A stretch of DNA of 64,000 bases from Triglochin maritima (lineage: Eukaryota; Streptophyta; Magnoliopsida; Alismatales; Juncaginaceae), in assembly GCA_963682175.1 (NCBI GenBank), contig OY821775.1, positions 248,001 through 312,000 of the forward strand. The letters run 5' to 3'. The notes under the pieces were generated by a model. That model had not been told where the DNA came from, ran no database searches, and saw only the letters and a program-made list of their open reading frames with translations. Shown piece by piece: positions 1-64,000 of this stretch. A program made the translations under genes and the position numbers. The first letter of the stretch is position 1. Each line of letters opens with the position of its first letter.

Positions 1-2171
1 GAACACAAGTCTACCGAGAGCTTAAAATGCGCTGCGAGAGGAATTCTTTCAGACTTGGCATTCTCCATGCCAAAACGATGCAAGACTTTCTCAATATATT
101 GCTGCTGGGAGAGAAACAAACTCTTGCATGTACGATCGCGACGTATCTCCATACCTAGAATCCTCTTTGCTGATCCAAGATCTTTCATCTCAAACTCAGC
201 CTTCAACAACTCCTTAAGCTCAGAAATTTTAGACTTGTCCTTAGCTGCTATCAACATATCATCTACATAGAGTAATAACAAAACGAGAGAGTCATCTGAA
301 AATACCTTTCGGTAAACGCAGCAGTCATACTGTGATCTGTTGTACCCATGTCCAACCATAAAAGAATTAAATCTTTTATACCATTGTCGAGGCGACTGCT
401 TTAACCCATAAAACGACTTCTTCAGCAAACAGAACTGATTCTCCTTACCCTCGACCACAAAACCTTCCGGCTGGGACATGTAAATTTGCTCCTCTAATTC
501 TCCATGTAAGAAAGCGGTCTTCACATCTAGTTGCTCTAACTCTAAATCATGTATTGCAACCAAACTCAACAAAACACGAATAGAAGTATGCTTCACAACG
601 GGTGAGAAAATATCGCTATAATCCACACCCTCCACCTGACTAAAACCACGAGCAACCAATCGAGTTTTGTACCTCACATCTGAAATACCCTCGATTTTCT
701 TCTTGAAGACCCATTTGCAGCTAACGACCCTTTTTCCTTTTGGAAGTTCTACCAACTTCCAAGTTTGGTTCTTATGAAGAGACTCCATCTCTTCATTCAT
801 TGCACCCACCCAAGCAGCTGAATCGGGTGCCGAAATTGCCTCTGAATACTTGCTCGGCTCACCAGAGACTCCAATATCTTCAGCTGCACTAAGAGCATAT
901 GCAAGGACTGATTCGACATATCTACGAGGTTTCTTGGTCAGCCGCCTCTCTCTGTCCCTTGCTAACAAATACTCTTCATCTTCCTCAGATTTCGAAATCT
1001 CTCCTTGTGTCACACCGGTATCCTCATCAGCAGTCACTACCGGTGGCTCCACCTGAACTGGAGTCCCACTTGACACGGGAGTAGAAATAACAGTGTCTTT
1101 CCTGGAAGGTAACATAACAAGCTCATTAAAGACAACATTTCTTTCAACCATGAGCTTCTGAGATTCCTTGCACCACAGACGATAACCCTTCACACCCAAA
1201 TCGTAGCCAAGGAATATACACTTCAACGACCGAGCATTCAACTTTCTTTGATCTACATGTGCGTACGCTGGACAACCGAAGACTCTCAACTTGGACAAAT
1301 CTGAAGCTCCACCTGTCCAAACCTCTTCCGGTGTTCTCATATCCAAAACGGTGTGAGGTGAACGGTTCACTAAATAACAAGCGGTACACACTGCTTCTGC
1401 CCAAAAATCCTTAGTCAGGTCCGCATTCAGAAGCATACATCGAGCTCTCTCCAACAGAGTTCGATTCAGACGTTCCGCTACTCCGTTCTATTGTGGTGTG
1501 TGACGTACGGTTCGGTGTCTCACGATTCCTTCATCCTTGCAGAAATCATTAAACTCTGAGAAACAAAACTCCAAACCATTATCCGTCCTTAGAACCTTAA
1601 TTTTCTTTCCTGTTTGATTTTCAATCATAACCTTCCAGTGCTGAAAATTCTGAAACACATCGCTCTTCTGTTTCAGAATATAAACCCAAGTCTTCCTGGA
1701 GAAATCATCAATAAATGTGAGCATGTAGCAAGCTCCACCTTTTGATGGAACCTGAGAAGGTCCCCATAAATCAGAGTGGACATAATCTAAAGTAGCCTTG
1801 GTGGTGTGCTTAGCTGCTGAGAAGCTAACCCTCTTCTGCTTCCCAAAAACACAAAATTCACAGAAGTCCAGACTGCCGATTTTCTGACTTCCAAACAAAC
1901 CACGTTTGTTCAATACCGCCATGTCTTTCTCGCTCATGTGCCCCAACCTCATATGCCAAAGTTGGGCATTCTCCTCACCAGACAACGATGACGCTACAGC
2001 TGCGTCACCCACAACAGTTTCTCCTTTAAGCATATAGAGCTTACCGGGCCCAAGCTTCTTCCCTTTCATCAGAATAAGTGATCCTTTGGTGATGGATATG
2101 CAGTCATCCTCACCACTGAATTTGTAGCCCTTTGCAGTCAGGCTACCTACTGATATCAGATTCTTGCTCGC
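1..2171 (-). pseudogene. copia pol: protease end, integrase, reverse transcriptase
   Basis: Translation from 2166 downward gives the region after protease, then integrase with the HxxxGH-type zinc region (about 1950-1990) and the DDE core (DLWGP near 1770, RTDNG near 1580). Reverse transcriptase follows, with the active site YVDDM at 255-269. The frame is continuous from 2166 to the left edge except for one TAG (plus strand 1488-1490). This sits in the conserved integrase motif HTPQQNG, where CAG has become TAG. No frameshift is seen. The nonsense codon and the nested insertion make it a pseudogene. RNase H is outside the window. Confidence 0.9.
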
Positions 2172-3379
2172 TGATGCATTGCATACATTGCATCATATGT
2201 CTTTCATTTAGATTAATTTTATATCAATAAATGCTACTAAGGTATGTGTTTAGTCTTATTTACAGCATACAGGGACCTGAATGCAAATTACCCATATCCC
2301 GAGCATAAATGCGTGCAAGAGACTCATTCCTGGCATAAAGACTAAGTTCAAGATTATCGGGTTTCAAATGGAAATGCATCCAAGCATAAAAGCATTCAAG
2401 ACCTAATTACAAAAAGGACAAGGACTTAAGCACAAAAGTAGACAAGGACTTAATTGCAAAAATCCAAGGACCTAATTGCAAATTACGAGTAGCTTTTATT
2501 ATTATGGAGAAAATCTAAAGAAAATCAATGTGGATCTCCAAATATATAAAGAAATAAAGTCGGAGCTCAAAAGAAAGGAAAGAATCAATCCAGATGCGCA
2601 AAGGATATTGAAATCATACCAAAAACACACAGGAAAAATCCGGATTAAATCGGAGCTAAAAAGGTGGCGAATCCGCCGCACCTTATGTACAAAATGCGGC
2701 GAATCCGCCGCACCAAATTAGATTCATGCTCTAATATTTTTACCGGTTGCGCGTTGACGCGTGTACTTTCCTATTTTATACCAAAGTCCATTGTATCGGC
2801 TATAAATAGCCCTGAAACGATGTTGTGAGAGTCCTTAGCTTATGTTCTAGTTTTTATTCCTTAGTTTAATAAATTTCTGTTGTTTTATTTCTTATTTTTA
2901 GTTTTCTTTTGTAATTCCTCTAGGACCCCTTCTCCTCATTTCCATCCATGAGTTTCTAACTCTTTCCAAAGTGTGGAGGTGACGGATTTAGGGTGAAGAG
3001 AAGAAGAATAAAAGTTATTATTTTAATTTCGTGTTAGTATATTTTGATTACTTGAGTTTATGTTAAATCATTTATCATGTAATGTTTTATAACTAATATG
3101 ATTTATTATAAGTTTCTGAATTCTTTAAGCTAAACCCAATACCTAAACCTCCACCCAACGGAATTCACCATTTTTTTTCTTGCTTTAGTTTTAATTGTTC
3201 TTGTTTCTTGCTTTAGATAATTAAAACCCAAAAATCTCAAAACCCAATTTATTCTTCTCTCCTTCTTTCCCCCAATCGAAATCACACTAATAACAAATCT
3301 CTCCCTCCTTGTGTTCGACCCGTATTTGCCACGTCTTCATTGACGCCGTGCACTTGCGGTATAAATTTAATTCCCATCA
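2172..3379 (+). mobile_element. Nested solo LTR with 5-bp target duplication CTCGC
   Basis: The insert begins TGATG and ends CATCA. It is flanked by CTCGC at 2167-2171 and 3380-3384, and removing it restores the copia frame (RHVPKAS directly joined to KNLISVG). At 1208 bp with no coding region or primer site, it is best read as a solo LTR, probably from a Ty3/gypsy-type element. A TATA box (TATAAATAG, about 2801) with downstream T-rich, polyadenylation-like sequence suggests plus orientation. Positions 2395-2485 hold short degenerate repeats of the form AAGGAC-TTAATTGCAAA. Confidence 0.85.
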
Positions 3380-3384
3380 CTCGC

Positions 3385-4422
3385 CTTCGGAACATGTCGC
3401 ACATCCGATAGAATCTTGACTAGGCCATCATGGGTCCTCAATCTGACAGAACCAATTCCTGCAACCTCGCACCTGTCACCATTGCCCATCACAACCATTC
3501 CACCTGACATTGTTTCATAAGATGAAAACCAATGTTTATTCGGAGTTAAGTGGAATGTACTGCCCGTGTCAATCACCCAACCGTCGGAAGCTTCAGAAGA
3601 ACCTGTAGCTGCCAACACAAAATCAGAATCGGACTCCGCAACATTCGAACCTGATTGATCACCACTACTAGAACCCCTTTGCTTCTCTCTGTTCTGTAGC
3701 TTAAAACATTCTGATATCTTGTGACCCTTCTTCTTGTAGTAATGACAAATAATATCTTTTTCTTTCGACTTGGTCTTGGAGGTGTTCTTTGAGAAACTCC
3801 TCTCTTTTCCCTTACCACGAGCAACAAGTGCCTCACTTTTGCTCGAATCAGAACCATCAGACCTCTTCTCCATATCAGATTTGGAGGAGAGTGCGTTTTT
3901 GACATCCGCAAGAGAGATGTCAGTCCTGCTATACATTATCGTCTCCACGAAGTGATCATATGAAGAATTCAACGAGCAAAGTAAAAGGATCGCCTGATCC
4001 TCATCAGAAAACCTTGCTTCAACCTTCTCCAAGTCCATGATGATTGCATTGAAATCATTCAAGTGTTGCTGAAGGGAGATACCCGACTTCATCTTGAATA
4101 GGAACAACTTCTTCTTCAAGATAATCCGGCTAGCAAGTGACTTCTTGATGTAGACATCTTCTAATTTCTTCCACATACTTGCAGTCGTCTTCTCCTTCAA
4201 CACTTCTCTCAGAACTTCGTCGGACAACGGCAACTTGATGGTTGACATCGCCTTTCGATCAAGCTTTTGCCTATCTTGATCGGACATTTCTTTTGACAAC
4301 TTATCCATGCCCTCAAGAACGTCCTCCACCTCTTGCTGCACCAGAATTGCGTGCATCTTGACTTGCCACAAGCCGAAATTAACATCTCGGCTCAACTTCT
4401 CAATTTTACAATTATTCGCCAT
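3385..4422 (-). pseudogene. copia gag and protease N-terminal portion
   Basis: The ATG is at 4420-4422, 49 bases past the primer-binding site. The product has a UBN2-type gag domain (FGLWQVKMHAIL near residue 17, then LKKKLFLFKMKSG and LNDFNAIIMDL). A zinc knuckle CHYYKKKGHKISEC follows near residue 228; its second Cys is Tyr, so the CCHC knuckle is degraded. The aspartic protease signature DTGST is near residue 285. The frame ends in the nested LTR a few residues after RHVPKAS, so the visible 'stop' belongs to the insertion. Confidence 0.88.
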
Positions 4423-4470
4423 GAGTACTTGACAAAAGATCGACGAAAATTCCCCAAATTCGGACCCAAA

Positions 4471-4483
4471 AGCTCTGATACCA
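4471..4483 (-). other. Primer-binding site, initiator Met-tRNA type
   Basis: On the minus strand the sequence TGGTATCAGAGCT lies two bases inside the LTR. This is the usual plant copia site complementary to the 3' end of initiator methionine tRNA. It fixes the LTR/body boundary at 4486. Confidence 0.93.
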
Positions 4484-4827
4484 GTTGTTAGGAATTAAAA
4501 CCAATCCCAAATACGCAGCGGAACCAAAAACGCGAATTCAAACGGCTAAACTTGATAATACAATGCAAATCCACAATCCAAACCACGCAACACACGCAGG
4601 ATTAACGTGGAAACCCAATGCGGGAAAAATCACGGACGATACAACTCAAATCCACTATAGAGAAACGTATTACAAGAGATGCTTACAGGAGACGCGAACG
4701 AACCGACGAAGAACCCGGGTCAAATCTCTCCTACCAAATCACAAGGATGCTCTCTCTCTCTTTTCTCTCAAGAACATAAAAGTGGATAATAGAAATAATT
4801 GATTAATACAAAGGGGACGAAATTGCT

Positions 4828-4838
4828 TTTATATATGA
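4828..4838 (-). promoter_or_regulatory. LTR TATA box
   Basis: On the minus strand CTCATATATAAAAG lies between the palindrome array and the R/U5 region. The sister LTR has CTATATAAAGAC at the same place (about 41714-41723), which supports it as the core promoter of this retrotransposon family. Confidence 0.7.
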
Positions 4839-4908
4839 GGCCAAAACAAGTATAAGTTGCACCAAAATCGGGTGGAGTAATGTGCAAAACGTGGGCAGAA
4901 CTGGGTCC

Positions 4909-5290
4909 AAACGGTCAACCGATCGGGTGCATCGGTCGACCGATCCAATAACTGTATTCCAGCGGTCGACCGAAATTGAAGTCTCGTTCGACCGAAAAAC
5001 GACAATAACTTTTCTGGCTTGCGCGAGTGCATAATCGGTCGACCGTACACTTAAGTTCCGGTCGACCGAATTTCAACATGCACTTTTCTCCCAGCTCCTC
5101 GAACGTTTCCGGTCGACCGAATCCAAGGTTCCGGTCGACTGAAAATCGACAGTAACTTTTGCCCAGCTCCAAAACGTGTGCCCGGTCGACCGAATCCTAG
5201 ATTCCGGTCGACCGAAAAACGACAGACACTTTTGCTGGGTAAATTAACACACATCCGGTCGACCGAATCACTCCATCCGGTCGACCGATT
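4909..5290. repeat. CGGTCGACCG palindrome array in copia U3
   Basis: About 12 copies of the perfect palindrome CGGTCGACCG or one-base variants occur here, mostly followed by AA or AT. They come in pairs within a longer unit of about 72-75 bp (compare 5057-5130, 5110-5203, 5181-5277). All lie upstream of the LTR TATA box. Function is not shown by the sequence; enhancer or protein-binding sites are plausible. Confidence 0.9.
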
Positions 5291-5506
5291 GTCTGTTTTT
5301 CTGCACGTATACTTCAAACACTTATTCAAGGTAAACAGCAACATAACGAGTAGTGGCTTCAGCTCGCAACTCGCAAGAGAAATTAAGCTTCATCTCATAT
5401 ATTTTTTATCATATTTTGTTGTCCAGTAATTTCTTGTGGTCAGCATGTTTCAGTAAACCAGTGTTCTAGATCGAAGTAATCGGTTCTGGGTTTTCTGTTG
5501 ATCTAG

Positions 5507-7963
5507 GAATGGAAAGATTGCCTTTTAAGCGAGAGGGCTACAATTTTTGGACATGGAGGGGACACAAGATTCATTATGTGGAACAAGGGACTGGGACTGG
5601 ACCTCCAGTTGTTCTTATACATGGTTTTGGAGCTTCAGCATTTCACTGGAGGTACCATAATTTTATTCTATGTTATTTGTAATTTGTTGGAGGGTCAGAG
5701 TTATCATTCTTGGTGCAACAGTTAATCTTTCGGATATCTGAATTAATTTCAATGAGCTTGAAGAGATGAATTGGGGTTCAAATTAATTTTTCTGTGGTTA
5801 GTCAGTGTCATATAAGATATTTTGCGATTGGTTTTATAGACCTGTGAGTTAAAACAAACCACGATCAACTTAAAGATATTACAATTATAGACGAGTTTTC
5901 ACGCTTTTTAACTTAAAAATCATGTTCAACTATAAACCCCCTCATAAGAAAGTCTATTGCCAACTTACACCTCGATGACTTTACTTTCAAGGTAAATCCT
6001 GAAGCAGTGAAATAAAAAGGTCAATGATTCTTTTTGTAATTTGTCATATGTAATATAGGGTTCAAAAGCACTTATGATGAGTTCAACCAGTTCCATTAGA
6101 AACTGCAACATCGGATGTAGCCTCAGAACAAATATAAGTGTTCTCATCTTCAACTTAAAACTAGTTAAATTTTGTACCAACTTTAAAGGTGAAGTTCAAC
6201 TTAAAATACTTCCTCGGACGGTCATTTAAAGGACTCTTGTTTTGCACTTCCCTTGCAAGAAAATGGTCGAATCACACAGATTTTGTTTATAGTACACTCA
6301 ACTTACAGTGCTCATCAAGTTCATGCTCATACAGCTATACCTCTCCATTAAAAACAATACTTGCTATCTTTCTCGAGTTACTGAAAAATAACTCCGTTGT
6401 TGAACAGATACAACATACCTGAGCTGGCAAAATCATACAAAGTTTATGCCATTGACTTGCTAGGATTTGGATGGAGCGAGAAGGCACTCGTCGAATATGA
6501 TGCCATCATATGGCGGGATCAAGTTGCTGATTTCCTGAAAGAGATAGTAAAAGAACCTGCAGTTCTAGTTGGCAACAGGTACTTAACTTTCTAAGCCTAC
6601 TTTTGTTTCTCAAACTGTTTCTGGAATTGTAGGTCAAGACTTAACCAACGATTATTTTTCAGTCTTGGGGGATTTACAGCTTTGATTACAGCATCGGACT
6701 TACCCGACCAAACCAGAGGTGTTGTGTTGCTGAATTCTGCTGGACAATTCAAGAAACCAAATGCACAAGTTGGTGAAGAAATAATTGAAGATTCTCCATT
6801 AAAAAAGTTCATATTGAACCCGCTTAAAGAAGTTTTCCAAAGGATAGTCCTTCAGTTTCTTTTCTGGCAAGGGAAGCAACCTGCTCGTGTCGAATCAGTC
6901 CTCAAAAGTGTAAGCCTACACATAGTCATCTACGATTCCTTCTTATTGTGCAGTTAGCTATTTAACCCCCTTTTTTTGGATATCGTCATCCAAAGTTGCT
7001 GATTTTGTAGTTTAACTAGTTGATTTTTTGTTAGAAAGAGAATAACAACAAATACAACGACGGAAGCCTATGAAAGTTCTACCTTCCTCTTGCAATCGTG
7101 GTAAAACATGTATTAATAATTCAATGCTAGAAGGTCAGTAGTTGGGTGATTATCTATAGAAAGGGGTATAAGTGTTTAATATTTCTTTGTTAGATTTTAT
7201 TTATAAAGTGTTTATGAAGTTTTTTTAAAAAAATTGAATATAATCTCTCTTCTGTTTCTCTAAGTAAGATGATTAGGTTCGTATTTGCGTTTCAACTTGG
7301 AAAAAAGTAGACATTCCTGCAAAATCAATAGTTGGGGCCAAGGATACGCATCAAAGACAACAATTAAGGAACAACCTCGTCCAATTTTTTTTGTTATTGG
7401 AACCTACAACAAACCCACGAGTTAGGCATAAACGAGATGTGCAAAAACAGGAAATTGTTGTCTGAATGTCTCACTTAATTACTTCATATATTCCTTGCTT
7501 AACCAGGTTTACATAAACTCGACCAACGTCGATGATTATCTTGTGGGATCAATAACCAGACCTACAGAAGATCCCAATGCTGGGGAAGTCTATTACAGGT
7601 AGACAAAAACCAGCAACTGAATAACTTGATCGACCACTTTTGTGTTCTATGTTCTGACCTGTGTTCTAATTCTGACCTGCAATGTGCAGATTGATGTCGA
7701 GATTCATGTCGAACCAAAGCAAGTACACACTCGATAGTGTCCTACAGAAGCTCACCTGCCCATTGTTATTGATATGGGGGGATTTGGATCCTTGGGTAGG
7801 ACCTGCTAAGGCTCTCCAGATCAAAGAATTTTACCCAAACACGTCGATTGTGAACCTCCAGGCTGGTCATTGCCCCCATGATGAGGTCCCAGAGCTTGTG
7901 AACAAAGCATTGATCGAGTGGTTGGCTACTATAAAGAGCGAGTCTGACCTCCAACCAGTGTAG
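5507..7963 (+). CDS. CLD1: Alpha/beta hydrolase, chlorophyll dephytylase (CLD1)-like, 5' end missing
   Basis: Five exons are visible: 5507-5651, 6408-6578, 6663-6909, 7507-7598 and 7690-7963. All splice in phase and give 308 residues from the ATG at 5509. The product has the hydrolase start VLIHGFGAS, the nucleophile elbow GNSLGG (Ser split between exons 2 and 3), Asp in WGDLDPW and His in AGHCPHDE, a full catalytic triad. It closely resembles Arabidopsis At5g38520/CLD1, a thylakoid enzyme that removes phytol from chlorophyll during turnover. No transit peptide is visible. TAG at 5504-5506 looks like a splice acceptor, so the transit-peptide exon is probably upstream, beyond the copia insertion. 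Family assignment is firm; CLD1 orthology is inference from recalled similarity. Confidence 0.85.
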
Positions 7964-8303
7964 ATACTGCATAATTGAACATCATGTTCAGCATTTTTCC
8001 CACAACATTCAAATGTATATTGATGAAAGCATGTCTGTAGGCCTAATAACTGTGTTAATTTAAAGCGTGAAATTTTCTCATGCATCAACCAATTCAAGGG
8101 ACGAAGACTTCTTTTTGGAGAATTTCCAAAACAAGCAAAGGTGATAGAAATGAGACATACCGCAGTACATGCAAACCATGGAAGGAATTAATTCACATCT
8201 TCTCCATCTTCTATTATTTTCTTCAACTTTGAAATCCAAGAAAAAGCAAGTTCACTTCACATACTCTCTACTAGGAGGGGTTGATTACTATGGTAAAGAA
8301 AAT
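7964..8303. other. Convergent 3' ends, no gene seen
   Basis: These 340 bases separate the stop codons of the convergent hydrolase (+) and PPR (-) genes. They presumably hold both 3' UTRs. No other feature is visible. Confidence 0.6.
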
Positions 8304-10049
8304 CTATTTACACTCTTTGGTTTTCGATAAACCATAGATCAAAGATTTGCATGTTTCGTTGTTTGGCAAAATCCCTAATTTCAGCATCTTATCCTGTACT
8401 TGGAATGCCTTGGAAAAAATTCCATCTTTGCAGTATGCATCAATAAGTGCATTATAACATTTGATTTCGCGAATTTGCAGCTTTTCAGATACAGAATGCA
8501 GAAGCAGCTCTGCTTTTGGATACATTCCCTCGTTAGAGTACCCCTTTATAAGAGAAACACAAAGTTCAGAATCAGGCATCATATCGGAAGCGACCATTTC
8601 CCACATCAAGCATTCTGCATCTGCGCTTCTGCCTATTTGACACAAACAACCAACAAGTATCCTGTATGAAGCTACGTTAAGCTTGATTCCTCTCTCAATC
8701 ATCTCATCCTTCAACTCAACTGCCTCTAAAACAAAACCACTTCCAGAGAAACCAGTTAACAAAAGATTATACACTTCCAAGTTGGGTGTGTATCCATCTT
8801 CCAATAGTAAACCAAGCAAATTCCTAGCAGCATTTGGCCTTCCCTCCTGACACAATGAAGAGATCAGGTTCCTATAAATCTCAAAAGAAATCAAAACTCC
8901 TGAACTCCGCAACTGGGTTACCAAATTCAAGCAATTCAGCAACTTGCCACCCTTGCGGTACTCTTCGACAAGCACATAGCATGTCAAACGGTCGGGCAAA
9001 AAACCCGCATCAATCATATCTTGCAACACCGACCTTGCCTCTGTCATCTTACTCTCGTTGCAGTAACCAATGATAAGAACATTAAACATGAAACTGTCAG
9101 CATCCACGCCCCTATGAAGCATTTGGTGGAAGAGTTGGTGCGCCTCCTTAACCCTCCCTCCCCTACAAAGTCCGTTCACCAAAATTGTGTATGTCACCAA
9201 GTCAGGCACGACTCCACGCCTATACATAATCTTATAAAGGTAGAAAGCATCATCCATCTTCCCTTTCCTACAATACCCAGTAATGAGCGTGTTGTATGTG
9301 ATAACGTCAGGTTCAAACCCTTTTGATCCCAACTCCTCCACGAACTCTTTCGCCTTCTGGGCACCACCATTACTGCCACCCTTGCAAACGAGATTCGTCA
9401 AAATGTTAAAAGTGTGCCTGTTCGGTGAAACCCCGATCCGCTGCATCTCCTCGTACACACCCCAACAAGCGTCCGAACACTCTTTCACCTTGAGCAACCC
9501 ATTCAAAAGGCAATTGCACTCAACAACACTCGGCCTAAAACCCGCCGAAACCATTTTTCCGAAAAAATCGAAACCATCATCCATCCTACCCATTTTGACG
9601 AACACCTTGAGCGCGACACCGAAGACCTCCGGACGCCAATTGCACCCCTCCCTGGCACTTACGAGCGCCTCGAAAACATCGGTTTGGGGATGGTTTTGGG
9701 CCAATTGCAAAAGGGTTTTCTTGGTTTGTCCGAACAAGGATGCCCAAGTGAGGATGTGGGCTAGGAGGGAGTAGTGGTGGGGGGTGAGTTGGGGATGCAA
9801 AAGATTGGATTTTGAGAGGTAGGTGAAGAAGCGGAGGGAAGGGAGGGGGTGGGACTGACACCGGAGGAGGATTGTGGAGATGGAGTGGGAGGAGAGGTGG
9901 GGATAGAGGTGGGATGGGAGGTGGATTTGGGTGATATTCTGTTTGATTTGGGTGGTGAGATGGAGGATTGCTTTGTTTGTGGGGTTTAGGGAGGGCGGGA
10001 GGAGGGAGGAGAGGGGAACTGTGGTGGTGGTTTTGGGTTTTCTTATCAT
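8304..10049 (-). CDS. P-class pentatricopeptide repeat (PPR) protein
   Basis: A single uninterrupted exon of 581 codons starts at the ATG 10047-10049; an in-frame TTG at 10097 is less likely. From about residue 150 to the end there are tandem 35-residue repeats with the P-class pattern, for example PDVITYNTLITGYCRKGKMDDA and PDLVTYTILVNGLCRGGRVKEA. No E or DYW domain is present. P-class PPR proteins bind specific organellar RNAs for processing, splicing or stability. The N-terminus is Pro/Ser/Thr-rich with basic residues, compatible with an organelle presequence. Intronless structure is normal for the family. The RNA target cannot be inferred. Confidence 0.93.
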   Translation of the reverse strand: MIRKPKTTTTVPLSSLLPPSLNPTNKAILHLTTQIKQNITQIHLPSHLYPHLSSHSISTILLRCQSHPLPSLRFFTYLSKSNLLHPQLTPHHYSLLAHILTWASLFGQTKKTLLQLAQNHPQTDVFEALVSAREGCNWRPEVFGVALKVFVKMGRMDDGFDFFGKMVSAGFRPSVVECNCLLNGLLKVKECSDACWGVYEEMQRIGVSPNRHTFNILTNLVCKGGSNGGAQKAKEFVEELGSKGFEPDVITYNTLITGYCRKGKMDDAFYLYKIMYRRGVVPDLVTYTILVNGLCRGGRVKEAHQLFHQMLHRGVDADSFMFNVLIIGYCNESKMTEARSVLQDMIDAGFLPDRLTCYVLVEEYRKGGKLLNCLNLVTQLRSSGVLISFEIYRNLISSLCQEGRPNAARNLLGLLLEDGYTPNLEVYNLLLTGFSGSGFVLEAVELKDEMIERGIKLNVASYRILVGCLCQIGRSADAECLMWEMVASDMMPDSELCVSLIKGYSNEGMYPKAELLLHSVSEKLQIREIKCYNALIDAYCKDGIFSKAFQVQDKMLKLGILPNNETCKSLIYGLSKTKECK

Positions 10050-10704
10050 CGGCGGAGGAGGAGAGCTCCGGCGCCGGCGAAAGGGTTTTTTTTGCAATAT
10101 AATTCAAATGTATAATTAATACTTAATAGTTAATAGGCAAGCAGCACATGTCGTCTAGGATTGGATAATTTGCACCTTGAACCTTGGATAATAATTAATA
10201 AGCGGGCAGGAAGAGGCAATGCAAATATATACGAGCGTCGGAAGACCACCCCTCGCCGGCGTCAATCCAGAACCCATCATCGGAAGAGGAGGTCAGAGCT
10301 CCGCCGCTGGTAAAGTTTGAGGTATGGACGGAAAATGTGCTTTTACTTCAAGGTCCTCTTGAAATATTGCAAAAAAATCTCTATTATTCCTTTTTTTCTT
10401 CAATTTTATCCACTCTATGATCTACCTAATTTTAAACTATAACATCCCAAACATACTAACATAATTGTTGAAATTTAATAACTGGTCTTGATCATCTAAA
10501 GACAATGGATCCCAACTGAACTAACCACAATTGATATTACTTCAGTTTCCATAATACAGTTAATTAGTAGTTGGAGAAAATTTCCGATTGGGATTACATG
10601 TACTTACTTTTGCGGTCGGCAAGAAGTATACGGATGATTTGCACCTTAAACCTGAGATGCTCACAAACCACAAACACAAACCCGCAAGAGCCACGCACGC
10701 ATAC
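10050..10704. other. PPR upstream region, no gene seen
   Basis: This holds the 5' flank of the PPR gene and AT-rich DNA up to the solo LTR. CATAC at 10700-10704 is the left target-site duplication of that LTR. No open reading frame here resembles a protein. Confidence 0.5.
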
Positions 10705-11129
10705 TGTAAGGTCTAGGACGTGGGGGGAGTGGTGTGAGGAGTGGGGTGGAGTGAGGTGTGGAGTATGGTGGGTATGGTGAGGAGTATGGGGGGGTAGGTG
10801 TAGGTTTTTGTATTTAAACCCAACCCAACCCTCTCTTCTCCATTTCCTTCCCATTTCCTTTCCACCGAAACTCACCACCTCTTCTCCTTGTTTTTCCGGC
10901 GACCAGTGGAGGAAGAAGGCGGCGCGGAGGCTCCGGCGTGAGGAGGTCGTGCGTGCGGAGACGACGGGCGTGAGCGTTGCTCCGGCGGATTCGTCTTTCT
11001 TTTGAGGTATGCCAAGCATTAGTGTGTTTGTGGTTCTCCATGTTGGGGGAAGTTTGGGTCGGTCGCGGGAGGTCGGGGACCTCGCCGGCGACAAGAAAAC
11101 AGCGTAAAATCCTTGGCTGGTGCAAGGTT

Positions 11130-11640
11130 GCTGTCGACCAACGGTCGACCGGTGCCTTCGGGCGGTCGACCGGTGCTAGTGTAAATTGATGTTTTTGCCC
11201 AGAACCGGTCGGACGATGCCTTGGGGCGGTCGACCGGTTATGCCAAATTTCGTGGGTTCGTGTTTGATGTTGCCTGTTTCCGGTCGACCGAGCCTTGTGG
11301 TTCGACCGGAACTTAAGTTGTGGTTGTTTATTGCTTGTTGGTTCGACCGATTAGTATATGCGTTCGACCGATTATATGACTTAGAATTACTAGGCTGACC
11401 CTGTAACGTTCGGTCGACCGGGACCCTTGAGTCGGTCGACCGATAGTTGAATTGATTTTGACTTAGTCAGACCTAGGATTTTGACCTGTCCGGTCGACCG
11501 GTTCTTCCCGCTGGTCCGACCGATTGGAGATAGAGTTTTGGGCACTTTGTTCGACCGTTTGGAGGAAATCCGTTCGACTGTTACTGTTGGTTTCGGTCGA
11601 CCGGTTTGCCTGATTCGGTCGACCGATGGGGCACAGTACT
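11130..11640. repeat. CGGTCGACCG palindrome array in the 2.1 kb solo LTR
   Basis: About 14 copies of CGGTCGACCG or GTTCGACCGA-type half-degenerate variants are spaced 20-60 bp apart. The flanking sequence does not match the copia LTRs at 4486-5320 and 41363-42076. The same 10-mer has therefore expanded in a different LTR family. Here it lies downstream, not upstream, of the TATA-like sequence. Confidence 0.88.
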
Positions 11641-11940
11641 GGTTTTCTTGTCCTAGTGAGATGTCAACTCTGTCCACGGAAACCCGTGTCCTCGCTTAGC
11701 GCGTGAGCCGGGAGGTGACGGTGGGTGCGTTCTGCGTGCCTGCCCAGGGACCGCCGTGTGGAAGAGTGTGGGCATCTGGGACGTGTCGTCTCCATAGATG
11801 GAGGGCGACATAGCCTTGATGTTCTGACTCACAGTAGAGTAGCAGGCCTGAGGGATTGAGGATCCCGGTGCACGAGGTGCACGGCTCGTTGGAGCATGTT
11901 GACCCTGCGGGCTGTTTGAGCTCGGATCGCTCGTGTAGAC

Positions 11941-12095
11941 GAGGCGATGATCGTTCCACCCGATGCTGTTCCGGGTGATGATTGTTCTGCCGATGCTGTT
12001 CCGGCGGAAGTGCCGTCCGACGACGTTTCCGGGCGATGGTGTCCCACCGATGCTGTTCCGGTGAGGGTATGGACTGCCGACGATCTTTTCCGGCA
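11941..12095. repeat. Tandem CCGATGCTGTTCCGG repeats
   Basis: Four diverged units containing GATGCTGTTCC or a close variant, about 35-50 bp apart, lie inside the solo LTR. A second small tandem set (GGGATTGTTTACCCCGT type) follows near 12340-12395. Confidence 0.65.
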
Positions 12096-13017
12096 GGGTA
12101 GTCTGGACGGGCTCCTCCAGATGAGTGGACCGACCTGGGCGACGGCCCCGTTGGTGAGGTGTTGACCTCGAGATTTCAGCTGATTTCTACTTCGCGCAGG
12201 CGTGCGGACGCTCCTCACCGATCCCTTGACTAGAGTAGTCGCGTGTGGGGTTCGTTGCGTACCTTCTGCTAGACCGTATGTGCCTACGGTAGGTCTCAGA
12301 GTGGGACCCCTTACAGTTTGCGGACAGAGGTCCTGTGTTTCCCCGTGGTGGGATTGTTTACCCCGTAGTGGGTATGTTTACCCGTTGAGGGATTGTTTAT
12401 GTATCGCATTGATGTCATGCCATGATGACTAGTATGATAGGTTTCATTGATAGTCTTGCATGCATTTAGGGCTTGGTATACGGGGTTTCCTTTCAGGAAA
12501 CTCAGGCATTGTTGTTGCACTTTTTATTTCAGGACCACAGTAGGTCCGGGTGGGTGGTGACCGAGGACGGAGCGCTTTGGAGTCGGATCCTCTTCGGCAT
12601 TTGCGAGATTGTACGACTACTTGTATTTTCATTCTTTCATCTGGATTGTAGTTGTACACCTTTTGTAAACTCCATGTAGTTTGGGTGCACCCGGATTTGT
12701 ATATTTATATATTAGTGACGTTCCCGCCTTGAGTTGTCAGTTTTATTCGTTATTTCGAAATTTTAAATCTTCCGCTGTTTCGGGACGTTACACATACGCT
12801 TCTTTCAAATTATTTCATACTGACAATCAGTTTGAAATTCTAAAATTATTTCAAACATGTCCCTATTAGCAATATCAAATTATTATTCTTTATTTTCAAA
12901 TAACATAAACAACTTTGTTCTTGATAAGGACACGACCAATCAATCTATACATGAATTAGTATTGTTGTATTGCAACAGTTAGTATTTTGATACATTTTCA
13001 AATATGTATGATGTGTT

Positions 13018-14420
13018 TTAAGTTATTTTCTTTGCAGGTATGAACTTGGTTGGAGCTGGTCTCAGCCAATCTTGCCCATCTATCATATCTTGCCTCATGA
13101 ACGGTTGGGCTTCTGCATCTGTCAGCTTCCGCGACCATGAAACCCGACCAGCAGTTGAAGATCCTGCACCGGAACACTTGTACTGTCCATAAAATACAGT
13201 CCTGCACCACAAACACAAATTTATTACCAAACAACTACAATGTGATCTCAACTAACTTTTGTTTTTGGTAATTAAGGTGTACTTGTGTTTGTTTGGATCG
13301 TTCCAGTCATCCCATCCGTGAGGTAGAACCACATCAGACATTTCAGTTAAAAGGAATACTGTCCTTGCATAGTCCCCCCATGGTCGCCCTAAAATTGCAC
13401 TGCCATTACCAGTGAGCTTGCATCGAAGAAAGCTGTAGCCTGTGTTCAACTTCGAAGAGAACCTCCGTTGCGCTGTTACTGCACCACCTTTTTGGGATAT
13501 GGAATGAAGATGACAATTCTACACATTTCGGAAGAAGCAAAATATATCATGAATTATTTGCTAGGAATTGACAGCTAATTTGAATGGGCAAACATTAGTT
13601 ATTATCGCTTACTTCGAAAAGAGAGAGACCATTTCCACATATGAAATCAGTTCCTCCCTCAATGTAACAATTGTTGAAGTAATGCCTCCCAATCTCAGCT
13701 AATACTGTGTCTTGGTAGGAAAGAAGACGACAATCGTAGATTGCCGCTCGATCAGCCATCAGTCTGAGTGCAATTGCTTGGGCGCTTGATCCAAATGTGT
13801 TCTGTAAGTAAAAAAAATCGGAAATGTTTAACAAACAACAGTTTATCCATTGCTCAAAATTTTCTTACTTCAATTGTTATGTTCCTGCAGACAAAATCAG
13901 TGGCATAGACGTTAACAGTAGCTGCATCTATGACTGTCCATCTTTCTTTCCATGTTATTGTCGTTTTGTCAGCATTTGTGCCGCTTAGTGTAATGAAGGA
14001 TTTATCGGCTGGAATGATGATTTTCTCTCTGCAAACAAAATAACATGAGTACTGATATCAACATTACTGATCTTAACAAAGATAAATCCTTTAGCAGCAA
14101 TGCCAATTCATCACTACATAAGCAATCCCATGGATAAAATATTCCCTCGGTCTTGAGATGCATGAAAAATCAACTCCCATAAGATTTGGGTATTACCTGT
14201 AAATCCCAGGCATGATTGAGATGAAAACGAAGGCTGAATTCTTTGATGGAATCGAGTCAATTGCAGCTTGAATTGTCTTGAAGTCTCCTTGGCCTGATTG
14301 GTCAACCTTTATAAGGAATGCGGTCGACGAATCCATCAAACTTGAAGAACCAGAAGAGTTTTCCATGAACAACAAAGTAAGTGCACTCAAGATGATTAGA
14401 TGTGACAAACTAAATCTCAT
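13018..14420 (-). CDS. Pectinesterase (pectin methylesterase), PE11-like
   Basis: Five exons on the minus strand, 14420-14197, 14028-13869, 13801-13613, 13518-13283 and 13201-13018, splice in phase to 330 residues. The ATG at 14418-14420 is chosen because it begins a signal peptide (MRFSLSHLIILSALTLLF). An upstream in-frame start would bury that peptide. Catalytic residues of the family are present: Gln in AVTAQ, Gln-Asp in YQDTVL, Asp in GGTDFICG, and Arg/Trp in LGRPWG. There is no N-terminal inhibitor (PMEI) domain, so it is a group II enzyme. It should be secreted and demethylesterify cell-wall homogalacturonan. It resembles Arabidopsis pectinesterase 11 (At2g21610) from memory. Confidence 0.9.
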
Positions 14421-16206
14421 TTTTCCTTGATCACTGTAACAGGTTTCAGATTTCCCACAATATATAGTCATCTGAAAGGTCTCTAGGAACATTTTACTTT
14501 CTGACATAATATAATGTCCTTTGCTCTCTAAGTTATTGATTACTTAAGATCTGAATAACAAAATTAACTTATACAACATGACAGAGTCAGATTACTTGTC
14601 TGAACATTGTTTAAGATACCATAAACTAGTGTCACTTGCCAATGTTCTACACAAGATGTTAACTTATTAAAGCATTAGAGAAAACCGTGAAAAATCAATC
14701 ATTGGGAGAAACATATTAAATTGAAAGGAAATGAGGATTAGGGTGTAAGCAACTGTCTTGATGAGAAGAAAAACATTCTTCTTCAAGAGGTTAAGTAAAA
14801 GTTAGTGAAAGGATCTTCCATTGTTTTTAGAAACGAAAATCTTCCTTTGTTTTCAAATAGGAAAATTCCAACATGAGTTGTCCGATGTAAACTGTTTTTG
14901 AAGAAATTTAGTTTAAAAGTTAATTAGCTGGTTTGCGGAAATCTTGACCTATTTGTACTTGTTGGCAAAGTAAAATAAGGGCTTTAAGCTATCAATAAAT
15001 TAGGGAGAGGATAAATGGACCAAGTACGTTTTTCATTTCCTATCGCTTTTATATAAGCTTCCTATTTCAAAGATTGCCCATAAATTCATCTCAATATTGT
15101 ATAATATTATGTTTTTTTTCTCTTTAAGTGTCTTTCCAATAAACAAGTAACTGGTTGACAAGTTATGTTTTGAACATTTTGGAAGCAATGAGGATTTAGT
15201 GCTTCTGCTTGATGAAAATAAGCTATGCAACTAAAGGCAGAAGTTACTGTTGATCAACACAAGACATTATATTATTTGAGTGCAAGTATCCAAGTTTGAC
15301 AAATTGTACCTAAGGAGTTTAATGTGCGACTCAATGACATCACCACCTAGATAACAGCATCAGAATCAGATCCATACCTGGAAAGGGTTTTCCTTGGTCA
15401 TGCAACTGAGTTCAAATGACATATAATTGCATCAGGTTAGTAAGAATTCCAGAGATGTTTGCTTCTTATGCTGGAAAAAGAAATAGGAGATATGTTAGTA
15501 AATTGGTATTCCATGAAGTTGTTTTAATTGTGAACCATCCATGTTTCCTGAGCTCATTATATTATAAACTATAACGAATAAAATAAAAACCAAAGAAACC
15601 CACCAAACTTTTTAATAGTATATAGGAACAGAGAATTTGTAGAAGCCCATAAAATAATTACTACTAGCTGTAGAATAAAAAACCTTGCAAAGTTTAATGC
15701 GTTCATCGAATGCAACATAAACAAAAGATTGAACAAACAATTTACTACAACCACAAAATAAAGTTGATTCATTAATATATTTTGCAAACTTGTATGGTAT
15801 TGTTGCATTACGAGCAGAAAAATCATTCAGAAAAAAATTAATAATACATCATACTCCAAGTGGAAATAAGCAGTTGAGAAATTAATCAAAATAATGAAAA
15901 ATGTATCAGCTGTCAAGACTGTAAAACAAATTCCAGTATTACTTACTGTAACAAAAAGACTAGCCTTCCTCGTAAAATTTTGATTTACTTATATGATGTT
16001 GTGCTATCGACGCAAACAACATTTCAGAAGAAGAAAAATACTATGAAAATGCAAAGGAAGGGCAAGATTTGGCAAAATCAAGGCATATAGCATACCTTCA
16101 CAATAACCAGCATCCACTTGCAACTCTGTGCATGATGTAAGACCACAGACGGCTACACCCTAGTGTTCTATACAAACACCTACCATTTGTACAAATTCTT
16201 TCTCCA
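14421..16206. other. Intergenic, no gene seen
   Basis: This is AT-rich DNA between the pectinesterase 5' end and the 3' end of the broken PPR gene. It presumably contains the pectinesterase promoter. Short open frames here have no recognisable protein pattern. Confidence 0.5.
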
Positions 16207-18270
16207 TTAGACAATAAGGATCTCCTTGTTATCTGGATAGGAAGTGTCTCCCACTATAAACTCGTGAATAGAACACTTTACTTTTACCGAGCTGCACCCC
16301 AGTGTCTTCACCACACCTCTATCCTTCATGGCGTTCCAAAGACTCCCAGCACTCCTTTGCTGGCCCACAGATCCATACATGTTAGACAAGAGAACATACG
16401 AGCTAATGTCATGAGGAACCAACTCAACTAGATGTTTAGCTGCATGTTCTGCAACTTGAGTGTTTCCATGGTTTCTAGCAGCACCAAGAATAACTCTCCA
16501 CATGACATCATTTGGAGTAAATGGCATATCATCAACTAGTGTCATTGCAGCTTCCAACTGCCCCGCTCGACTTCGCAGGTCCACCATGCAACCATAGTGT
16601 TGAACATTGGGTTTTATGCCATACTTGGAAGTCATTAGCTCAAAAAGAAACTGGCCTTCTTGAACTAGTCCTGCATGACTGCAAGCATTCAAGACAGCAA
16701 TGAATGTTATGCTGTCAGGTGCCACCAGTAAATTCTCCATTTGTTTAAAAAGGTCGACAGCAAGATTCCCGAAACCATGTGTTGCGGCTCCGGATATCAT
16801 CACGTTCCAGTAATCTGTTGTTTTGCAAGAAATGCTGTTAAAAATCTCAAAAGCAATTTTGACATGTCCACACTTGGAATACATGTCGATGAGTGCAACA
16901 GCAACAATGCCATCTACAGGGATATGTTTCCTTTTTATGAATGCATGAACACTCCTACCCTCTTCGAGAAGGCCTAAATCTGCAGAAGAAGAAAGAACTG
17001 TTGCTAAAGTAAAAGAATCGGGTTGTTCACCATAACATTGCATCAGTGAGTGGAGTTCCATGACCTTTTTGTGCTGCCCATTCTGTTTATAGCCTCCAAT
17101 TATAGCATTCCAAGAGACTATATCTCTGCAAGGCATAGAACTGAATAATTTCACTGCACGTTCCATATTCCCTGCTCTAGCAAACCCATCAATCATAACA
17201 TTCCAGGAAATGGTGTCTTTAGCTGGCATCACATCAAAGAGCTTCACGGCAGCAACCATCTCTCCATTTTTACATACCCATCAAGCATTGTATTCCATGT
17301 AGGGAGAGTCTTGTGGGGCGTCAACTCGAACAACTTGCATGCACTCGTGATGTTTCCTGAAAGTGCATACCAATGAATCAAGGAATTCCAAGTGATTGAA
17401 TTCCGATGTGGCAATTTCTGGAATAAACTGTGAGCAATCTCCACTTGGCCACATCTAGCATAACCGTTGAGCATGATACCCCACGACAAAGAATCTCTGA
17501 TGGGCATCTGATGAAAAAGGTCTTTTGATCTGACCAAATTTATCATACCCGTCAATCATGAAGTTCCAAGTGATGACATCTCTTACAATCATCCCATCAA
17601 AGAGCTTTCGAGCTTCCTTTAGTTGCCCATCTTTTGCATATCCATCGAGCATCACATTCCAAGAGAATAAATCCCGCTCCGGCATAACATCAAACAACTG
17701 AGATGCAGCACCTATGTCTCCATTCTTAACATAACCATCAATCATGACATTCCAACAAAACACATTCCTGTTATGTGCATAATCAAAAGAAGCACGTGCT
17801 GCCTCGATCTTCCCACACTTTGCATACATATCTATCAGAAAACACTGGACAAACATGTCAAATTTATGTGGGGTTTTCACGATCCTGCAATGAATTTGTT
17901 CTCCTTCTTTGAGTGCCTTAGCATTGACACAAGCCTTGAGGACAAAAGGAAACGTGAACTTGTCGGGTGTTATGGCACTACATATCATCTCATGAAACAA
18001 TTTGATAGACTACCATGGCCTTCCACTTAATTCATATTTCCTGATGATAGAATTCCAACTAAAAGAACTATACATGCCAACCAGCTTCAGAACCATCACT
18101 GTGATATTTATGGTTGTTGTTTTGAGACCTTTCTTCCTTTAATTCTCTCTGAAAAGTCCTGAAATAACCAGTTGTCGAAGGGTCAGGTCTAAGGTTTTCA
18201 AGTCGTGGCATTTGCGCAACAAGGAAAGATATATTGATGTTGAGAACTTGCACAAAGATTCTTCCTTGTT
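16207..18270 (-). pseudogene. Broken PLS/E-type PPR gene
   Basis: The minus strand encodes PPR units of the short PLS style (for example RDVITWNFMIDGYDKFGQ, KDTISWNVMIDGFARAGN), ending in an E-type region (SIHEFIVGDTSYP). The frame changes twice: near 17535-17550 after DKFGQIK, and near 17262-17270 where a run of A is one base short. Upstream, a TAG interrupts the frame just before LFHEM (about 18010-18020), and frame is lost again near 18075. The protein also stops early after the E motif. With several independent lesions this is a decaying gene, although a homopolymer error could explain one of them. An intact relative would act in organellar RNA editing or processing. Confidence 0.8.
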
Positions 18271-19182
18271 AGGGATCTGTGATGGAACTACAAGCGGCCA
18301 TTTCTAACTCATTCTTGTGAAGGATTTAACATTTCTGATGAAGCTCAATCCTACATGACAATGGGTAGCGGAAGTTACATTATTTTAGGCTCGTCTGGAT
18401 GAAAATTTCATTATAAACTTCTTCTTCTTTTTAAAATGGCGTCCATTGTGTTTGGATAGAAAACAAATTTATTTGGCAAAATACATTCTGTTGAAGAGTA
18501 AAAAGAAAAACATATAATAGATATCCGCACATCCCAGGTTTGAAATCCACAACTAAACACGAACAAAACAGATTGTGAATCTCGCTTCGAAGATGAAATC
18601 GCCAACCAAACACCACATCAAGACATAACAAACATTTAGCATGGATGGTAAATTTAGTTATATTCTAGGAAATAGAAGGACAAGCCAAAACGAGATCGCT
18701 GCACGCATGATGTATACTATCTATCCGGCTTGCTTGCACGATTGTTGTATCAATAATGTTTCGAAACACAACATTTCGTTGTGGAATTCCATCGAACACC
18801 TCGCGTGCGGGCCTCACTCATTCAAATAATTAACTCATGTATTCTGACAAATCATCATCTTAATAAGAAAGAGCAACAACGATCATCAAAACACATATGT
18901 TTTAGGGTTAAAAAACAGATTTGAAAGCAAGCCCTAACCCTAACAAGTACAACTCTTACCAACTCCACTCTGACTGTCATCTGCGATCCACCGGTGTTGG
19001 TATTCCGGCGGGCGGAGGCTGGAATCCCGACGGCTCCGGCGAGACCAGATTGGACTAAGGTTATGGGCCTATGTTGGGATTCGGATCCTAATGGATCCGA
19101 TAAAGGACTTTGATAATTCCGGATCCGATGAGATCCGATTACTAATCCGGGTTCAAAAACTAAACTCAATTATGTATGACCC

Positions 19183-19194
<12 letters not shown>

Positions 19195-19217
<23 letters not shown>
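19195..19217. repeat. (AT)n microsatellite
   Basis: An uninterrupted AT dinucleotide run of about 23 bases. Confidence 0.95.
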
Positions 19218-19219
<2 letters not shown>

Positions 19220-19469
19220 GTGTTCAAACTCTGTTACATACTATCAATTTTATTTTTAATTAAATCACCTATTTATTAGGAATGTGTAAAGAGAAATAGG
19301 AATATATAGACCGAGATTAACTTAGGCAGGTTGAAACAGAGTTTTTTTTTTTTTTTGGAATGTATACATCTAAAGATTTTGAACTTAATTATGAACACTT
19401 GAAAGGAGATATATAATTCACGTACCGAAACTATGATTCCTGTTGCTGCGCTTCATAACCTGCTATCCT

Positions 19470-19471
<2 letters not shown>

Positions 19472-19542
<71 letters not shown>
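19472..19542. repeat. (AT)n microsatellite, long
   Basis: About 70 bases of perfect AT dinucleotide, able to form a cruciform. Confidence 0.95.
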
Positions 19543-19547
<5 letters not shown>

Positions 19548-20656
19548 CCAAATAATTTTACTACTGTGTTTCTTTAAAATAATATAGGCTTCTTAAAAAT
19601 GTATGCCTCACTCAAACATTGGAATAAACTTAACTAAAAAACATTTTAAAATTATCATTTCACTATATATAAGTCGAGTCAAAAAAAAATATTAGGAAAG
19701 AGAAGTACAATAAAATTGAACCAAAGGTACCTTTGGGTGCTTACATGCATCCATGAATGTGTTGTTTAAGTGCACTCAAGTATGTCTCCATGTGCGCATG
19801 TGTAATTATTCCATGAAAAAAATTAAACAATCATGATAACAACTCGAAGTCTCAAACTCAAACTTAAACTTATGATGCAAGTGGTCAAACTAACTAGAAA
19901 GGAAGGATTTGTTCTCTTGCATGCATATATAAGATACAATATATAGTTAGGTGTGAAAAGCTTTCATGTGTTTTGAACAAACTTATTGCAGCCTTTTCCA
20001 AAGATATGTTTGCTCTGATGCAATAATAATGATGAATATATATAGTTTGATTATATATGTATATATATTTCCCCACAATGTCTGCACTTGAAGGAGCAAT
20101 ACTACTTAAATTGCTGATTAAGTCGTGTCTTCAAAAGCATGATCAGGTCCACCAACAATTAATTAGGATATATGCGTTAATTAGATATATTTTTCCATCT
20201 GTGTTATATGCAATAATTAATTAAATTGTGATTCTCTTGATCTAGATTAATTATTAGGTCATTACTAACCATGACCTGAACGACCTGGTCATCAGCTCTC
20301 TCTCTCTTCAAAATCAGTTTTCTCTCTCTTCCTCGTCAACTTTCTCTTTCCTCAACCCATTTTTTCTATTTCCTACACTATTCACCTCTTAACCACGACC
20401 CAACACAACCTACCTCTCTCCTCCACATCATCTTTTATTTCCACTAATTTTTATTATATTCCAAAATCAATTGTATTTACCCAAAACATTAATAATTCAA
20501 GCAAATAATTATTTTTATCAATAAAAAAACAAAATACATATTTATTTAAACAATTGTACGTAGCGTAATACAATAAAATATTACATTACCTCGATTTCAT
20601 TAAAATGAAAATGCATACTACTAAAAAAATTAATTTGAGGTTCCCTCGAATCGTTG

Positions 20657-21953
20657 TCATATGTGCTTGATCAAGTCATATCTGAGGGCGAGATGCCTGC
20701 TTTTTTCACGAATGTGTTCTCTGGTGTCCATGTACGTATCAAGATTGACAACACAACCGGTGGAGAACTTATTCGAACCCAGAGTTGATGTGTCACCTAA
20801 GTTGGCGCAGGAGGTCCTGCTCAAACTCTGTTGTATCATAAATAGTGGAATATGAGTCTCGTTCGTCCTCTACTATCATGTTGTGCATTATGATGTACGC
20901 AGTGATGATCTTGCTCAGCAGGTCAACGTTCCACGCAAGAGCAGGACCTTTTATGATTGCTCATCGCACCTGCAGCACTCCAAATGCACATTCGACGTCT
21001 TTACGCACTCCTTCCTGGCATTGTGCAAATAATCTGTCCTTAGGAGTTTGGGGTAACGGGATATACTTCACGAAAGCTGTCCACTGCGGATAAATATCAC
21101 TTGTAAGGTAATATCCCATATTATAAGGATGACCATTGACAAAGTATTGGACAGTAGGCGCACGTCCTTCTAACACATTATTAAACACAAGAGACCGCTG
21201 GAGGACGTTTAGGTCGTTACAAGACCCTGGAACACTGAAGAAGGAATGTCATATCCAAATGTCATACGACGCTACGACCTCTAGGATAACAGTGGGTTTT
21301 CCACTTCGTCCTTGGAATTGTCTTTTCCAAGCAGCTGGACAATTCTTCCATTTCCAGTGCATACAGTCGGTGCTCCCCAACATTCCCGGAAAGCCTCGTT
21401 GCTCACCAACGTGTAGCAGCCTTGCTAAGTCCTCTGATGTGGGACTTCGCAAATATTCTTCCTGAAAGTTGACTATCACCCTTTCAACAAATTTTTAGAG
21501 AGACTTTCTTGTCGTTTCCTGACTCGTCCGCAGGTACTCGTCCACATTATCAGCTGATACACCATAAGCTAACATGCAGAGAGTTATAGTTATTTTTTGC
21601 AGTCCTGATATTGCAAGTCGACCTGTGGTGTCTGGCCTTCGTTGGAAGAACACCTCAGAGGCCTCAACTGTGTTTGTTATTCGGAGGAATACATGCTTCC
21701 TCATTCTAAACCTTCTTCTGAAAATACTAGGACCATACATAGGATCGTCAGCAAAATAATCAGAATAAAGTTTGGTGTAACATGTTTCTCGATCTCTATC
21801 GGGACTGGTTTTCCTTCTAGCTCGAACTTGCCTTCGTACAGGTGGACGAGACATATGTTGCGAAAGGTAGTCTATTACTTCCTCAGCTAGTTCGTTTCCC
21901 ACATCGTCAGAGGAATTACTTGTTGAGGACGGAACACTACTAGCAGAAGACAT
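20657..21953 (-). pseudogene. Harbinger DDE transposase (ALP1-like)
   Basis: The ATG is at 21951-21953. The reading frame stays in one phase to about 20795 and shows the family pattern. The catalytic residues are all present: Asp in GSTDCMHW, Asp in GSCNDLNV, and Glu in RKDVECAFG. In-frame stops occur at 21495-21497, 21249-21251 and 20961-20963; the last two sit where Trp is expected (TGG to TGA). A C-terminal stretch in another frame (about 20730-20660) ends at a further TGA where Trp is expected. It is therefore a pseudogene mainly by point mutation. Confidence 0.87.
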
Positions 21954-22002
21954 CTTTGTGGCTAAGGTTGATAGTGAATGCGGTTGTGGATATGGCTTAA
22001 TC

Positions 22003-22357
22003 CCCTATTTATGGAAAAAATGTGAGGTTGTGAGAAAGTGGGTAAGGTTGTGGTTAAGAGTGTGAGGTTGTGGTCTTGAGAAAGTGTGCAAGGTTGTGAG
22101 AAAGTGAGTAAGGTTGTGGTTAAAAGAGTGTGAGGTTGTGGTTGGGGTCGTGAGGTTGTGAGAAAGTGGGTAAGGTTGTGGTTAAGGTTGTGAGAAAGTG
22201 GTGCGGTTGTGAGAAAGTGATGCAGTTGTGAGAAAGTGGTTAAGGTTGTGGTAAGATTAAGGTGCGGTTGTGAGAAAGTGGTGCAGTTGTGACAAAATGT
22301 TACGGTTGTGGTTAAGGTTGTGAGACAGTGGTGCGGTTGTGAGATAGTGTATAAATA
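22003..22357. promoter_or_regulatory. Bidirectional promoter of the Harbinger element
   Basis: A minus-strand TATA box (CCATAAATAGG, 22002-22012) points to the transposase ATG 50 bases away. A plus-strand TATA box (TATAAATA, 22350-22357) points to the Myb-like ATG 70 bases away. The roughly 330 bases between them are almost entirely the GGTTGTG array, so both genes share one upstream region. Confidence 0.7.
22018..22346 (+). repeat. GGTTGTGAGAAAGTG repeat array
   Basis: At least 17 copies of GGTTGTG or CAGTTGTG occur, usually followed by AGAAAGTG or GTTAAG, with a repeating unit of about 15-32 bp. All are in the same orientation and confined to the space between the two TATA boxes. Confidence 0.88.
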
Positions 22358-22426
22358 CCACACAAGTCCATCGAAGTCATCACACCATCTAAACACCGAA
22401 ACATTCATTTCAAAACTTCACTGATA

Positions 22427-23745
22427 ATGTCGTCGTCTGAGAGCAATGATCCTCAGGAAATGCCTCTCCCAAGTCACCCTCCCTTCGGTGGATTCAGATT
22501 TTCCCAGTTCATTGACCCATCTTCCAGCTACAACCCAAGCTTCGCAAGTGGTTCCCAACCTCCACCACCTCAAAGCCTTTACTACCCCAGTGGGTCCCAA
22601 AATCCATCACCTCACAACCCTTACTACCCCAGTGGGACCCAACCTCCACTACCGCAAAACCCTTTCTACCAGTACCAAAATTCTCAACATTCATCGCCGC
22701 AAAACCCGTTCTACCCGTACCAAAATCCTCAACATCCACCGCAGCCAAATGTACTCCAGATGTATTTTGACCTCCTGAGTAATGAGTTCACTGAGTTCAA
22801 CCCTCGTGATAATGTAGAGCATTGTCCCGCAAACCTGTCTCAGCAGTCACCCAAACAAACAACCCATCCAAGGTAAGCAAACATGGTTGGTCTTACATGG
22901 AAGACGAGGCCCTCGTTTCTGCTTACATCTCCGTTACCACGAACGCGGTAGTGGGGACGAACCATAAAAGTAACCAATTTTGGGCGAAAGTAAAATTTAT
23001 ATACGACGACGCCACCCTTACTAATTACCAACTCTCACCTAGAAACCAAGAGGCAATCAAAGGTCGTTGGAGGAGAATAAATCAGGCAACAAGCAAGTGG
23101 GTGGGCATCTATGATGAAGCAACAAGACGACAAGTGGACAAAAAGAGGATGACGTGATCAAACAAGCTCATCTAATTTACGGGCGTGAGACCAACACCAC
23201 CTTTCAATACACCCACGCCTGGAGAATCATGAAACAATACCCAAAGTGGAGATCCTTGGGCTCTATACGCAATTTTCCGAGCAGACAATCTTCCGGGTCT
23301 TCCAATAAACGAAGTTGTACTGACCCGTCTGGCTCCGGGTCCTCCACTAAACGAAGTCCGACGGAGCCATTCGAAGAGGAAGGCCATGAAAGCTCACCTC
23401 CTAATTTTCCTACGACGATCCCTGAATTTGTCTCACATCCTAAACCTCGTCCTACTGCTATCAAAAGAAGCAAAAAAAAGTAAAATGATAACCAATGATC
23501 AAGAAGTGCATGCTACAAACCTGGTTGCGCGTCTTGCTGAACACACCACCGTAAAAGACAAAGAACTAGCATTCAGAGAACGCAAGTTGGAGTTTCAAAG
23601 AGAGAAAGAGGACCGACGTGCTAAGGAAAAACTCTATGATATATATGTACGACTACTGAAGGTTAAAGAGCTGGGTTTAATGACCGAGGAGGACGAAATC
23701 CAGCTAGCAAATGTACGTAAGCAATTGATGTCATTTTTCGTTTAA
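22427..23745 (+). pseudogene. Harbinger Myb/SANT-like accessory protein
   Basis: The ATG is at 22427. The N-terminus is Pro/Ser/Tyr-rich with YPSGSQ-like repeats. A trihelix/Myb-like domain follows (GWSYMEDEALVSAYISV, SNQFWAKV, IKGRWRRINQATSKW), and the C-terminus is coiled-coil rich (about 23560-23740). The frame breaks three times: about 22825-22875, 23140-23160 in an A-run, and 23470-23485 in a longer A-run. Such proteins partner the transposase in DNA binding and nuclear import in PIF/Harbinger elements. Confidence 0.82.
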
Positions 23746-24039
23746 ACGTTGTAAATCTGGTTTAATTTCAATTAAGCGGTGTATTGTAGTTTCATTTCAA
23801 TCCAAGTGTGCTAATATAGTTTTAATATCAAACTATTTACGAAATAATACCCCAACATATTTAAACCAACTAAAAATTAAATCCAACAACTCCAACAAAT
23901 AAATAATACCCCCAACATATTTAAACCAAATAAAAATTAAACTCAACATCTCCAACAAATAAATAAACCTAACATCTAAAACAAATATTTAACAAATAAA
24001 TAAACCTAAAATCTAAATAATAATAATAAAAAAATCCAA

Positions 24040-24068
24040 CCCGGACGACCGGGTCGTCGACCCGGGCG
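24040..24068. repeat. Subterminal nested palindromes of the Harbinger element
   Basis: GACGACC-G-GGTCGTC overlaps CCGGGTCG-T-CGACCCGG about 60 bases inside the right end, in an otherwise AT-rich element. This is a possible transposase-binding or hairpin site. Confidence 0.6.
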
Positions 24069-24128
24069 AAATGACGTTCGCTCGATCGGGCGTAGGGGTG
24101 CATTTTGCACCCGTAAGGGATGCTCTTA

Positions 24129-25103
24129 GAGTAACAACTTGATCCAGCTAGCTAGCATTGTAACATTCGACGCTACAAAGAAACATATCCATTTGGACGA
24201 GGCAAAATATATACTATGACTTACCCTTACAATGATGATGACGATTATAAAGAATGGACCATGCATGTGTTCCAAGAATTTCTTCACATGACCATTAATG
24301 TCAATCCAGCCAATATAAATATATGTAATTAAATAGGTCTTTGATTTAAATATGCGCATTCCACGCCATAACCCATGCAAGTCTCCGTCGTACGCCAACT
24401 TCCATCAACTGATTATTTAATCTTATTCTCCCAATCTAATTACTTAAATATTGTTTACAAATTCAAACCTAACACCAAGTCTATTGCATGCATAACTACT
24501 TGAGTAGTGATCATATATGATAATATTTCTAGCTGTGCTTGACAACCATGCATGCATGCACGCCAAGGAATTAATCAAATCTGAACATATAGTTAATTTG
24601 TATGATTAAACTGCATGAGATCAATGTAACCCTCCTTTTTATCAAAAAATGAATTGATAGCTTCATAAATCAAAGGGTTAATTAATTAGTATGAAAATTA
24701 GGTATGTTGTGAGTTGTTGAAGAAGCATTGGGGTCCTACAAACCCACTTATTCTTTACTTTCGAGTGCAGCAAAAGAATGAAGTGGGGTTCTGTGAAGTG
24801 CATAAAACAAATGGAATTTAGGAGAAAGCAGCTGGTGTAGTGGAAGTAGCCAGCATGCATTATTAATTCCAACCAATCTAGCTAGTGCTGATTCTATCTA
24901 TCTATGTATAGTTTGAGAACACTCTAGCTGATTAATTATCATAAATAATCATCTTGTTTTGTTGTGTTGGCTCTTTGCGTATCTTAATCAAGTTTATGAA
25001 CAAATTGTCTTCGTGATTTGAATTTGCACAGAGACTGATTAATCATTAATCCTTTGAGATATATAAGAATTCAGGCCTCCTTCATTATAATGTAACAATC
25101 TAG

Positions 25104-25178
<75 letters not shown>

Positions 25179-26345
25179 GTTGGAAAGTCAAATTCAGTGG
25201 GATTATAGTCCTACTTTTCTACTGGATCGAAATTCAAATGAAGAAAAATTTGAATGCAGTTATTATGATTGACTATGAAGTTGGAGGCATGTGGGTGGTG
25301 GGGGAATGGAATCCAGACAATGCATTCTTCCATTCTTCTATCTTTCCACTTCTACTTTTTTTATTATCACCAACTTGTTAAATATTTCCACTGGGATTCT
25401 AATCTACACAAAAAACCTCATTGATCAACAGACCAACTACTGTTCAAACATTAATATTTAACCAATGATATTTTTCAAAGGAAAATATTAACATAGTAAT
25501 GAACAAAAAATTGGTGGCCTAAAGCACTAGCTCCAGAAACATGTACATATATTAATTAGTTTCTTTGTGTCATCTAATATAAGTTTGATTTTTGGCTAAT
25601 ATATAGATTATCAATTCAATGATGTCTGACATAAAGGCCAGTTAGGGGGACTGAAAAAAGAATAAAGAACAAGTATTATTCCTGAACAAATTAAAAGAGA
25701 TGGAAGTCATAAGCATGTAAAAGGAGGGATAGATATAATACTAAAAAGTTAAAGTGGTTGTTGTTCCCCTTTGAGATGAGTTCTTTTCATCATGATAAAT
25801 ACAGAAGATGAAAATAATTATTTGGAAGGAAAGGAATCAATGGGTCTCTGCCTTGAATCATGCATATTCTCAATTTCTCATCACACCCACTCCAATAATA
25901 TTTTTTTTGCTTGAATTTCGAAATAATCACAGCAAAATTAAATTTGTATATACATGCATGACCCACATATACATGCCTTTAAGAAATAAGGAAACAAATC
26001 AATGATATATATTTCCAGATCTAAAACTCTGAATGACTAAAATATATCGACATCATCATACCCAACAAAATCGAAAATTTCAATCTATTGATAAGAAACT
26101 TAATTGTTAGCAGGTAAAATCATGAAGCACCGTCCCTTATTCAATAAAATAATGGAAGCTGGGATATATTTCCAAGAACTCCATGACCACTAATTAATTA
26201 AGCCATATTAAAATCAGTGTTTCCTTCTCCCTAAGTTTCTCATCTAACAACAACAACAGTACAACACAACCAAACGAAAAACATCACACAAACAAATAAA
26301 GCGTTTGAGTTTAGGAGTAACAACAAAAAAACAAAATTTCCAACC
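24129..26345. other. Intergenic, AT-rich, no gene seen
   Basis: This is the promoter-side flank of the neprosin-domain gene. It contains an (AT)n tract at about 25106-25176 and many ATTAATTA-type motifs. No coding sequence is recognised. Confidence 0.5.
25106..25176. repeat. (AT)n microsatellite, long
   Basis: About 70 bases of perfect AT dinucleotide. Confidence 0.95.
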
Positions 26346-28163
26346 ATGTCTTCTTCCTCCTCAACTTCTTGTCTTCCAATCATTAATGCCAGCTTCTTTA
26401 TCTTCTTCTTCTTCTTCTTCCTTGCATGCTCTACTCTGGTGTCCTCCACCGCCTCCGACAACACCTTCCACCCACGCAAAGAGATCATCAAGCTCAGAAG
26501 AATCAAAGCTCAGCTCAGAAGGCTCAACAAACCTCCCATCAAAACTATTAGGGTTTATTTATTTTAATTATTAATGCTTTCTAATTAACTATATATATAT
26601 ATTTGCTCTCAAGTTAGCTAGCCCATATATAATTAACAATGCTAATGTGTTTTGTAACTTTGTCTAACGCGTAGAGCGGAGAAAATGGTGATGTGATCGA
26701 TTGTGTTCTTGCTCATCTCCAACCTGCATTTGACCATCCATTGTTGAAGGGACAAAAACCAATGGTTACATAACATTTATAATTTGTTGTTAATATATAA
26801 TTGTGTTTTTAGGTAGGTAGTTTAATATCATAAATTTTGGATTTTTTTAAGGATCCACCGGAGATACCTGAAGGAGTAGGTAGTTTGAGGAACGAGAGTT
26901 TCCGGCAAGCATGGATGGATGATGGTGGGTCGTGTCCACAGGGAAGCGTTCCGATTCGGAGGACAAGAGAAGAAGACTTGTTGAGAGCTAGCTCTGTAAG
27001 GAGATATGGAAGGAAATCCTCAGTTAATTTGAGGCTCCATCGTCACGATGTCTCCAGTAGTAGCAGCACCGGTCACGACGTGAGTTAATTAGTTCTCCAT
27101 CCATCCATTAATTATATTTTAATTTGTTCCCACATTTTGCTATATATTGCTATTCCACATCGATCTCTACTTCTACTACTACTACTAGGCAGCTTTAATC
27201 TGGCCGGCCTTTGATTTGTAGCCCTTTCAGTCAACAGTTGTATTGTATTGCTGAAATTAAGTTCTTAATTATCAAAAGTTTAATTATACAAATGAATAAT
27301 TGTGGTTATTAATGTTGGATAAACAAAACAAAACAAAAAATGGCATGGCAGCATGCAGTTGGATACGTGACGGGCGGTTCATACTACGGTGCGAAAGCAA
27401 GCTTGAACGTATGGAAACCAAATGTGGCTAATCCTTCGACGGAGTTCAGTTTGTCGCAGATTTGGATAATCGCCGGTTCCTTTGGCTCCGACCTCAACAC
27501 CATCGAGTCCGGTTGGCAAGTCAGTCCTCAGCTCTACGGCGACTCCAACCCCAGATTCTTCACCTACTGGACGGTACGTACGTACGTAAGTCGTAATTAT
27601 ATATATACACACTATACCTACATCATATTCATTACAAATAATTAATTGTTTTGCATTGGTAGAGCGATGCATACCAAGCGACCGGATGTTACAACCTATT
27701 ATGCTCGGGTTTCATCCAAACGAGCAACCAAGTCGCCGTTGGTGCGGCGATATCGCCGACATCCACCTATGGCGGAGCCCAATTCGACATCAGCCTTCTT
27801 ATTTGGAAGGACCCAAGGCACGGTCATTGGTGGCTCCAACTAGGATCTCATCTTGTCGGGTACTGGCCGGAGGCCCTCTTCTCTCACCTCTCCAAAAAGG
27901 CCACCATGGTCCAATTCGGCGGCGAGGTGGTCAACCCCGGCACGGAGATGGGGAGCGGTAGGCTCCCCTCGGAAGGGTTTGGGAAGGCGGCGTACTTTAG
28001 AAATGTCGAGGTTGTCGACGACGATAATAGTCTCGTCTCGGACGCCGGACTCCGGCTGCTCGCCGACCATCCTGGTTGTTATGACGTCAGAGGCGGGAGG
28101 AATAAGGGGTGGGGCCAGTACTTCTACTATGGTGGGCCCGGGAATAGTCCCAAGTGTCATTGA
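26346..28163 (+). CDS. Neprosin-domain (DUF239) secreted protein
   Basis: Five exons, 26346-26552, 26675-26764, 26852-27079, 27352-27573 and 27663-28163, each a multiple of three, join to 415 residues. The order is a signal peptide (hydrophobic F/I/L run, residues 12-30), a neprosin activation region (DUF4409: IDCVLAHLQPAFDHP, near residue 77), then the neprosin domain (from about residue 175: HAVGYVTGGSYYGAKASLNVW). The likely catalytic glutamates are in TIESGWQV and QFGGEVVN. Founding member neprosin is a prolyl endopeptidase of pitcher-plant fluid; most plant relatives are uncharacterised. No lesion is seen. An (AGC/TCC)-rich Ser stretch lies before exon 4. Confidence 0.9.
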
Positions 28164-28538
28164 ATTTTGTTTTTCCTCAAAAAATAAAATTGTAAAAAAA
28201 AAAAAATATGAGTTGAATTAGGTGGTGTGATCGTTTTGAATTTGATGGTATCGTTAGATATACGATGTGATTCTTTTCCGTGTTAATTTATTTGTCCGTT
28301 CAAAATACGTTTTCATTTGATTCGTTAAGTAAGTTGGATTTTTAACAAATAATATATATAATTGAGGTTGTAAGTTGAAAATTATGTTTAAAAAAGTGAA
28401 GTATATTTTTGGTGCATCTTAATTGTACTTTTGAAAGGCCAACTTAGAATGGATTTTGTGTTAAACGTTGTATGAATAAAAAGTGTGCGGTGTTAATACA
28501 AAACAAAAATACAAACACACACTTTACACTTATTATAC
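28164..28538. other. Intergenic between two plus-strand genes
   Basis: This contains the 3' end of the neprosin-domain gene and the upstream DNA of the SPC25-like gene. No coding exon that would supply a clear start for SPC25 was found. Confidence 0.5.
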
Positions 28539-28550
28539 TTTGCGCGCAAA
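28539..28550. promoter_or_regulatory. TTTGCGCGCAAA palindrome upstream of SPC25
   Basis: This perfect 12-bp palindrome lies 38 bases before the first ATG of a predicted kinetochore gene. It resembles but does not exactly match the E2F consensus (WTTSSCSS). Cell-cycle control is a guess from gene function and position. Confidence 0.35.
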
Positions 28551-28587
28551 ATCGAAATCCAAAATTCGAATTGGACGAAATCGAGAA

Positions 28588-30718
28588 ATGAGGTCGGCGT
28601 AGGTGGAACGACGCCTCTCCGCCAACAAAGACGCCTCCCAACGCCTCACCGTCGCCTTCAGTGACAGCAACCGCTCCTCCCTCGCCGCCACCAACCAAAA
28701 CCTCGCCCTCCAAGGTCTTTAACTTTTTCTTTCTTTTCTTTTTTAGAGAAATTGTGAAAGACTGTTTTTTTTTACCAGAAAGTTTCCATCTTTCTTTTCT
28801 TATTGTTTGTTCTCTCCACTTCTCCTTGCCCTTGCAGAATCACTCCAACAGATTAAACTTCGTTGCAGAAATTTGGAGCGTGATTTGAGTAAAGCCCAAT
28901 CAGGTCCGTATGCTCATTTTATTTGAAATGGATGGATGCATAGACTAGAGATAAATTTTGAATTGTCTGCTTAAAGTAAAATGTTATATTGGAATCAGAA
29001 CAACACCTCCAAAGTCCATACACACACTAGCAAGATGTTAAACCACCAAAATGTTTATCAGAAGCTGTTTATAAAGTACAATCTACGTCATAACTAAAGC
29101 ACATTACACTTGTCACTGCTCTGGAAAATCTAGAAGAAAGAGTCATATGCCAATCTCACAACTTACTGGGACTTACTTAGGTGTTATTATTGTTAGTCTC
29201 TATATTCTATTATGCAAACCAGCACCATGATTGCATCATGTAATGTGTTTGACTGTTTGTAGTGAAGACTAGCAAGGAGGTAACGCATAAAAGCACATTG
29301 GAGTCACTTTTCAATGCCAGACGTGCAATTTCAGAGCATGAAAAATTGTTGCAAGTACTGAGGGAAAGAAAGAATAATCGTGCGGCAGTGATATCTCAAC
29401 AGCTACGGGGTAGGTGGTGTCCCATGCCTTTTATTTTCCTGCTAAGATCATTGAGTTTTTGCACCTTTCATTTTGGCTGTTGTATACATGTAGAAGTAAC
29501 TGATGCAAAGAAGAACAAAGATGGAATTGACAAAGAAGATAGTGTGGCAACCATTTCATGGTTTTGTGAGGTTCTTGGCTTCCGTATTGAAGCTGGACAA
29601 GGTACGAATTCAGATCCTTACTAGAGTTTAAATTCCTTCAAGTGTTTTGTGTGTTAGCACTTTCTTTTTTTGTGTTGAAGGTGTCAAATTCATTTTCGAT
29701 AAAATTGATCGGAGAGATCCTGAAAAGAAATACTCTTTTACCATTCAGCTGGAGGATGATACATACAGATGTATGTTTTCTCTCTTGAGTCTTGAAACTG
29801 ATTCCGTTTATTGGTTTTAAAATTTAGTTACAGTATTCTATTGCATGTATATTCCATCTGTCAACTTCCTTCTTCAGTGCTCCAATGTGATCCGATGCTC
29901 GAAGGCATTACAGAATCGACCAAAGAGTTGAACGAAAACCATGATTTCTACAAGTACGTGAGAGAAATGAGAAAAAATTTCAAGATGGCTGCACAGCAGG
30001 GTATGAAGACCATTCCCTTGTTTTTTATGACATCACAGTTCTTATTTGAGAAACATTTTGAGACTTGCTTGGCTTCGGCATTTCATTTTCATTTTATGTT
30101 TCAAAATAGGTAAGATCAATGTACAAATTTATAGATTCATCTTCCAATTTGCTAAGAAATTGAATAACCAACTAGGACGAAAAAAAGAAAGATCTGGTTT
30201 CATTTATGTCACGAGTTTAACTCTATTTTCCCATTGTAATCAATACATTATTATTGACATTAACTCATTACTGCACCCATTTATGAATTTATTTCCTAAG
30301 AGGAATCCTGGATTTGACAGAAACCATTCCGGAAGCAAAAGATACTTCTAATGATTCATCTGCAATTTGTCTATCTCCTCCTCCAATATTAAAAGATACT
30401 ATAAGTGGATCTCCCATTACTGAAAGCTCTCGTGGAATTCAGAATGAAAAAGAGCATCATGAGTCTTTACCTTCCAACACGAGGCATAAGTCAGACGTTT
30501 CTCCTACAAAATATCTCCGGCTAATGACCGTGCCACACAAGTCTCCCAAGCTGCAGCACCAGTTTTCTTCAGCATCTAATAGTGCCCAGCATAAATCTTT
30601 GCCGGGGAACGATCATGTTGAACTTCATTCTAGATCAATGAAGCATAAGAAGAGCAATTCTCATCTAAAATCTGTTCAACCTATGTCTGCCACACGACGT
30701 TCACCACGTTTTTTATAG
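28588..30718 (+). CDS. SPC25: Kinetochore protein SPC25-like, start unclear
   Basis: Exons 28603-28714, 28838-28903, 29263-29409, 29494-29601, 29681-29770, 29878-30000 and 30321-30718 splice in one continuous frame of 347 residues. The N-terminal half is coiled coil. The C-terminal globular domain is SPC25-like (WFCEVLGFRIEAGQGVKFIFDKID, YSFTIQLEDDTYRLLQCDP, YVREMRKNF). SPC25 is part of the Ndc80 complex linking centromeres to spindle microtubules. After the globular domain comes a roughly 130-residue Ser/Pro/Lys-rich tail ending RRSPRFL. The only nearby in-frame ATG (28588) is followed at codon 5 by TAG (28600-28602). Either TAG is a splice acceptor from an unseen exon, or the start is mutated. 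Confidence 0.82.
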
Positions 30719-32159
30719 TTATCTGATTTTCAGGTATATTTCTTTTTGCTCGATATCAATAAAAAATAGTTGCTAATGAACCCTTTTTGGTATATTTAAT
30801 TCCCTTGCAAAATGTACAATACTATTTGCAGATTAAATTCTTTAAATGATATAGGTGCCTAACTAATACATTCTTTAATCATGCATGTAAGGATAATAAT
30901 CTCCATCAAGGCTGATGTAGTAATGTCTTCATTGTTTAACTTCAGGGTAAATAATGTGAAACTCGAGCACAACATGACGGTTGACATCAAATATCTTGGC
31001 AGCAGTCAGCACAAATACATTCAGTTGGCTTTCAACTCTGGGATAAGAAGTTTCATGATTTAGTTCGCACTCTGGGATAAGAAGTTTCATGATTTAGTTC
31101 ACAAGCAGTGTCTTTGTTTCCTTTGTGTTCTATTTTTTTCCCCAAAGGGCAATGTTACTTCTAGAGAAGGGAAGGTACCTAAGACACTCTCCCTTATAAG
31201 CTGTTTAACAAGGTTGCCCGACTATGTCAACTTTATATGTAATATTACATATATCCATATTTCATGCAAAATAGTTATGGAAGCTGGTTTTCCTGGATGT
31301 CACTTCTTATTATACCATTTGTTGTGTCATTGCCAGTTTGATTTAGCCAAATGTAAATGCCCGTGAGTAGCCAGTTAGGTTGATATTTGAGTATTATTTG
31401 GTTCCTTGTTGATGTGTGTGTGTGTTACACCTACAAGAAAACATAATATTGTAGTTTCCTTAATCTATAAAATCTGAACCCAGTTACCAATTCTCATGCC
31501 TAGTATGACGCTTCTAATCCACGGGAAATTATTGCTTATTCTTTATTTGGTTAATCATGGATAAAGTACATCAAAACTTTGATAAGATTCTGACATTGTC
31601 TTCTGAAAGTAGTAGTTTCTTGAATCGCTCATGACTTCTTATGCAGTACATAGCGCTACAGCTATTTTATTTGTTAAGAAAATATTTATTGGAGGCTTTC
31701 TCTGATGTGTTTCTTAGGCAAAATGTATATTACTATAGTATGAATATATGATGTATATTACTACACTATTAATATGTTATAAGAAATTTATTACTTGAAA
31801 ACTGTTTAATTACGATGTTGTAGCTTAGCTAGTTCAGGGAAAATCGTGGAACTAGTGGTGGTGTACGTTGGTTGGAAATCAACCTACCCCATGTAATCAT
31901 AATAGCTTCTTGAGTGTAGTTGTTGTGTACATCCGTCTGAGGAGATCGTAGATCATACTAGTCTTAAAACCATGCTTTTGTTTCATTTTTTAAGATTACA
32001 AAATAGATATGCTAGAAGGTTGCTATTTTAAGAGTTTGACCAGGGAAAAATGAATATTTAACCCGTTGTTTATTATAATTGCTCATATATACTTACATCT
32101 GGTCTTGTTTCTTATCTTTCTATATTACATAATTACATGCACTTTGTTGATAAATATCA
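30719..32159. other. Intergenic between convergent genes
   Basis: This holds the 3' UTRs of SPC25-like (+) and the dehydrogenase (-). It includes a 34-bp tandem duplication. A 60-codon open frame near 30881-31063 has no recognised similarity. Confidence 0.5.
31035..31102. repeat. 34-bp tandem duplication
   Basis: Two adjacent copies (31035-31068 and 31069-31102) of a unit starting ACTCTGGGATAAG differ by one base near their ends. This suggests a recent slippage or duplication event. Confidence 0.85.
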
Positions 32160-34468
32160 CTAAGTAAACAGCTGCCTGTTTTGGTTTCTGCAAAAACATC
32201 TTCGGAGCAGTGCATTTGTTTGCTTCCACAGATTTTGGGCTTCGCTTTCGTCCTCTGCCAAACTTGAACATGAGCTTAAATTGCAGTCTACAAAGTATTT
32301 TCCACTGATTTCTTTGATGTCCGGACTTAAAGCTACATAGCATGTCGTTGAAGCACCCTGTTTGAACGAATTGAAATGTCTTCAGCAAGGCCCTAGCTTA
32401 TTGGTAAAAGAAATATTTTCATCTGACTAGAGACCTTTTGTGAGGGACGTCTAAGACTTACCTGTGATGATGATTTAAGAAACTTTGAAGCAAGGAAGAA
32501 CAGCAAATCTGCATGTGGACATAGCAGCATGTGAGCTATACTTCAATTGTAGCTTAAGAAAATTCAAATCAATACAGCCTATGTGTTGGTCAGTTTTCCT
32601 AATCTAGCAAATGAAGGAGCCAGTTTATCTGTGCAACTGACGCTATGCTTGGTAAGTTATTTCCTTTGTTTGTTTGTTTTTTTGCAGAATTCCTGCTTTC
32701 AATTCTATGTCAATATATTTTTTCCTTTTTAGTGTTCATGAATGTGCCGCTACCCTTGTGCATTTTGGAATTTTGCTACCTTAAATGCGTTTATGCATGA
32801 GTTGGTTGACTTATGAAGTTAAAGAACTAAATTAATTTTACACCTGTTTTTTTATAGCAATTAATTTTGCACCTGTTAGTAAGCCTTTATGGTCTCTGAT
32901 TATTCCAGTCTTCACAATTCCAGGATGGACAGTGTTAATTGTGACACCTGTGCCGCTTGCCTGTTTACCAAGATATTGAATTGTTAATGAGTCATGCTGC
33001 TTTATGTGTCAGTTTTTTTTTCAAGAAAAAAAACTACTACCTGAAGTTGTCTTGCCATTTCTTTTGCGTGCAGTATGTTTGCTAACTTTGACTGTGCATA
33101 GGCTCTTGTTCCATTGTACCTGCATGATATTGAAATAAACCATTATGTCTGCAGATGCTTGGAGATTTCTTTTTGAAAATTTCGGGAGGGCAGATTTTCT
33201 TGCATGCAACTCTTCAGCTTCATAAATATATAGTTTTATTGTGCTCAAAGATTCAAAGCTGCCTTGCTTTTTCAGCTTATGTATAAAGAAAGATAGTGGA
33301 GGAGAAAGGCAAAGTCTCTCTTACTGCTTTGGTCTTGGCAAATCATGGAACTGAAATCTCTCTTTTTTCACCCATTTGTGGATCACAGAAGACACATTGA
33401 TTATTCTTCCTTCTATTCCTGTCTGCTCTGCTGTCTCAACCATCTTCTTCAGCAAAGTTTCTGTCAGTAAGTAATGTCCTGCATACAAACAATATCTTAG
33501 ATTTCATTTAATACCGTTATTATAATCAAGATGTATTATGTTTTCATTCTTTTCCTGTATGACAAAGACTACCTAAGTAATTTGTAGCAAATGACATCTC
33601 AAACTTGTCCTCAGATAGCTCAAACTTGTGGCAGTATTTTCCAGCATTGTTTCTGCATCAAACATCAACAACTTAGAAACGTGATAACTGTAGCTGCATT
33701 TAATTAGTTTTGGGATTTATATGATCTCACATGAGGATGTTGAGTGGTACACCTAAAGACAAGAACTGCGAACAGAAGCTAAGGATTGAGGCGAACGAGC
33801 TAAGATCCATCTCCAATACAATTATTTCTGCTTTGGGGGTCTCTTTTTGAATCCAGTCCTTCACCTCAGCTGCTTTCTTCAAGTCTCTTGCGGGAATTAC
33901 CACTCTTAAACCCCTCTTTGCTAGTATTCTTGCTGTTTCTGCTCCGATCCCGGCTGTAGCTCCTACAAACAAACACATGACATCATAATTATAGGCATAT
34001 TCTTTTCCCCAAGAAAACTATTCTCTTCCTATGAAGTTGAGCAAAACTTTATATTGAATTGATGAGTTTGATGATCCAATTCTATGCAGCTATTAGAATG
34101 TTGATGCAGGTGCCAGCTATGAGAATGACCATCAAGGTATTCTATAAATTTTATCTCAATGTTTCCACCAGTTTTTCTTCTTGACTTGTGCAGTTGTGCA
34201 TAAAATATATAATAATCAAGCAAGCAAGAACACATATGAGGTATCATGTGTAGGATAGAGATATGTGTAGGTAGTAGAACTAACCAGTGATAATAGCTGT
34301 GAGGTTGGAAGAGCAGTGAAGTCCTTCAGTTACTTGTTCAGCAGTTGTCTTAGATCCAAAACCAGATGGACCAACTAAACCAAACATGCTCCTAGTGTTT
34401 TCCATCATTGTTGCTAACCTAGAAACCAAAATTAAGAGCACAGGCACGTAGAAAATCACCACCCACAT
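32160..34468 (-). CDS. Short-chain dehydrogenase/reductase, TIC32/retinol-dehydrogenase-like
   Basis: Eight exons, 34468-34285, 33962-33731, 33652-33573, 33478-33325, 33119-33041, 32960-32873, 32508-32462 and 32357-32160, join in phase to 353 residues. The N-terminus is a membrane segment (MWVVIFYVPVLLILVSRLA). The Rossmann fold has TGATAGIG for NADP(H) binding, NNAG, and the catalytic YAQSK, with Ser in INVSS. The family includes chloroplast TIC32 and retinol dehydrogenase-like enzymes; the substrate is unknown. The membrane anchor argues for an endomembrane or envelope location. No lesions. It is convergent with the SPC25-like gene. Confidence 0.9.
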
Positions 34469-37400
34469 CTATATATAGTCACAGTAAGAAAGGAGGGGAC
34501 AGAAGTTGTCTGAGTTGTGAGTGCCATTTTTTTTTATAGCCAATGGTAAATTTATACATCATCACTGTCTATGTGAAACAGGATGAAAAAGTATGTCAAT
34601 TTGGAAGCAAACTCAGGCGCATGGGCGTATACAAATTCAACAGTTGAGATAAGAATTTGTTTATTATGTTTAGTTCAATCAATGTATTCATACGTTACTG
34701 AATTAAGTTACTCATTCATCTTTGTTTTTGTTCAAACAAAAATATGAGTGGTATCCTAAAATTGAATAAAGGTATGTTTTCATGTGTCTCTTCTTCTCCC
34801 AGCAAAGATATGAACTGATTTGACAGTCAGAACATTTTGCCCAATCTAAAGTGGGTAAAGTTTTGTCTCATGTATGCATGCATGCTTCTTTCTCTCTGTG
34901 TATTTAGTCTGTATGAGTCAATATGTTTCTCTTTGGACCACTTTTTGTCTTCTATCTTTTCGTAAGCACCCCAATCCAATACATCATTAAGAAATAAATA
35001 AGTAGCGCATACTGTTTGAAATTTGAGGTGTATGTTATGAGACATACTTTTAAAAGAACCTACAATTCGTTTTAATTGAATATTAAGATGCAATCCATTG
35101 TTTAAGTTCACAACTTGATTTTAATTTTTCCAGTGTTAGTACATTATCTTTTGGTGTATAGCAAAATTCTCTCCATTTGCCTTCAACAAGTGCTTTTTAT
35201 CCATTTTTGTTGGTTGGTTGTGTGTGTGTGTGTGTGGGGTCTTATTTATGTGACATTGAGAGGTAAGGTAGATGAGGAGATGGTTGGAGAGAAATATGTG
35301 AATCGTATTATTGAACTTTGGAGGAGGTGGTGGGACCTAAATGTCAAGAAAATCAAATGCAAAAGCAATGAGAGTGTTGTAAGAGGCACCCATGCATGCA
35401 CTTCCAAAAGGTGAAGTTGATATAGAGCACCAAAACTCTTGCTTGGTAATGACACACTCTTTGTTTTGTTGTTGTTGGCAAAAGCAAACATGCAAACCCG
35501 AAAGTAGAAAACAACACCCACAAACTCACCACTCCTCTCTGCCTCTCTCTTTGTCCCTGCTGCAGCAAATGACCATCAAAATAGGAGGGAGAGATGTTTC
35601 AAATTTTCTCGAAGACGGTTTAGAAGTTAAGCAGTACAACCTTACGTACAGGAGAAACAAAATGCAACACACGAGCAGTGTATTATGTTGATACAATTAC
35701 AAATATAATCATGTAATACAGTGGATTATAGATGTCGAATAAATATTTCAGTAGAATTCAGATTAAGTCAACGTACAAAATTATGTTTGAACAACAAACA
35801 ACGAAGAATAATGATGAGAAAACACCTTACAAACCGAATTGTCGAATTCCGACTTGCCTTAGAGAAAATATCACCTTCACGTACCAGTGTGATGGGTCTG
35901 ACACTTTTCTCTCATGATAGAACAATTACTTCGTTGAGCGGGCGCACACTGGAACTAATGAACCTCGAAAGCAGATCAAAACCTTGACAGAATCGACCGT
36001 CAAAGAACGTTGAAATTCGTGGATACAAAACTCACCGGAGCGGTTTTTCATTGACAGAGAGAGATAAAAGACTTATTTTCATGGGTGGAGTGCAAGACAT
36101 TTTATATTAGTCTATGCACAAAAATAAGACTCTTTTAACTCCCACAAACACATGCTCATGATCACCACGTGTGATAGTGTATATGGGTCCAACTACTTCT
36201 CCACTCTTTTCACTCGCTCCACTTCTCAAATAGTAAGGAAAGCAAAATGTTTTAAACATTTTCCCACATCCCACAACTTCGGACGTAGGACTAACCCACA
36301 CATGTATTTATTTCCAACATATTATTACAGATTACTGTATATTATTTACTTCGTAGCTTCATCTTTGACGAATATGTGATCTTAAGGTTCATTAAAGTAG
36401 GTTAGATTAGCGAAAGTAAGACCATATTATGCCTACACATCACCATCCACTAATACCACAAATTTTTGATCCTAGGCATGGGATTTTCACTATTTTCCAA
36501 CTTAATCTGAACCAATTATAAAAATCCACTAGCTCATATGACGCACTAAGCAATTAGCAATTATATTTGAGCGCATGTATTGTATATGTTTCTGCACATG
36601 TACATGTGTTAAGTCGACATTGGATTAACTAAGCTACTTGTCAATTTTGGTTGCAAGAAGCAACTTTGAGCATTGATGACAAGGTTCAATATTTGTTGTC
36701 CCCCAACCTTCTTTTTCACAATGAATCGGCATCAGAATTCAACGATAGAAGAGAGAAAATGAAAAAGAGAGAGGACAGAAAGTAAAAGTAGTTAAACCAG
36801 AACTAGAATATATAGGCCTTCTATTCTCATTCCATAGGAACATCTGTTTTCCTTAATGGAAGCAATAATATGTTTCATTTTTTTTTTTTGGCACAACACC
36901 TAATGTTAGACTTTCATCCCTAGATAACTAACATCATTTCACAACCTTTTCCTCGTTGGAGTGGGTCATCCATCTTAAAGCCCACCCTCCAATATCAATT
37001 TCCTTGAGAAATCTTTATTTTTTATTATTATAGCGGAATGCATGGACACTACTAAACTACTAGCCATTACATTGGGATGTGGAAGAATAGAAGGGTGGTA
37101 CTGAGATGGAATATGGGAACGAACATCCTTCTCCACTTCCGGGTCTCATGGGATGAAGATTTGGGCAGACCAAACCATCAACAAAAGACTAGATTCTAAC
37201 TTTGATTGTGTTTGATTAAAATAACATAAGCTCCTAACGTGATTGATTATGCGCATAATGACCACTCAACAAGAGACAAATGGACATAATGATAGCGCAT
37301 CTTGGTCTAATTTATAGTTTTTTTTTGTGCTAAATAATTGCTAGTATTTGGATGCAAAGATGGATGTGACATGTCCATTGTGAGGGAACTAATGGCTATG

Positions 37401-38140
37401 TCACTCCATCTCTTCTCTTTAAAGGAGATATGATATCTTATATTGTTGTGAGGATTTTAATGTCATAAATTATGCGATGTCCATAGACTTGGATCCAAAA
37501 TGAAGTTGCCTCATCTCAATGATCTTACTTTAGCAGCTAATTAGGCTATCGTAAGATTTTATCAATGATTAGAGTGATTCGCATTTTATGTTTTCAAACC
37601 ACCTTTGACATAAAGCATACATACGTTTTAATATGTGTACGAGCTTGTCATTGGATTCATCAAATTAAGTTTCATTCGAACTTCATTGGTGTATCGCAGT
37701 TGTATTTTCACAATCAGCATAAATATGAATTTCCTTCATAATTACAAATAAGATCTTCAACATCATATTTATAGAACATAAGTTAGTATCGTGGTATGTT
37801 TGGTTTCAGCATCAAATTTGACTCAACTAAGGAGAATTCTCGTGCTCATAAAATGACACTAAACAACAAGAGAAATAACTTTTTAGATGCAGCAATGAAC
37901 ACATAGACGAAGTTCAGCAAACACGTCAAAGAACAGTTTAGAATTTTTTAGCACAAGCATATACCATATAGGTATAGATAACATGTGAAAAGACTGCAGG
38001 TAATGTCTCAAAGGTTTCGGGATTCATAACAAACTACTACTCTATTGAAGGCACATCAAAGAACAGACCACACTTCCTCGAATTTAATGGAACACATCAA
38101 CAAAGTTCAGCTGAATATTATTATTCAGGAGAAAGATGAA
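34469..38140. other. 3.7 kb intergenic, no gene seen
   Basis: AT-rich DNA with a (GT)n run near 35220-35236. No open frame has a recognisable domain. Positions 35700-36110 have a different base composition and could be an old repeat, but I cannot assign it. Confidence 0.45.
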
Positions 38141-39668
38141 TTAGGACTCCATTGGGGTGGTTTCTGTGCTTGGATCCTCCTGCATCGGCCCTTCTTCACC
38201 AGCCACTTCACCACTAGCCACTTCCCCTCTAACCTCCATATTGTCAATCATATCTTGAATTGTCTTTAAGTCCACTATGTGGAATGGCTCACCGACTCCA
38301 ACAACAGCAACTGTGCAGATGCTGCTGCTGAGCTTCTCACCCTGCAAGGTCTCCTTGATGGCAAAGAGAGCATCTTTTATTAATTCTTCACCTGAGTATT
38401 TGTCATAACCCTCGAACCTGCGCTCCAAGAAAGTCTTTGCAGCCTGTGAGCGAGATCCAATTGCAAATGCCTGGTATTCAAAGTAGTTACCGCTGGGGCA
38501 GTTGTAATAGAGGTGAGCACCCAACTCATCTAAGCCTGCAACCAGCAGGCCAACACCATATGGCCTTTTCCATGACCTCTGGGTGCAAACCTGCATGCAG
38601 GAAATGCATGGTGAATGCCATGTAAGAGTTATCAAGCTCGAGTTAAATAAACTTAAAGATAACCACCATGAAGCAACATTCCAACTGCCAACTAAATGCC
38701 ACAGACGGGGGTTAATGTGGATATCTTAACAGTCAGGAGCCTCAAATTTAAGTTGTTGAATCATATGAATGCCTCCTACATTCAGTTAGGAACGTCAAAC
38801 TCAAGATCTTCATGGGAACGTCCACACAAATAGTAGAAGCCATGGTTACCATGGAAAGAGAATACTCGAGTCCAACCTTAATATGGTACACCGTTCATGA
38901 ATCTCTCCCAAGAGCAGATTAGATTTTTTTTACATAAATTTCTTTAAACTGCTTTTGCTTGTACATTTACGAGAAAAACTCATGATGATAGCTTGACATC
39001 ATCTTACTAACAAGATGCTCTGAGCAGGGTCCAAGAAGCTCACAACAGTATCTGAGGGCAAGATCACATAATCAGACGTTTTGTATTTCTAAAAGGAATC
39101 CTACAATTTTAATTCCCAATGGTAATCAAATAGGTGTTTCCAATTAGAATGAACTGCATATTATTTTAACTATTACCCAAAAATCTAATTTTCTATTTAT
39201 TACCATGAATGGAAAATCACATTAATAACAACAATCAAGCCTTTAATCCCAAACTAGTTGAGGTAGGCTAGAAATGAACTCAAAAGAATCACGGTTCAGA
39301 CACGTGAATAGCTTTCTTCCACAAAACATTAAAACAACAATGACTTGAAAAATATATTAAGATTATAACTTCATTACTTCAAATCATCCAACAGCAACAA
39401 TTACCACAGAAGAGGTAGTGAAGGCTGAAATCTTCTTGATTTCCTTACTCCTAAGTCATTATTGAGCTACAGTAGTGGTGAACTGACACCATAATCGTTA
39501 TGGAAGTCCATCCCCTAATTTGCATAATATATAACCATGTTGTTGCCACTTCGAACCCCCACTGCACCACTTTTTCAATGTATGTTACACCAACCAACGA
39601 CACAGTTGTTGGGCTAGTCAAAGGAAATAGTGGTGTGTGATGACTAAATATAATGATTAGTAGAATAG

Positions 39669-39710
<42 letters not shown>

Positions 39711-41032
39711 AGGATAGTTTTTAACTCCGTCAAGGGATAGTTGTGCAGGGTATGCAAAGGTAATAATTGTGGAGAGTGTGGTTGCTGAGGTATGTTGTGA
39801 AAGTGGCTGTCCATGACTGCTGGTTACGATGGAAAAGGCAATTGAGGTTAATGGATAGCTGTACTTGAACAATGTGCAGAAAAAATAACAATGATGAGAG
39901 TGGATACAAACCTTTAACAGTTTAACTAAATAAAGTGCAATATTAAAATTGTATCAGATCAAATGGTCCATAAGTGCCAAATATTGATGTGGATCAAAAA
40001 TTTCTTAATATAAAATAAATGACAAAAAAGTTTCTCTAATAAAATCGAAAGTTCTTGACAAATCACCCCAAACATTCGCAAAGTGGAACAAATAGACAAT
40101 TAAATATACAAAACTACGAACAAATGCGAACCGTAAACAAATATATGTAAAAGATAATTTTGCCAGATTATAAATAGAAGTATAAACAAATAGAAGTAGT
40201 CAAAGTTCTTGCCACATCCTAGACCTAGAGAGCAAACAAATATCCAACTCAACCTTCTTGAGGACAACATGTATTTTACTTGCAATGTAGTCAGTCAGTC
40301 AGTCGGTCGGTCGGTCAGTCATAAAACTCCCAGGACAGTACAGGACTCTACAACCCAACCCAACCCAAGGCTATTCTTCAGCTAACAACCAGTACTGAAT
40401 TTAATTACCTACGAAAACAAATACAAAACCGCGTCAGATCCTAACTAAATCATGTGAAGGATGAACATTTCCAACTAGAAACAAAAGCCCAGCCCAAGTT
40501 ATTGAGAACGAGATCCCCCAAAGATCCCACCTTTCCATGGAAAAATCCATAAAAATCCGAGCTTTTTCCAGTTCCCCCACCACAACAGTCAACAGGCAAT
40601 CATTTACCTCAAATCCTTGAGAAAAACACGTAAAAATTTCATCTTTTTTTTTCAAAAAAAAATAATCCTAATTATTATGACCTGAGCCTTATCGGCCAAT
40701 CGGACGACGAGTCTTCCAACGGGGAGAGGGGCCTCGTAGACGAAAGCATGGTTGATGCACTCGTTTCGGAGGTACTTTGAGAGAACCCTTCCGTCGGCGG
40801 TGAGGCCAGCGATGGCGACCCCGATGTGGTCGTCGACCTTGAAGACCTTCTTCTGGTGGGAAGAGAGGTCGGAGGCGGACTTGTTGACGGTGGCGAGGAC
40901 GACGTGGGACTTAGATCGGATCCCGATCGCGGCGGAGCCTTGCTTCACCGCCTCCATCGCATACTCCACCTGGAACAGCCGTCCCGCCGGACTCCACGTC
41001 GTCACGTCCGTGTCGTACTGGTTTCGGAACAT
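38141..41032 (-). CDS. PAF1: 20S proteasome subunit alpha-6 (PAF/PSMA1)
   Basis: Two exons (41032-40682 and 38590-38141) join in phase to 266 residues. The ATG at 41030-41032 gives [15 protein letters not shown], the canonical start of this subunit; an in-frame TTG three codons upstream is ignored. The alpha-ring signature [17 protein letters not shown] is near residue 16. Then come [18 protein letters not shown] and [25 protein letters not shown], all typical of alpha-6. The C-terminus is acidic ([13 protein letters not shown]), as in plant PAF proteins. It forms the gate ring of the 20S core. The 2.1 kb intron holds a 35-base poly(G) run. Confidence 0.95.
39671..39705 (+). repeat. Poly(G) run of 35
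   Basis: Thirty-five consecutive G on the plus strand (C on the transcribed PAF strand), inside the PAF intron. Homopolymer G this long is unusual in plant DNA, and the exact length may be affected by sequencing. Confidence 0.9.
40290..40320. repeat. (GTCA/GTCG)n tetranucleotide repeat
   Basis: About eight GTCA or GTCG units in the PAF intron. Confidence 0.9.
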
Positions 41033-41362
41033 TTTGATCAAATTTCTAGGGTTTGGGTTTGGGTTTGGGTTTGGATTCTCTATTTGGCACTTTTAACTTC
41101 CCTCTTTCTTCTTCTCCAAGCTCCGTCTGTCGCACTCCATGGGCTTTGCAGATCCGATTATTTCTTGATCCGTCTTAGGATCCGTTTCAACTTCGGAGTC
41201 TTCTTATTATTGTAAATTATTACTAATAAAAATCTTAAGATATTTCGAGATAAATTAGTTTTCACGGGGTTTACCTAGAGATTGCAACAAGTCAACAATC
41301 ATTCTTAATCACTAAATTATGAGTGCATAAATTTTATTGGTGTTGTAGTTTACCTTTAAATA
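41033..41362. other. PAF promoter region
   Basis: These 330 bases between the PAF ATG and the LTR at 41363 include the telobox run. No open frame is supported. Confidence 0.5.
41047..41073 (-). promoter_or_regulatory. Telobox-like (AAACCC)n with AAACCCTA
   Basis: On the minus strand, four AAACCC-type units end in AAACCCTA just upstream of the PAF ATG, with about 15 bases between. Teloboxes near transcription starts are common in plant housekeeping and translation genes, which fits a proteasome subunit. No experiment is implied. Confidence 0.55.
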
Positions 41363-42076
41363 TGTGAATTAAAATATTTTTGGGAGAAAAGCAGACGTTC
41401 GGTCGATCGGGAGTACGTTTTTACTTATTCAGGAAACGTGCATGGAAATTTTTGGTCGACCGATGTGATCTATTCAGTCGACCGGGCGCACACTCAGAGC
41501 GAAGCAGAAGGGTCTGGATGTTTTCAGTAGATCGGAACTTAAGTCACGGTCGACCGATTGGAGCATTGTGATACTGTCTGGGAATTTACGGTTGACCGAT
41601 TGAGCTCTGGATTGCGCTACGGTTTTAGGTTCGGTCGACCGTTCGAGTCTGTTTCGCCCACGTTCTGTACTTTTCTCCACGCAATTTTGGTGCAATTAAT
41701 ACTTGTTTTGGCCTACTATATAAAGACAACTTCGTCCCCATTTGTATTACAACAATTAGAACTATTATTATTGTCTATTTTTGCATTCTTGAGAGAAAAG
41801 ATAAAGAGTATCCTTGTGGATTTAGTGTGAGCAAATTCAACTGGGTATTCTTGTCGGTTGGTCGTGTGTTCTGTAAGTCTATATTTGTAATTCGTTTTCT
41901 CTATATTAGATTGAGGTTGTGTCGTCCGTGATTTTTCCCGTATTGAGTTTCCACATTAAATCTTGCATGTTTTGTGTGGTTTGGTGTTTTTGGATTTGCA
42001 ATTGTGGTTTCTTTTCTTCATTGGATTTGTCGTTTTCGTTCCGCTGTGTATTTGTGATTGATTTTATTCTCTAACA
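41363..42076 (+). repeat. Solo or truncated LTR of the copia family at 1-5320
   Basis: It matches the LTR at 4486-5320 in inverted orientation. Shared features are the AGAAAA-CAGAC start, CGGTCGACCG copies (41398-41645), the CACGCAATTTTGGTGCAA region, a TATA box (CTATATAAAG, about 41714), CTTCGTCCCC, and the end GTTCCGCTG..CTAACA. No primer site or coding region follows, so it is a solo LTR or truncated end. No convincing target duplication was found; the left boundary is approximate. Confidence 0.82.
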
Positions 42077-42854
42077 ATTTAGATATTTCGTAAATTCATC
42101 ATATGGTTCAAACTAATCTCTCAATGATCTCGTTCATGTTTATGTTTGCCATTGAGTCCGAGGTCTCAAAATCAAGGATTTGAATTGAAGGTGCCAAATT
42201 ATTTTGGTAACTAAAAATTGTTGATTTCAAACAATATAACCATTTAAGTGCACAATTTGTAATAACTCGTCAAATGCAAAAAAAAAAAACAAATGTTTCT
42301 AAAAAGTATACAACCATCACCACAACACACACAAGGTTAGAATCAATTTGATTTTGAATTACAAGTTGGAAAAGCTCTTACTTTACCCATACTCAAGAGA
42401 GCATATTTTGAAGTGTTGGGTACTAATTGAAACGATCATGTTTGTAGAATCTCAAACATTTTATTGTACTGAATTGCAAAATAATCACTATTATGATATT
42501 ATGATATTATCACAATATGTATTTATGATATTATCACAATATGTATTTATCACAATATGTATTTATCACAATATGTATTTATGATATTATCACAATATTT
42601 TAATTCACATTTTATTATGATATTATCACAATATGTATTTATGTTCCCACCTAGGGGAGAGCATGAACCAGTCCGGACCGAATAGGACTGGTACGAGTTT
42701 CGACTCGGACTATGGGACGGGTTTGGGTTTCGGTCCGGTCCAAAACCCAATCCCCCCAAACCGGTCCGCTTCTGTACCAATGCTCAACACTATTCCCTCC
42801 CAAAAAAACACTGAAAAGAGAAGAAAATAAAAACTTATCTCATCCGTAGCAGAA
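42077..42854. other. Upstream region of the ERA-like gene
   Basis: It contains a TATCACAATATGTATTTA minisatellite (42493-42641). A GGGGAGAGCATGAACC segment followed by GGTCCG-rich sequence (42651-42770) resembles the ends of some plant hAT elements, but a second end was not found. Confidence 0.45.
42493..42641. repeat. Minisatellite with TATCACAATATGTATTTA unit
   Basis: Six to seven imperfect units of 18-24 bases with alternating TGATAT inserts. Confidence 0.85.
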
Positions 42855-45800
42855 ATGGAGTTGGCCGGAGCTCTCCGTTTCTCCGGCATAATCTTGCCGG
42901 AATATTCCACCTTCCCCTTCCCCTTCCCCCTCCGCAGAGGCCATCCCCACAGGAAGAAGAAGAGTTGTCTTCCTCCTAAAAGACACTCTCTTTCCCTTTC
43001 CCTTTCCGTGAAGGTAGAGGACGAGGAGAGGAAGGGAGAGACTTCTTCTTCTTCTTCTCCGGCATTCCTTTCGTTGAGTGGGAAGCCGGATAGGAACATG
43101 GCGTTGTTGGACGAGTACGAGATGGAGGAGCTCGATTCCGACGGAACCCTAAACCCTAACCATCGAAGCGGTCGGTACTTTCTCTCTTTTTTGTGTTTTT
43201 TTCTGTTAGTTTTTGTGGATAAAGGTTCCATCTTTATGTTTGGGTGAATGGTTAATGACGGATGCAACATGAATTCGATTCTTAAGTTGCTCGGTTTGTG
43301 TTCGACATCAACTCCAATTCAATTAAACAAGTAGCACAATACTATATGCTATTTAGAATTTCAATCAACCAACCAACGTTGGATGGTCGGCTAGTTTTCA
43401 TACATGACCTAGAAGTTAAGCTAAGCATATTTCAGTTACAAATGAGCTTAAGACTACTGATCGTGTATTCAGGTACTGGATGAAGTTGAAATATGCCAGC
43501 TTAGTTCGTTTCCAAAATTCAACTCAACTCAAAAACTTTCAAACTACACTAAGTGGTCTTTAATCATAACCCAAAAGTTGACAACGGATGATCAAAAACG
43601 AGTTTGTAACTTTGCATGGTGTGACATTGAGAAGCATAGATTCCATTATATTTAGGATCTAGAACAGTAACTCAAGGTGTCACAAACTGCTTCGTCTTAA
43701 TTTTCCTGTCCTTCAGCTTGGATAAGCTTAGTGAGGTTGCTTTGTAGGAAAGTAAGATAGATACAACTTTGTGGATATAGAGTGGCTCCTGCACTGGTCA
43801 CGGTTTAAGTCTATAACTATTAGTATCATGCAGCATAATTCATGGACTTCTTGTATGCTCATGTCTCTGACAACAGTGTCATGTGCGACTTCTGTACTTA
43901 ATTGCATGGTTTATAATCTTCAAACAAAATTTTAATAGCGAAAATAGAGATGTAAAAATTTCACAATCACTGCTAAACAAATCTCAAAGGTGTTGTCTCA
44001 GTATAGTCTTTTAATTGAGGAGGATTAAAGATCTACACTGGCAACTCTTACAGTCTGGCATATATCAACTCTGCTAGGGGGTGATCTATACCAGTTCCAC
44101 AATTTTGTACTTAAGTTGGAAGGTTGCTTTATTTGCAGGTTATGTGGCTGTATTGGGGAAGCCTAATGTTGGAAAGAGCACGCTATCAAATCAAATGATT
44201 GGTCAAAAGCTCTCAATCGTAACAGATAAACCTCAAACTACAAGGCACCGAATCCTTGGTATATGTTCTGGGGACGAATACCAGGTAGAATGATTGCTTC
44301 TCCAGGTCTTAAAGAAACCATTAATCCTGGAAAAAAAAGTGTTGATAGCTATTAGTTACAGCATACAATGTCATTCTTATGATTCATGGGATAGTCCGCA
44401 GATGATTCTCTATGACACACCTGGCGTTATTGAGAAGAAAATGCATAAGTTAGACGCCATGATGATGAAAAATGTCCGTAGTGCCACTATTAATGCAGAC
44501 TGTGTATTGGTGGTAGTTGATGCATGCAAGATGCCTCAAAAGGTACATAACATTACATAAGCTTACTTCAAAACAGAATATTACCATGTATATTATATAA
44601 CATCTCTGAAGTCGGTTTTCTTGTCAATTTCAGATTGATGAGATTCTTGAAGAAGGCATGGGAACCATTACAGATAAGGTTCCCACATTGCTCGTCCTGA
44701 ACAAAAAAGACCTTATTAAACCAGGAGAAATTGCTAAGAGGCTGGAGGTTAGCTGAACTTCACTATAATATTAACTTTCAGAGCATCACTAGATTCACTA
44801 CATGTGCTGTCAGCATAATTTTCTAACTTTGGATAATTGCATGTCTTGAAGTGGTATGAAAAATTTACCAACGTCGACGAGGTAATACCTATTAGTGCTA
44901 AGTATGGGCAAGGCGTGGATGATATCAAGGAATGGGTACTTTCGAAACTGCCCCTCGGCCCTGCTTATTACCCAAAGGTAAGCTCATGTCATGGTAGCCC
45001 TGTGTAGAATTGCATGCTTTGAATAAATCCTATGATTTTGTTGTTGGATACCCCAAAGACATTGTCAGTGCTTCATGTTGTTGACACCCCAAAGACATCT
45101 TCACTTTTCCTTTTGGGTGGCTCTATCATATAACATTGATCTGTCAACCTTTGTTGCTTGAGCTGAGAAAATATTGTTCATGTTTCTGTGTCAGGATATT
45201 GCAAGCGAGCACCCTGAGCGATTCTTCATAGCTGAAATTGTAAGAGAGAAGATATTTTTGCAGTACAGAAATGAGATTCCATATGCCTGTCAGGTACTTA
45301 GCTTCAGCTTGGATAAGCTTAGTGTTTATTGCAATTTGTGAATGAATAACTTTGCTCTCCCTGTACAGGTCAACGTTGTAAATTACATAAGCAGGCCTAC
45401 TTCAAAGGATTATGTTGTTGTTGAGATTGTTGCTGAGAAAGAGACACAAAAGATGATTCTCATTGGAAAAGTATGCCACTATCTTGCACACATGAATTTC
45501 CTGCTAATAGTGTCGGCATGCACCTAATTGTTTTTATTGCGACTTGGAAATTATTATATAACTTGATGCTAGATAGGTGTGGTTTCAAATGGATGTTAAA
45601 TTATTATATATACTGTTAGAAGTCGGAGATTTTCTGAGAATTTAATTGCGCGTCAACAACTGATGTTATGTTACTATAGGTAAAGTTTAAATTATCATTG
45701 CTGTCGTTTCTTGCATTAGATTAGGCATTGTGGTTGATGATGTATTGGATTCTGATAATTGCAGGATGGTAAGGCCCTGAAGTTACTGGCAACTGCCGCA

Positions 45801-46014
45801 AGGCTTGATATCGAAGATTTTGTTCAAAAGAAAATATTCCTCGAGGTAAAACAAACAATTCTTTGTCCGCTTCTATCTACAGTCACGCACGCCCATTGAA
45901 CATGTGGTTACGTAATTGACTGAACAGGTAGAGGTAAAGGTGAAAGCGAACTGGCGGGAGGACGAAGGCCTTCTGAAGCATTACGGCTATGGTGGACAAA
46001 TCCGAGTATTATAA
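42855..46014 (+). CDS. ERA-type GTPase with KH domain, probably plastid
   Basis: Nine exons, 42855-43170, 44139-44284, 44402-44542, 44634-44747, 44852-44977, 45195-45293, 45369-45470, 45765-45845 and 45928-46014, join in phase to 403 residues. All GTPase motifs are present: GKPNVGKST (G1), PQTTRHRI (G2), DTPG (G3), NKKD (G4) and ISAK (G5). A KH RNA-binding domain follows ([31 protein letters not shown]), ending [17 protein letters not shown]. Bacterial Era assembles the 30S ribosomal subunit. The Ser/Arg/Lys-rich N-terminus of about 100 residues is a plausible chloroplast transit peptide, matching the plastid ERA-like class (At5g66470 type). Confidence 0.93.
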
Positions 46015-47740
46015 CATAAAATTATGCTTTCTTTTAGCTAGACTAGAATCAACAAGAACAATGCACACCTACCTATTTAAGATCAATCCTTGGTCGAAAA
46101 GAAAACAACAATGTGTTGTGTTAATTAGTCGACTTAGGGACACGAGCTTTTGTTCTATCTATCTATCTCTGTAATGTATTATTGATTGGTTTATTGTGTA
46201 ATACACCGACAGTTGTTGAAGAGGAAGAGCAAATCATGGCACCATTTCCTCCTCTAATTAAAAGCGATTTTTTTCTGCTTTTCTTCTGATTGGTGCCGTG
46301 AGGTTGGGTTGGGTTGAGTTGAGTTTCTTTTCTTTCATGTTTCTACCATGATATAATTAATATAAATGTTTGTAGGTCCCATACACCATGGGTGATCTTA
46401 ATTAATATAATAATGTCAATTTTGTTTTGTACCTTTCATGCTTGGTTGCAGGTAGCATTGAAGTTGGTCAATTTGAACCGAGATTCTAACCCTACTCTAA
46501 CCTTTTCTTTTAAAAAAAGAAGATAGACGTTTTGAAATATGCAATGTATATTTAACCACATGATTACGTTGATTGATGATTTGACATAGAACAACTTACC
46601 CCATAAGAATTTGTTTCCAGAAGAATGGATAGCATACGACTAATGGTGGGAGAGTATTTGTAGACATATCAATATATCATGTTAGGTGTTTGCGTAACGT
46701 ATATTATTATTGTGAACATGTATGTAATGGTAGGAAGAAGAAGATGTGGACGTGCACATGCAAATGCTGAACTGATTTGATTTCATGGGACTGTTTTAAA
46801 AACTCTCGGATCACTTTCAAATGACATCAAATCAACCACCGCCCATACACATACACATACACAAACAAACAACCCATCTTTATCGTACGTCTTCTTTCCA
46901 TAACTTAATTAACTCCATGGAGGCCGGACACCTCATACCTCCTATCAATTAAGATACGGACACACAACATCGATCTCTTTCTAGTAGTTGTGGATATATA
47001 TCGTGATATACAAGCAAAACAACAATCCATATAATTAAACATTGTTTGTTTGGTTTCATATGCATCCATGGTATCTCTTTTTTTGACCCTCGATATTATC
47101 TGTATTCAGATAAGATTCCGGTAGTATGAAAATAGCTAGAAAGCTCAAATATTTTTATATACTAAGAAGAAAAGTAAAATTCATATTTTCCCGTCATTTT
47201 GAGTAAAAATGTAAATCTGAGATGGTGAAACTTTCTCATTTCCAACCGTGGAGCCATGGCCATGGGCAGGTCCAGGTGTGATTCTCTCTAGTGCATTGTT
47301 AATGGTAGTCGGCTATCTATACATGGATACAAACAAATCCAAAGATAAACATCAATCTCAATACATACGTGTTGCATGTGCTTACATTTCGACTTACACA
47401 CAAGCAAACATAGATAAAAACATCTTTTATTATTATTTATGATATCGGAACTTCTGCTGTTTATAAGTTTAAATGGTAAAATAATTCAAGAAACTGAAGG
47501 ATCTTTTATTTATTTTCAGTATTTTTTGTTAACTTTGACTGCTAGATTTTCCATCATCGTTATTTGTCTACTACTTCAGTCAGAAGAAGATCGGATCCAC
47601 CATAACTTAAGGAAGGAATAATCTATTTATGCGCCTTTTGGATAAACAAATTATTTCCTCGCATAAGATTTTATAGTCGTTCCCAACCAAACCAAACCAA
47701 ACCAAACCACTCCACTTGAGAGTAAGTTCGAAACAAGAAC
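46015..47740. other. Intergenic, no gene seen
   Basis: 3' flank of the GTPase gene and promoter side of the mannanase, with a short (CATACA)n stretch near 46845-46865. No coding sequence is recognised. Confidence 0.5.
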
Positions 47741-50700
47741 ATGTATCAAAAAGTTGGTGTTGGTGTTGTGTTGTTGATTGGCATCATCATCCTCGATGAA
47801 GTTCCAAAAGCAGAAGCAAGATGGAGTTTTGTTAGGAGTAGTGGGCTCAACTTTGAGGTTGATGGGAACTCATTCTTCCCGAATGGGTTCAACGCCTACT
47901 GGTTGATGATGTTAGGATCAGAGGCTTCTGAGAGGAGTAAAGTCACCTCTGCATTCCAACAGGCTTCAACACATGGTATGACTGTTGCAAGAACTTGGGC
48001 TTTCAGTGATGGTGGATATAAACCCCTGCAGTACTCCCCTGGATCCTATAATGAGAACATGTTTAAGGTATAATTATAATAACATGACCTTTTTTGTGTG
48101 TAAAAAAACTCGGGTTTTTGTATTTTTCTTTAACCATTTTGTGTGTGTGTGTGTGTTTGTTGGGTGGAGAAAACACATTAAAAAGAAACCTTTTTTGTGG
48201 TTTGGTTTTGTTGGGTTTTTGGTTTTCTTGCTGTGATGTTTTTCTTTTGAATAATTTTTTTTAATTTTTTTATGATGTTTAAGAAGGAAAAAAACTCTTT
48301 TTTTCGATTTTGTATTGTTGATTTTGGTTTTTCTTGTCAATGATGTATTTGTTTTGAATACCCATTTCAAAATAACTCTTTCGGTTTTCGTTTTGTTGGG
48401 TTTCTTCAATCTACATTGTTTCATGTTCTTATTATGATTTATTTGGGGATGAAATGAGCATTTTTCTGTGTTTATCCCATTTAGAGACTTTCCTGTTTGT
48501 TTTCATATTCTGGTGCTTTTTAATGAAATACCCATTTTAGACAGCTGATTTTCTGATGTTTATTTGTTGGTTTCTTCCATTTAGAGACTTTCCTGTTTAT
48601 TTTCTTCAGCATTCATTTCTCAAATTCCTTTGCTTTTATTTCTTTAGATTTGAGTAATTCTATTGCTTTTCTTTTTCCAGGGATCCCTTCATGTTTGGAT
48701 TTTTTTTTGAGATGAAAGGCTTGGTTGTTGTGGATGATGATATTACTTCTTAAAATATTTAATGTTTCTTGTTATACTATTATCAACCATTGAAATTCAT
48801 TGTTCTAGTATTTATTTAATTTATGGGTGCAGGGTTTGGATTTTGTGATATCCGAAGCAAGAAAGTATAGAATCAGACTTATATTGAGTTTGGTGAACAA
48901 CTATGACAGTCTTGGAGGGAAGAAACAATATGTGGAATGGGGCAGGAGTCATGGCCAATACATCAATTCTGATGATGACTTCTTCACCAATCCTGTAGTC
49001 AAAGGCTTCTACAAGGATCACATCAAGGTAATAATAAAGCACAATATGCTTTTCTTTTCCTTTTTTCTTTATCAATCTTTCAAAACATTTTTTTCTTCCT
49101 TTGTTAGTTATCTCCCTTAAAACCCCCAATGAAGATAACAAATGTTTCGAAATGACATTTTCTTTTATAATTTAGTGAGATGTTATGAGCTGCAAATAAT
49201 GTTTTAATAACATTCAGGTTGCCATTTCCAGGTTTTAAAGCAGGTTGGTAGTTGGTTGATTTCCTCCAGTTTTCCATGAAGTGTGCATCAGTGAAAGCAT
49301 TTTCAAATTGAAAATTACATCAATTTTGGCATCGTTTACATTAATATCCACCTCATTAGAATTGAGTAGTTTTTTTTATCAATATTAAGCATTGGTTGAT
49401 TATTACACCTACGGCATAGAGCTATCTAGCTGTTGTTTTTAAAGTTTTCTCCTGCAATAAATATCATGAAAGGGATGTGATTATCACGAAAGAGCCTAAC
49501 CTTTCTGTATTCTCTGGATTTGTAATTTGTTGGTGGAATAACTAAAATGGTATTTTTCTTTTCTATACCAGACAGTGCTCACTCGAGTCAACAGTCTGAC
49601 TAGGGTTGCTTACAAAGATGATCCAACAATATTAGCATGGGAACTTATGAATGAGCCCAGATGTCCCTCAGATTCTTCAGGAAGAAACATACAGGTCACT
49701 TTCTCTTTGTCAATCTTTCGAATTTTTTGCGTAACAATTTGATGGAAACATTATCGAACTACCTGTTTATGGGTCGTTACTTGTTAGTGTTACCAACTCT
49801 CTTAGATAGACTAGTTCAAATGGTTAATGATGTTTTAACGAGATAACGTAATTCAAGTTGTACACCTTCTCCGCTCATCAAGAAACGGAGAGATCAATTC
49901 AGTTTTGTTGGTTTACTAGTGTCTCCAATTTGATAATAATTCTTAGATATCTATCTCTATATGTTGGCTGCATTTTTTTTGTTCTAAACTCATTTCTCGT
50001 ACAACATATATGCAGGCCTGGATTACAGAAATGGCAGCTTACGTGAAATCCATAGACAAAAACCACTTATTGGAAGCTGGTTTGGAAGGATTTTACGGGC
50101 ATTCGTCGTCTCAGAAATTGAGAACAAATCCTGGCTTTCAAGTCGGAACTGATTTCATATCAAACAACCAGATCCCTGGTATCGATTTTGCGACACTCCA
50201 TTCGTATCCAGATCAATGGTAAGTTCGACCACCAAATGGTATAGCTGAAAAACAAAAGCAAATTAACTGAACAAATTGATGTCAAACATTTGAATACCGC
50301 AAACTAAACAAACATATATTAAGTTTTACAACTTCTATTGATACATTTAATTTGTTTTTGTAGGCTGGTCGGTTCTAGTGATCAAGCTCAGTTCGCATTC
50401 CTCAACAGATGGCTAGACACGCACATCCAAGATGCTCGCTACATCCTACGAAAACCACTGCTCCTGACCGAGTTCGGGAAATCCTGGAAGGACCCGGGCT
50501 ATAACAATCATCAGAGAGATGCGTTGTTCAATGCTGTATACTCAAAGATTTATTGGTCTGCTAGAACAAGAGGTGCAGCTGTTGGTGGTCTGTTTTGGCA
50601 ACTTTTGGCTGAGGGAATGGACTCTTATCGTGATGGGTACGAAATCATTCTCAATGAGAACACATCCACATCCACAGTGATCTCCCAGCATTGCCGTCGT

Positions 50701-50772
50701 CTCCGTAATCTTGGAAAACTGTATGCAAGAGAGAGGATTGGGCAGGCAGTCAAGAGGAAGCAAAATCCTTAG
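47741..50772 (+). CDS. GH5 mannan endo-1,4-beta-mannosidase
   Basis: Five exons, 47741-48067, 48833-49027, 49572-49694, 50016-50218 and 50364-50772, join in phase to 418 residues. A signal peptide ([17 protein letters not shown]) begins the protein. The GH5 family 7 pattern follows: FYPNGFN-like [21 protein letters not shown], acid/base Glu in [18 protein letters not shown], and nucleophile Glu in LLTEFG. The enzyme is secreted and cuts beta-1,4-mannan in cell walls, as in seed germination and fruit softening. The C-terminal tail is Arg/Lys-rich ([13 protein letters not shown]). No lesion is seen. Which MAN paralogue this is cannot be told. Confidence 0.94.
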
Positions 50773-51655
50773 AGGCTTTTAGACATCTCTAGGAGGTTCA
50801 AGTTATGAACTATATACATATGACGGTAGTTGAAATGTCAGTGAAGAAATTTAGATTTCGAAGACAAGTTATGATACGGTTAGATGGATGCTTTCATGAT
50901 GTATGTATCTTTATATGTTTTGTTTGGTGAGGAAGTGGATTTGTTATTAACAAATATAGTGATTCACCACAATTTGGTTAGTTATGTTATTCTGGAACAT
51001 TACAAAATTTATGTTTTAAGAAGACTCAAATTGGACTTGCAGTTGCAATATCACTTTGTTCAAGATAATTGGCTTCTTAATGATGTCTATGCATGCACCT
51101 ATGCAATCAGATTAGTTAACTGCAAGTAGCTTATCTACTAATTTTCAGTATTGATTACTGATCATATTAGGATGGAAACAGTCTGTGTCAACTACTCAAC
51201 ATTGCAGTTCACTAATTTGGATTAAATGCAATCTTAGAAATTGCATCTCAAGCTCTCTTTTGATAATTTCTTTCTATTATATATATATTAACCAAAAAGT
51301 ATATCCTAGAATGGGACAATAGTAAAGTTGGTTCTAGAATTCATAGACAAATATCTTTAAAAAGTTACAGTGTGTACTGTAACCAGTATGTTATGATAAT
51401 ATGATCAAGATATGCATTATCATTATTACTTCAATAATAATAATAAATAGTTAGCAGTTGGCATGGGGTTTTGATTCCTTCCAATGGTTTTGCACCATTC
51501 CATTTCCACAGTTTTGTTTCTGCGTCCCTTATCTCCTACATCAGACCATCAAATAAAACCATCGAATTCTGTCTTTGTTTTTGCTCCCTCCTCTCCTGTA
51601 TATATAATACCAGCAACTACTATACATATGCATTTGTGATCATAACAAGAAGAAA
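50773..51655. other. Intergenic with a TATA box for the next small gene
   Basis: 3' flank of the mannanase gene, followed by AT-rich DNA. TATATATAA near 51598-51606 is placed 50 bases before the ATG of the small candidate gene. Confidence 0.5.
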
Positions 51656-51980
51656 ATGGGAGTGATGTTTACTGTAAGTTTGTTAGGGAAGATGAGCCAA
51701 CTGGCTTACGGTGCGCTCTGTATTTTTGTCATTCTTGTTGCAGGAGTCATACTTCGATATTCACGTGCATTTGGTATGTATTTGTTTCGATCATTCTGAA
51801 ATTCTTGTCACTTAGGATGTGTAAGAAATTAAGAAGTTTTTGCGAGCGCTTGTCTAGTTGTTAAGTATGATTATTGTTTTATATTGGTATTATTTTAATA
51901 TTTTGATGAGGAATTTGACAGGAAAGAGAAGACAAAGAAGAGGTTGTTGGCTTTGCAGTCAAGTTTTTGAAGCAAATTAA
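51656..51980 (+). CDS. Candidate 58-residue membrane peptide gene, two exons
   Basis: ATG at 51656, exon 1 51656-51773, intron 51774-51921 with GTATGT and a TTTGACAG acceptor, exon 2 51922-51980. The spliced frame is 58 residues: one hydrophobic helix (LAYGALCIFVILVAGVIL) then a basic tail (GKRRQRRGC) with two Cys. A TATA box lies about 50 bases upstream and AATAAA follows near 52086. I do not recognise the protein. Frame, splice sites, TATA and hydrophobicity fit a short gene, but chance cannot be excluded. Confidence 0.4.
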
Positions 51981-52295
51981 GACATCTTTTTGTACTTGTA
52001 GGAAATACATGTGTTTATAATTGTTGAATGATGTAGAGTTTGTGTGAGATTTTTACCGTAAATGTAAAAATGTAATTCCAGAAATAATAAAATACACTAA
52101 AGTGATTGCAACTTTTGTATTTAAATGTTGTATAGTGAGGTAAACTTTGTATTTAAGAAAACAACTGCGAAGAGATTTGCATTGTTAGTCTGAATTGCTA
52201 AACATCGTCCCAAAATTACTTAAATCATCCCTTGAAATTACCAAATTGCCCTACCTCCTATTTTTGCTTATATATCTCACAATTTCACTCTTTTC

Positions 52296-54789
52296 TCAAA
52301 ACTTTCTCTTCCTATACCTACTACAGAAGATTACGAATGTCTCGGAGGCCAGACAAGCAGCCAGCAGTTCCCCCGGTGTACCCGTATACGGTAACCTTAC
52401 GTTATTTATTTGTTTTAAAAAAAAAATTAAAAAAAGTGGTCGGCGTCCGAGGGAGACGCCCCTCGCATGGGGCGGGCGTCCGAGGAAGTTGCTCCCCCCA
52501 TGGGGGGAAGAACGACCACGACCTCTACTCCCACTACCTGAAGATCGACCACTACCTCGCTCTGCATACTCAAACGCACTAGGGTCCCGTCGTGTCGACT
52601 TTCCCCTTGGTCGACCTCGTAGCTTTGTTTTTTCTGCAGGCTCTCTCAAATTCGAATGTTCAGGGTGTAGCTGCTCGAATAAAACCCGAGAGGCAGATCG
52701 AATTACGGTAGGGTCACTTCCTGCAATCTCATCAACTAGGCTGCGAAAATGTTCGGCGTCTTGAGCTGCCTGAGACACAAACTCTGTGTTCCCGGCTCCT
52801 TCCCCAATGACAAGTGTCCTCCAGAACGGATGAATCTGCTCTAAGTAAATTTCGTTGTCTGATTCAAGACATCCGCGGATGGTATATGCGCAAGGTATCC
52901 CATGAGAAGTCAGAAAAGCGCACTCGCAATGATATTCAACTTCATCATCTAACTGTTGCATTCTCTTCACCTCCTGACTCAGCAATTGCAAGCAGTGATG
53001 CGAAACTCGACCATTTATGTGACGATATAGAGCATGTCCGAAATTAGTCAAATTTCACCGTCTCGAGTCTTCAAGAAAGTTTCGAATATTCGTCAGCTGC
53101 ATTTCAATAGCCGCGTTCACGCGTTCGAAAAGAGTGTCCAGAGCTGCTGTCGATGTAGAAATCCACTCTTTTAGAGCCGAATGAGCACTTTCGACCCTAC
53201 AATTCGTGGTGTTCCCAAAATGAAGGACTTTGTTCGTCCAATTCAGCACAAACTTTTCTTTATGCACCAACCACGTCGTGTCCAGATACTCCGTGATAGC
53301 CGGCCACGATCTATACAAATCTTTCAGAGCATACAAAACTCTATCATACTCGGCTTCTGAAGTAGAAAGCATGATTTTCCTCCATCTTCCACGCCTCAAA
53401 GTCTCTGCCATCTGCTTATTCTTGCCGAATACGTGGTATGCATAGTTGAATACGTCTTTGTTGATGTGCCATGTGCAGAGTAAATGAGCAGAGTCAGGAA
53501 AAAACCTCTCTCACTGGTCGCATAAGGCCTAACTCCCGGTCTGTTATTATTGCAGTCGGGCTGACAGTCCCCAATAACAGATCTCGCAACTTCTCCATCA
53601 CCCACAGATAACTGGAGTAAGATTCATCCATCAAAATCGCATATCCAATAAGGGAATTCATGTTTGTTGGTGTGACCCCAATCATTTCGAACAAAGGCAT
53701 CTTATACTTGTTCGTCTTGTAAGTCGAATCCATGCAGATAACGAAAGGATATGTCCGCAACAACTGGACTGACGTCGGATGTGCCAAAAAGCATGAGTGA
53801 CGACATCAGTTTCTGGATCCGCCATAATCCAATGTAAGTACTCACACTGCACTGCTTGATAAAGAAACAGCTGGACGGGATTCCGGTCTTCAGATTTTGT
53901 CCTCCTCATGTAATCTCTGAAATTATAAATATGCCTTTGATTTGGATTGTCCTCCGGGAATTTTTCTTTTACTGCCTTCAAGATGTTTCGTGGTTTTGTT
54001 TGCGCCTCAGTCATATCACGAACAATCTTCTTCGCCCCAGAATTTAGACCACTAATTTGACGATGACCCTCTGGATAAACTGCCAGTTTGTGGTTGTGAT
54101 GTCCGTGACCACTATTAAAAACCACAACCCATCCATCACGATCTCGTCGCTCCACCACTTTTATTAAGAAACGGCAACCGCAACCCTTTCTTTTGGTGTT
54201 TCTTCGAAGTGCAGTATCCATATCCCGAGACTCCATTTGATTTCACCGGTCGCATCTCAAATAACAATCCATCCGACTATCTGATCTTGTTTTGTACGAC
54301 GACACGACCAAAAAAACCCAGCTCCGATAGCTACTTGTTTGACCCATTTACTTGCTTCATCAATTGTTGCAAAGATTTGTGTAGTTTGAAATAACTCACT
54401 GTAATCCACTCCATCACTACCGAAATCTTCCAACGGAACCTACAAAAATAAAATCGAAATTAAAAAAATCAAAAAATCCAGGCGTCTGGATTAGACGCCT
54501 ACCCCATGGGGGGCGTCTGAGTTAAACGCCCTCCCCAAGGGTGAGGCGTCTGCGTAGGACGCCTGACCGAATGGAAGGGCGTCTACTAAAGACGCCTTAC
54601 CCAAGGTGAGGACGTCTACATAAGACGCCTCTCCCATTGCGTAGGCGTCTGCGTTAGACGCCTCGGCCAAGGGGAGGACGTCCTACGCAGACGCCCTCAC
54701 CTTGGGGGAGGCGTCTAATGCAGACGCTCGGCCCAAAATTTGCCCCGCGCCAGGCTTACCTCACCGGATGCATCACCATCGCCAGACAT
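52296..54789 (-). pseudogene. MULE 1 transposase (FAR1/MuDR type)
   Basis: The ATG is at 54787-54789. Exon 1 (54789-54760) encodes MSGDGDASGE; intron 1 is 54759-54440; exon 2 begins at 54439. The product shows a FAR1-like DNA-binding region (GCGCRFLIKVVERRDRDGWVV, FNSGHGHHNH), MULE catalytic residues (Asp in CMDSTYKTNKY, Asp in IITDREL, Glu in RVESAHS) and a SWIM region (CEC..CAY). Frameshifts occur near 54290 (T-run), about 53790 and about 53495, plus an in-frame TGA at 53055-53057. The last SWIM His is Tyr. The C-terminus is Arg/Gly/Ser-rich. It is a decayed copy. Confidence 0.85.
54479..54735. repeat. GGCGTCTG-AGACGCC hairpin array in MULE 1 intron 1
   Basis: About seven units of roughly 38 bp each combine an inverted pair (GGCGTCTG, 4-6 bases, TAGACGCC) with a spacer like CTCCCCAAGGGG, itself nearly self-complementary. 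All lie within intron 1. A related stretch occurs at 52440-52510, in the region encoding the transposase C-terminus. Confidence 0.85.
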
Positions 54790-55410
54790 TTTCGTGGTGT
54801 TTTTACTGATAAATTATGAATATACAAGACCGTAGGCCTAATTTATAGACACGAGACGATATGGGTATTAAATATATTGTTAAGGGCAATTTGGTAATTT
54901 CAAGTGACGATTTAAGTAATTTTGGGACGACTTTAGTAGTTCATTGTCAGTGGAATAAATTGTCTGGCGTTGATGTAATGTTTGAGTTAAACCGACACGA
55001 TTAACAAAGTAACGCGCTTTGCTATAAAAAAGAAAAGAAAAAAAAGTAACAATTGCCATTTTCGATTTCAAATATAAATAGTGGTTGAACGCTCGCGTCA
55101 CGGACGCTGCTAACCCAGTCAGCACACTCGCTGATGTGGGCAACCCAGTCAGCAGACGCGGCTGAGTGCGCACTCAGCCCAGAAACATTTTTCCTTTCTT
55201 TGTTTAGTTTATTCCTCGTTTCGTACAAATTTCTCCATCCATCATTAATGCGTCTCAAATCACTCACTTCATTTTGGCGCTCCTACACAGACTGAAGACT
55301 AGTTACTCAACATCCGTCCTCCTATTTTTATCCCTTCTGTTTATTAATAAATTCATTTTTTTCCGAACACACACATCAGTCATTTTCTTTAGTTTCTGGA
55401 CTAGCGCATA

Positions 55411-55475
55411 ACTTATTCCGGACACAGTTACTATTTATTCCGGACAGTTAGAACACTTATTCCGGACAGACGTAC
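55411..55475 (+). repeat. TTATTCCGGACA motif cluster upstream of transposase
   Basis: Three copies of TTATTCCGGACA spaced about 25 bases apart lie 200-270 bases before the transposase ATG. They are in the same orientation as the array at 61745-62420. Confidence 0.85.
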
Positions 55476-55677
55476 TACTTACTGCTGATATTTTTTGCTG
55501 TTGTTTTATTTTCCCGATGCGTCCACCATCGCATTTAATGCTTTTCAAATCAGCACGTCCTCCGTCTTCTTTCTTATTCTTTGGCGCTTCACGGAGATAC
55601 GAATATGAGTGTCTTGGTTATTCCGATCCTACGAACCATTCCTTCTTCTCTCCTTCCTCCATTTGTATTGTACTGTA

Positions 55678-58170
55678 ATGGAACTCATAAATGTGTCCTC
55701 ACAACCGGCTCATGGCTCCAACGTCCCTCAAGTGATGATGAATTTTCCTTCCTTCGAAGAAGCCAAAGCATTTTACGTTTCATACGCCGATTCCTGTTGT
55801 TTTGGTGTGAAGATAAGGCAATCTCATTACGATCATGGTGTTGTAATACGGGCCACTCTTACTTGCTCAAAGGAGGGTAATGCTCCCGGAAACCAAGGTG
55901 AAGGTAGACCGAAACATAGGTTATCCGGTAGGGTCGAATGCACTGCTCGGATTAGGGTCTCCGGTAATCCATCCAGAGGCTACGTAATTAACTACGTAGA
56001 TCTCGAACATAATCACGCCATGCTGTCGGAAGACCAGATGCGCTTCCTCCGACAAAAACGATCCGTCCCGGAGTCCGCCATAGCACACATTTCGTGCAAT
56101 GATGCTGCCGGTATATCTGCCGTCAAGACCATGCAATCTTTTGTAGTCGAAGCTGGAGGTCACGATAAATTGTCTTTCAACGAGCGGGACCTAAGGTTAT
56201 TTATTCTCCACTTAACCTGGTTGAAGTTACGCATTTAGCTTTGTCAATAAAATTATGTTTCGCAGGAATGTTGTGAACGAGGTTAGAAACCTCAAAATGG
56301 GACCAGGAGATGCGCAAGCTATCCAAGATTATTTTATCAGTATGCAGAAGAATGATTCCCGCTTCTTTTACGTAATGGATATGGACGACGAAGACAGACT
56401 ACGAAATGTGTTCTGGGCCGACAGTCGTTCTCGAGCTGTTTACTCTTACTTTGGAGATGCAATATGTTTCGACACAACATACATAACAAACAAGTATGAC
56501 ATGCCTTTTGCCCCATTTGTGGGGGTAAATCACCACTACCAGTCCGTCCTACTCGGTTGCGCACTCCTCTCTTCCGAGACGACACAAAATTACATTTGGT
56601 TGTTCCAAACATGGTTGACGTGCATGAACGGTACGTGTTTTATTTTGTCCGGCTTTGTCCGTTTTACGTTATGTGCCTGTCCGGTTACCCTTTACGTTTG
56701 TCCGGTTTACGTATTTTGCTCGTCCGGTTTATCCCTTACGTCTGTCCGGTTTATCCCTTACGTCTGTCCGGTTTACGTTTTTTGCTCGTCCGGTTTATCC
56801 CTTACGTCTGTCCGGTTTACGTTTTTTGCTCGTCCGGTTTACCCTTGACGTCTGTCCGGTTTACGTTATTTCTGTCCGGATTAACATATGTTTTTATCTT
56901 GATCGCGTTGTGTGCAGATACAAGCCCCCCGGCGATCATAACAGACCAATGTGGCGCCATAGCTGCGGCTGTGAGGACTGTGTTCCCTAAAGCGCGGCAC
57001 AGATTTTGTATATGGCACATAATGAATAGGGCCCCTGTGAAGCTGCCCACGAAGTACCGGGAGCATACGTTGTTTGACCTCAACAACTGTGTATTCGATT
57101 CCAAGACTCTGGCAGAATTCGAGCGGAATTGGCAGGGTTTTCTAGATGATTTCGAGTTCCACAACAATAATTGGCTCCGATCCATTTATGCAATTCGAGA
57201 GCGCTGGGTACCTGCATTTTGGCGGGATTGTTTTTCCGCAGGAATGACATCAACCCAGAGAAGTGAGGGTATGAACACCTTCTTCGATAAGTACCTCACA
57301 TCAAGGACAACACTTAAGCAGTTCGTTCAACAATACGAACTCGCAGTACGCCACAAGTATGAGAAGGAAGCTCTGTCTGATTTCGATTGTCAGCATAAGG
57401 CTCCGCAATTGATTTCGAAATATCCATTCGAGAGGCAATTGGGCGAGTTGTATACGGTGGGTGTCTTCAAGAAGGTGCAGTTAGAAATTGGGAAGATGAT
57501 GTACTGCGACATCAAGGATGAGTTCAATGAGGACGACACATTGCACTTCAACGTGACCGAACATGTATTGACACATATCCTCCCATTGTCGAAACGGTTC
57601 ACAGTGCAAATTAGAGATGAGAAGTGGGTATGCGATTGCAGAATGTTTGATCACGTCGGTATCCTATGTTGTCACGTTTATGTTGTTATTGCCCGAATAC
57701 GTCCAAACGCGTTGCTCCCCGAGTCTTACATCGTCCACCGATGGAGGAAGGATATCCGAAGGAGCTATGGAGTCAAGTTTCCCCTTCAAAGTGGCATAAC
57801 GGGGAACGATGCGCTTCGTCGCCACGACGACATAATGGGTCGTGCGGTTTGGATCGCCGAGGCCGCTTTCGACTTAAACGACAGATATCTTCAGGCGGTA
57901 GAGGCACTTGAGTTGCCTAAGGAACGTATGCAACGACCTGATCCTGTGTTCGATGGTACATCCGTTCTCAATCCGGATAAGACAAGACGGAAAGGCAGAC
58001 CGCCGAGCAAACGACGGATTTCTTTGTCTGAGAAAATAATTAAAAGTAACGTTAAGAAAATCATCAGGAATAAGGTTCTACCCCCGTTACACCCTGCAGC
58101 ACCCAAACCGGGGGATCACGATTTCGATGACTGGGACATGAATTTGCATTACGAGGGAGTTCCTCCTTGA
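55678..58170 (+). CDS. FAR1-like MULE transposase, intact frame
   Basis: Exons 55678-56195, 56266-56630 and 56918-58170 join in phase to 711 residues without lesions; the ATG at 55678 is the first in frame. An N-terminal FAR1 DNA-binding domain (about 25-130; ECTARIRVSGNPSRGYVINYVDLEHNH) is followed by the MULE catalytic domain with Asp242 (CFDTTYITNKY), Asp304 (IITDQCG) and Glu411 (RSEGMN). A SWIM zinc finger C533-x-C535-x9-C545-x-H547 comes next, then an AT-hook-like KGRPPSKRR tail. It should cut and paste the surrounding element. FHY3/FAR1 transcription factors share this fold, but the TE context favours transposase. Intron 2 is filled with motif repeats. Confidence 0.88.
56635..56885 (-). 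repeat. CTGTCCGGTTTACG array in transposase intron 2
   Basis: About ten copies of GTCCGGTTTA or GTCCGGTTTAC are spaced 16-25 bases apart, filling most of the 287-base intron. The core TGTCCGG is shared with the arrays at 58330-59390 (same orientation) and 61745-62420 (opposite). Confidence 0.85.
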
Positions 58171-58329
58171 TTATTGTATTTGTCCTTGGTTGGAATTATT
58201 CCTATGTAATTTTGTTGAAAGTCATTGTATGTCTGTCCGTATTATTGCATAAGATTCAACTCTTTCTTTGCTTGTTCGTTTGTGAATTAATTTCTGATGG
58301 CGACAAATATATTTAAGTAATTTTGGTTT

Positions 58330-59390
58330 GTTGTATGCCTGTCCGGAATAAGTTATATTTATGTCCGGATTAAGTTACAAGTATGTCCAGATTACGTTAT
58401 ATGTCCGTCCGGATTACGATTCATTCATGTCCGGAACATAAAATTTGTCCGGAATAAGTGTATTTGTTGTCCGGAATAAGTGTATTTGTTGTTCAGAATA
58501 AGTGTATTTGTTGTCCGGTTTAAGAATAAAGTTTGTCCAGAAACGGAACATAAAGTTTTTTCCGGAATAAGTGTATTTGTTGTCCGGAATAAGTGTATTT
58601 GTTGTCCGGAATAAGTGTATTTGTTGTCCGGTTTAAGTGTATTTGCTGTCCGGAATAAGTGTATTTGTTGTCCGGAATAAGTGTATTTGTTGTCCGGTTT
58701 AAGAATAAAGTGTGTCCGGAATAAGTGTATTTGCTGTCCGGAATTAGTGTATTTGCTGTCCGAAATAAGTGTATTTGTTGTCCGGAATTAGTGTATTTGT
58801 TGTCCGGTTTAACAATAAAGTGTGTCCAGAAACGCAATAAAGTGTATTCACGAAGTGTGTATTTGTTGTCCGGTTTGGGTGTATTTGCTCACGAAGTGTT
58901 TAACAATAAAGTGTGTCTATTCCTCACGAAGTGTGTATTTGCTGTCCGGAATTAGACCATTTGCTGTCCGGAATAAGTGTATTTGTTGTCTGGAATAAGT
59001 GTATTTGTTGTCCGGAATAAGTGTATTCGTTGTCCGGTTTAAGAATAAAGTGTGTCCGGAATAAGTGTATTTGCTGTCCGGAATAAGTGTATTTGTTGTC
59101 CGGAATAAGTGTATTTGTTGTCCGGTCTAAGAATAAAGTGTGTCCGAAACGGAACATAAAGTTTGTCCGGAATAAGTGTATTTGCTGTCCGGAATAAGTG
59201 TATTTGTTGTTCGGAGTAAGTGTATTTGTTGTCCGGTTTAAGAATAAAGTTTGTCCAGAAACGGAACATAAAGTTTTTCCAGAATAAGTGTATTTGCTGT
59301 CCGGAATAAGTGTATTTGTTGTCCGGAATTAGTGTATTTGTTGTCCGTAATAGGTGTATTTGTTGTCCGGAATTAGTGTATTGATAATTT
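58330..59390 (-). repeat. TGTCCGGAATAAGTGTATTTG satellite-like array between convergent genes
   Basis: About 45-50 units, typically 20-22 bp, fill the 1.1 kb between the 3' ends of the transposase and Ulp1 genes. Variants (GTCCGGTTTAAGAATAAAGT, GTCCAGAAACGGAACATAAAG) recur in a fixed order, giving a higher-order repeat of roughly 100-160 bp. Confidence 0.92.
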
Positions 59391-60519
59391 ATACATGTAC
59401 TTGTATTGATAATTTAACCCAACACCAAATGTCCTTGTATTGATAAATCATTCAAATAGTCTATGTAATTTTAACATGTATAACTTTGTAAAAAAAAATT
59501 AAAACATCCAGAGTCGTTTATTGTTGATCGCACATCCCAGAGTCTTCGAGTAAGAAATTGGCCAAATCGCCTCTAAAACGGTGAATAACCTTGCTCTGCT
59601 TCGGCTGAGTCGGATCAACATTCTCCATCAAACGCTTCATCCAGTACAAAACGTATGGCCCGCAGTCGTTACTCCCCGGTTGCTGTCGTTGGCTACCCTT
59701 CCTCTCAACTCTCAGCGGCCACTCGACCTTCAACAACCCTCGCCAGAATCCCGCTATCTTAGACGCGGTGCATTCATGAGTTCCGACTAAACGGTTAGGA
59801 TTGTCACCTCTTTTAAGTGTGCGGGAGAGGCTGTTGTACTGAATGAACTCTGATCGAGGTCCGTGGGCAACGAACAGAGTCCAGTGGCCGGCCAAACAAC
59901 ATGGCTCTGCGATGATGACTTCCTCCACATTTATTCCTTCAATTTTTGGGAGTAAATAATCTTTCCTTATATCTTCTCACTGTCCCTCCACAATCATTTC
60001 CGATTCGAAGGATGATAAGCAGACCAACTTTTGTTGCCCTACTCTTCTGAGGAGTACCTCAATTAGGCCATCAAGAGTTTCGTTGGTGAATTCTGTTTTT
60101 GCCGAAATTATTTCCTTCAGATCACCCCTGCTGATATTGCTCAGAACCCCCCTCCAGATAATATCTTTGGCTTCTCGTTCGGGAGTCGTTGCATTCAATA
60201 AACGACGTACCTCATCATTGGTCAGCGTTCTCAAGGCGGTCGCATCCACATCGGGCCTCGTGGACGAAACATGGGCGGCCAATTCATCTTTCGCTATTTC
60301 GTCGGCCTCGTATATTTCTTCACTGGCTTCTTCGGCCCCCTTTGTTTTTGTGGTGGCTTCTTCGGCCTCCTTTATTTCTTCTTGTTTTTCTGCGGCATTC
60401 TTCTGTGCCTCATCTTGGCCAGATTTGCTTTGCGCTTCGTCTATATGTTCTGTGCGCAAGCGTGGTTTAATGGTCCGTATTTTTTGAGGGTGCAAAAGCG
60501 GTAGCGATACCACAACCTT

Positions 60520-61260
60520 CCTCTTTCTTTCCTGCTGTCTCCTCTTCTCTTCCTCCTCCCTCTTCTTCCTCTCCTCCTCCTCCTCCTCCTTCCTCGTCTT
60601 CTCTTCCTCCGCCCTCCTCTTCTTCTCTTCCTCCTCCCTCGTATTCCTCTCTTCCTCCTCCCTCCTCTTCTTCTCATCCTCCTCCCTTCTCTTCTTCTCT
60701 TCCTCCTCCCTCTCATCCTCCTCCCTCTTCTTCCTCTCTTCCTCCCTCCGCTTTTTTCTCTCTTCCTCCTCCCTCCTCATCCTCCTCTTCTTCTCTTCCT
60801 CCTCCCTCTTATTCCTCTCATCCTCCTCCCTCTTCTTCCTCTCTTCCTCCTCCCTCTTCTTCCTCTCTTCCTCCCTCCGTTTTTTTCTCTCTTCCTCCTC
60901 CCTCCTCATCCTCCTCTTCTTCTCATCCTCCTCCATCCTCTTCCTCGCATCCTCCTCCCTCTTATTCCTCTCATCCTCCTCCCTCCTCTTCTTCTCATCC
61001 TCCTCCCTCTTATTCCTCTCATCCTCCTCCCTCCTCTTCTTCTCATCATCCTCCCTCTTCTTCTTCTCTTGCTCCTCCATCTTCTTCCTTTCTTCCTCCT
61101 CTCTCTTCTCCCTCTCTTTCTCCTCTGTCTTCTTCCTCTCCTCCGCCTCCCTCTTATTTCTCTCTTCCTCCCTCTTTTCCCTCTCCTCCGCCTCCCTCTT
61201 ATTTCTCTCTTCCTCCTCCCTCTTTTCCCTCTCTTCCTCCTCCCCACGGACTCTCAGGCT
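60520..61260. repeat. Pyrimidine-rich imperfect repeat encoding charged coiled coil
   Basis: About 740 bases of CTCTTCCTCCTCCCTCTTCTT-like sequence on the plus strand (purines on the coding strand), made of 12-, 15- and 24-base subrepeats. The strand asymmetry could allow triplex DNA. Confidence 0.9.
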
Positions 61261-61744
61261 ACGACACTCTTCTTGAGAGATCCGGAGTTCTTCCTCCAGG
61301 TTGTTAATTTTAACGGTTGCCTCCCTAAGTGCTGCTTCGGCTCGCAGCCAATTCGTCTTCACCTCACTAAGTTCCAACTCTTGTAGCAGTGGGTCACATG
61401 GAATGCTGCATTCACTGAGTTGTACCCTTGGTAGAGTGGATGTTGAAGGTGTTTCCTTCGAGGCAACCTTTGCTGCGGGAGTTGCTTCTGCAGTAGGAAA
61501 TTGATCCTCTGACAACAGTGAATGCTCCCGTGCACTGAGTTTTGGGGTGCCCTTCAACTCAAATTGACCCGAGTAAATCCGGGACAAGTTGATGCCTCGA
61601 TCTTCCCATTTTCTAAGGATTTGGCGTCTGCTAAACATTTCTGTCCAACACTTGAACCGTGGAAATGCTGACCGGGGATCCCCTAATTTGAACTTCTCGC
61701 AAAGCCACACCTGAAAACAGGAATGAGTTAAAAACCAGAAACAT

Positions 61745-62420
61745 AACTTCCCCAGGACAGACACAACTCTTATTCCGGACAGACGCAACACTATTCCGGA
61801 CAAACACAACTCTTATTCCGGACAGACGCAACTCTTATTCCGGACAGACACAACACTATTCCGGACAGACAGAATACTTATTCCGGACATAAACAAACTC
61901 TTATTCCGGACAGACGCAACACTATTCCGGACAGACAAAATACTTATTCCGGACATAAACCAACTCTTATTCCGGACAGACGCAACACTATTCCGGACAG
62001 ACAAAATACTTATTCCGGACAGACGCAACTCTTATTCCGGAGAGACGCAACACTATTCTGGACAGACAAAATACTTATTCCGGACAGACGCAACTCTTAT
62101 TCCGGACAGACGCAACACTATTCCGGACAGACAAACTCTTATTCCGGACAAACAAAATTCTTATTCCGGACAGACAAAATACTTATTCCGGACAGACACA
62201 ATACGTATTCCGGACAAACAAGATACTATTTCGGACAGATAAAATACTATTCCGGACATACATAATACTTTTCCCGGATAACCTCAAGACACTTATTCCG
62301 GACAGAGACAACACTATTCCGGACAGACACAAGACTTATCCCGGACAGACAAAACACTTATTCCGGACATAAACCAACACTACTTCGGACTAACACAACA
62401 CTCATTCCGGACCAAGATGC
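61745..62420 (+). repeat. CTTATTCCGGACAGACGCAA array in Ulp1-gene intron 2
   Basis: About 32 units of 20-22 bp fill the 714-base intron (62424-61711) almost end to end. Orientation on the plus strand is CTTATTCCGGACA, opposite to 58330-59390. Read on each gene's own sense strand, intron copies in both genes run TGTCCGG. Confidence 0.92.
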
Positions 62421-63353
62421 TTACTTGTAATACGGCAACACAACCATACACGTAGCCCTGCTTCATAGAGAAGTTCCCTGACAATCTCCTCCTCGAGAGG
62501 TTCCGTTGGGCTTCCTCCAGTCCTTCAACCAAGAAAGTGTGAACCGCATTTGCCCACGCATATCTCTTGAGGCGCTTGAGGTTCTTAAGGTGCTTCGTGT
62601 ACCACGCTTTACTTCGCAGTGATCCATCGAAGAACAAAAAATGATTGAAAATCGTAGAAATAAGGAGTCGGACGTGCTCCTCCTCCTCGCCCATCTTGCT
62701 CGTGGCGGTAAGATGACCCAGTAGTTGGGTGTTGTCGAGGTTCACCCCGTCACGTTTCTCTACGTACATTGCTTCCATATCCACTCTCTGCCCATGTGCT
62801 CTTAGTCTAAGTAGAAGGGCGACGTCTTCTACCGTAAATGGGACCACCCCAGTGGCTATTCTCAGACCGACTTCAGTGGCGTCGAAGTGTTCGACGAACC
62901 AACCCAGTATCTCGTTGTCAGTTGTGACGTGAGGAAAGGAGAGGAAGTGGCCGAAAGGCGTCCGTTGGAAGACATTTTTCTCCTCCTCCTTCATCCGGTC
63001 GAACTGCTTGTGAAGGGCCGTGAAACCGCACTTGGTTTCGCGGAAGTAGTACGTGCTTCCCTTAAACCACCAAAAAAAATTGTTAGAGGCCAATAATGAA
63101 CCTTAAAATGAACCAGAAAGAACGTGGTTGACACAACACCTGTGCGGCTACAATTTCAGGAGCGATGGAGGTTTCAGGTAGAGAAGGATCCATTTTCGCC
63201 TTGTTATAATTTTCGTTCGACTAAAACAGGAATGAAGGTTTTGGATGAGCGTATGGAAAGGAACTCCGGCTGAAATGGGGAATGGAAAAGGAGAAGACTT
63301 GGGAGGAAAGTTACTCGAATATTGTCCCGCCGCTAATGATGTACGTGAAGTTT

Positions 63354-63409
63354 AACCGTCTAATCGTGATTTCGGGAAATGAACCGTCTAATCGTGATTT
63401 CGGGAAATG
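63354..63409. repeat. 28-bp tandem duplication upstream of the Ulp1 gene
   Basis: Two perfect adjacent copies of a unit starting AACCGTCTAATCGTG lie about 160-215 bases before the Ulp1-gene ATG, inside MULE 2. Confidence 0.88.
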
Positions 63410-63524
63410 AACTGTCGCACCCAATAATTCGTAATTTACTTTTCCCCGCGCAGAAGTTTTGGCTGACTGGACACTGAACTGGCAGCTGACTTGTCTATCT
63501 ACGTAGGAAGCGTCACGGACGCGC

Positions 63525-63558
63525 GCGTCCGTGTATAACTCCATTTATACACGGACGC
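63525..63558. repeat. 14-bp hairpin at the right end of MULE 2
   Basis: GCGTCCGTGTATAA and TTATACACGGACGC are separated by six bases, only four bases before the proposed right end. It is adjacent to another inverted pair (GTCACGGACGC / GCGCGTCCGTG) starting near 63512. Confidence 0.9.
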
Positions 63559-63562
63559 ACTC

Positions 63563-63571
63563 ATATAAATA
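63563..63571 (+). promoter_or_regulatory. TATA box of the CacyBP/SIP-like gene and MULE 2 target duplication
   Basis: ATATAAATA lies 107 bases before the ATG, followed by a GA-rich leader (63601-63619), good spacing for a plant core promoter. The identical 9-mer at 55072-55080 is the other side of the MULE 2 insertion. Confidence 0.6.
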
Positions 63572-63677
63572 AGGAATTTAGTTTGGGTTCGGAGAAGATT
63601 CGAGAGAGAGAGAGAGAGTGAAGAAGGAAGCCTTTTGGAAAACCCTAGGTCGTTGGAAGATTGGAAGAAGATTTGGA

Positions 63678-63815
63678 ATGGCGATAACAGCAGCAGCAGC
63701 AGCAGTTACAGATGTGAAACTGGAGTTGGAAGAGCTGAAGCACCTCCACTCCATCGCCAAACGCCCCAGAGTCCTCTCCCTTCTCTCCGCCGAGATCAAC
63801 TCTCTCCAACAAAAG
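63678..63815 (+). CDS. CacyBP/SIP (Siah-interacting)-like protein, first exon
   Basis: ATG at 63678; 46 codons end at a GT donor after 63815 (AAAAG|GTACTT), phase 0. The peptide has an Ala run (coded by GCA repeats), then LELEELKHLHSIAKRPRVLSLLSAEINSLQQK, which fits the N-terminal Siah_Int/CacyBP dimerisation helix pair. Later exons (CS and SGS domains in this family) would lie beyond the window. The family link rests on one short exon, so it is tentative. Confidence 0.5.
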
Positions 63816-64000
63816 GTACTTTCTTTTTTCTACACTCACTTCGTTGGTTGATTTCGGTCCTTCTTGTTATACAAATCATCAAATCACAATAGAATGATTT
63901 ATTTTTTGTTGGAAGGCCAGAATAGTTGATTATATTGTAGTTGAGAAAAAAGGAGGAACAATCAATGACTTGCTTTCAAATTTTAGATGATATTGTTGTA

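Follow-up and report, generated by a model that had tools for sequence, protein, structure and literature searches.

The window analyzed here, a stretch of 64,000 nucleotides from Triglochin maritima (GCA_963682175.1, contig OY821775.1, positions 248,001-312,000 of the forward strand), includes a transposable element with two convergent genes and several arrays of a short motif. Its features are the following, with all coordinates referring to the window:

55072..55080, plus strand: left copy of the target-site duplication, ATATAAATA, 9 bp identical to 63563-63571
55081..63562, plus strand: whole element, a FAR1-type MULE with an accessory PMD-Ulp1 gene, bounded by the 9-bp duplication
55095..55107, plus strand: subterminal box GCGTCACGGACGC, left copy, recurring at 63510 and also in derivatives
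55412..55468, minus strand: 5' noncoding motif group, three copies at 22-bp steps
55678..56195, plus strand: transposase exon 1, FAR1 DNA-binding domain (PF03101, 55.3 bits; spliced frame)
56266..56630, plus strand: transposase exon 2, first part of the MULE domain (PF10551, 62.2 bits; spliced frame)
56640..56885, plus strand: 12-unit array of the TGTCCGGTTTAC version in intron 2 of the transposase gene, 8 of its 11 steps being 22 bp
56918..58170, plus strand: transposase exon 3, remaining MULE domain and SWIM zinc finger (PF10551, 40.5 bits; PF04434, 30 bits)
58340..59376, plus strand: 42-unit array separating the two convergent genes, 32 of its 41 steps being 22 bp
59518..61710, minus strand: PMD-Ulp1 exon 3, with the PMD end, a K/E-rich repeat and Ulp1/Peptidase_C48 (profile match; TGA at 59977-59979)
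61769..62413, minus strand: 30-unit array in intron 2 of the PMD gene, 27 of its 29 steps being 21-23 bp
62425..63060, minus strand: PMD-Ulp1 exon 2, encoding the larger part of the plant mobile domain (PF10536, 27.6 bits alone, 43.3 spliced)
63140..63193, minus strand: PMD-Ulp1 exon 1, start codon at 63193 (spliced frame)
63510..63522, plus strand: subterminal box GCGTCACGGACGC, right copy of the left box
63563..63571, plus strand: right copy of the target-site duplication, 9 bp identical to 55072-55080

An initial sequence-only reading had described the element as a non-TIR MULE bracketed by a 9-bp duplication. The duplication was confirmed as a perfect ATATAAATA pair flanking 55081-63562; its right copy looks like the TATA box of the host gene downstream. 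The lack of TIRs holds for the window copy, whose terminal 250 bp are free of inverted matches of at least 10 bp; in a derivative (L008), however, GCGTCACGGACGC boxes, as read by eye, are inverted near both ends. A 9-bp duplication together with an absent or degenerate TIR is the structure expected of the VANDAL clade, and the element has it. Thirty-nine further copies align rightward from 55084, over about 297 bp at 97-99%. The left end of the window copy is unusual in having GTGGTTGAACGC directly 3' of the duplication, while the seven other copies compared all have ATGTTTGTTGAACGC there; GGAAAATGTTTGTTGAACGC is found in four of these seven and in two additional copies. The GCGTCACGGACGC box is probably a transposase-binding site. 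It or its complement is retained in four of six stretches read from a sister subfamily (B, see below), although the array motif differs there.

The reading frame of the FAR1/MULE transposase was found to be intact, as had been proposed. Its three exons splice into a stop-free product of 711 amino acids, in which the FAR1, MULE and SWIM domains all score above the Pfam cut-offs. The nearest named relatives are of the FAR1/FRS type, and the enzyme is FAR1-type overall (Jittery or Hop group). Out of 2123 relatives, the 120 that were listed all lack PF03108, the mark of MuDR-type transposases. In a published MULE table, FAR1 is listed for the plant Jittery group and for half of one Hop subgroup, and is not listed for VANDAL, group 45 (PMC6446971). 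A VANDAL-type transposase was rejected on the grounds of domain content, relatives and published classification, namely the PF03101 match of 55.3 bits, the listed relatives and this table. The FAR1 N-terminus, MULE domain and SWIM finger are those of a Jittery/FAR1-type transposase. The Jittery type is listed with a single ORF (PMC6446971), whereas the PMD-Ulp1 gene is a second gene of the element. The transposase differs between subfamilies, with values of 73% for the FAR1 exon against L067 and 69% for exon 3 against L065.

The accessory gene, located on the minus strand and convergent with the transposase gene, had been read as a DUF1985-like gene with a Ulp1 domain. The latter is supported by a Peptidase_C48/Ulp1 match of 27.8 bits (cut-off 20.7). 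The DUF1985 identity was dropped: in the profile search the spliced N-terminus produced no match to DUF1985 (PF09331) at E<=10 and instead matched PMD (PF10536) with 43.3 bits, over the cut-off of 34.9. Exon 2 by itself is under that cut-off in both the window copy (27.6 bits) and subfamily B (20.2 bits). With a FAR1-type transposase and a PMD accessory protein in which no DUF1985 was found, membership of the element in the VANDAL/VANC group to which it had been assigned is not supported. The Ulp1 scores across the family were 27.8, 25.3 and 31.2 bits, and 17.1 bits, below the cut-off, for the protein P0001. At the putative catalytic positions, His, Gln and Cys are kept and Asn occupies the place of the expected Asp in all four aligned sequences. 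The proposed fusion of Ulp1 to the presumed targeting protein is borne out across the family, the segment being stop-free in L048, L050, L051, L065 and P0001, but in the window copy the domain is broken by the TGA at 59977-59979, which is absent in the six other copies read.

A protein search with residues 40-275 of the accessory protein alone returned no relative at E<=10 among 1742 candidates, and residues 18-360 returned one, P0001, which begins past the PMD core. Against solved structures, PMD gave no match at E<=10, and the Ulp1 queries hit nothing beyond coiled-coil or chance chains. A single-sequence AlphaFold model of PMD exon 2 had a pLDDT of 45.5 and was excluded from the evidence. 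PMD is under purifying selection between subfamilies, with exon dN/dS of 0.18-0.25 at dS of 0.69-1.21. Pairs of A copies (three per exon) gave ratios spread from 0.19 to 2.26. Rows named CCN were excluded because they were out of frame, with 10 stops in the query, and the ratio for Ulp1 between A and B was omitted because dS was saturated.

The motif TGTCCGGAATAAG is repeated in the window element mostly at 22-bp steps. Because the arrays arise by tandem duplication, this spacing does not independently prove helical phasing. The TCCGGA-centred motif recognized earlier is real: the window has 63 TCCGGA compared to 9.6 +/- 3.5 in whole-window shuffles, and 56 of them are inside the element (two in exons). 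Allowing up to one mismatch, TGTCCGGAATAAG occurs 46 times; with up to three, it occurs 82 times in the element (five in exons) and 12 times in the 55 kb outside. The earlier claim that the motif is confined to noncoding DNA stands for all 33 exact copies of TGTCCGGAATAAG and for all 66 TGTCCGG of the element, which are found in 3463 noncoding bp, with 0 in 5019 exon bp and three in the 55,518 bp outside the element. The estimate of about a hundred motifs was somewhat too high for the window copy (33 exact, 82 with up to three mismatches); six other copies have 78-106 TGTCCGG each in the 9 kb read per copy.

The exact motif occurs 44,323 times in the genome compared to two occurrences of the reversed pattern and about 29 predicted from base composition. 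The window shuffles and the reversed-pattern count led us to reject a chance origin. The motif was found in all six other copies read, and their 543 TGTCCGG were, without exception, located beyond the mapped exon blocks, which do not include the K/E-repeat part of exon 3. Intergenic array stretches are longer in these copies than in the window copy, and there are gene-poor derivatives made up largely of arrays. Thirty four-kb loci at canonical PMD matches (117 scored) had no TGTCCGG, and a motif common to other PMD elements was therefore rejected. These observations agree with the suggested logic of an element-encoded protein paired with the element's own multiplied motif. A short motif multiplied in its own noncoding DNA is a property of VANC systems that this element has; that its protein reads the motif is what we infer.

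In subfamily B, whose PMD is 63% identical (dN/dS 0.23), the motif version is TGTTCGGAWTAAG, one core base away from TGTCCGGAATAAG, with 26,958 exact occurrences genome-wide and two of the control. Two B elements with PMD were read, and they contain 77 and 27 changed motifs and none of the original version. L065 has 39 TTCCGAACA and 0 TTCCGGACA, and L070 has 27 TCCGAACA and 0 TCCGGACA. None of the 77 changed motifs of L065 falls in a mapped exon: transposase intron 2 holds 29 of them, the intergenic DNA 25 and the PMD intron 23. The search of other copies that had been proposed as a check showed a sister subfamily in which PMD has diverged and the whole set of motifs has been exchanged. The PMD clade matches the prevailing motif version in 11 of the 11 PMD-bearing elements read (seven A, two A' and two B), a count that includes L047, whose PMD exon 2 sits just past the stretch read and was taken from a separate listing. 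Protein-motif co-evolution is unreplicated in these data because the A/B contrast represents one motif change on one branch. Mixed derivatives carry both versions, four original and 17 changed in L002, and five and 28 in L068.

Because the transposase also diverged between subfamilies A and B, as the motif did, it may be the transposase, or a TNPA-like activity, that reads the arrays, which would then serve transposition or promoter control and not PMD-based protection. TNPA of En/Spm is a known case of clustered binding sites and of demethylation driven by a transposase. However, the large arrays are not subterminal; they occupy introns and the DNA separating the genes, at distances of up to about 4 kb from the element's ends. 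A different box, GCGTCACGGACGC, is found near the ends and persisted in four of six subfamily B stretches despite the change of array motif, and the conserved PMD-Ulp1 gene would be left unaccounted for. We consider this explanation unlikely.

The arrays could also be neutral minisatellites carried along by the spreading element, their subfamily differences being the product of drift and homogenization. Tandem units do grow and shrink, as seen in the longer intergenic array of other copies, and unanchored core positions were significantly less variable than spacers in five of ten arrays and not significantly so in the other five. Nevertheless, the array consensus keeps 11-13 of 13 core positions in nine of ten arrays (9/13 in the transposase intron of the window copy), although synonymous divergence between the subfamilies approaches saturation (dS 0.69-1.21). 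Within an element, the separate arrays have the core in common and switch it jointly, and exons are free of TGTCCGG, all of which makes neutral spread rather improbable. Reading of the motif by a host factor such as a transcription or chromatin protein, with PMD-Ulp1 acting elsewhere, e.g., in sequence-blind removal of SUMO from silencing factors, would suit the conserved Ulp1 domain, whose retention of His, Gln and Cys across four sequences suggests an enzymatic role, and the fact that no directly read DNA motif was found for host PMD proteins in the literature as accessed, but we regard it as very unlikely since a shared reader leaves two motif versions that follow PMD clade in one genome unexplained.

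Sasaki (2022, EMBO J) reportedly described how DUF1985, DUF287 and Ulp1 were gained and lost, as well as motif density and helical periodicity. Judging from the accessible text, VANC targets are noncoding, tandem, short motifs that co-evolve (PMC5735166), a pattern that the arrays described here resemble. VANDAL21 and VANDAL6 of Arabidopsis are, in the excerpts available, likewise MULEs without clear TIR, with a 9-bp duplication, an accessory gene whose protein has repeated peptide stretches and varies more than the transposase, and tandem short motifs in intron, intergenic and terminal noncoding DNA that differ by family (PMC5735166, PMC10398659). Unlike these, the present element combines a PMD accessory protein, in which no DUF1985 was found, with a FAR1-type transposase, and the motifs given there, YAGTATTAY for VANC21 and AGTTGTCC/AGTTGTAC for VANC6, differ from TGTCCGGAATAAG (PMC5735166, PMC10398659). 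VANDALs carrying KAONASHI/KIU are described in partial texts as having, like this element, an antisense accessory gene with a Ulp1 domain, and the motif-specific targeting that is proposed here (PMC13317346, PMC2528002); they have VANC domains in place of PMD, and they differ from this element with its FAR1-type transposase. The section consulted of a 2026 review credits earlier work with showing that Ulp1-carrying VANC genes cause motif-specific hypomethylation; fusion of Ulp1 to a VANC protein is therefore already known (PMC13317346).

Among FAR1-type elements, Jittery group 36 likewise has the FAR1 N-terminus and SWIM (PMC6446971), and Jittery-like MULEs of melon and grapevine have Ulp1 sequence (PMC2528002), according to the passages at hand. 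The plant Jittery subgroup differs in having one ORF, no PMD and a duplication of 8 bp or unstated (PMC6446971), and those passages mention no motif arrays in Jittery-group MULEs (PMC6446971, PMC2528002). A literature search of titles and abstract openings found none described for a PMD- or FAR1-type MULE. PMD is also carried on MULEs by the PMD-C proteins of grasses and Amborella, where, in the available portion, it forms a fusion with the transposase and no target motif is named (PMC5418596); here it is encoded by a separate convergent gene, is fused to Ulp1 and is accompanied by arrays. The same source had speculated, on other grounds, about an anti-silencing role of PMD proteins captured by MULEs (PMC5418596). 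The host PMD proteins MAIN and MAIL1, as covered in the excerpts seen, favor silencing and not its opposite, and a 'DOWN' promoter motif occurs in genes that depend on them. This behavior of MAIN and MAIL1, as well as the mixing of motif versions in some derivatives, speaks against the explanation that we prefer.

That explanation, to which we assign a probability of about 60%, is that the PMD-Ulp1 protein mediates sequence-specific, VANC-like anti-silencing in a FAR1-type MULE. The transposase would move the element, and the convergent gene would produce a PMD-K/E-repeat-Ulp1 protein that recognizes TGTCCGGAATAAG in arrays stepping about two helical turns (22 bp) across introns, intergenic and 5' noncoding DNA. 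Binding at many sites at once would counteract silencing, possibly with SUMO-directed protease activity, so that the arrayed regions stay free of, or leave, DNA methylation and silencing. The element as a whole would be protected in this way, as would its gene-poor derivatives, with unrelated DNA unaffected, and protein and motif would change jointly by subfamily. By its layout, the element resembles an independently assembled counterpart of the self-only shielding from silencing known in Arabidopsis. More tentatively, sequence-specific anti-silencing may have had a second origin, in a MULE of the FAR1 type, where PMD would be the motif-reading part and its specificity would shift with the arrays of each subfamily.

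If this is true, PMD, a domain of unknown function, would acquire a biochemical role, and there would be a hint at the origin of the silencing role of the host proteins MAIN and MAIL1. Two PMD-Ulp1 clades, two motifs one base apart and tens of thousands of native sites coexist in one genome; therefore, both the reader and its change of specificity can be tested, and the anti-silencing role suggested for MULE-borne PMD proteins becomes accessible to simple binding and methylation assays. Confirmation would extend target-specific anti-silencing past the DUF1985-type VANC proteins and would make motif-protein pairs usable as locus-specific epigenome tools.

The element at 55081-63562 is bracketed by a perfect 9-bp duplication, ATATAAATA, and carries two convergent genes. 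On the + strand, three exons, set manually from open frames and GT/AG borders, join into a transposase of 711 residues without a stop, in which FAR1 (55.3 bits), MULE (62.2 and 40.5 bits, in two parts) and SWIM (30 bits) domains were recognized. Both the duplication and the intact FAR1/MULE frame agree with the sequence-only reading. The gene on the - strand, also of three exons, encodes a protein with an N-terminal plant mobile domain (PMD; 43.3 bits, cut-off 34.9). A long K/E-rich repeat comes next, and then a Ulp1/Peptidase_C48 domain (27.8 bits). The N-terminus had been taken for DUF1985-like; DUF1985 gave no match there at E<=10, and the domain is a PMD. The assignment to the VANDAL type was not sustained either, because by its transposase the element is FAR1-type.

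The element lies about 115 bp upstream (63563-63680) of the start codon (63678) of a host gene whose product has the N-terminal domain of Siah-interacting proteins (PF09032, 28.9 bits, cut-off 23.5), and the duplicated target looks like the TATA box of this gene. Immediately to the left of the element, at 54480-54716, there are tandem repeats of about 33 bp based on AGGCGTCT...AGACGCC. Right after the target duplication (55081-55083) the window copy reads GTGGTTGAACGC, whereas all seven other copies compared (L040-L046) read ATGTTTGTTGAACGC. It seems that a copy with an altered end has transposed into this site.

The window copy has 33 exact occurrences of the motif TGTCCGGAATAAG, or 46 if one mismatch is allowed, always in noncoding DNA of the element, where they form four groups: in the 5' noncoding DNA, in transposase intron 2, between the convergent genes and in intron 2 of the PMD gene. 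The array in transposase intron 2 is of the TGTCCGGTTTAC version, which has 9 of 13 positions in common with TGTCCGGAATAAG. The restriction to noncoding DNA, already pointed out from the sequence alone, was confirmed with TGTCCGG, which was found 66 times in the 3463 noncoding bases of the element, never in its 5019 exon bases and three times in the 55,518 window bases outside it. TCCGGA occurs 63 times across the window (9.6 in shuffles), seven times outside the element and twice in its exons. The most frequent step between motif units was 22 bp in each of the four groups.

Steps between motif units in the window copy
Intergenic array: 22-bp steps, 32 of 41
PMD intron array: 22-bp steps, 15 of 29; 21-bp steps, 10 of 29
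Transposase intron array: 22-bp steps, 8 of 11
5' noncoding group: 22-bp steps, 2 of 2

The observed/expected CpG ratio was 1.3-1.9 in the arrays and 0.70 outside the element. The raised ratio may be a mere effect of the CG within each motif, or the arrays may have been spared long methylation.

The motif has multiplied in the genome. The exact 13-mer occurs 20,885 + 23,438 times in the 1.06-Gb assembly, which its genes mark as that of a plant and where base composition predicts about 29 and the reversed control gave 2 + 0. Among the best 40 of 1560 candidates scored, the left 300 bp of the element had 39 further copies at 97-99% identity. PMD exon matches, the best 150 of 3710 candidates scored, were all at least 95% identical, and by hand count 135 of these 150, which as best candidates are not a random sample, had no stop. 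Six other copies, examined over 9 kb each, all contain arrays (34-56 exact motifs and 78-106 TGTCCGG each), and none of their 543 TGTCCGG lies in the mapped exon blocks, which leave out the K/E-repeat part of exon 3 and exons past 9 kb. All 10 distinct motif places examined, on contig C1, belong to this MULE family or its derivatives. Of 10464 candidates for canonical PMDs in other genes or elements of the genome, 117 were scored as strong matches, a lower bound, and most of these have open frames; TGTCCGG was absent from the 30 such loci searched (L009-L038). The TGA that breaks the Ulp1 domain of the window copy at 59977-59979 was found in none of the six other copies, and the Ulp1 segment is free of stops in copies L048, L050 and L051; the PMD exon of the last two holds a stop. 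The proposed fusion of Ulp1 to the presumed targeting protein stands for these stop-free segments and not for the window copy itself.

The motif switches with the PMD clade. A version with one core base changed, TATTCCGAACAGAC, has 26,958 exact copies genome-wide (control, 2). In L065, an element of the sister subfamily B, protein identity to subfamily A (the window copy and its near-identical copies) is 69% in transposase exon 3, 86% in exon 2, 63-64% in the PMD exon and 50% in Ulp1. Transposase exon 1 was not found in L065, which is therefore incomplete; open frames are kept in PMD exon 2, in exon 3 (607 codons) of that gene and in transposase exon 3. L065 holds 39 TTCCGAACA and no TTCCGGACA, and the 8-base core of the changed motif occurs 77 times, never in mapped exons: transposase intron 2 holds 29, the intergenic stretch 25 and the PMD intron 23. 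A second B element, L070, with a PMD 98.6% identical to that of L065, has 27 TTCCGAACA and no TTCCGGACA, while in the seven A elements the counts are 48-79 for TTCCGGACA and 0-2 for TTCCGAACA. Two diverged copies (A'), both with stops or frameshifts, have 10 TTCCGGACA and no TTCCGAACA (L001, PMD 67-68% identical to A) and 17 and 1 (L006, larger PMD pieces 55-67% identical to A). The PMD clade matches the prevailing motif version in 11 of 11 PMD-bearing elements examined, counting L047, whose PMD exon 2 lies outside the stretch examined and is present in the genome-wide match list. In PMD divergence L001 stands closer to B (dS 0.69) than it does to A (dS 1.1-1.2), so the simplest account of the B motif is one change on the B branch; the agreement of clade and motif is consistent, but it reflects this one event. 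This change turns the palindromic CCGG of the A motif into CCGA, keeping the CG and losing one of two CHG cytosines.

Arrays are also found in gene-poor derivatives. L008, of 2.05 kb, has its own 9-bp duplication, TTTTTCTCT, and a long array; a translated search found no coding sequence in it, and it was placed in the family by motif and end boxes. Of the queries used, L068 and L069 retain no more than about 48 transposase codons, with 28 changed and 5 original motifs in the former and 29 and 0 in the latter. Gene-poor L002 (C1:1215554-1218566) has both versions in adjoining arrays, 4 original and 17 changed, as if it could be addressed by proteins of two subfamilies.

The proteins are conserved. 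Between subfamilies, dN/dS was 0.18-0.25 for the PMD exon (at dS 0.69-1.21) and 0.03-0.21 for the transposase exons; the Ulp1 dS was saturated. Among A copies dN/dS ranged from 0.19 to 2.26, a spread that is expected with few differences between young copies and is uninformative either way. At what we take to be the catalytic positions of Ulp1, the expected Asp is Asn in all four aligned sequences (L065:4979-5710, L048, L050 and P0001, a relative from another contig), across 50% divergence, and His, Gln and Cys are kept in all four, perhaps forming a putative His-Asn-Cys site. The array consensus kept 11-13 of the 13 core positions in nine of 10 arrays across subfamily distances, which exceeds what neutral repeats should show. 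Against this sign of non-neutrality, the comparison of unanchored core positions with spacers inside single arrays was significant at 0.05 in only five of 10 arrays, and in none of the four B arrays.

Transposase relatives P0002 and P0003 (jgi and ena contigs) are 94% identical, over 417 residues in the one and 408 in the other; after them come transposases of Cuscuta and Actinidia, at 39%. P0001 (jgi contig) shares 82% with the C-terminal part of the PMD-Ulp1 protein over 343 residues. Across these three contigs, possibly from different genomes, conservation is higher for the transposase than for the accessory protein, as PMC5735166 describes for VANDAL. The MULE table of PMC6446971 gives FAR1 N-termini and one ORF for the plant Jittery group; the window element differs in its second gene, PMD-Ulp1. 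The same source lists FAR1 in half of one Hop subgroup, and PMD, often antisense, in VANDAL, MuDR and related groups. Jittery-like MULEs that carry Ulp1 were reported from grapevine and melon (PMC2528002), VANC genes carrying Ulp1 are already known (PMC13317346), and so is MULE-captured PMD, for which an anti-silencing role is speculation (PMC5418596). A title- and abstract-level literature search, which did not cover the main VANC-diversity study, found no description of a FAR1-type MULE with PMD-Ulp1 and arrays.

The arrays could be read by the transposase or by the accessory protein. The box GCGTCACGGACGC is kept in four of six B stretches (L065, L066, L068 and L070) and missing from L067 and L069; retained while the array motif changes, it is a better candidate transposase site than the arrays, which counts against the transposase as array reader. 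The closest described logic to the PMD-Ulp1 and array design is that of the VANC proteins of VANDAL. According to PMC5735166, VANC21 binds a short motif tandemly repeated in the noncoding DNA of its own family and causes methylation to be lost there, and VANC6 has motifs other than those of VANC21. By analogy, we propose that the PMD-Ulp1 protein most likely acts on its own family as VANC does on VANDAL: the PMD would read the array motif, and binding of the protein at the arrays would relieve silencing.
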